From: Chromobacterium piscinae
GTDB taxonomy: Bacteria > Pseudomonadota > Gammaproteobacteria > Burkholderiales > Chromobacteriaceae
Length of the DNA stretch: 33,811 nt
Reading direction: 5' to 3'
Assembly (NCBI RefSeq): GCF_021129175.1
Contig: NZ_JAJOHV010000087.1
Coordinates: 1-33,811 of the forward strand
Position 1 is the stretch's first letter. Every line of letters starts with the position of its first letter. Under the pieces are notes generated by a model. That model saw only the letters and a program-made list of their open reading frames with translations, ran no database searches and was not told where the DNA came from. The position numbers were made by a program, and so were the translations under genes. Positions 1-33,811 of the stretch are shown in pieces.

Positions 1-1511
1 CCCTCCGCGCCGCCCGCAGGCGCAGGCGGCCTGACCAGATCGCGCATGACGGGACGCACCACGCCGAACAGCAAGTACAGCACCGCGATCGCCAGCAGGC
101 CGTACTTGATCAGGCTGGTGCCGTTGCCGCTGACGTAATCAATCACCCGCTCCTGCATGGTGACGGGCTGGGCGTTGTCGGCGAAGGCGGCATTGACCAC
201 GTTCAGCGTGTCGCCGCGCCCGGTGTTGTAGCCCATCGCCTCCTTCACCAGATTGTTGATCTGCTGCACTTCCTGCGGCGTCAGCGGCGTCGGCTTCATC
301 TCGCCGCTCTTGTCCGGCATACGCCGATAATTGACCACCACGGCCGCCGACAGGCGCTTGACCACGCCGGTGGGCACCTTGGTGTGCTGTATGGTCTTGT
401 CGACCTCGTAATTGGTGGTGATGTCGCGCTGCAGCGTGCCGCTGGCGCTGACGCCCAGGCCGGACAGATTGGCGGTGCCCGGCGCGGCTCCCGGCGGCAG
501 CGTGATCGGCGCCGACGCTGCGGAAGGCGGCTGGTTGGACAAGGCGCCGGGCACACCGGTGGGGTTCGCCGAGCCGTTGACCAGTTTCTCGCTGATCTGC
601 TGGCTGCGGGTGGCCGAGGGGTTGGGATTGGAATTGGGCCGGTAAGTCTCCGAGGTCTGCTCGGTTTCGGAGAAGTCGACATTGGCCGTCACCTGGGCGC
701 GGGCATTGCCATGGCCGAAGATAGGCTCCAGGATGTCTTCGATCCGCTTGACGTAGCCTTCCTCGATCTGGCGCACGAAGCCCAGCTGGCGCTGATCCAG
801 GCCGGAATTGTCATCAGGGCCGGTTTGCTTGGACAGCAGATTACCGTCCTGATCGACGATGGTGACATTCTTCAGCGGCAGGTTCGGCACCGAACTGGAC
901 ACCAGGTGCAGAATGCCCGCCACCTGGCCGCCGTCAAGCATTCGCCCCGGATACAGCTGCAGCATCACCGAAGCGGTGGGAGACTGCTGCTCGCGGACGA
1001 ACACGCTTTGCTTGGGCGTGGCGATGTGGACGCGGGCGCTCTGCACCGAGGAAACGGCCTCGATGGTGCGGGCGAGCTCGCCCTCGATGGAGCGCTGGTA
1101 ATTGACCTGCTCGGCAAACTGGCTGATGCCGAACTTCTGATTGTCCATCAGTTCGAAGCCGACGCCGCTGGCCTTGGGCAAGCCCTGGGCCGCCAGCTTC
1201 AACCGGACATCGTAAACCTTGTCCGCCGGCACAGAAACCACGCCCCCCTCGCCCAACTGATAGGGGATGTTCATCTGCTGCAACGCGGCCGTGACCTGGC
1301 CGCCGTCGCGATCGGCCAGATTGGAGAACAGTATCTTGTAGGAAGGCGTGCGGTTGAGGACCACCGCGCCGACGACGACGGCGAAAATCGCGGCCAGCGC
1401 CGTAAGGAACAGGATTTTTCGGTTATTCGGCAGCGCCTTGAAGCGGTCACCCGCTTCATTCAGTCGCGCGCGCCAAACTGGAGTAGCGTTTTCTTCTGCC
1501 AGATCAGCCAT
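1..1511 (-). CDS. fliF: Flagellar MS-ring protein FliF (C-terminus cut by window edge)
   Basis: FliF builds the MS ring in the inner membrane, the platform for the flagellar rotor and export gate. Reading the minus strand from the ATG at 1511 gives MADLAEENATPV, then a first membrane segment around residues 33-52 (ILFLTALAAIFAVVVGAVVL) and the SYKILFSNL start of the periplasmic ring-building domain. Further on come the conserved stretch around SVQSARVHIATP, a Pro/Ser/Asn-rich variable region, and a second membrane segment just before a VVRPVMRDL sequence near the window edge. About 503 codons are present, so only the cytoplasmic tail that binds FliG is missing, judging from the usual 550-570 residues. 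No good ribosome-binding site precedes the ATG. It lies 51 bases downstream of fliE, probably in the same operon. Confidence 0.96.
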   Translation of the reverse strand, partial: MADLAEENATPVWRARLNEAGDRFKALPNNRKILFLTALAAIFAVVVGAVVLNRTPSYKILFSNLADRDGGQVTAALQQMNIPYQLGEGGVVSVPADKVYDVRLKLAAQGLPKASGVGFELMDNQKFGISQFAEQVNYQRSIEGELARTIEAVSSVQSARVHIATPKQSVFVREQQSPTASVMLQLYPGRMLDGGQVAGILHLVSSSVPNLPLKNVTIVDQDGNLLSKQTGPDDNSGLDQRQLGFVRQIEEGYVKRIEDILEPIFGHGNARAQVTANVDFSETEQTSETYRPNSNPNPSATRSQQISEKLVNGSANPTGVPGALSNQPPSAASAPITLPPGAAPGTANLSGLGVSASGTLQRDITTNYEVDKTIQHTKVPTGVVKRLSAAVVVNYRRMPDKSGEMKPTPLTPQEVQQINNLVKEAMGYNTGRGDTLNVVNAAFADNAQPVTMQERVIDYVSGNGTSLIKYGLLAIAVLYLLFGVVRPVMRDLVRPPAPAGGAE

Positions 1512-1562
1512 ACGGTGGTTTATGGTTTAGGTCCACCGCCGCCGGGCCGTGGCAAGGCAGCG

Positions 1563-1886
1563 CTAGACTTGAGTATTCATGATTTCCTGATAGGCGCTGA
1601 CCAGCTTGTTTCGCGCCTGAACCATCGTCTGGAACGACAGGCTGGCTTTCTGCAGCGACACCATCACGTCCTGCAGATTGACCTCCTTGTTGTCGCCCAG
1701 CTGAAACTGCTTTTGCATCTCCTCCGATGTCTGCTGCGCCGAATTGACCTGCTCTATCGTTGATTTGAGCACGTCGGAAAAGTCGACCTGCGGCGTCTGC
1801 TGAGTCGCCTGCGGCTGTTTGCCTGAAGCCAGCGCCGCCGCGCTTTTCAGCTCGCCCAGCAACTGGTCGATATTATTGACTGACAT
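1563..1886 (-). CDS. fliE: Flagellar hook-basal body protein FliE
   Basis: FliE is the small adaptor joining the MS ring to the proximal rod. The 107-residue product has the usual length and the typical Gln/Ser/Thr-rich, helical composition. The conserved C-terminal half runs VNLQDVMVSLQKASLSFQ, then QARNKLVSAYQEIMNTQV, which is the family signature. The ATG at 1886 lies two bases after the TAG stop of the response-regulator gene, so translation is probably coupled to it. Order regulator-fliE-fliF matches the fleR-fliE-fliF order known from Pseudomonas. It has no signal peptide, as expected for a protein exported by the flagellar type III system. Confidence 0.97.
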   Translation of the reverse strand: MSVNNIDQLLGELKSAAALASGKQPQATQQTPQVDFSDVLKSTIEQVNSAQQTSEEMQKQFQLGDNKEVNLQDVMVSLQKASLSFQTMVQARNKLVSAYQEIMNTQV

Positions 1887-1888
1887 GG

Positions 1889-3265
1889 CTACTCCGTGCC
1901 ATTTCCCTCCGGAACATCTCCACCGGCATCCGCAGCGTCTTCATCACGGTAACGCTGCAATTTGTAGCGCAAAGTGCGCTCGCTGATGCCCAGCTTCTCC
2001 GCAGCCAGCTTCTTCACGCCGCCGACTGCCGTCAATGTTTCCAGAATATGGCGTTTTTCAAGGGTTTTCATGTCGGTTTCACCCGACACCGAACTGTCCG
2101 ACTCGGACTCTGCCCGGGTAAACTGCCCCACGCCTGCAATATCGCCCAGCATCAGATCGGCGGCAAGAATTTCCGCCCCGGCGGCAAGAATGACCGCCCG
2201 CTGCACGACATTATCCAGTTCGCGGATGTTACCCTCCCAACTATAGGCCGTCAAATGACGTTCCGCATCCCTGGAAAATACCAAAGACGCCCGCCCGGCG
2301 GCCTCCGCATGTTTTTTAAGCAGGAATCGTGCCAATGGCAGGATATCATCCTGGCGCTCGGCCAGCGCGGGTATCCGCAAAGGAAAAACATTCAGACGGA
2401 AATACAGGTCTTCCCTGAAATTTCCCGCCTCCACCGCCGCCTGCAAATCGCGGTTGGATGTGGCCAGCACGCGAATGTCCAGCTTGATGGCCCTGGTGCT
2501 GCCTATCCGCTCCACTTCGCGCTCCTGCAGCACCCGCAGCAGCTTGGCCTGCAGCGGCAGCGGCATCTCGGTGACTTCATCCAGCAAAATGGTGCCCGCC
2601 TGAGCCTGCTCGAACTTGCCGGGCAGCGCCTGCGCCGCGCCGGTGAAGGCGCCGCGCTCATGGCCGAACAGCGTGGACTCCAGCAGGTTGTCCGGGATCG
2701 CCGCGCAGTTGACGGCGACGAAAGGCCCGCCGCCGCGCCGGGAATGGCGATGGATGTAACGCGCCAGCACTTCCTTGCCGCTGCCGCTCGGACCGGAAAT
2801 CATCACGCTGGCGTCGCTCTGCGCCACCCTGCCCGCCAGCGCGAACAACTGACGCATCGCGGCGGATTCCGCCACCACTTCGCCGCCGTCGTCGCCCGGC
2901 ATCGCCAACAGATGCTTCGCCACCTCGGCGAGCAGGCTCTGCGGCTCGAAGGGCTTAAGCAGATAATGGGCGGCCCCGGCGCGCAACAGCTCGATCGCGC
3001 GCTCGATCACGCCATAAGCCGTCATCAGGATGAAAGGCACGCCGGGATAGCGCTTCTTCGCCTCCTCGAACAAATCATAGCCGTCCATCGGCGCCATCTG
3101 CGCGTCGGAAATGATCAGCCCCACCGGCTCCTTGGCCAGCTTCAGCAGGGCGGCGCCGCCGTCGGCGGCCTCCAGCGTCGGATAGCCGGCCAGCGACAGC
3201 GTGTCGACGATGGCTTCGCGCAAGTCGGCGTCGTCCTCAACCACCAGAATCGGAAGATACTTCAT
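1889..3265 (-). CDS. fleR: Sigma-54-dependent response regulator, FleR/FlrC-like
   Basis: A three-domain NtrC-type activator of 458 residues when started at the ATG at 3265; a TTG at 3274 would add three residues. The receiver has the acidic pair EDD near residues 10-12, phospho-acceptor Asp54 (ISDAQ), Thr82 (MTAYG) and Lys104 (LLKPF). The AAA+ domain has Walker A GPSGSGKE at 158-165, the sigma-54-contacting GAFTGA loop at 205-210 and Walker B ILLDE at 227-230. A Fis-type helix-turn-helix (KKLAAEKLGISERTLRYKL) closes the protein. By family and position it should switch on the middle or late flagellar genes. Its usual partner kinase FleS is not adjacent; a CheB-type domain gene occupies that place. 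No convincing Shine-Dalgarno sequence separates the two candidate starts. Confidence 0.92.
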   Translation of the reverse strand: MKYLPILVVEDDADLREAIVDTLSLAGYPTLEAADGGAALLKLAKEPVGLIISDAQMAPMDGYDLFEEAKKRYPGVPFILMTAYGVIERAIELLRAGAAHYLLKPFEPQSLLAEVAKHLLAMPGDDGGEVVAESAAMRQLFALAGRVAQSDASVMISGPSGSGKEVLARYIHRHSRRGGGPFVAVNCAAIPDNLLESTLFGHERGAFTGAAQALPGKFEQAQAGTILLDEVTEMPLPLQAKLLRVLQEREVERIGSTRAIKLDIRVLATSNRDLQAAVEAGNFREDLYFRLNVFPLRIPALAERQDDILPLARFLLKKHAEAAGRASLVFSRDAERHLTAYSWEGNIRELDNVVQRAVILAAGAEILAADLMLGDIAGVGQFTRAESESDSSVSGETDMKTLEKRHILETLTAVGGVKKLAAEKLGISERTLRYKLQRYRDEDAADAGGDVPEGNGTE

Positions 3266-3289
3266 GGAGTCCAATGCTTCTTATTATGG

Positions 3290-3985
3290 TTACACCGATG
3301 GCTGGCGCTGGTGCGCCAGCGTGACCAGCCGCTGGGCGATGCTGCCGAGCGCCAGCACCTCGTGGGTGGCGCCGATGGCGATCGCCTCCTTGGGCATGCC
3401 GAACACCACGCAGCTCGTCTCGTCCTGAGCGATGTTCCAGGCGCCGGCCTGCCGCATCTCCAGCATGCCGTTGGCGCCGTCGCGGCCCATGCCGGTCAGG
3501 ATCACGCCTATGCTGTTCTTGCCGACCAGATTGGCGGCGGAGCGGAACAGCACATCCACCGACGGCCGATGGCGGTTCACCGCCGGGCCGTTGTTCAGCG
3601 AGGTGCTGTAGCCTATCGTCGGCGCGCTCTTGATCAATAAATGGGAATGGCCGGGCGCGATGTAGACGGTGCCGGGCTGCAGCCTTTCATTGTCCTCCGC
3701 CTCCTTCACCCGCAAGCGGCACAGCGAATCCAGCCGCTGCGCGAACGAATGAGTGAACATTTCCGGCATGTGCTGGGCGATCAGAATCGGCGGCATGTTG
3801 GCGGGCAGTGTGGTCAGCAGCGCGCGCAAGGCCTCGGTGCCGCCCGTGGAGGAGCCGATGACGATGACGGTTTGGCTGGCCAGCGGCGTCTTGGTCGGCT
3901 GGCGCGGCAGGATCACGTCCGCGCTGTGGCTGGGGACGATTTCCAAAGGAGTCTTGTTCGCTCGCTCTCGCGAAGTCAAGGCCAT
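3290..3985 (-). CDS. Stand-alone CheB-type protein-glutamate methylesterase domain
   Basis: The 231-residue protein is almost entirely a CheB catalytic domain. Visible are the nucleophile Ser46 in VIGSSTGG, His72 in AQHMPEMF and Asp169 in TGMGRDG, which match the Ser-His-Asp triad of Salmonella CheB. The first 38 residues are a short, low-similarity leader with no receiver-domain motifs, so the phosphorylation-gated half of normal CheB is absent. The ATG at 3985 has AAGG about seven bases upstream. CheB enzymes remove methyl groups from, and deamidate, chemoreceptor glutamates or glutamines. Without a receiver this one would be constitutive or controlled by a separate partner. It lies 24 bases upstream of the FleR-like regulator, where a kinase gene would be expected. 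Confidence 0.9.
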
Positions 3986-4096
3986 GTTTTTACCTTGCAG
4001 ACAGAGTTCGCCCGCGCGGCCGTCGGCTTCGGCCCGCCCAAGCGTGACTGGGTTGTTTCAAATAGCTTAGCAGGAGCGCCGACTCCGGTCAGGCGC

Positions 4097-4579
4097 TCAA
4101 CGCAATCCGGCCTCTATCCTGGCCAGCCAGGCGTCGCAGGCGGCCTCCAGCAGGTCCAACACCTGCTCGAAGCCCCGATCGCCGCCGTAATACGGATCCG
4201 GCACCTCCCGATCTTGCCCCAACGGCTCCAGCATCAGATGCAGGCGATCGCTCAGTTCCTCGGGACAACGCCGGCGCAGGTCGTCCAGGTTATGGCGATC
4301 CGCGGCCAGGATCAGGTCGAAAGCGGAGAAGTCTCCATCAGCCACCTGGCGGGCCCGCTGCGCGGAAAGATCATATCCCCGCCCAGCGGCGGCGCGCATG
4401 CTGCGCGCGTCCGGCGGCTCGCCAACGTGATAGCCATGGGTTCCGGCGGAGTCCAGCCGGATCCGGCCCGACCACCCTGTCGCGGCCAGCCGTTTCCGCA
4501 TCACGCCCTCCGCGGTGGGTGATCGGCAGATATTGCCGTGGCAGACAAAAAGGATGGAGAAAAAATCCTTTCCGCTCAT
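4097..4579 (-). CDS. Low-molecular-weight protein tyrosine phosphatase
   Basis: A cytoplasmic phosphotyrosine phosphatase of 160 residues. The active-site P-loop is at residues 12-20 (VCHGNICRS), with nucleophile Cys13 and Arg19, and the general acid is Asp128 in the DPYYGG motif. The start was placed at the ATG at 4579 because AAGGGGAA lies just upstream and the family begins a few residues before the P-loop; an in-frame extension to 4669 adds unrelated residues. Family members act on tyrosine kinases controlling capsule or exopolysaccharide (Wzb type) or on other phosphoproteins. No BY-kinase or polysaccharide genes lie beside it, so its substrate cannot be inferred here. Confidence 0.95.
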   Translation of the reverse strand: MSGKDFFSILFVCHGNICRSPTAEGVMRKRLAATGWSGRIRLDSAGTHGYHVGEPPDARSMRAAAGRGYDLSAQRARQVADGDFSAFDLILAADRHNLDDLRRRCPEELSDRLHLMLEPLGQDREVPDPYYGGDRGFEQVLDLLEAACDAWLARIEAGLR

Positions 4580-5135
4580 AGAGTTCCCCTTGATGAAATC
4601 CAAACTCGCCGCGCAGCGCACGAATTTCCCGCGGATCATGTTTTTAAGCCTGCGCGCGATGCGTGCCATATTGACACGAAAATCAGATGACAGCCAGCAG
4701 CCCCACCCTTCCTGGCGACTGCATTTCCTCCTACCGAACTCAGAAAATATATCCTCTGACCAGCATGAAAACCGAATCCGCGCTCAAAAAATCTTCTTAT
4801 GAATTATTCAGGCACAAGCTGAAATGATTACGCGAAAATTCTGCACCTAATTATCAAAATGCCGAATCCGACATTTCGAAACCTCCATTTCCAATCATTC
4901 GACGTGCCAAAAAATCAATGCATCGAAAAACAAAGCTGTACTTTAAGACATGAAATCCATATTTCCCGTCAAAATATCCTCATTCCAGAGATTTATATAT
5001 TGCGCCGCCGGCCAATTGAAAATACCATGCAGGCGGCATGTCGGTGATGGCTGGCATTAAGAAATCGTCCCGCCATCATTCATATTGCATCCTGCCGTAG
5101 CGTTTCTTGACAACCTCATTTCAAGGAGTGGCAAC
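4580..5135. other. Intergenic gap of 556 bases, AT-rich in its centre
   Basis: No convincing gene was found between the divergent phosphatase and lectin genes. From about 4740 to 5035 the sequence is conspicuously richer in A and T than its surroundings. Open frames there (for example 4859-5047 plus, and a 20-codon frame from 4765) lack a ribosome-binding site and any recognisable protein features. TA-rich stretches such as TTTATATATT near 4992-5001 could be -10 elements, but no matching -35 stands out. The lectin gene's ribosome-binding site AAGGAG is at 5123-5128. The low GC suggests a promoter/silencing region (H-NS type) or acquired DNA; both are inference. Confidence 0.5.
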
Positions 5136-5477
5136 ATGGCAAATACCCTGCTTCCCAATCAGGTCCTGGGCATCAACGAATACCTGCTGTCGACCAACGG
5201 CGCCTACCAGCTGATTCTGCAAAGCGACGGCAACCTGGTGCTGTACCGGATGGCCAACCACCATCCGCTGTGGGCCTCCAACACCAATGGCAAGGACGCC
5301 ATGCGCGCCATCATGCAGACCGACGGCAACTTCGTGCTGTACGACTTCCATGGCAAAGCGCTGTGGGCGTCCGGCACCAACGGCAAGCCCGGATGTTTCG
5401 TCACCATGCAAGATGACGGCAACCTGGTGATCTACGAACCGAAGATCCCGGTTTGGGCATCCAACACCGCCCAGTAA
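5136..5477 (+). CDS. Bulb-type (monocot mannose-binding) lectin domain protein
   Basis: A 113-residue single-domain protein made of three tandem beta-prism II repeats. Each carries the mannose-binding signature Q-x-D-x-N-x-V-x-Y: QSDGNLVLY (29-37), QTDGNFVLY (61-69) and QDDGNLVIY (92-100). Each repeat ends in a Trp-Ala-Ser motif (LWASNT, LWASGT, VWASNT). All sugar-contacting positions of the signature are intact, so mannose or mannan binding is likely. There is no signal peptide, membrane segment or fused enzyme domain. The ATG at 5136 is preceded by AAGGAG seven bases away. Related domains occur in plant Galanthus lectin and in lectin-like bacteriocins (LlpA, which has two domains). This one is half that size, so a bacteriocin role is not established. 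It is a monocistronic gene next to the AT-rich gap. Confidence 0.93.
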   Translation: MANTLLPNQVLGINEYLLSTNGAYQLILQSDGNLVLYRMANHHPLWASNTNGKDAMRAIMQTDGNFVLYDFHGKALWASGTNGKPGCFVTMQDDGNLVIYEPKIPVWASNTAQ

Positions 5478-5487
5478 GCTCTGAATA

Positions 5488-5519
5488 GCCCGGACGTGCC
5501 AATACGGCGGCGTCCGGGC
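5488..5519 (+). terminator. Hairpin after the lectin gene, possible terminator
   Basis: A perfect nine-base stem GCCCGGACG / CGTCCGGGC encloses a 14-base loop, starting ten bases after the lectin stop and before the convergent LysR gene. No T-run follows on either strand, so it may end transcription only weakly or act as an mRNA 3'-end stabiliser. Confidence 0.45.
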
Positions 5520-5534
5520 GCCTGTCCTTCCCGA

Positions 5535-6464
5535 TCAAAATCTCCCCTCCTCCACTACCCGCTGTGCCAGCGTCTGCAATTGCCCTCTCATCTCTAACAC
5601 CAGCCGCCATACGCGCTCCGCGGCAGGCGACAGCGTGCGGTTGCGCCGGCGGATCAAGACAATGCGGCGGCTGGCGCGCGGCGACAAGCGGCGCGCGATC
5701 AGGCCGCAGTTTTCCGGCAATGGCATGGCCAGCCCCGGCGACACGCTGACGCCGATGCCGGCGGCCACCATGCGGAACACCGAATTGGAATGGCCCAACT
5801 GCTGCGCCACCGGGCAATCCAGGCCATGTTCGCGCAGCAATTGATCTATCAGCGACCGGCTGCCGGAGCTGTCATCCAACAACACCAGCGCCTCGCCATC
5901 CAACTGCCCCCACTCCACCGACTCGCTCGCGGCCAGTCGGTGATCGGCGCGGCACACCAGCCAGAAGTCGTCGACCAGCACCGTTTCCTGTTCCAGATCG
6001 TCGCAGGGCTCCGGCTCCACCACCAGGCCGAAGTCCACCTCGCCGCCGCGCACCGCCGCGACATTCAGGCGCTGGACCTGATCATGCAGGCGCAGGCCCA
6101 GTTGCGGATAGCGTTCGCGGCAGGCGGAAACGATGGCCGGCATCAGGCTAGCCGACAGCGTCGGGCTGCTGGCGACGTGGACGCTGCCCAGTGCCTGCTC
6201 GCTCTCCTTGCGCGCGGCGTCCAGCACCTCGTCCAACTCCTCCAGCGCCCGCCTGAGCTTGGGCAGCAGCCGCGCGCCGGCCGCGGTCAACGCCACTTCG
6301 CGGGTGGTGCGGTCCAGCAGGCGCAATGCCAGCGCCTGCTCCAGCTCCCGCACCGTGCGGCTGACCGCCGGCTGGGTCAGGCCCAGCTCATCGCCGGCCC
6401 GGCTGAAACTGGCGTGCTCGGCCACCCGGCAGAAGGCTCTTAGCTGTCTCAGCGTGAAATTCAT
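5535..6464 (-). CDS. LysR-family transcriptional regulator
   Basis: A 309-residue LysR-type regulator of standard length. The N-terminal winged helix is clear (LRQLRAFCRVAEHASFSRAGDELGLTQPAVSRTVRELE split over residues 5-43), followed by the linker helix and a periplasmic-binding-protein-like effector domain from about residue 90 (GSVHVASSPTLSASLMPAIV). It is transcribed divergently from the transporter gene at 6546 with an 81-base gap, the usual arrangement for a LysR regulator and its target. The effector is unknown. The transporter is therefore its most likely target, by inference. Confidence 0.93.
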   Translation of the reverse strand: MNFTLRQLRAFCRVAEHASFSRAGDELGLTQPAVSRTVRELEQALALRLLDRTTREVALTAAGARLLPKLRRALEELDEVLDAARKESEQALGSVHVASSPTLSASLMPAIVSACRERYPQLGLRLHDQVQRLNVAAVRGGEVDFGLVVEPEPCDDLEQETVLVDDFWLVCRADHRLAASESVEWGQLDGEALVLLDDSSGSRSLIDQLLREHGLDCPVAQQLGHSNSVFRMVAAGIGVSVSPGLAMPLPENCGLIARRLSPRASRRIVLIRRRNRTLSPAAERVWRLVLEMRGQLQTLAQRVVEEGRF

Positions 6465-6490
6465 AAAAATATCTTTTTAATTGATCAAAT

Positions 6491-6500
6491 AAATGCATTT
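6491..6500. promoter_or_regulatory. Palindrome in LysR/transporter divergent gap (candidate operator)
   Basis: AAATGCATTT is a perfect ten-base palindrome in the AT-rich 81-base gap between the two divergent genes. Its flanks extend the symmetry only imperfectly. LysR proteins bind interrupted dyads of T-N11-A type in such gaps, so this is a plausible but weak operator candidate. Confidence 0.35.
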
Positions 6501-6545
6501 GTATTCTTAATTAATCCGCGCTTCAATAGCAAGATCAAACAACGA

Positions 6546-7529
6546 ATGCCTGATGCCATGCCCAAGCTGTTGGATTCTTTCACCCTGGCCTTGCTGGCCA
6601 CCGTCGCGCTGGCCAGCCTGCTGCCCTGCTCCGGCCAGACCGCGCAAATCTTCAACCTGGCCACCAATCTGGCGATCGGCCTGCTGTTCTTCCTGCACGG
6701 CGCCAAGCTGTCGCGCGAGGCGGTGGTGGCTGGCGCCGGCCACTGGCGGCTGCACCTGACCGTGCTCGCCTGCACTTTCGCGCTGTTCCCGCTGCTGGGC
6801 CTGCTGCTCAAGCCGGTGCTGACGCCGCTGGTGACGCCGGAGCTATACCTGGGCGTGCTCTATCTGTGCATGCTGCCGTCCACCGTGCAGTCATCGATCG
6901 CCTTCACCTCGATGGCCCAGGGCAATGTCCCGGCCGCCATCTGCAGCGCCACCGCATCCAATCTGCTGGGCATCTTCATCACGCCGCTGCTGGTGGGCTG
7001 GCTGGTGGCCAGCCACGGCGGCGCGGCGCAGAACATGGGGTCTGCGCTGGACATCGTCTACCAGTTGCTGCTGCCCTTCATCGCCGGCCAGATCGCCCGC
7101 CGCTGGATAGGCGGCTGGGTGGACAAGCACAAGGCCATGCTGAAATACGTGGACCAGGGATCGATTCTGATGGTGGTGTACACCGCGTTCAGCGCGGCGG
7201 TGATCAGCGGGCTATGGCAACAGACACCGGCGGCGGCGCTGGCCGGCCTGCTGGCGGTCAACGCCATCCTGCTGGGCCTGTTGCTGGCGATCACCTCGCT
7301 GGCCGGCCGCAAGCTGGGCTTCAGCCGCGAAGACCGGATCACCATCTTGTTCTGCGGCTCGAAGAAGAGCCTGGCAAGCGGCGTGCCGATGGCCAAGGTG
7401 CTGTTCGCCGGCCACGCGATCGGCGCCATCGTGCTGCCCTTGATGCTGTTCCACCAGATCCAGCTGATGGTGTGCGCGATGCTGGCCCAGCGCTTCCGCA
7501 AGCGGCACCTGGCCGAAGCCCGCGCCTGA
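6546..7529 (+). CDS. Bile acid:sodium symporter family carrier (SLC10A7/YfeH-like)
   Basis: An integral membrane protein of 327 residues with about nine or ten hydrophobic segments spread over its whole length. It shows family features including the N-terminal LATNLAIGLLFFLHGAKLS segment, the MLPSTVQSSIAFTSMAQGN motif near the middle and a late CGSKKSLASGVPMAK motif. These are typical of the SLC10A7/YfeH branch of the bile acid:sodium symporter superfamily. The substrate is unknown and need not be a bile acid. An alternative ATG at 6558 would shorten it by four residues; neither start has a strong ribosome-binding site. The divergent LysR gene suggests substrate-responsive expression. A strong terminator follows directly. 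Confidence 0.92.
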   Translation: MPDAMPKLLDSFTLALLATVALASLLPCSGQTAQIFNLATNLAIGLLFFLHGAKLSREAVVAGAGHWRLHLTVLACTFALFPLLGLLLKPVLTPLVTPELYLGVLYLCMLPSTVQSSIAFTSMAQGNVPAAICSATASNLLGIFITPLLVGWLVASHGGAAQNMGSALDIVYQLLLPFIAGQIARRWIGGWVDKHKAMLKYVDQGSILMVVYTAFSAAVISGLWQQTPAAALAGLLAVNAILLGLLLAITSLAGRKLGFSREDRITILFCGSKKSLASGVPMAKVLFAGHAIGAIVLPLMLFHQIQLMVCAMLAQRFRKRHLAEARA

Positions 7530-7533
7530 AAGC

Positions 7534-7561
7534 AAAAATCCCCGCTGCGGCGGGGATTTTT
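7534..7561. terminator. Bidirectional rho-independent terminator
   Basis: A perfect twelve-base-pair stem, AAAAATCCCCGC pairing with GCGGGGATTTTT around the loop TGCG. It starts four bases after the transporter stop and ends 13 bases before the convergent racemase stop. The A-run on one side and T-run on the other give a U-tract in both directions. Confidence 0.95.
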
Positions 7562-7574
7562 CATCGACACGCCG

Positions 7575-8318
7575 TCAAACCTGCCGCGACAGCGAGGTGA
7601 TCACCGGCAGCGACTCCTTGCCGTAGCACAGCCGGCTGGGGCGCACCTTCATCCTCACCAGCGACAGCAGCAGGCTGAAGCCGGCCTGGTTGGGATCGAT
7701 CACCGGCACATAGCAGCCCAGCGTCGCCTCCAGCAGCTGCTCCACCCGGCGCGCCACGCCGACGAAGCCGGTGCAGCCAAGCAGAATGGACTGCGCGCCG
7801 TCGCGGCGGACAGCCTCCAGCGCGCACTCGTACACCTTGGGCACCACCACATCCATATTGGACAGTTGGTCCACCGGGCAGTCTATCGCCCGGATCGAGC
7901 TGAACGAATCCTGCAAGCCGTAAGCCTGGACATGGCCATGCTGCATCGCCAGCGTCGACTGCAGCACTGTGACGATGGAGAAGCGCTGGCTGAGCAGCAG
8001 CGCGCTGAACGCCGCCGTCGGAAAGCCGCCGACGATGGGGATGTTCACCGCCTCGCGCGCGGCCTCGACGCCGCACATGTCGAAATCGCTGAGCCAGATG
8101 CCGTCGAAACCCTCGCGTTCCAGCTGCAGCGCCGTCTCCACCACGGCCAGGCCATTGGCCAGCCAGTCGATGCGGTCCTGGATATGGCTGGTGCCGCGCG
8201 GCAGGTTGCGAACCTCCACCTCGACGTCGGCCGGGATCACCGAGCGGATGGATTCCAGTATCGGCTGGTTGAAGGTGTCCACGCCCACCGGCACCAGCAC
8301 GCAGATGCGCAAGCTCAT
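7575..8318 (-). CDS. Aspartate/glutamate/hydantoin racemase family protein
   Basis: A 247-residue member of the Asp/Glu/hydantoin racemase superfamily. The two catalytic cysteines are present: Cys82 in FDMCGVEAAREAV and Cys182 in LLGCTGFVG. These are the acid/base pair used for cofactor-independent racemisation at an alpha carbon. The N-terminus (LRICVLVPVGVDTFNQ) is typical of the hydantoin-racemase branch. The ATG at 8318 overlaps the TGA of the DUF917 gene as TGATG, with GGAGGG six bases upstream, so it is translationally coupled. A hydantoin or thiohydantoin substrate is suggested by the DUF917 neighbour, but no hydantoinase or carbamoylase gene is in the window. Aspartate, glutamate or arylmalonate-type chemistry remain alternatives. 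Confidence 0.9.
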   Translation of the reverse strand: MSLRICVLVPVGVDTFNQPILESIRSVIPADVEVEVRNLPRGTSHIQDRIDWLANGLAVVETALQLEREGFDGIWLSDFDMCGVEAAREAVNIPIVGGFPTAAFSALLLSQRFSIVTVLQSTLAMQHGHVQAYGLQDSFSSIRAIDCPVDQLSNMDVVVPKVYECALEAVRRDGAQSILLGCTGFVGVARRVEQLLEATLGCYVPVIDPNQAGFSLLLSLVRMKVRPSRLCYGKESLPVITSLSRQV

Positions 8319-9497
8319 CACGCGCCCTCCCGGCCAGCGTCCACCGGCGCGTACGGCCCCAGATAGCCAAGCTGCGCCAGTTCGTCGGCGAAACTCTGCA
8401 GGATCAGGCCCTTGCGCAGCGGCGCGGCAGCCGGCAGCGCGATCACCGCCGCCTTGCGGCCGCGCACCGCCGGGTCCAGGCCGTGGTCATCGCCCGACAG
8501 GTCGCCATTGCTGAACACATGCTGGCCATCGCCTTCGACAAAGTAGCTGATGGCGTCCGGCGCGGTCGCCAGCGGATGGGAAACCGCGCTATCCCAAGCC
8601 AGCAGCGATTCGTTCTGGTACAGCACCGTGCAACGGCGCTCGCCGTCCTCCAGGCTCACCTTGCCTAGGTCGAAGCCGCCGGCGGTGGTCACCTCGGACG
8701 ACGCCAGCGTCGCCGGGCCGAACAGCAGCTTGCCCTTGATGTCGAGCTCGCGGCGCAGGAAGTCCAGCATCGCCTCCGCGGTCTTCACCTCGCCGTCCTG
8801 CAGCGCGCGGCCCAGCTTCAGCGCCCGGCTCAGCGTGCCTCGCACCGGCAGCGCGCTGCCCAGTTGCTCCGGCGACATGATCCACATCGCCAGGCCGCCG
8901 AATTGGCCGAACTGCGGATTGGTCAGAATGGGGCGCAGCATCTGCTCCACCACGGTGGAAACGTCTTCCTGCGGCTTGCCGTCCGGCGGCGGCATGCGCA
9001 CGCCCAGCTCCACGCACAAGCCGCTCTCGCCGGCCAGAAAAGCCGGCGTCGGCGGCACGCCTGCAGCGGCGTAGGTCAGCATCGGCAAGGACGGCACCGC
9101 GCGGCCGGCGCCGTCGGCGTCCACCACCGCCAGCCCCAGCTTGGCCGCCACCAGGCTGGCCACCACGAAACCCAGCGCGCCGCTTTCCGGCGCCGCCACG
9201 TAGGCCAGCTTGCGCCCCTGCGACTCCAGCCGTTGCTGCGCGGCGCGCGCGGCCTCCACCGGCCCGTTCGGCCATTGCACCTGGTTGATCGCATCCGGCG
9301 CGCCCATATAGGCCACCATCACGCAGTCGCCGTCGGTCGCCTCGTCCACGTCCACTACTCGCAGCTTGTCCGTCGGATAATAATCGCCGCTGCGGAAATT
9401 CGCCGCCAGATGGCGGGCGGAGATCATCGTCCCGCCGCCGCCGCTGCCGAAAAAGCACGCGCCTTGCAGCAAAGGTTCCAGATCGCGGGATGAAAGT

Positions 9498-9508
<11 letters not shown>
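8318..9508 (-). CDS. DUF917 family protein (S-methyl thiohydantoin desulfurase-like)
   Basis: A cytoplasmic protein of 396 residues matching the DUF917 family, whose Pfam domains are now named for S-methyl thiohydantoin desulfurase. Visible features are the N-terminal GACFFGSGGGGTMISARHL glycine-rich motif, VDVDEATDGDCVMVAYMGAP, and the PSLPMLTYAAAGVPPTPA segment characteristic of the family. The ATG at 9508 was preferred over the longer frame because the family motif ELSSRDLEPLLQGACFFGSG starts right after it and AGGTG lies upstream. It overlaps the end of the regulator gene by 11 bases and the racemase start by one, so all three are probably one coupled unit. The family commonly sits beside hydantoinase genes. 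Here only the racemase accompanies it, so the pathway is incomplete. Confidence 0.9.
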
Positions 9509-11825
<2,317 letters not shown>

Positions 11826-11925
11826 GGCGACCTTGAGCAAAGGACGCGCCAGGCTGGCGCGCCGAATATGGCAAGGCATTATGCCAACGACTTTCAAAAT
11901 GACAAGAAAGATGAGCGGAGATAGC

Positions 11926-11940
11926 GTCCGGATTCATCCA
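11926..11940. promoter_or_regulatory. Second, imperfect upstream activator site
   Basis: Read on the minus strand this is TGGATGAATCCGGAC. It matches the perfect palindrome at 11957-11972 at about eleven of fifteen positions. The centres of the two sites are about 31 bases apart, close to three helical turns, the spacing expected for two enhancer-binding dimers on the same DNA face. It lies roughly 112-126 bases before the predicted transcription start near 12052. Confidence 0.5.
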
Positions 11941-11956
11941 TCAAAAAATCGAAAAA

Positions 11957-11972
11957 TGGACGAATTCGTCCA
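11957..11972. promoter_or_regulatory. Perfect 16-base palindrome, probable enhancer (UAS) of the sigma-54 promoter
   Basis: TGGACGAATTCGTCCA is its own reverse complement. It lies in the gap between the sigma-54 activator gene and the divergent gene at 12112, about 80-95 bases before the predicted transcription start. That is the usual position for an upstream activator sequence bound by a Fis-type helix-turn-helix. The neighbouring activator is the natural candidate to bind it, by inference. Confidence 0.7.
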
Positions 11973-12025
11973 CCAGGAGGGGAAACAAATCGGGACAAGC
12001 GCAATGAATACAATACTTTACAAAC

Positions 12026-12041
12026 TGGCACGCTTGCTGCT
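12026..12041 (+). promoter_or_regulatory. Sigma-54 (-24/-12) promoter
   Basis: TGGCACGCTTGCTGCT matches the RpoN consensus TGGCACG-N4-TTGCW with only the first T of TTGC changed. The invariant GG and GC are separated by exactly ten bases, the required spacing. It points toward the gene at 12112 and predicts a transcript start near 12052 with a leader of about 60 bases. Two palindromic activator sites lie upstream at suitable distances. Confidence 0.85.
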
Positions 12042-12111
12042 GTAGACAGCCGATGCCTCTGCAGCGGCCACAGCCGCCCGGCAGCGAAAAAAACACACCC
12101 GGACATTGGGC

Positions 12112-12813
12112 ATGAACGCTCGCTACACCATCAATATTCTCAACAACAGCCGACACGCTCAGGACTTCTTCCTGTTTCAGGAACCCGCCCGCTACACCGG
12201 CGCGGACAGCGCCGTCTACAGCAACAGCCTTTACCACCGGACGCTGCCGCCGATCTCCGAAACCGGCTCCATCCTGATTCTGGAGCTGCTGTCTTCCAGC
12301 TTCGCCGCCGCGCAGGCCCGCCTTGATCCGGCGCCGCGCGCCGGCCTTCCCTCCGGCCAGGCCATGTCCTGCCAGCCGGTGCGCGCCTCGCGCTCAGGCT
12401 TGCCCTCCCCCAACGCGGTCACCATGAGCCTGGACCCCGAACCGGAACTGAGCGCCCCCCGCCACCACCCCGACGTGGACGAGGAAGCGTTCCGCATCAG
12501 CATTCCCCACTACGACGCAGGACGGCGGCCCTGCAATGTCGGCCAGGCGGTGCGCACCGGCGACGGCCGCATGGTGCTGTCCAGTTTCATCGACGCCCAG
12601 CCGGACAGTCACATCGATTGCGCGCCGCTGCCGCGCTTCTATGCCGGCGTCGGCCGCCGCCACGCCGGCACCGTCATCGACTTCGACCACAGCCGGGACG
12701 GCGCGGCGCTCTGCGACGCCAGCGAAGGCCACACCACCTTCAACCTGATCTACGATCATCGCGGCGACTGGATCGTCGAGGCCGTCAAGGGCCGGCCCGC
12801 CTGGCTAGGCTGA
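12112..12813 (+). CDS. Uncharacterised protein under sigma-54 control
   Basis: A 233-residue protein that I do not recognise. It starts MNARYTINILNNSRHAQDFFLFQEP, a beta-strand-like opening with an Asn-Asn-Ser turn. A Pro/Ser/Ala-rich central stretch (about 68-120) follows, then a C-terminal part with Asp/His/Arg-rich segments (DFDHSRDGAALCDASEGHTTFNLIYDHRGDW, here split in sense at the Cys). There is no signal peptide, membrane segment or known catalytic motif. The ATG at 12112 was preferred over an in-frame TTG at 12106; neither has a strong ribosome-binding site. The -24/-12 promoter at 12026 and the divergent sigma-54 activator indicate tightly switched expression. It ends four bases before the convergent beta-lactamase gene. 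Real-gene status rests on the promoter and codon structure. Confidence 0.8.
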   Translation: MNARYTINILNNSRHAQDFFLFQEPARYTGADSAVYSNSLYHRTLPPISETGSILILELLSSSFAAAQARLDPAPRAGLPSGQAMSCQPVRASRSGLPSPNAVTMSLDPEPELSAPRHHPDVDEEAFRISIPHYDAGRRPCNVGQAVRTGDGRMVLSSFIDAQPDSHIDCAPLPRFYAGVGRRHAGTVIDFDHSRDGAALCDASEGHTTFNLIYDHRGDWIVEAVKGRPAWLG

Positions 12814-12817
12814 ACTC

Positions 12818-13603
<786 letters not shown>

Positions 13604-13690
13604 TTATATTTCAAATAAAGGCGATAATTTCCCGAATTTCCATTCTTGGGAGAACTCGCCGCTCGCCTGCCGCTCCAAAATCACGGTTCC

Positions 13691-13743
13691 TGCCAAACCT
13701 TGATCTTGGCAAGATTCTAGCCAGCCCGGCCCGGCGGGGTAAA
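13691..13743 (-). promoter_or_regulatory. Candidate beta-lactamase promoter with an inverted repeat at the start site
   Basis: On the minus strand TAGAAT (13714-13719) lies 18 bases after TTTACC (13738-13743), a reasonable sigma-70 promoter. The inverted repeat TGCCAA-N9-TTGGCA (13691-13711) covers the predicted transcript start near 13707. It could be an operator or a 5' hairpin in the mRNA. No TTCAC-N6-TTCAC tag of the Aeromonas BlrAB type was seen in this gap. Confidence 0.4.
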
Positions 13744-13776
13744 CCGCGCGGTCCGTAACTGCTGTAACCTGAAATA

Positions 13777-15339
13777 ATGACCGCCGACGCCATCCATTTC
13801 GAACTCACCCCGCCCTACCGCCATGCCGGCAAACCCGCACGTTTCCAATCACTGTGGCTGCTGGTCCGGCTTTACTACGCCGCGGCCCACGAAGACGGCA
13901 TGGTGGCGGTCGCCGCGCTGCGCCAGCGCTTTCCGGCCAGCCGGACGCCGCGCATGCTGGTTTCCCGCGCCTTCGCCGACTTCGCCGCCTGGGGCGTGGA
14001 GGCCGGCTGGGGCGCGCCTCGGCGCGAAACCGCCTCCTTGCTCAATCCGGATGGGCGCAGCCGCGGCCCTTTCTGGCTGGCCTCTGACGACATGGCCCGG
14101 CTGGAATTTCTGGCGGACGGACTGCCGGCAGACCGCCGGCAGCTGGAACAATTCCTCGGCCTGGAGCCGGCCGCGGCGGAAGCTCCCGATTCCATTTCGC
14201 AACTGGAGGCGCTGACCCGCGGCCTGGATTACTGGAGCCAGCTCACCCAGGCGATCCGCGACGAGCGCGACGGCATGGGCAGGGTGGCGGGCCCGCAGGT
14301 GGCGGCCTCCTTCCATGCCGCCAGCCTGGCCGCGCACAACGATTTCCAGCAGGCGCTGGCCCTGACCAAGGAAAGCCTGGCCTGGCGCCGCGGCGCGCAA
14401 TTCGACGACAGCCGGCTAGCGCTGAAAAAACTGGGGCAGGTGCTGGACGGCCGCCGCTTCGAAACCGCCCAGCCCACCTTCTCCGCCATGGCCTGCATCG
14501 CCCGCGCCTGGGACCACTACGCGCGCGGCGAGCCAGACGGCGCCGAGGCCTGCCTCGCGCAACTGCGCAATCCGGGAGAGCTGCAGCCGGTCTATCGCTA
14601 CAACCCCCGCGTGCGCTTCGAATGCCTGAACCTGGGCGCGTTGTTGCACAAGCAGGCCGCCATCGCAGGACAAGCGCCGGAACGCGCCGAAGCGGCGCTG
14701 CGGGACCTGGCCGGCGCGCTGGAAGCCGCCTACGAGGCGGACTCCATCGACGCCGCCCAGCACGTGGCGGCCAATCTTGGCTGGTGCCTGTGGCTGTTCT
14801 GGAAGCAGGCGCTGGTCGATCCGCAACGCGCGCTGCCGGTCACGGACATGCAACGGCTGGCGATACGCTGGCTGGGGTTGTCGGAATGGATTTGCGATCG
14901 CTTCGGCGTCGGCAACGGCTCGGCGTGGAACGTCGTCTTCCTGCTGCGCATCGCCCGCGGCGATTGCCCGCGGACCAAGTGCCCGGCGCTGGCGGGCTTC
15001 CAGGCCGCGCGGCCGTTCCCGCTGCAGGAGATGCGCCGCGCGCTGGCCCTGTCGCCCTGCCCGTTTTCCGCCGCCAAGGGCTACCGCAGCTGGACCGCCG
15101 TCGCCGAGCTGACGCTGGACGAGCACGACCAGGGCCGGCTGCCGCTGACGCCGCTGCAACTGGCCAATCTGCTGCTGGAAACGCTGTGGTTCCAGGCCTG
15201 GGAAGGCGGCGTCAGCCGGCAGGCCTGTGCCAGCGCGTTGCGCCTGAAACAGCTGCTGCCGCAACTGCGGCGCGGCGAGCGCAGCTTCTTCCGCGACGAG
15301 CTGGCTTTCCTGCCGCAGGAGTTGCTGGAGCTGGCCTGA
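13777..15339 (+). CDS. Uncharacterised 520-residue helical-repeat protein
   Basis: I do not recognise a family. The N-terminal 70 residues (FQSLWLLVRLYYAAAHEDGMVAVAALRQRF, then RTPRMLVSRAFADFAAWG) look like a helical or winged-helix module. From about 140 onward the protein consists of Ala/Leu-rich helices resembling degenerate TPRs (AEACLAQLRN, AEAALRDLAGALEAAYEADS). It ends in a Leu-rich segment LAFLPQELLELA. There is no signal peptide or membrane segment, so it should be cytoplasmic. An N-terminal DNA-binding part plus repeats would suit a signal-responsive regulator, but that is speculation. It is divergent from the beta-lactamase gene with a 185-base gap. A GTAAC-N4-GTAAC direct repeat lies just before its start. 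Product size, uniform codon use and the downstream terminator support a real gene. Confidence 0.85.
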   Translation: MTADAIHFELTPPYRHAGKPARFQSLWLLVRLYYAAAHEDGMVAVAALRQRFPASRTPRMLVSRAFADFAAWGVEAGWGAPRRETASLLNPDGRSRGPFWLASDDMARLEFLADGLPADRRQLEQFLGLEPAAAEAPDSISQLEALTRGLDYWSQLTQAIRDERDGMGRVAGPQVAASFHAASLAAHNDFQQALALTKESLAWRRGAQFDDSRLALKKLGQVLDGRRFETAQPTFSAMACIARAWDHYARGEPDGAEACLAQLRNPGELQPVYRYNPRVRFECLNLGALLHKQAAIAGQAPERAEAALRDLAGALEAAYEADSIDAAQHVAANLGWCLWLFWKQALVDPQRALPVTDMQRLAIRWLGLSEWICDRFGVGNGSAWNVVFLLRIARGDCPRTKCPALAGFQAARPFPLQEMRRALALSPCPFSAAKGYRSWTAVAELTLDEHDQGRLPLTPLQLANLLLETLWFQAWEGGVSRQACASALRLKQLLPQLRRGERSFFRDELAFLPQELLELA

Positions 15340-15368
15340 ACAGTCTGCTCGGCCAAAAAGACGCAAAA

Positions 15369-15393
15369 AACCCCGCGTCGCCGACGCGGGGTT
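15369..15393 (-). terminator. Rho-independent terminator of uvrB
   Basis: An eleven-base-pair stem (AACCCCGCGTC / GACGCGGGGTT) with a three-base loop. On the minus strand it is followed by a run of six T residues (15365-15370, partly in the stem). It lies 18 bases past the uvrB stop. The plus-strand gene ending at 15339 may also use the stem. Confidence 0.9.
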
Positions 15394-15410
15394 CAACGAA
15401 CGAAGCCGGC

Positions 15411-17423
15411 TCACAGCTCGCTGAGCCAGGCTTTTTCCTTCAATTGCTTCAATTCGTCGCGGATGCGCGCCGCCCGCTCGAACTCCAGATTGCGCGCGGC
15501 CTCCAGCATTTCCTTCTCCAGCCGCTTGATCTCCTTGGACAGCGTCTTCTCGTCCATCATCGCCACCTTGGCCTCATCCACCAGCTTCTTACGCTCGGCT
15601 TCGACGCTGTAGACGCCGTCGATGATGTCCTTGACCTTCTTCTCCACGCCGCGGGGGATAATGCCGTGCTCGGCGTTGAACGCCATCTGCTTGGCGCGGC
15701 GGCGCTCGGTCTCGTCCATCGCCTTGCGCATGGAATCTGTGATGCGGTCGGCGTAGAGCAGCGCACGTCCATTCAGGTTCCGCGCGGCGCGGCCTATGGT
15801 CTGGATCAGGCTGCGCTCGCTTCGCAGGAAGCCTTCCTTGTCGGCGTCCAGGATCGCCACCAGGCTCACCTCGGGAATGTCCAGGCCCTCGCGCAGCAAG
15901 TTGATGCCGATCAGCACGTCGAACATGCCCAGGCGCAAGTCGCGGATGATCTCCACCCGCTCGACGGTGTCGATGTCGCTGTGCAGATAGCGCACCTTGA
16001 TGCCGTGCTCGGTGTAGTAGTCGGCCAATTGCTCCGCCATGCGCTTGGTCAGCGTGGTGACCAGCACCCGCTCGCCGCGCTCCATCCGGTCGCGGATTTC
16101 GGACAGCAGGTCGTCCACCTGGGTTGCCACCGGACGGATCTCGATCTGCGGGTCCACCAGGCCGGTCGGCCTCACCACCTGCTCCACCACCTGGCCGGCG
16201 TGGTCCTTCTCGTACACCGCCGGCGTGGCCGAGACGAAGATGGTCTGCGGCATCAACTGCTCGAACTCGTGGAACTTCAGCGGCCGGTTGTCGGCGGCCG
16301 ACGGCAGGCGGAAGCCGTACTCCACCAGATTGGCCTTGCGCGCGGCGTCGCCTTTATACATCGCGCCCACCTGCGGCACGGTGACGTGGCTCTCGTCGAT
16401 GAACATCAGCGCGCTCTTCGGCAGGTAATCGATCAGCGTCGGCGGCGGATCGCCCGGACCGCGGCCGGAAAAGTGGCGCGAGTAGTTTTCGATGCCCTTG
16501 CAGAAGCCCATCTCGTACAGCATTTCCAGGTCGAAGCGGGTGCGCTGCTCGATGCGCTGCGCCTCCACCAACTTGCCCTCTTTCTGATACCACTCGATGC
16601 GGTAGCGCAGCTCGTCCTTGATCTGCTCGCAGGCGCGCAGCACGGTGTCGCGCGGCGTCACGTAGTGGCTGGACGGGAACACGGTGAAGCGGCCGACGCG
16701 CTGTTTCGTCGTACCAGTCAACGGATCGAACAGCGTCAGCGTTTCAACCTCGTCGTCGAACAGGCTGACGCGCAGCGCGGTGTCGCTGCTTTCCGCCGGG
16801 TAGATGTCGATCACGTCGCCGCGCACGCGGAAGGTGCCGCGGCCGAAGTCCAGGTCGTTGCGGCTGTACTGCATCGTGGTCAGCCGGCTGATGATGTCGC
16901 GCTGCGGCGTGGTCTCGCCTTCCTTCAGGTGCAGGATCATCTGGTGGTAGTCGGACGGGTCGCCGATACCGTAAATCGCCGACACCGTCGCCACGATGAT
17001 GCAGTCGGGACGTTCCAATATCGACTTGGTGGCCGACAAGCGCATCTGCTCGATGTGCTCGTTGATGCTGGAATCTTTTTCGATGAACAGATCGCGGCTG
17101 GGAACGTAGGCTTCCGGCTGGTAGTAATCGTAGTAGGAGACGAAGTATTCCACCGCGTTGTGCGGGAAGAATTCGCGCATCTCGCTGTACAGCTGCGCCG
17201 CCAGCGTCTTGTTGTGCGCCATGATGATGGCCGGCCGTCCCGTCTGGGCGATGACGTTGGCCATGGTGTAGGTCTTGCCGGAGCCGGTCACGCCCAGCAG
17301 AGTCTGGTAGGACAAGCCGTCGGACAAGCCCTCCACCAGCTTCTCGATGGCGGACGGCTGGTCGCCGGCCGGCGGGAAAGGCTGGTTCAGTTGAAACGGA
17401 CTGTCGGGAAAAGTGAGCAGCAT
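15411..17423 (-). CDS. uvrB: Excinuclease ABC subunit B
   Basis: UvrB is the damage-verifying helicase-like subunit of nucleotide excision repair and works with UvrA and UvrC. The 670-residue product is full length. It has Walker A GVTGSGKT at 44-51, the beta-hairpin region with the [12 protein letters not shown] motif near 97-108, and helicase motifs such as FIDESHV and QTIGRAARN. The C-terminal UVR domain that contacts UvrC is present ([27 protein letters not shown] in two parts). The ATG at 17423 starts the conserved [22 protein letters not shown] region; its ribosome-binding site is poor. It is monocistronic, with a terminator at 15369. I looked for a CTGT-N8-ACAG LexA box in the upstream gap and saw none. 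Confidence 0.99.
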
Positions 17424-17717
17424 GGCGGCCCCGGAGCAATGGCGAAAAGATTGATTTTACGCCCATATCCGCCCGATCTCACCTCCCGTTTCCCGATCCC
17501 CGGCAAAGGACCGCCAGGCAAGGGAAAGCCGCCGCCGCCGCCACTCGAGAAAAACCGCATTTTTGCCCTACACAGAGCCGAGACATTGTTTAAAATGCAA
17601 ACAGGACGCAGCGGGTGCCTGCAACAAATGATGCCAACATCTTGACTGATTTTGCCTGCAGATGCCGTGAAGATGCCGTCCGGTTTCCTCCAAAATAAGC
17701 GCACAGTGGAGTGACGC
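17424..17717. other. Divergent uvrB/pbpG promoter region
   Basis: These 294 bases carry the two divergent promoters. TTGACT at about 17643 and a TAAAAT box near 17591 are sigma-70-like fragments without well-spaced partners. A CCGCCGCCGCCGCC run lies near 17528. No gene, RNA or clear operator was recognised. Confidence 0.4.
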
Positions 17718-18587
17718 ATGATCAAGAAAATCGCAAGCCTGCTGGTATCGGCGGCCCTGGCCATGCCGGTGCTGGCGGCTTCGCCCCAAGGCGTGCTGGT
17801 AGCCAGCGAAATGTCCGGCTACACCGCCCCCAGGCTCAATTCCCATTCGGTGCTGATCCTCAATGGTCTGACCGGAGAAGCTCTCTATGAAAAGAACGCC
17901 CACCAGCGCATGCCGATCGCGTCCATCAGCAAGCTGATGACGGCGATGGTGCTGCTGGATTCGGGCGTGTCGCTGGAGCAGCAGGTCACGGTGTCCGACG
18001 CCGAGATCGACCGTCTGAAGCACACCACCTCGCGGCTGGCGGTCGGCACCACGCTCAGCCGGCAGGAAATGCTGCTGCTGGCGCTGATGTCGTCGGAAAA
18101 CCGCGCCGCCGCCACCCTGGCGCGCACCACCTTCACCGGTGGCACTTCCATTTTCGTCGAGCGGATGAACCACAAGGCGCAGAGCCTGGGCATGACCGAA
18201 ACCATCTTCCACGATCCCACCGGCCTGGACGTGCGCAACACCTCCACCGCCGCCGATCTGGCCAAGATGGTGCAGGCCGCGCAGAAATATCCGCTGATCC
18301 GCGAATTCACCACCACCGAGCGGCACCAGATCGTATCGGTGCGCAACCGCGTGCTGCAGTACAAGAACAGCAACGCGCTGGTTCGCGAAGGCGGCTGGGA
18401 CATCGCGGTGCAGAAGACAGGCTACATCCAGGAAGCGGGCCGCTGCATGGTGCTGCAGGCTGTGGTCGGCTCGCAGCCGCTGATCTTCGTGCTGCTGGAT
18501 GCCGGCGCCAGCTCCGCGCGCGTCAACGACGCCAAGAACATCAAGATCTGGCTGGAGTCCCATCCCGGCAGCTGGCTGGCGGGATGA
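17718..18587 (+). CDS. pbpG: D-alanyl-D-alanine endopeptidase (penicillin-binding protein 7)
   Basis: A periplasmic low-molecular-weight penicillin-binding protein of 289 residues that cleaves D-Ala-meso-DAP cross-links in peptidoglycan. It has a signal peptide (MIKKIASLLVSAALAMPVLA, residues 1-20). The serine acyl-transferase motifs are SISK at 69-72 (nucleophile Ser69), SEN at 126-128 and KTG at 233-235. Its length and the absence of the extra C-terminal domain of PBP5-type carboxypeptidases point to the PBP7/PbpG subfamily. The ATG at 17718 has GGAGTG eight bases upstream. It is monocistronic, with its own terminator at 18608. Confidence 0.95.
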   Translation: MIKKIASLLVSAALAMPVLAASPQGVLVASEMSGYTAPRLNSHSVLILNGLTGEALYEKNAHQRMPIASISKLMTAMVLLDSGVSLEQQVTVSDAEIDRLKHTTSRLAVGTTLSRQEMLLLALMSSENRAAATLARTTFTGGTSIFVERMNHKAQSLGMTETIFHDPTGLDVRNTSTAADLAKMVQAAQKYPLIREFTTTERHQIVSVRNRVLQYKNSNALVREGGWDIAVQKTGYIQEAGRCMVLQAVVGSQPLIFVLLDAGASSARVNDAKNIKIWLESHPGSWLAG

Positions 18588-18607
18588 TCCGCAAGCGACT
18601 CCCGACC

Positions 18608-18631
18608 GGGCCGGCCATGCCGGCCCTTTTT
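18608..18631 (+). terminator. Rho-independent terminator of pbpG
   Basis: A perfect eight-base-pair stem GGGCCGGC / GCCGGCCC with loop CAT, followed by five T residues. It lies 20 bases after the pbpG stop. The last T is also the last base of the convergent LysR gene's stop codon. Confidence 0.93.
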
Positions 18632-19569
18632 CATGGCCCCCGCGCGTCCGGCCCGCATGCCGCCAGCTGCCGCCACACCCAGTCGTGCGCGGCCGAACCC
18701 GCGTGCCGGCGATGGCGGTACAGCTTCAAGCGGTATGGCGGAATGGCGAAGGGCGCAGGATACAGCCTCACCCCGGCGGCTTCGGCCAAGCGCAGCGCCG
18801 CGCGCCTGGGCAGCGTCATGATCAGCTCGCCGCCGCCGATGATGAACGGCGCCGCCAGCACCGACGGCAGCTGCAGCGCCACCTCCCTCGCCAGCCCCAG
18901 CCTCTCCAGCACCAGGTCCACCACGCCGCGCGGCTCGTTCCACGGCGTCACCACCGCGTGCCGCTCCGCCAGATAGGACTCCAGACTCAGATCATTACGA
19001 ATGCGCGGATGGCTGCGGCTGACGATGGCCACATACTCCTCCTCCGGCCAGTCGAATTCCTCAATATCCGCCGGCGGCGGCCCGCCCTCTTCCGAATAAC
19101 CGAGCGCGAAATCCAGGCTGCCGGCCAGCAGCGCGTCCAGCGGCACCTTGCGCTCCGCCTGCACCACGCGAAAGCTCAAACGCGGCGCCAGCGATTGCAT
19201 CCGGCTCAGAAAACCGGGCAGCACCGCGAAAGCGGTGTAATCGGTGGCGGCCAGCACGAAACGGCGCTCGCTGCGGGACGGGTCGAAATCCGCGCCCCGG
19301 CTCAAGCCGTCTGACAGCAGCGCCAATGCCGCCTCCACCACCGGCGCCAGTTGCTCCGCCCTGGCGGTGGGCCGCATTCCGCCGCCCACCCGCACGAACA
19401 GCTGGTCGCCCAGAGCCAGGCGCAGCCGCGACAGCGCGTGGCTGCAGGCGGAAGCGCTGATCGCCAGGCTGTCCGCCGCGGCCTGCACCGAGCCGGTGCG
19501 GAACAAGGCGTCCAGCAGCAACAGCAGATTGAGATCCAGCCCGCGCAGACTTGGATGAATATTTTTCAT
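18631..19569 (-). CDS. LysR-family transcriptional regulator (NodD/LeuO-like branch)
   Basis: A 312-residue LysR regulator. The opening GLDLNLLLLLDALFRTGSVQ and the helix-turn-helix SLAISASACSHALSRLR followed by LGDQLFVRVGGGMRPTARAE are typical of the branch that includes NodD, LeuO and PnbR-type proteins. The effector domain runs from about residue 95 (RRFVLAATDYTAFAVLPGFL). The start was set at the ATG at 19569, with AGGTGA upstream, since the residues before it are unrelated to the family. It is divergent from the GNAT gene at 19660 with a 90-base gap; a regulatory link is possible but unproven. Confidence 0.92.
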   Translation of the reverse strand: MKNIHPSLRGLDLNLLLLLDALFRTGSVQAAADSLAISASACSHALSRLRLALGDQLFVRVGGGMRPTARAEQLAPVVEAALALLSDGLSRGADFDPSRSERRFVLAATDYTAFAVLPGFLSRMQSLAPRLSFRVVQAERKVPLDALLAGSLDFALGYSEEGGPPPADIEEFDWPEEEYVAIVSRSHPRIRNDLSLESYLAERHAVVTPWNEPRGVVDLVLERLGLAREVALQLPSVLAAPFIIGGGELIMTLPRRAALRLAEAAGVRLYPAPFAIPPYRLKLYRHRRHAGSAAHDWVWRQLAACGPDARGP

Positions 19570-19659
19570 TTTCACCTGAAAACAATGCACTGTTTTCATT
19601 CTAACGCTTGCCATAAGATGTTCAAAACCGACATTTCCACCATTTCCAGAGAGCCGCGC

Positions 19660-20157
19660 ATGCCGATCGCCATCACCCCCGCCCAACCCAAGGATGCGGC
19701 CGAAATCCATCGCTTCATCACCGAGCTCGCCGTCTACGAGCGCGCCGAACACGAAGTGAAGGCCGGCGTCGCCGACATCGAAGCCACGCTGTTCGGCCCC
19801 GAAGCCAAAGCCCAGGCGCTGATGTGCCGCGTGGACGGCCAGCTGGCCGGCTTCGCCGTGTACTTCTTCAGCTACTCCACCTGGCTGGGCAAGAACGGGC
19901 TATATCTGGAGGACTTGTACGTGACGCCGGAACTGCGCGGCGGCGGCGCCGGCAAGGCGCTGCTGCGGCATCTGGCCAGGCTGGCCTGCGACAACGATTG
20001 CGGGCGTTTCGAGTGGAGCGTGCTGGACTGGAACCAGCCGGCGATAGATTTCTATGAATCGATCGGCGCCGCGCCGCAGGCTGAGTGGATACGCTATCGG
20101 CTGGCGGGGGAAGGACTGCGCCGCTTCGCCTACGGCGAGGACGCGGTCGCGGCCTGA
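19660..20157 (+). CDS. GNAT acetyltransferase, diamine (SSAT-like) type
   Basis: A 165-residue cytoplasmic acetyl-CoA-dependent N-acetyltransferase. The acetyl-CoA binding motif is RGGGAGKALL at 93-102, preceded by YLEDLYVTPELRG. The segment RFEWSVLDWNQPAIDFYESIGA is characteristic of the spermidine/spermine (SSAT1/SSAT2, thialysine) acetyltransferase subfamily, including the Trp and the acid/base Tyr of FYE. Polyamines or related diamines are therefore likely acceptors, though bacterial members vary. An in-frame ATG at 19618 would add 14 residues. It ends exactly one base before the stop of the convergent YidD-like gene begins. Confidence 0.92.
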   Translation: MPIAITPAQPKDAAEIHRFITELAVYERAEHEVKAGVADIEATLFGPEAKAQALMCRVDGQLAGFAVYFFSYSTWLGKNGLYLEDLYVTPELRGGGAGKALLRHLARLACDNDCGRFEWSVLDWNQPAIDFYESIGAAPQAEWIRYRLAGEGLRRFAYGEDAVAA

Positions 20158-20541
20158 TCAGCCCGCCCGGTCCGTCTTCCGGCGGCTCCGCCGCCAATCC
20201 AGCCAGGAATGCGTCAGGCATTCGCCGGACCGGCACGCGGCGTCGCCCAGGCAGCCGTCGCAGCTGTCCAGGCTCAAGCACTCCGGCTCGCACGGCGGCT
20301 CGCAATAACCGGCCTGCCGCCGCCGCGCCGCCGGCGTTCTGGCCGCAGTTGAGCAACGCAGCAGGCGCTCCCGCGCGATCCAGCCGCCGCGCCGCAAGCC
20401 GTGGCGGCGGATCGCCCGATAAGCCAGGCCTGAACACCCGCTCCGGCCGGTCGCGGCCCGATAAGCGCAGCCGTATCCCTTGCGCGGCGACAATTGCCGC
20501 TGGTATATCCGGATCAGCCACAGCGCCAATCGTTTCGGCAT
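20158..20541 (-). CDS. YidD-related protein with Cys-rich C-terminal tail
   Basis: A 127-residue protein whose first 63 residues resemble YidD, the membrane protein insertion efficiency factor. It has the amphipathic N-terminus LALWLIRIYQRQLSPRKG, then a Cys (25), SGCSGLAYRAIRRHG with Cys36, and the RERLLRC motif with Cys63, which matches the three conserved Cys of YidD. Normal YidD ends shortly after. This protein instead has a tail with cysteines at 80, 84, 88, 94, 97, 103 and 108, a spacing suggestive of metal binding or disulfides. The canonical yidD lies between rnpA and yidC; this copy does not, so it is probably a paralogue. The ATG at 20541 has a strong AAGGAG upstream. Confidence 0.8.
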   Translation of the reverse strand: MPKRLALWLIRIYQRQLSPRKGYGCAYRAATGRSGCSGLAYRAIRRHGLRRGGWIARERLLRCSTAARTPAARRRQAGYCEPPCEPECLSLDSCDGCLGDAACRSGECLTHSWLDWRRSRRKTDRAG

Positions 20542-20700
20542 GTTTATCTCCTTTATCGCGCCGCGCATCATACCCATTCCCCATCCGCGCTGCTAAAGTC
20601 GTCGGCGAGCGCGCTCGCGCCGCAGACGAGCGTTTCGGCGCAGCCGCGCCGCGCGCCGACGCTTAACATGCTCCCACCATCTAGCCACAGGAGAACCGAT

Positions 20701-21246
20701 ATGCGCACCACCCTGCTGATCGCCAGCCTGCTTGCTCTTCCGCTGGCCGCCCAGGCCGACGCCTTCAAACTGTCCAGCGACAGCATCGCCGACGGCATGC
20801 CGCTGGGCCTAAAACAGGTCTACCGCGGCTTCGGCTGCGAGGGCGGCAACGTCTCGCCGCAACTGTCCTGGAGCGGTGCGCCGGATGGGACCAAGAGCTT
20901 CGCGATCACCGCCTACGACCCGGACGCTCCCACCGGCAGCGGCTGGTGGCACTGGACCGTGGCGAACCTGCCGGCCAATGTGCATTCGCTGGCCGAAGGC
21001 GCCAGCGGCGAAGACGGCAAACTGCCGCCGGGCGCGGTGCAGGGCCGCACCGACTACGGCGAAGCCCGCTTCGGCGGGGCCTGCCCGCCCGAAGGCGACA
21101 AGCCCCACCGCTACCAGTTCACCGTCTGGGCGCTGAAGACCGACAAGCTGCCGATCGATGCCAACGCCAGCGGCGCGCTGGTGGGCTTCATGCTCAACGC
21201 CAACGCGCTGGGCAAGGCTCAGATCACCGCCACCTACGGCCGCTGA
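20701..21246 (+). CDS. YbhB/YbcL-type PEBP (Raf kinase inhibitor-like) protein
   Basis: A phosphatidylethanolamine-binding-protein fold of 181 residues with a signal peptide (MRTTLLIASLLALPLAAQA), so probably periplasmic. Family features are the ligand-pocket motifs SPQLSWSGAPDGTKSFAITAYDPDAP and GWWHWTVANLP (each read in two parts) and the late PHRYQFTVWAL strand. Biochemical functions of bacterial members are poorly known. AGGAGAA precedes the ATG at 20701. The AraC regulator gene starts five bases after its stop, so the two form an operon. Confidence 0.94.
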   Translation: MRTTLLIASLLALPLAAQADAFKLSSDSIADGMPLGLKQVYRGFGCEGGNVSPQLSWSGAPDGTKSFAITAYDPDAPTGSGWWHWTVANLPANVHSLAEGASGEDGKLPPGAVQGRTDYGEARFGGACPPEGDKPHRYQFTVWALKTDKLPIDANASGALVGFMLNANALGKAQITATYGR

Positions 21247-21251
21247 ACCCA

Positions 21252-22052
21252 ATGGACAACATCGCCCACCGGCTGAGCCGCATCGAGGCCGGCGAGATCC
21301 GCGCCCGCCTGCCGCAGCATGTGCGGCGGGTGCCGGTGTTCGCGCCGGCGCTGTGCCGCGTCCGCCTCGGCGGCAAGCGCATTCGGCTGGGCGGGCGGGA
21401 GATGTCGGCCGGACCGTCCCAACTTGTGCTGATGCCCGCCGGCTGCGAACTGGACATCGCCAACCTGCCGGGGCCCGACGGCTACCTAGCCGATGTGGTC
21501 AACCTGCCGCCGGGTCTGCTGGACCGTTTCCGCGACCGCCACGGCCCGCTGCTGCTGCGGCAGCGGCCGGGCCTCGAGCTTTGTCCGACGATGGACGGCG
21601 CGCTGCGGTCGGCGTGGAGCCTGCTGATCGACAGCCTGCATGGCGGCGCGGCGCCGGAAATCCGCCAGCATCATGCCGAGGGCGTGCTGCTGGCGCTGGC
21701 GCTGGCCGGCCTAGCCGGGCCATTGCTGCGAGAGCAATCCGGCAATTTGGCGCAGACGCTGAAACAGCTGCTGATGCTGGACCCGGCCGCGCCGTGGAGC
21801 GTCGACGCGGCGGCGCGCCGGCTCAATCTGGGCGCGTCCACGCTGCGCCGCCGGCTGGCGGAAGAAGGCGCCGGATTCCAGGCCATCCTGGAAGAGGTGC
21901 GGATGGGCTTGGCCCTGCAGCAAGTGCAAAGCGGCCAGCGGCCCATCGCCCAGATAGCCGAGGCCAGCGGCTACGCGTCGGCTTCCCGCTTCGCCGCGCG
22001 CTTCCGCCAACGTTACGGCCTGTCGCCCAGTGAGTTGCGGCGGACGCTTTGA
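21252..22052 (+). CDS. AraC-family transcriptional regulator
   Basis: A 266-residue regulator with a variable N-terminal domain and a C-terminal double helix-turn-helix from about 170. The first helix-turn-helix is in WSVDAAARRLNLGASTLRRRL and the second is QIAEASGYASASRFAARFRQRYGLSPSELRR. The N-terminal part contains PSQLVLMPAGCELDIANLP, a cupin-like strand pattern. Being five bases downstream of the PEBP gene it may sense the same condition and autoregulate the pair, by inference. It resembles the GadX/YqhC-like branch only loosely. Confidence 0.92.
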   Translation: MDNIAHRLSRIEAGEIRARLPQHVRRVPVFAPALCRVRLGGKRIRLGGREMSAGPSQLVLMPAGCELDIANLPGPDGYLADVVNLPPGLLDRFRDRHGPLLLRQRPGLELCPTMDGALRSAWSLLIDSLHGGAAPEIRQHHAEGVLLALALAGLAGPLLREQSGNLAQTLKQLLMLDPAAPWSVDAAARRLNLGASTLRRRLAEEGAGFQAILEEVRMGLALQQVQSGQRPIAQIAEASGYASASRFAARFRQRYGLSPSELRRTL

Positions 22053-22066
22053 CGCCCGCCCGCGGC

Positions 22067-22471
22067 TCAGTCTGAGCCCTGCCGCAGTTCCAGCAGATTG
22101 CCCGCCGGATCCCGGACGAACAGCTGCTCCAGCTTGTCCGCCGCCACGCTGCGCTGGCTGAAAAAGGCGATGCCTCTCTCCTTCAGCTCAGCCGCCGCCC
22201 GCTCCAGGCTGGCCACCGTCAACGCGACATGGTTGCTTACCGGGTCCTGTCCCTTGCCCTGGGCGTACGGCGACACGCCATCCTTGCCCATGATGTGCAG
22301 CTGGGTGGCATTAGGCAAATCGAGAAAGCTGCCGGGCACGCCGGGTATATGCCAGCGCGATGGGTCCGCCGCCAAGCCGAACACCTGGCCGTAGAAATCC
22401 TGCAGCGCCGCCACTTGATGCTTGGGCACGCTGAAGCCGACGTGATGCAAAGCTTGCACTTCGATAGTCAT
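22067..22471 (-). CDS. VOC/glyoxalase superfamily protein
   Basis: A 134-residue vicinal-oxygen-chelate fold protein. The paired beta-alpha-beta-beta-beta modules are visible, with candidate metal ligands His10 (LHHVGFSV), His81 (NHVALTV) and Glu128 (NLLELRQ). It has the DPAGNLLEL motif common to glyoxalase I, fosfomycin-resistance and extradiol dioxygenase relatives. The chemistry cannot be fixed from sequence. The ATG at 22471 was chosen because the family starts there and AAGGA precedes it. It is divergent from a MarR gene with a palindrome in the gap, so it is probably a MarR-controlled detoxification gene. Confidence 0.92.
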   Translation of the reverse strand: MTIEVQALHHVGFSVPKHQVAALQDFYGQVFGLAADPSRWHIPGVPGSFLDLPNATQLHIMGKDGVSPYAQGKGQDPVSNHVALTVASLERAAAELKERGIAFFSQRSVAADKLEQLFVRDPAGNLLELRQGSD

Positions 22472-22534
22472 CTCCGTTCCTTTTCCATATGAAGCCGGCT
22501 GATGCCGGCTTTCAAATAATACGACAAACATATA

Positions 22535-22549
22535 ATTAGTTAAACTAAT
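22535..22549. promoter_or_regulatory. Palindrome between VOC and MarR genes (candidate MarR operator)
   Basis: ATTAGTTAAACTAAT is a perfect dyad of seven bases around a central A, in an AT-rich stretch of an otherwise GC-rich region. Such 15-18-base dyads are typical MarR sites. On the VOC side it overlaps the -35 region of a TATTAT box (plus-strand 22516-22521), so binding would block that promoter. Confidence 0.6.
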
Positions 22550-22643
22550 AAAATATGCGAGAACGGAGTTCGACGCGCCGCGCCTTTTCAGCTAGCATCA
22601 TCGCGGCCCATAACATAGCCACAACCCAGCCAGGCGAATCCTC

Positions 22644-23171
22644 ATGGACGCACGACACCCGCAAGACGCCAGCGCCGCGATGGCGCCCCATCTGCAACTG
22701 ATGGCGGATACCGCCGACGCCGACACGCCGCAGGACGCAGCCGCCGCCGGCCTGTTGCTGCTCTGGCTGGGCGACGACGTGCTGCTGCGTCTGAACCAAC
22801 ACCTGTCGCCGCTGGGCATTTCGGAAAACAAGCTGCACGTATTGCTGCTGTTTCGCCTGTTCGAAGACGGCCGGCTGGGCGCGGAGCCGCCGACGCCATC
22901 CAGCATCGCCGACTACTTCGGCATCACCCGCGCCTCGGCCACCGGCTTGCTGGACTGGCTGGAGAAGCGTCGGCTGATCGCCCGCCACCCCCACCCCGCC
23001 GACCGCCGCAGCCTGCAGCTAAGCCTGACCCAGGAAGCCCGCGCGCTGCTGGAGCAAGCGCTGCCCGACTTCTGGCGCGCCTGCGCCGGCCTGACCTCGC
23101 ACCTGGACGCCCAGGAGCGCCAGCAATTGCTGCGCCTGCTGGCCAAGGTGTGGGGACAGGTCAAGAGCTGA
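22644..23171 (+). CDS. MarR-family transcriptional regulator
   Basis: A 175-residue winged-helix regulator. The DNA-binding part is PSSIADYFGITRASATGLLDWLEKRRLIARHPHPADRRSLQLSLT (residues about 92-136), including the wing with the conserved D-R-R-S. Flanking helices form the dimer interface. The first 35 residues are an Asp/Ala-rich leader. It is transcribed divergently from the VOC gene. Its stop lies inside the end of the convergent thiQ gene (11-base overlap). Confidence 0.93.
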   Translation: MDARHPQDASAAMAPHLQLMADTADADTPQDAAAAGLLLLWLGDDVLLRLNQHLSPLGISENKLHVLLLFRLFEDGRLGAEPPTPSSIADYFGITRASATGLLDWLEKRRLIARHPHPADRRSLQLSLTQEARALLEQALPDFWRACAGLTSHLDAQERQQLLRLLAKVWGQVKS

Positions 23172-24117
23172 GCGGGAAGCGCAGCAAGCGCGATTCGTCG
23201 ACGCCGACGCCCAGCGTCCCGCCGACGAACAGCGCGTCGCCCAGCCACTCCATCTCGCGCGCAGACAGCATCAACGCCAGCGGGCCGGCCTGGGCCTCCA
23301 CCCTCAACCGCAGGCCGTCCGCCAGCGGCGTCAGCTCGACGATGCGCGCCGGCGGCTGATCGTCGCCCAGCAGCAGCGCGCCCGGCGGCACCGCCGCATG
23401 CTCCAGCACATTGTCGAAACCGATGAAGCGCGCCAGCCAGGCATTGGCCGGCGCGGCTAGCAGCTGCCGCGGCGCGGCGCATTGCAGCAGCCTGCCGTCC
23501 TTGAACACCGCCACCCGGTCCGCCAGCGCGAACGCCTCGTCGCGGTCGTGGGTGACGATGATGGCCGGAATGCCGGCCTCCCGCAGCAAATCGCGGAATT
23601 CGCGCTGCAGCAGCCGGCGCAGATCGGCGTCCAGGCTGGAGAACGGCTCGTCCAGCAACAGCAACCTGGGACGCGTGACCAGCGCCCGCGCCAGCGCCAC
23701 CCGCTGCTGCTCGCCGCCGGACAGCGTCCACACCTTGCGCGCGCCGTGCTCGGCCAGACCCACGCAGGCCAGCATCGCCTGCGCACGTTTAGCCGCGTCG
23801 CGCTTGGAGACGCCCTGCTCGATCAAGCCGAACATCACATTGCCCAGCGCGTCCAGATGCGGAAACAGCGCAAAGTCCTGGAACATCAGCGCAAAGCCGC
23901 GCCGCTCGGGCGGCACCCGGGCCAGATCCTCGCCGTCGAAAGCCAGCGCGCCGCAGTCCGGCCGCTCCAAGCCGGCTATCATTTTCAGCAGCGTGCTCTT
24001 GCCGCAGCCGGACGGCCCCAGCAGAGCCAGAGTCTCGCCAGCGGACAACGTCAGCGACACGTCGTCGGCCACCACGCGTTCGCCGAAGCGTTTATTCAGG
24101 TTTCGCAACGTCAGCAC
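23161..24117 (-). CDS. thiQ: Thiamine ABC transporter ATP-binding protein
   Basis: The ATPase of a binding-protein-dependent importer, 318 residues. It has Walker A GPSGCGKST (34-42), Q-loop MFQDFALFPH, signature LSGGEQQR (132-139), Walker B LLLLDEP (152-158) and H-loop VTHDRDEA. The C-terminal 90 residues form a regulatory OB-like extension, which makes it longer than E. coli ThiQ and closer to PotA/FbpC-type ATPases. Assignment to thiamine rests on the upstream thiP, thiB and TPP riboswitch. The start is GTG at 24117 with GGAGGA five bases upstream, overlapping the end of thiP by 26 bases. Confidence 0.93.
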   Translation of the reverse strand: MLTLRNLNKRFGERVVADDVSLTLSAGETLALLGPSGCGKSTLLKMIAGLERPDCGALAFDGEDLARVPPERRGFALMFQDFALFPHLDALGNVMFGLIEQGVSKRDAAKRAQAMLACVGLAEHGARKVWTLSGGEQQRVALARALVTRPRLLLLDEPFSSLDADLRRLLQREFRDLLREAGIPAIIVTHDRDEAFALADRVAVFKDGRLLQCAAPRQLLAAPANAWLARFIGFDNVLEHAAVPPGALLLGDDQPPARIVELTPLADGLRLRVEAQAGPLALMLSAREMEWLGDALFVGGTLGVGVDESRLLRFPLSS

Positions 24118-25657
24118 GGCTGTCCTCCTCCGGGCCGGCCCCGCCGGCGGTTTCGATGATCCAGAAAACGATGAGCGCCAGCAGCATCAGCACGCAGGAG
24201 AGCTGCATCGCCGCGTCGGCGCTGGCTTCGCCGGGACGCCCCAGCCGCTGATAGATCAACGTGGTCAGCGTCAGCCATTCCGGCCGCGACAGGAACAGCG
24301 TGACGGCGAACTCGCCGACCGCGGTGGCGGCGGCGAAGGCCAGCCCGCGCCGCATCGCCGGCTGCAGCAACGGCCAAGTGACGCGACGGAAAGCCCGCCA
24401 TGGGCCGGCGCCCAGGCCGCGGGCGGCGGCGAGCCAATGCGGCGGCTGGCCGTCCAGCGACGCCAGCGCGGCCTTGGCCACCAACGGATAGGCCAGCAGC
24501 GCGTAGGCCGCCATCAACAGGCCCAGCGCTCCGCTCCACTGCGGATACAGCAGCAGCAGGCCGAAGGCCACGCACACCGGCGAGGCGACGAAAGGCAGGA
24601 AGATGGCGGCGCGCAGCGCCAGGCTGCGGCCGCAAGCCAGCGCATGCGCCAGGCCCAGCGCGCCGGCCGCCAGCACGGTCACGCCGGTGAAACGGGCGCT
24701 GTTCCACAAAGCCAGCCGCGTATCCTCGTCCCACAGCGCCACCCATTCCGCCCCCGCGGCGAGGCCGCGCCACAGCACCGCCAACAACGGCAGCCCGGTG
24801 CACAACAGCAGCGCCGACAACGCGGCGGCCAGCGCCAATCGCTCAGCCAGGCGCTCTACCCGCCGCAGCGGCAAGGGCTCCACCTTGGCCGCGGCGGCCA
24901 GCCGGCGCGCCAAGGCAGCGTAGACGGCTGCGATGCCGCCGCACACCAACAGCACCAGCAAGGCCAGCGCGCCGGCGTCGGCCAGATTCAGCTCGTAAGC
25001 GACCAGGGTGTAGATCTCCACCTCCAGCGTCGCGTAGCGCTGGCCGCCCAGCACCAGCGCCAGGCCCAGACCGGAGAAGCAGTACAGAAACACCAGGCAC
25101 AGGCTGGACAGCAGCCACGGCAGCGCCGCCGGCCATTCCACTCTCCAGAATGCCCGCCAGCGGGTGGCGCCCAGCGTGCGCGCGGCGGCCAGCCGGCTGG
25201 CCGGCACCTGGGAGAAACCGTCGCAGCCGGCGCGCACCACCAGCGGCAGATTGAAGAACAGATTGCCATACAGCAGCAGCCATGGAGTGTCCTGCAGATT
25301 GACGCCGAACACGCCGCGCGGCCCGAACAGCGCCAGCACGCCCATCGCCGCCACCAGCGTCGGCATCACGAAGGGCAGCATCAGCAGCCGCAGCAGCAGC
25401 GCCCGCCCGGCAAAGCGGTAGCGGGCCAGCATCCAGGCCAGCGGCATGCCCAGGGCCAGGCACAACAGGCAACTGGCCGACGCCTGGATCAGCGACCACA
25501 GCAGCCGCCAGCGCAGATAGCCGTCGGCCAGCAAGGCGGGATTGAACTGCAAGCCGCCTTCGGCCAACAGCCGGGCCAGCGGCGCGACGGCCAACAGAAA
25601 GAGAAAGGACAGCGGAAGTCCGGCCAGGATCAGCCGGGGCACGGCGGACTGCTTCAA
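24092..25657 (-). CDS. thiP: Thiamine ABC transporter permease
   Basis: A duplicated permease of about 521 residues with two six-helix halves, as in E. coli ThiP and FbpB. Each half has the cytoplasmic EAA loop that contacts the ATPase: AAARTLGATRWRAFWRVEWP in the first and LAAARGLGAGPWRAFRRVTWP (shown in part) in the second. TM segments such as LLRLLMLPFVMPTLVAAMGV match the family. The start is probably the TTG at 25657, which has GGAG seven bases upstream and overlaps the GNAT stop as TTGA; a second TTG at 25681 is possible. It lies between the GNAT gene and thiQ in the thi operon. Confidence 0.92.
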   Translation of the reverse strand: MKQSAVPRLILAGLPLSFLFLLAVAPLARLLAEGGLQFNPALLADGYLRWRLLWSLIQASASCLLCLALGMPLAWMLARYRFAGRALLLRLLMLPFVMPTLVAAMGVLALFGPRGVFGVNLQDTPWLLLYGNLFFNLPLVVRAGCDGFSQVPASRLAAARTLGATRWRAFWRVEWPAALPWLLSSLCLVFLYCFSGLGLALVLGGQRYATLEVEIYTLVAYELNLADAGALALLVLLVCGGIAAVYAALARRLAAAAKVEPLPLRRVERLAERLALAAALSALLLCTGLPLLAVLWRGLAAGAEWVALWDEDTRLALWNSARFTGVTVLAAGALGLAHALACGRSLALRAAIFLPFVASPVCVAFGLLLLYPQWSGALGLLMAAYALLAYPLVAKAALASLDGQPPHWLAAARGLGAGPWRAFRRVTWPLLQPAMRRGLAFAAATAVGEFAVTLFLSRPEWLTLTTLIYQRLGRPGEASADAAMQLSCVLMLLALIVFWIIETAGGAGPEEDSRADVAKPE

Positions 25658-26202
25658 ACAAAGGCTCCAAGCAACGGCCAATCAGCCGTCAGCACATCTT
25701 CGCAACCGTCGTCGTCGCGCACCTGGCCCACCTTGGCGAAGCCAAGCTGGGCGGCGAGCCGCTGCGACGGCAGATTGCCGGGTTCGATAGACAACACCAG
25801 CTTCGCCGCGCCGCCGCTTGCCGCCCAGCCGGCCATGGCCAACAGAGCCTCGCGGGCGTAGCCCTGGCGGCGGAATTCGGGATAGACCGCGTAGCCGAGC
25901 TCGACGTCGCCGTAGCCATTCAGATAGGGATGGCCGGGCCGGGTATGAAAATTGATGTGGCCGACCATCGCCAGATCGTCCCGGCGCAGCAACGCCCGCA
26001 CCGACCACGGCGCGTAGGCCGAATCTTCCGCCATATCGGCCAGCCGCATCGCCATCAGCGCGGTCTCCACCATCCAACCTTCGGCTGGACGGCTGCCCAG
26101 CCGCGCCGCGGCGGCGTCAGTGTCGCCGCGCAGGCAGGATTCAAGAAAATCCGCGTCCAGATGGCGCAGGATCAAGCGGGGGCTGGAGACGTCTTCAATC
26201 AT
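25654..26202 (-). CDS. GNAT acetyltransferase (RimJ/RimL type) inside the thiamine operon
   Basis: A 182-residue N-acetyltransferase of the RimJ/RimL group. It opens with SPRLILRHLDADFLESCL and has GHINFHTRP, the strand VELGYAVYPEFRRQGYAREALLA carrying the acetyl-CoA loop RRQGYA, and the late NLPSQRLAAQLGF motif. The acceptor is unknown. The gene sits between thiB (55-base gap) and thiP (four-base overlap with the TTG start), so it is co-transcribed with them. E. coli thiBPQ has nothing inserted here. The ATG at 26202 has only a weak ribosome-binding site. Confidence 0.92.
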   Translation of the reverse strand: MIEDVSSPRLILRHLDADFLESCLRGDTDAAAARLGSRPAEGWMVETALMAMRLADMAEDSAYAPWSVRALLRRDDLAMVGHINFHTRPGHPYLNGYGDVELGYAVYPEFRRQGYAREALLAMAGWAASGGAAKLVLSIEPGNLPSQRLAAQLGFAKVGQVRDDDGCEDVLTADWPLLGAFV

Positions 26203-26257
26203 GAGCGGGCATCCAAATAGTCATGCCTAAATCATAACAGAGGCGAGGCTAGGAAAA

Positions 26258-27274
26258 TCACTGGCCAGACTTCAACACCACCCGCGTCCAGCGACCGACC
26301 CAGGCGCGCTGCTTGGCGGCCAGCGTAGCGCTGTCGGGCGTATCGTGCGCCGCCGGCTGCTCGGCATGCTTGTAAACCGGGTCCAGCGGGATGTTATCCA
26401 TCGCCGGGTACATCCACATCCGCGTCGGGATATCTTTCTGCACCGCGTCCGAGCGCAGGAAGGCGATGAACTGCTGAGCGAGCTTGGGTTCCTTGCCACC
26501 CTTGACCAGCGCCGCGCCCTCCACCTGGCGGAACACCGAGCCCGGCAGCAGCAGATTGGCGGTCGGCGCCTCCACCGGCTTGTCCTTGCTGTAGAACACC
26601 TCGGCCGCCGGGCTGGCGGCGTAGCTGACCACGATGGGCCGGCTGCCGCCGTTTTTGGAAAAGTCGGTGTAATAGGCCTCGGTCCAGCCCTTGCTCACCT
26701 TCAGGCCGTTGTCGCGCAGCTTGCCCCACAAGGCAAAGGCCTTGTCCTCGCCCAAGGCATGGATGGTGGCGGACAAGAAAGCCAGGCCCGGGCTGGAGGT
26801 GGCGGGGTTTTCCACCACCAGCAGGTTCTTGTAGGCGGGCTGCGTCAGGTCATTCAGGGTCTTGGGCAGCGGCAGCTTGCTCTTGGCAAACCAGGCCTTG
26901 TCGTAGTTCAGCGTCACATAGCCGTAGTCGACGGCGGCCGCGCCCGGCAGGCTGACCTTGCCGCCGCGGGCCAGCTCCGCCGGCAGCGGCGCGAGCGCGC
27001 CGGCTTGCTCGGCCTTGCCGATCAGGCTGTTGTCGAGGCCGAACACCACGTCGGCGATCGGGCTGCCCTTGGTCAGGATCAGCTTGTTGACCATCTCGCC
27101 GGCGTCGCCGGCCTTGATGATGGACACCTTGGCGCCGGTCTGCTTCTCGAACGCGGCGAGCAACGGCTTGTCGACGCTGAACGAGCTGTGCGCGAGCACA
27201 CGCAATTCGGCGGCCTGGGCGGACAGGCCGGCCAGGCTCAAAGCGACGACGATAAGTTTGGGGAACAGCTTCAT
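26258..27274 (-). CDS. thiB: Thiamine ABC transporter substrate-binding protein
   Basis: A periplasmic binding protein of 338 residues for thiamine and its phosphates. The signal peptide is MKLFPKLIVVALSLAGLSAQA, cleaved before AELRV. Segments shared with E. coli ThiB include ADVVFGLDNSLIGKAEQAG, VDYGYVTLNYDK, NPATSSPGLAFL, KGWTEAYYTDF, VVSYAASPA and PTRMWMYPAMDNIPLD. The start was placed at the ATG at 27274 with GGAG seven bases upstream, giving a normal signal peptide. In-frame GTG/ATG codons at 27340 and 27337, immediately after the riboswitch, would add 21-22 Arg-rich residues. It is the first gene of the TPP-controlled operon. Confidence 0.95.
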   Translation of the reverse strand: MKLFPKLIVVALSLAGLSAQAAELRVLAHSSFSVDKPLLAAFEKQTGAKVSIIKAGDAGEMVNKLILTKGSPIADVVFGLDNSLIGKAEQAGALAPLPAELARGGKVSLPGAAAVDYGYVTLNYDKAWFAKSKLPLPKTLNDLTQPAYKNLLVVENPATSSPGLAFLSATIHALGEDKAFALWGKLRDNGLKVSKGWTEAYYTDFSKNGGSRPIVVSYAASPAAEVFYSKDKPVEAPTANLLLPGSVFRQVEGAALVKGGKEPKLAQQFIAFLRSDAVQKDIPTRMWMYPAMDNIPLDPVYKHAEQPAAHDTPDSATLAAKQRAWVGRWTRVVLKSGQ

Positions 27275-27336
27275 GGACAATCTCCGCGCGGTACGGCCAC
27301 GGAGCAAGCAGGCAAGGCGGACGAGGTTCCGCTTCA

Positions 27337-27416
27337 TCACGCTCCCTCCGCTGGCATGATCCAGATCAGGTTCTCAGGGTGTCTCTCAGCCCGTTTGCAG
27401 GGCACCCCCGGTGACA
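27337..27416 (-). ncRNA. TPP riboswitch (THI element)
   Basis: The minus strand carries the conserved thiamine pyrophosphate aptamer: GGGGGTGCCC, then GGGCTGAGAGACACCC, ACCTGATCTGGATCATGCC and AGCGGAGGGA in the right order. The closing helix P1 can form between GTCAC at the 5' side and GTGA at the 3' side. That 3' strand contains the in-frame GTG/ATG codons at 27340/27337, with GGAGG inside the aptamer, suggesting translational control by occlusion. It precedes thiB, so thiamine uptake should be shut off when TPP is plentiful. Confidence 0.97.
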
Positions 27417-27423
27417 GGGCGAC

Positions 27424-27452
27424 AGTATAGCCCAGATGCGCAAACAACTTAA
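27424..27452 (-). promoter_or_regulatory. Sigma-70-like promoter of the thi operon
   Basis: On the minus strand TTAAGT (27447-27452) and TATACT (27424-27429) are separated by 17 bases. The predicted start near 27417 falls right at the 5' edge of the TPP aptamer. Confidence 0.6.
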
Positions 27453-27543
27453 CACTCTGGCCGGTCCGCTTAATACCGGAGCGAAGACTGCCCTCTATGC
27501 TCACAATCAATCGCTTATGCAAACGGCTTGCCGCGGTGAACCC

Positions 27544-28989
27544 ATGATCAAAAGAATATTGCTCGCTTCCGCCCTGCTCGGCCTGCCGCTATTCGCGCTG
27601 GCCGGCATCGGCGCGGACGGCGCCCGCCACCTGTTGGCGCGCACTGGCTTCGGCGCCAACCCGGCGCAGATTGAGGCGCTCGCGCCGCTCAGCCGCGAGG
27701 CTGCGGTGGACAGGATACTGGCCGGCGCGCGCACCCAGGCGGCGACGCCGCCGCCGGGTTGGGCCAACGAGCCGTTTGAGCGCCCCGGCCAGCCGGGCCT
27801 CACCGAGGAACAGAAAAAAGCGCTGCAGCAGGAGCGCAACCAGCATGCGGTGGAGCTGCGCAGCTGGTGGCTGGCCGAAATGCGCAACACCCCGTCGCCG
27901 CTGACCGAGAAAATGACTTTGTTCTGGCACAACCATTTCGTGTCGGCGCTGGACAAGGTGCGCTCGCCGCAAATGATGTACCAGCAGAACCTGCTGCTGC
28001 GCCACTACGCGCTGGGCGACTTCGGCCAACTCTTGCACGCGGTGGCGCGCGATCCGGCGATGATGCGCTACCTCGACACCGCCAACAACCGCAAGGACCA
28101 GCCCAACGAGAACTTCGCCCGCGAGGTGATGGAATTGTTCACGCTGGGCGAAGGCCACTACAGTGAACAGGACATCCGGGAGGCCGCCCGAGCCTTCACC
28201 GGCTGGGGCCTGGACCGCGACGACCAGTTCATCGTACGCCCACGGCTGCGCGACACCGGCGAAAAAGTCATCTTCGGCCAGCGCGGCAATTTCGACGGCG
28301 ACGACGTGATCGACCTGTTGCTGCAACAGCCCAACACCTCGGTATTCGTCACCAACAAACTATGGCGCAACTTCGTGTCGCCGACGCCCGATGCCGCCAC
28401 CGTCAACAAGCTGGCCGCCGACTTCCGCCGCAGCCATTACCAGTTGAAGCCCTTGATGCGAGCGCTGCTGTTGACGCCGCAATTCTGGCGCAGCCAGGGC
28501 CAACTGGTGAAATCGCCGGTGGAGCTGACCATAGGCACGCTGGTGACTTTCGATCTCAATCCGCCAGACTGGCGGGTGATCGCCGGCCTGAACCGCCAGC
28601 TGGGCCAGGACGTATTCGCGCCGCCCAACGTCAAGGGCTGGCCCGGCGGCGAGTCCTGGATCAACAGCGCCACCCTGCTCACCCGCAAGCAGTTCCTGGA
28701 CCGCATCGCCCGCGACGCCGCTCCGGCGCGCGACGCCTACGCCCAGGCCGACGGCAGCCTGAACGAGATGGCTGGCCGCGAGGCGCGCATCCGCCGCTTC
28801 GTCGGCAACGGGCTGAATTCGATGAAGCTGCAACCCGATGAATGGGCCGCCGTCTACGGCGTCCGCACCGCCGCCGACGCCGCGCGGCTGCTGCTGGCCG
28901 TGCCGCCGGCCAACCCCTTGCCGCCGAACGCCAGCGGCGCCAAGGCCATCGCCCAATTGCTGCTGGACCCGGCCTACCAGGTGGAATGA
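27544..28989 (+). CDS. DUF1800 family secreted protein
   Basis: A 481-residue protein of the DUF1800 family with a signal peptide (MIKRILLASALLGLPLFALA). Family features include ARHLLARTGFGANPAQIEAL at the mature N-terminus, MTLFWHNHFVSALDKV, RNPAMMR-like ARDPAMMRYLD, and NENFAREVMELFTLGEGHYSEQD followed by AARAFTGW (each read in parts). The PPNVKGWPGGESWINSATLL segment near the C-terminus is another family hallmark. Its function is unknown; it nearly always pairs with a DUF1501 gene. Here that gene follows 10 bases later, with the shared stop/start region carrying GAGGAG. It is probably periplasmic or extracellular. Confidence 0.93.
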   Translation: MIKRILLASALLGLPLFALAGIGADGARHLLARTGFGANPAQIEALAPLSREAAVDRILAGARTQAATPPPGWANEPFERPGQPGLTEEQKKALQQERNQHAVELRSWWLAEMRNTPSPLTEKMTLFWHNHFVSALDKVRSPQMMYQQNLLLRHYALGDFGQLLHAVARDPAMMRYLDTANNRKDQPNENFAREVMELFTLGEGHYSEQDIREAARAFTGWGLDRDDQFIVRPRLRDTGEKVIFGQRGNFDGDDVIDLLLQQPNTSVFVTNKLWRNFVSPTPDAATVNKLAADFRRSHYQLKPLMRALLLTPQFWRSQGQLVKSPVELTIGTLVTFDLNPPDWRVIAGLNRQLGQDVFAPPNVKGWPGGESWINSATLLTRKQFLDRIARDAAPARDAYAQADGSLNEMAGREARIRRFVGNGLNSMKLQPDEWAAVYGVRTAADAARLLLAVPPANPLPPNASGAKAIAQLLLDPAYQVE

Positions 28990-28999
28990 GGAGCCCGCC

Positions 29000-30178
29000 A
29001 TGTTCAAACGACGCGAATTCCTGAAAACGGCCGGCGCCGGCCTGATGCTGACCGTGCTGCCCAATCTGTCCTGGGCGCTGGCCCCCGCCGGCTACAAACG
29101 CCTGCTGGTGCTGGTGGAGCTGAAGGGCGGCAACGATGGCCTCAACACCGTGGTTCCCTACGGCAGCGCCGACTACTACCGGCTGCGCCCCGGCATCGCC
29201 GTCGCCCGCGAGCAAGTGCTGCAGATCAACGGCGACATCGGCCTGCACCCGTCGCTGGCGCCGCTGATGCCGCTGTGGCGGGACAAGCAGCTGGCGCTGC
29301 TGCAGGGCGTCGGCTACCCCGATCCCAATCTGTCCCATTTCCGCTCGATCGAGATCTGGGACACCGCCTCGGCCAGCCAGCAATACCTGAGCGAAGGCTG
29401 GCTGACCCGGCTGTTCCATGAGCAGCCGACGCCGAAGAGCTTCGCCGCCGACGGCGTGGTGCTGTCCAGCCAGGTGCTGGGGCCGCTGGATGGCGGCGCG
29501 CGCGCGGTGGTGCTGTCCAATCCGCAAGACTTCGCCCGCCAAGCCAAGCTGGTGGCGGACCAGCAGCCCGGCCACGCCGGCGCGGCGCTGGAGCATATTT
29601 TGAAAGTGGAAGGCGACATCCGCCAGGCCGCCGCCAGCCTGGCGCCGCTGCCGCGAACCGCGCCCAGCGAAGCGCCCACCGCCGGCCCCAAGCCCAATGG
29701 CGGTTTCGGCGTGGCGGTGCGAACGCTGACCGACACCCTGGCCCGCGGCGTGGACATCGCCGTCGCCCGCATCACGCTGACCGGCTTCGACACCCACGGC
29801 AACCAGCAGCCGGTGCAGGCGCGGTTGCTGGCGGAATTGGCCGACGGGCTGGCGCAGCTGAAAAGCGAAATGACGCGGCTGGGCCGCTGGGACGACACGC
29901 TGCTGCTGACATACGCCGAATTCGGCCGCCGCCCGCGCGAGAACGGCAACCGCGGCACCGACCACGGCACCGCCAACGTCCATTTCGCGCTGGGCGGCCG
30001 CGTCAACGGCGGCCTATACGGCCAAACGCCGCAGTTGGCCGGCGTCAGCGAGGGCAATCTGGCGCATGCGATCGATTTCCGCCAGCTTTACGCCACGGCG
30101 ATAGACGGCTGGTGGGGCAAGGACAGCCGCAACGTGCTGGGCGGACGCTTTACGCCGCTGCCCTTGCTGCGCGGCTAG
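29000..30178 (+). CDS. DUF1501 family Tat-exported protein
   Basis: A 392-residue DUF1501 protein, related to the alkaline-phosphatase/sulfatase superfamily. The N-terminus MFKRREFLKTAGAGLMLTV has a twin-arginine motif (KRREFLK), so it is expected to be folded before Tat export. Family motifs are LLVLVELKGGNDGLNTVVP, the LHPSLAPLMPLW segment, DPNLSHFRSIEIWDTA, TGFDTHGNQ and TYAEFGRRPRENGNRGTDHGTAN (each read in parts). The Asp/His/Asn positions resemble metal ligands of the superfamily. GAGGAG precedes the ATG at 29000. It forms an operon with the DUF1800 gene. Its TAG stop overlaps that of the convergent gene as CTAG. Confidence 0.93.
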   Translation: MFKRREFLKTAGAGLMLTVLPNLSWALAPAGYKRLLVLVELKGGNDGLNTVVPYGSADYYRLRPGIAVAREQVLQINGDIGLHPSLAPLMPLWRDKQLALLQGVGYPDPNLSHFRSIEIWDTASASQQYLSEGWLTRLFHEQPTPKSFAADGVVLSSQVLGPLDGGARAVVLSNPQDFARQAKLVADQQPGHAGAALEHILKVEGDIRQAAASLAPLPRTAPSEAPTAGPKPNGGFGVAVRTLTDTLARGVDIAVARITLTGFDTHGNQQPVQARLLAELADGLAQLKSEMTRLGRWDDTLLLTYAEFGRRPRENGNRGTDHGTANVHFALGGRVNGGLYGQTPQLAGVSEGNLAHAIDFRQLYATAIDGWWGKDSRNVLGGRFTPLPLLRG

Positions 30179-30963
30179 GGATCGGGATACGCGATGTTGA
30201 AGCGGCTGCGGTAAAGCCGGCCCACTACGCCGTCGCGTTTCATGTCGCGCAGCGCGCCGGCAAAAGCCTGGCACAGCTCGGGGGACACGCTACGCTTGCT
30301 GAAGACGTAAAAGGCCCCGCCTATCGGCCATATCGGCGACAGGGCCACGATCGCCGGCTGCTGCGGCAAGCGGGCCAGCTCATTCGGCGCCGTATCCATG
30401 GTGGCCAGCAGCAAGTCGATCCGCCCCAGCTGCAGCTTGCGCAAACTGCCGGCCAGCGTTTCCCCGGCATCGATCCTCACCATGCCGGGAGGGGCTTTCA
30501 GCCAACGGTCCCATACTTCGCCGTAACTGTCGCCATGCGTCACGCCCAGCCTGACCATGCCCAGCTTGCCCAGGTCCTGCGGCTGGGAAACCGGCCAATG
30601 CGCAACGCGATCGCCGCGCGCCCACAGCCGCACCAGCGAGGAACTGTAGCCCGGCACAAAACAGGCATACGCCTCCCGCTCCGGCGTTTTCAGCGCCTGC
30701 ATCGCGACATCCACCGTGCCCAACCGCAATTCCTGCAAGGTGCGCGACCAGGGAATCTGGCGATACGCCAGGCTGCAGCCTATGCGCGCGGCCGCTTGGT
30801 TCAGCAGCTCCACCGAGTAGCCTGCCGGCCGGCCATCCCTCCCCTGGTAGTGATATGGCGGCCGCTCCTCCCAACCCACCTGGATCGGTTTGCCGCATAT
30901 CCCGCCCGCCATCGCCGGCAAAGCCCAGCATGCCAGGAAAGCAAAATTCCCGATGAACCGCAC
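30175..30963 (-). CDS. Periplasmic solute-binding (SBP_bac_3-like) protein
   Basis: A 262-residue protein of the amino-acid-binding-protein type (transporter substrate-binding domain). The signal peptide is MRFIGNFAFLACWALPAMAG. Family features include RPPYHYQGRDGRPAGYSVELLN, DVAMQALKTPEREAYA and LAGSLRKLQLGRIDLLLA. The start is GTG at 30963 with GGGAGG five bases upstream; longer frames run through unrelated sequence. No permease or ATPase gene is adjacent. Such orphan proteins are often sensor-like or work with a distant transporter; the ligand is unknown. Confidence 0.87.
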   Translation of the reverse strand: MRFIGNFAFLACWALPAMAGGICGKPIQVGWEERPPYHYQGRDGRPAGYSVELLNQAAARIGCSLAYRQIPWSRTLQELRLGTVDVAMQALKTPEREAYACFVPGYSSSLVRLWARGDRVAHWPVSQPQDLGKLGMVRLGVTHGDSYGEVWDRWLKAPPGMVRIDAGETLAGSLRKLQLGRIDLLLATMDTAPNELARLPQQPAIVALSPIWPIGGAFYVFSKRSVSPELCQAFAGALRDMKRDGVVGRLYRSRFNIAYPDP

Positions 30964-31081
30964 CGCCACCTCCCGCAACCGGCAAGCGCAAGCGCGCTCC
31001 CCTACAATGTAGGATAGAATCCCCATGCCGATGGCGTCCGGCGGATGCAAAACGACCACCCAGCAACAGAACCACTGCCAC

Positions 31082-31909
31082 ATGACTTCGAACAATACCC
31101 AGAACAACGAGCCCCACCAGACAACGGAAGAGATTCCGCTGCCTCCGCCGGAAAGCGAAGTCACGCTGGCCAATCTGGCCATCCCGCTGGGGGAGACCAT
31201 ACTGACCCTCAGCGCCGACGGCCGTCCCATCTACGGCATCCTGCAGCGCAGCCGGGCGATGACGGCCCAGTCGGACTACTTTCGCCTGCAGTTCCGCGGC
31301 TACGCCCGTTCCGACGGCGCGCACTGGCAGCCGCTGGAAGGCGACGACAGCCGCTTCCACGCCGTCTACAACCTAGCCTGGATCCGGGTAGACCGACCCA
31401 GCAAGAGCGTGACTTTCGGCCCCAAGAGCGGCGTGCAGCCCAGCCCCGGCCTGGCCGGCAGCGGGCTCGACACCTATCTGTTCGCCAGCGTCATCACCTG
31501 GGCCAAAGGCGTCTGCCCCGAGTTCGCCATCAATCCCGGCATGATCACCATGGGCCAGACCCACTCCGAGGAGGAACGGCTGCGCTGCCACGCCTTCTAC
31601 GCCGGCCAGGGCTTCCAGTTCGAATGGCAGGACCCCGCCCAGCGCACCGCGCTGTACTTCAAGGACAAGGTGAGCAAGCTCTTGGGCGTATGGAACAAGG
31701 AGGCGGTCAAGGAGTTCGGCGGCGAGGAGATGCTTAAGACGCTGGCCGGCCAGGACGAGGCACGCGCAGAGTTGCAGCAGCAACTGGACAAGCTGGAAAG
31801 CGCCAACGACAGCATGAAGCGCGCGCTGCAGAAGGAAAAAAGCACCTCGCAGATCCTGACCGGGGTGCTGATACTGGCCGCCATTTTCGCGATCTGGGCC
31901 GTCATCTAG
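31082..31909 (+). CDS. Uncharacterised tail-anchored protein
   Basis: A 275-residue protein I cannot assign. It has a polar, Asn/Gln/Glu-rich N-terminus (MTSNNTQNNEPHQTTEE), then a compact central domain (LANLAIPLGETILTLSADG to KDKVSKLLGVWNKEAV). A charged coiled-coil-like helix follows (EARAELQQQLDKLESANDSMKRALQKE), and a single hydrophobic segment lies at the very C-terminus (ILTGVLILAAIFAIWAVI). This predicts a cytoplasmic protein anchored by its tail in the inner membrane. The ATG at 31082 was chosen over upstream frames; the ribosome-binding site is weak. A CTACA-A-TGTAG palindrome at 31002-31012 lies in the divergent gap with the binding-protein gene. Confidence 0.8.
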   Translation: MTSNNTQNNEPHQTTEEIPLPPPESEVTLANLAIPLGETILTLSADGRPIYGILQRSRAMTAQSDYFRLQFRGYARSDGAHWQPLEGDDSRFHAVYNLAWIRVDRPSKSVTFGPKSGVQPSPGLAGSGLDTYLFASVITWAKGVCPEFAINPGMITMGQTHSEEERLRCHAFYAGQGFQFEWQDPAQRTALYFKDKVSKLLGVWNKEAVKEFGGEEMLKTLAGQDEARAELQQQLDKLESANDSMKRALQKEKSTSQILTGVLILAAIFAIWAVI

Positions 31910-31925
31910 GCCCGAAGCCGTCTCA

Positions 31926-32066
31926 GAACCTGTTCAAAGTCTCGCGAGCTCGCGCAAGACAAGGCGAAAACGGCAGAAGAAGCGGAATGCGCATAATGGT
32001 ACATGAGCATTCTGAAGCTGTTTTCAACGCCGTATCGCCGACACGCAGCAGACATTGAACAGGTTC
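31926..32066. repeat. MITE-like palindromic element with 3-base target duplication
   Basis: A 141-base non-coding element bounded by perfect inverted repeats GAACCTGTTCAA / TTGAACAGGTTC, extending to GTCT with one mismatch. Inside are a perfect palindrome CGCGAGCTCGCG (31943-31954) and nested inverted pairs GAAAAC/GTTTTC (31966-31971, 32020-32025) and GAATGC/GCATTC (31985-31990, 32007-32012). The whole could fold as one long hairpin. TCA flanks both ends (31923-31925 and 32067-32069), consistent with a 3-base target duplication. It has no open frame, so it would need a transposase in trans. I believe similar repeats recur in related genomes but cannot verify copy number. Confidence 0.7.
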
Positions 32067-32585
32067 TCAGAACGAGGCGCCGGCCCTGGCCGCCTGATCG
32101 TAAATGCCGGCCAGGGTGCGCATCAACTGGGCGATGTCGCCGATCAGCGGATTGGCGATGCCGCCGTCCCCCAACGTCGCCATCAGGCACTGCTCGCGCA
32201 CCTGGCGGTAGCGCTCGCACAGCTCGCGGCCGCTCTCCGTCGTGGAAAACAGCACTTCCTTGCCGCTTTTCTCGCTCTCCACATACCCCATCTTGACCAG
32301 CTTCTTCAGGGCGTAGGACACCACGTGGGTATCCTCCATGTTCAGCACGAAGCAGATGTCGGCCAGCTTTTTCTGCCGCCCGCGATGGTTGACGTGATGA
32401 ACCAGCAGCACCTCGGTCGGCGTCATGTCCTTCTCGCCCGCCGCCGCCATGCAGCGCACCATCCAGCGGTGGAAAGCGTTGTTGACCACAGTCAGGCTGA
32501 ACTCGAACTCGGACAGCTCCGGGCTGCGCTCAGAAACCAGATGCTGTGAGGACACGATCTTAGGCAAATCTTGCGTCGTTGACAC
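32067..32585 (-). CDS. MarR-like winged-helix regulator
   Basis: A 172-residue protein with a winged-helix DNA-binding domain. KDMTPTEVLLVHHVNHRGRQKKLADICFVLNMEDTHVVSYALKKLVKMGYVESEKSGKEVLFSTTESGRELCERY (about residues 51-124, read in parts) is the MarR-type core. The start is GTG at 32585 with GGAGAG upstream; an ATG three bases earlier is out of frame. Its TGA stop is the TCA triplet bordering the MITE-like repeat. It is divergent from pxpB across a 141-base gap containing a palindrome, so it is a good candidate to control the 5-oxoprolinase genes. Confidence 0.88.
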   Translation of the reverse strand: MSTTQDLPKIVSSQHLVSERSPELSEFEFSLTVVNNAFHRWMVRCMAAAGEKDMTPTEVLLVHHVNHRGRQKKLADICFVLNMEDTHVVSYALKKLVKMGYVESEKSGKEVLFSTTESGRELCERYRQVREQCLMATLGDGGIANPLIGDIAQLMRTLAGIYDQAARAGASF

Positions 32586-32639
32586 CCATTCTCTCCATAT
32601 TGCGCCACAGCAGGTGGCAGGCCGCGAGGCAGCGATAAA

Positions 32640-32668
32640 TTGACGAGAAATTCTCGACATAGCATCAT
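32640..32668 (+). promoter_or_regulatory. pxpB promoter overlapped by a palindromic operator candidate
   Basis: TTGACG (32640-32645) and CATCAT (32663-32668) are separated by 17 bases, a plausible sigma-70 promoter for pxpB. TGACGAGAAATTCTCGACA (32641-32659) is a dyad around a central A: six perfect pairs (CGAGAA/TTCTCG), one mismatch, then two more pairs. It covers the -35 box and spacer, the classic position for MarR-type repression. Confidence 0.6.
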
Positions 32669-32726
32669 CGCACCCAATCAAGCCATTATCATATCCATAT
32701 TCCCGATTCACGCCATCCCGCACGCG

Positions 32727-33389
32727 ATGCAATCAGATTCCTCTTCTCAGCCGGCCATTCATTGGCTGGGCGCCCAGGCGCTGGTGCTGGAACTGCCGCC
32801 GCCGGCCACGCTGGACCGCCAGCGCCGAATCTGGCGGCTGGCCGAGCAGCTGCGAGCCGACTCCGACTTCCGCGAAGTCATCCCCGGCATGAACAACCTG
32901 ACGCTGGAACTGCGCCCCGGCGCGAACGCCTCCGCGCTGCCGGCCCGGCTGCGACGGCTGTGGCAACGCGCGGACGGCGCGGAGCACGCCGCCCGGGTGG
33001 TGGAAATTCCGGTGCGCTACGGCGGCCGCCACGGTCCGGACCTGGAAAGAGTGGCACGCCACTGCGGCCTGACACCGGACGAGGTCGTCGCCCGCCACTC
33101 CGCCGCCCGCTATACGGTGTTCTTCTTGGGCTTTCAGCCCGGCTTCGCCTACCTGGGCGGCCTGGACCCCGCGCTGGCCTCCCCGCGTCGCGACACGCCC
33201 AGGCAAAAAGTGCCGGCCGGCTCGGTGGCCATAGGCGGCAGCCAGACCGGCATCTACCCCACCGCTTCCCCCGGCGGCTGGCAAATCATAGGACGCAGCG
33301 ACGCCGTGCTGTTCGACCCCGCGCGCCAGCCGCCCTGTCCGCTTCGGCCGGGCGACGCCGTGCGCTTCATTCCCCTGGGGGACGCCTGA
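32727..33389 (+). CDS. pxpB: 5-oxoprolinase subunit PxpB (KipI/allophanate hydrolase subunit 1-like)
   Basis: A 220-residue protein of the carboxyltransferase C/D domain family. PxpB works with PxpC and PxpA to convert 5-oxoproline and ATP into glutamate, removing a damage product. Family motifs are SDFREVIPGMNNLTLEL, VEIPVRYGG, PDLERVARHCGLTPDEVV, FFLGFQPGFAYLGGL, RQKVPAGSVAIGGSQTGIYP and SPGGWQIIGR (longer ones in parts). Bacillus KipI is a homologue. The ATG at 32727 was chosen because the conserved region starts near IHWLGAQALVLEL; upstream extension to 32640 is not family-like. It overlaps pxpC by one base (TGATG). Confidence 0.94.
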   Translation: MQSDSSSQPAIHWLGAQALVLELPPPATLDRQRRIWRLAEQLRADSDFREVIPGMNNLTLELRPGANASALPARLRRLWQRADGAEHAARVVEIPVRYGGRHGPDLERVARHCGLTPDEVVARHSAARYTVFFLGFQPGFAYLGGLDPALASPRRDTPRQKVPAGSVAIGGSQTGIYPTASPGGWQIIGRSDAVLFDPARQPPCPLRPGDAVRFIPLGDA

Positions 33390-33811
33390 TGCTGGAAGTG
33401 ATCAAGGCCGGACCACAAACCACGGTGCAGGACCTGGGCCGCTTCGGCGCGCGCCATCTGGGGGTGTGCCGCGCCGGCGCCATGGACGCGCTGGCGCTGA
33501 CCGTCGCCAATCGCCTGGTGGGCAATCCCGCCGGCGCGGCCGCGCTGGAAATCACGCTGCCGCCGGCAGGCTTTCGCCTGCTGCGCGACGGCATGCTGGC
33601 GCTGGCCGGCGCCGACTGCCGGGCCACGCTGGACGGCGAGCCGATATGGCCGGGCTGGCGCACCGCCTTCCGCGCCGGCCAGTCGCTGAGGCTGGAAGCG
33701 CCAAGCAGTGGCATGCGCGCCTACCTGGCGATCGACGGCGGCGTGAATGTGCCGCTGCTGATGGAGTCGGCCAGCACCGACCTGATGGCCGGTTTCGGCG
33801 GACTCTACGGC
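33389..33811 (+). CDS. pxpC: 5-oxoprolinase subunit PxpC, partial (cut by right edge)
   Basis: The first 141 codons of a carboxyltransferase A/B domain protein (PxpC, KipA or allophanate hydrolase subunit 2 family). Recognised motifs are MLEVIKAGPQTTVQDLGRFGARHLGVC (in parts), GAMDALALTVANRLVGNP, ALEITLPPAGFR and RAYLAIDGGVNVP. Full-length members have about 300-330 residues, so more than half is outside the window. Its ATG overlaps the pxpB stop, indicating coupled translation. pxpA would be expected downstream, outside the window. Confidence 0.95.
   Translation, partial: MLEVIKAGPQTTVQDLGRFGARHLGVCRAGAMDALALTVANRLVGNPAGAAALEITLPPAGFRLLRDGMLALAGADCRATLDGEPIWPGWRTAFRAGQSLRLEAPSSGMRAYLAIDGGVNVPLLMESASTDLMAGFGGLYG

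Follow-up and report, generated by a model that had tools for sequence, protein, structure and literature searches.

Organization of the locus

The stretch of Chromobacterium piscinae DNA analysed here (33,811 nt, hereafter the window) contains a pair of divergent genes with a set of promoter elements in the gap between them. On the minus strand lies the gene of a sigma-54 activator (EBP; 9498-11897), identified by its Pfam domains. Behind it, in an apparent operon, follow a DUF917/S-Me-THD-like gene (8318-9508) and a gene of the Asp/Glu/hydantoin racemase family (7575-8321, Pfam). The ATG of the DUF917 gene at 9508 overlaps the activator stop, and its mechanically called frame begins upstream of this ATG. 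A probable sigma-70 promoter of the activator was found at 11878-11905 on the minus strand (TTGTCA-16-CATAAT, with a TG ahead of the second hexamer). On the plus strand, the target gene (12112-12813) encodes a protein of 233 aa, which is probably related to RhiA as judged by profile comparison. Between the two genes we found, in this order, a degenerate and a perfect copy of a palindrome, which are the predicted distal (11925-11940) and proximal (11957-11972) activator sites, and a sigma-54 -24/-12 box (12026-12041), with a conserved block (11992-12025) lying between the proximal site and the box.

The target gene is flanked by the EBP on one side and by a beta-lactamase gene on the other. The latter (12818-13603, minus strand) encodes a subclass B2 metallo-beta-lactamase (411.7 bits, cut-off 240) and is convergent with the target; its match to the CVI family is close but stays under the cut-off of that family (509.7 vs 575). 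This synteny is retained in three Chromobacterium relatives, which also keep, near the circuit, a gene (13777-15339, plus strand in the window) whose 520-aa product shows no more than a weak TPR match.

The activator carries its TPR region behind the DNA-binding domain

The 799-aa activator frame contains an AAA+ domain with its lid at residues 46-292 (Sigma54_activat, PF00158, E 1.9e-64 in Pfam) and a Fis-type HTH at 313-349 (PF02954, E 8.1e-7, 29.1 bits against a cut-off of 22). The C-terminal part, about 440 residues with TPR matches, is placed after the HTH. The sequences GPTGAGKE, GAFTGA and LFLDE are present, and we take them to be the Walker motifs and the GAFTGA loop of the AAA+ sigma-54 interaction domain. 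Most groups of EBPs have an N-terminal regulatory domain, which is missing in the PspF type. Here, Pfam detected no N-terminal sensor domain, and the AAA+ domain starts about 21 residues from the likely start of the protein. Named EBP equivalogs in NCBIfam (RtcR, NtrC, NorR, NifA, PrpR and others) all stayed below their cut-offs among the best 25 of 33 matches, RtcR being the top one with 299.3 bits against 650. Six further EBP-like matches were found in the genome of the window.

The ATG at 11825 (residue 25) is the more likely start, rather than the TTG at 11897, since the sigma-70-type promoter is positioned at 11905-11878. This promoter matches 10 of 12 positions (one found against 0.2 expected), and its second hexamer is kept throughout a four-row Chromobacterium alignment. 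The N-termini of related activators align near residue 25-30.

DUF917 and racemase genes stand behind the activator in the window and in the three Chromobacterium relatives, as well as in 23 of 41 Burkholderiaceae loci, while they are missing there in the other 18. The DUF917 gene overlaps the activator end in both the window and Paraburkholderia phymatum and, by coordinates, in nine more Burkholderiaceae loci whose alignments reach the last residue. The 8318-9508 protein matched the domain families PF06032 and PF20906, and as a thiohydantoin or S-methyl thiohydantoin desulfurase it scored 67.9 and 65 bits against NCBIfam cut-offs of 440 and 450. The initial annotation, made from the letters alone, had proposed a divergent activator of the cognate class within a self-contained circuit. 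The class holds, as this is an AAA+ EBP with a Fis-type HTH whose orthologues carry the same sites; the circuit is not strictly self-contained, since the activator belongs to an apparent operon with the DUF917 and racemase genes.

Promoter box and palindromic sites

The sigma-54 consensus is TGGCACG-N4-TTGCW with invariant GG and GC. The box TGGCACGCTTGCTGCT agrees with it in 11 of 12 scored positions and has the correct GG/GC spacing; the deviation is a C instead of a T at position 12. With the relaxed pattern TGGCACGN5TGCW the window gives two matches where 0.13 are expected, and 2 of 100 shuffled sequences reached as many; the second match (2319-2334) falls within a coding frame. All 16 columns of the box are invariant in the four-way Chromobacterium alignment, and an rpoN gene was found in the genome of the window (439.6 bits, cut-off 277.35). 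The -24/-12 box read from the sequence in the initial annotation is confirmed as a predicted promoter. Judging from the box position, transcription of the 12112 gene would be expected to start near 12052. Another sigma-54-like box on the minus strand (11851-11836, 11/12, also present in genome G027) was rejected because genomes G018 and G028 lack it.

The 16-base palindrome TGGACGAATTCGTCCA is exact, as had been claimed, and is the sole copy in the window at up to 2 mismatches. An imperfect upstream copy had been claimed as well. It is present at the expected phase, with the best 16-mer lying 32 bp, or three helical turns, upstream of the perfect palindrome, but it is weak: only 8 of 12 half-site positions agree, and the window background for 8 or more is 0.84% per position.

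At up to 2 mismatches, the palindrome alone occurs at 24 places in the genome of the window (40 strand hits against 6 for the reversed control), and the genome may thus hold more sites that lack this promoter geometry. The composite promoter geometry exists at only one of the 24 places, and the composite pattern gave no match at the other palindrome-like places. We examined 16 of these 23 other places with about 1.5 kb of flanks; six of the 16 carry a sigma-54 box of at least 10, one scoring 12 and the others exactly 10. The box of 12, located on contig C52 990 bp from its palindrome, was assigned to another EBP circuit and not to this regulon. In this second sigma-54 circuit of the same genome (L043, G000:C52, 1-1500), the EBP is truncated by the end of the contig; the 12/12 box lies at 1000 and is accompanied by two TGTCGCC palindromes and by a small gene, presumably of the BON type.

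Conservation within Chromobacterium

The activator was found at 84% identity or more in 4 of 61 family genomes, and the target had a match in 6, two of which are distant (41% and 25%). The genomes with the activator and those with a close target homologue are the same four, all of them among the 19 Chromobacterium genomes, and in each the two genes stand next to each other in divergent orientation. These four, and no others of the 61 genomes, have the composite pattern of palindrome, spacing and box; each has it once, and there were no control hits. In the three relatives the target frame is retained at 74-97% identity.

In the four-way alignment, invariant columns make up 13/16 of the palindrome, 8/15 of the distal copy and 31/34 of the block ahead of the box. 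The spacer between the palindrome and this block has 4/19 and the other spacer 6/16, while the leader has 11/31 in its first part and 19/23 in its last 23 bases. Across the four genomes the proximal palindrome scores 12, 12, 12 and 11 of 12, and the distal copy 8, 8, 6 and 7. Where the gene pair is conserved the proximal palindrome is kept and so passes the conservation test proposed in the initial annotation, but the distal copy is, by these scores, only half conserved.

Orthologous activators and their predicted sites in Burkholderiaceae

The TPR part of the activator was used for searches outside the genus. It matched six Paraburkholderia/Caballeronia replicons (47-49%) and, at 21%, a single Parabacteroides record. 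At E 1e-20, 59 of the 144 genomes searched in a Paraburkholderia-like genus had it, two copies being broken. Among 399 genomes drawn across the order there were two matches, including the window's own genome, and of 299 genomes searched phylum-wide 18 others matched weakly (23-39% identity, mostly longer frames). EBP matches with in-frame stops were seen in G1158:C10 and G1204:C2, and the composite site is still present in G1204. The Burkholderiaceae orthologues share about 50% identity with the window's EBP, and the end of the HTH (LGVGRK..ERRL) is common to both groups.

We compared 41 Burkholderiaceae loci, namely 37 of the 59 EBP loci and four plasmid records; L066 is identical to L116, and L064 almost identical to L102. 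Each of the 41 carries a sigma-54 box of 10-12 of 12, preceded by at least two palindrome copies with at least 9 of 12. In 40 of them the sites are offset by -99 to -103 and -67 to -71 from the box, ranges into which the window (-101 and -69) also falls; the exception is L121, with offsets of -111 and -80. These loci and the three Chromobacterium loci, 44 in total, were scanned with a strict rule that demands a box of at least 10 and two sites of at least 9 each. Every one of its 40 hits in 1.09 million strand-bases fell on the predicted box, and 5.47 million strand-bases of shuffled sequence gave no hit. L121 and the three Chromobacterium relatives fail this rule, the latter because their distal site is too weak.

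A stricter composite pattern was found in 32 of the 144 Paraburkholderia-like genomes, once in each. Comparison of the lists by eye places all 32 within the 59 EBP-bearing genomes and none in the other 85, and in 31 the composite site is no more than 2.5 kb from the EBP match; in G1111 the distance is about 9 kb. The pattern misses 27 of the 59 EBP-bearing genomes, and since it is strict, weaker second sites may remain. Because the geometry is shared at orthologous loci and the strict composite site is restricted to genomes with the EBP, the activator very probably belongs to these sites and this box. In the part of the P. phymatum RpoN paper available to us (PMC5979394), this locus is not identified.

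The genes behind the promoter differ between lineages

The targets at the Burkholderiaceae loci were set by position, via tblastn of five reference ORFs from the same loci. The gene assigned behind the promoter encodes a 62-aa protein in 15 of the 41 loci, a protein of about 105 aa in 11, an AraC-like protein in 8, DUF1842/1843 proteins in 5 and a 603-aa protein in one, and one locus has no assignment. The 62-aa and 105-aa proteins are related (E 8e-7). The window's target had no match in the 41 loci at E 1e-6. The 603-aa protein, encoded downstream of 7852 at L121 (G1091), where the EBP is oriented plus, has no Pfam match and an uncertain start. DUF1842/1843 genes of C. subtsugae were reported to be raised with quorum sensing, occurring there singly as well as within a radical-SAM cluster, according to the part of that study available to us (PMC12114271).

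The target class tracks the EBP tree, with 6 changes for 7 labels, the unassigned class included, which is the minimum; the shuffled mean was 26.0. The 105-aa, AraC, DUF1842 and RhiA-like classes each occupy one side of a branch, and the 62-aa class shows two changes. Counting the two related small proteins as one class, the tree suggests at least four target exchanges, with no direction set.

In 14 of the 15 loci of the 62-aa class the ORF begins 546-757 nt after the box. Downstream of the box, 21 of the 41 Burkholderiaceae leaders, with unrelated targets, contain GAGAGGGCCGTGCTGTTGT at up to 3 mismatches (L064-L066, L098, L099, L101, L102, L104, L105, L107-L112, L116, L120, L125, L127, L129 and L130), while none of 269 control windows had fewer than 5. 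A further sequence, CTTCCnnAGAGAAG, is mostly found 50-60 nt beyond it. In 19 aligned leaders (without L066 and L116), GAGAGGGCCGTGCTGTTGT holds an in-register GTG...TAG frame consisting mostly of leucine codons. The fold of the Paraburkholderia leader RNA had no covariation support in these 19, and the element may be either an RNA element or a mini-ORF.

The target is probably a distant relative of RhiA

The target had been annotated as uncharacterised. This stands insofar as searches of Pfam and NCBIfam at E up to 0.1 gave no family, but a distant relation to RhiA is probable. We found no match in PHROGs or phage records. The gene is 97% identical in C. vaccinii MWU205, and relatives with 24-40% identity are encoded in 100 plasmid records: 44 of Rhizobium, 29 of Serratia, 21 of Phaeobacter, 3 of Agrobacterium and one each of Azotobacter, Parasedimentitalea and Pararhizobium. 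Serratia plasmids of this kind can carry insect toxin genes. A class-wide search added one genome among 369. Two family members lie close together in three of five records compared (L021, L022 and L023; not L014 and L025), and in genome G039 (L019, 5349-7231) a family member and a RhiA homologue (E 1e-14 in comparison with RhiA) are divergently arranged.

A profile of 13 target-family members matched a profile of RhiA and the G039 homologue, the latter built from these two sequences only, with E 2.4e-6 and a probability of 88.9%, and the alignment is collinear over nearly the whole length. The pairwise comparison with RhiA was not significant (BLASTP E 0.10). The target is probably a distant, collinear relative of Rhizobium RhiA. 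AlphaFold2, run with the target and one 97% relative, gave no usable structure (pLDDT 27.7). Seven PDB chains of eIF3b appeared in a PDB profile search at E 0.019-0.66 and were taken as chance matches.

In the parts of the literature available to us, RhiA of R. leguminosarum is presented as a small cytoplasmic protein with high expression and no assigned function, and rhiABCD is flanked by rhiI and rhiR (PMC2275737, PMC13133039); the available part of PMC4949626 mentions rhi only in citing the rhi paper. The rhiABC gene order with a LuxR-type regulator was not encountered at the target locus. Other family members lie near Crp/Fnr, response-regulator or LuxR/AHL-synthase genes, and none of eight upstream regions of such members has a sigma-54 box of at least 10. 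As far as tested, sigma-54 control of this family seems to be particular to Chromobacterium.

Proposed mechanism and alternative explanations

The activator, the two sites, the box and the target in all likelihood form a dedicated sigma-54 switch, as the initial annotation had proposed; conservation links activator, sites and promoter in two groups. The activator would be made from its own sigma-70 promoter and released by a signal. As no sensor domain precedes its AAA+ domain, sensing probably falls to the C-terminal TPR region. The DUF917 and racemase genes that follow the activator gene give a hint that the signal may be a small amide or an amino-acid-derived compound. The released activator would assemble on the two palindromes, centred near -87 and -119, loop to the sigma-54 polymerase at the box and open the promoter in an RpoN-dependent manner, so that the RhiA-like protein would be made. 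Elsewhere the geometry is kept but faces other genes, which suggests a one-promoter switch whose target varies by lineage. Whether this extends to an activator lineage with its sensor region behind the DNA-binding domain, one fixed-geometry promoter per genome and a target exchanged at least four times we consider an even bet.

There is a slim chance that the palindromes serve a different regulator, be it a second EBP or a repressor acting on the activator gene, and that the adjacent activator works elsewhere. The genome does have the six other EBP-like matches, the distal copy is located near the activator's own sigma-70 promoter, and palindrome-like sequences are commoner in the genome than matches to the reversed control. 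However, the same palindromes stand beside orthologues of this activator at every one of the 41 loci, whatever gene comes next, and none of the 85 Paraburkholderia-like genomes that lack the EBP carries the strict composite site.

It is very improbable that the palindrome is an intrinsic terminator of the minus strand, with a stem followed by a T run. A terminator scan lists 11974-11955 (minus strand) with a T-rich tail and the T run is also retained in G027 and G028, yet G018 keeps the palindrome without it, and in Burkholderiaceae the element is doubled at a fixed distance from the sigma-54 box. In some Chromobacterium the palindrome could possibly have a double role as site and terminator. 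We give an equally small probability to an RNA, either a leader or a small RNA, as the main product of the promoter, with the protein being secondary. This would suit the many Paraburkholderia loci in which a leader of 546-757 nt with conserved blocks precedes the first assigned ORF, but the Chromobacterium leader is only about 60 nt long with the gene directly after it, the target frame is retained in the three relatives at the identities given above, and there was no Rfam match. A dedicated switch for a protein-coding target is the reading we prefer.

Comparison with known systems

With these results a guess from the sequence becomes a testable circuit of one activator and one promoter with a defined predicted binding site. 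RhiA-like proteins gain a regulatory handle outside rhizobia, and the loci offer a natural series in which regulator and promoter are fixed and the target changes. If true, the switch lineage outlives its targets, be they small helical, AraC-like, DUF1842/1843, 603-aa or RhiA-like proteins.

Activators of the NtrC/NifA/PspF class combine an AAA+ domain with the GAFTGA loop, a Fis-type HTH, paired palindromes in helical phase and a -24/-12 box. The core, HTH, paired upstream palindromes and box are the same here, but the activator has no N-terminal receiver, GAF or PAS domain and carries a long TPR region after the HTH. The TPR region bears a weak likeness to MalT-type regulators (Pfam TPR_MalT, E 6e-6, 26 bits against a cut-off of 45), whose ATPase and DNA-binding domains are unlike those of the activator. 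Among the matches listed in our literature searches on TPR-bearing EBPs and on DUF917 with sigma-54, the AAA+/HTH/TPR layout is undescribed, and none of those listed for RhiA families describes this circuit.

The Paraburkholderia/Caballeronia proteins of 764-765 aa annotated as 'sigma-54 dependent transcriptional regulator' (BEI72849.1, WP_213234072.1) are orthologous activators with 53% identity. Their loci have the sites, spacing and box of the window, but the targets differ, and the sites and box follow the activator or its operon, whereas in the window they are placed between divergent genes. RhiA of R. leguminosarum resembles the target also in its size of about 230 aa, but the target has no rhiB/rhiC neighbours and is adjoined by a sigma-54 EBP instead of a LuxR-type regulator. 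An EBP with paired sites and a sigma-54 promoter is already a known kind of system; as far as we searched, what is new is the layout of the EBP, a RhiA-like protein as target, and a promoter geometry that stays fixed while targets are exchanged.
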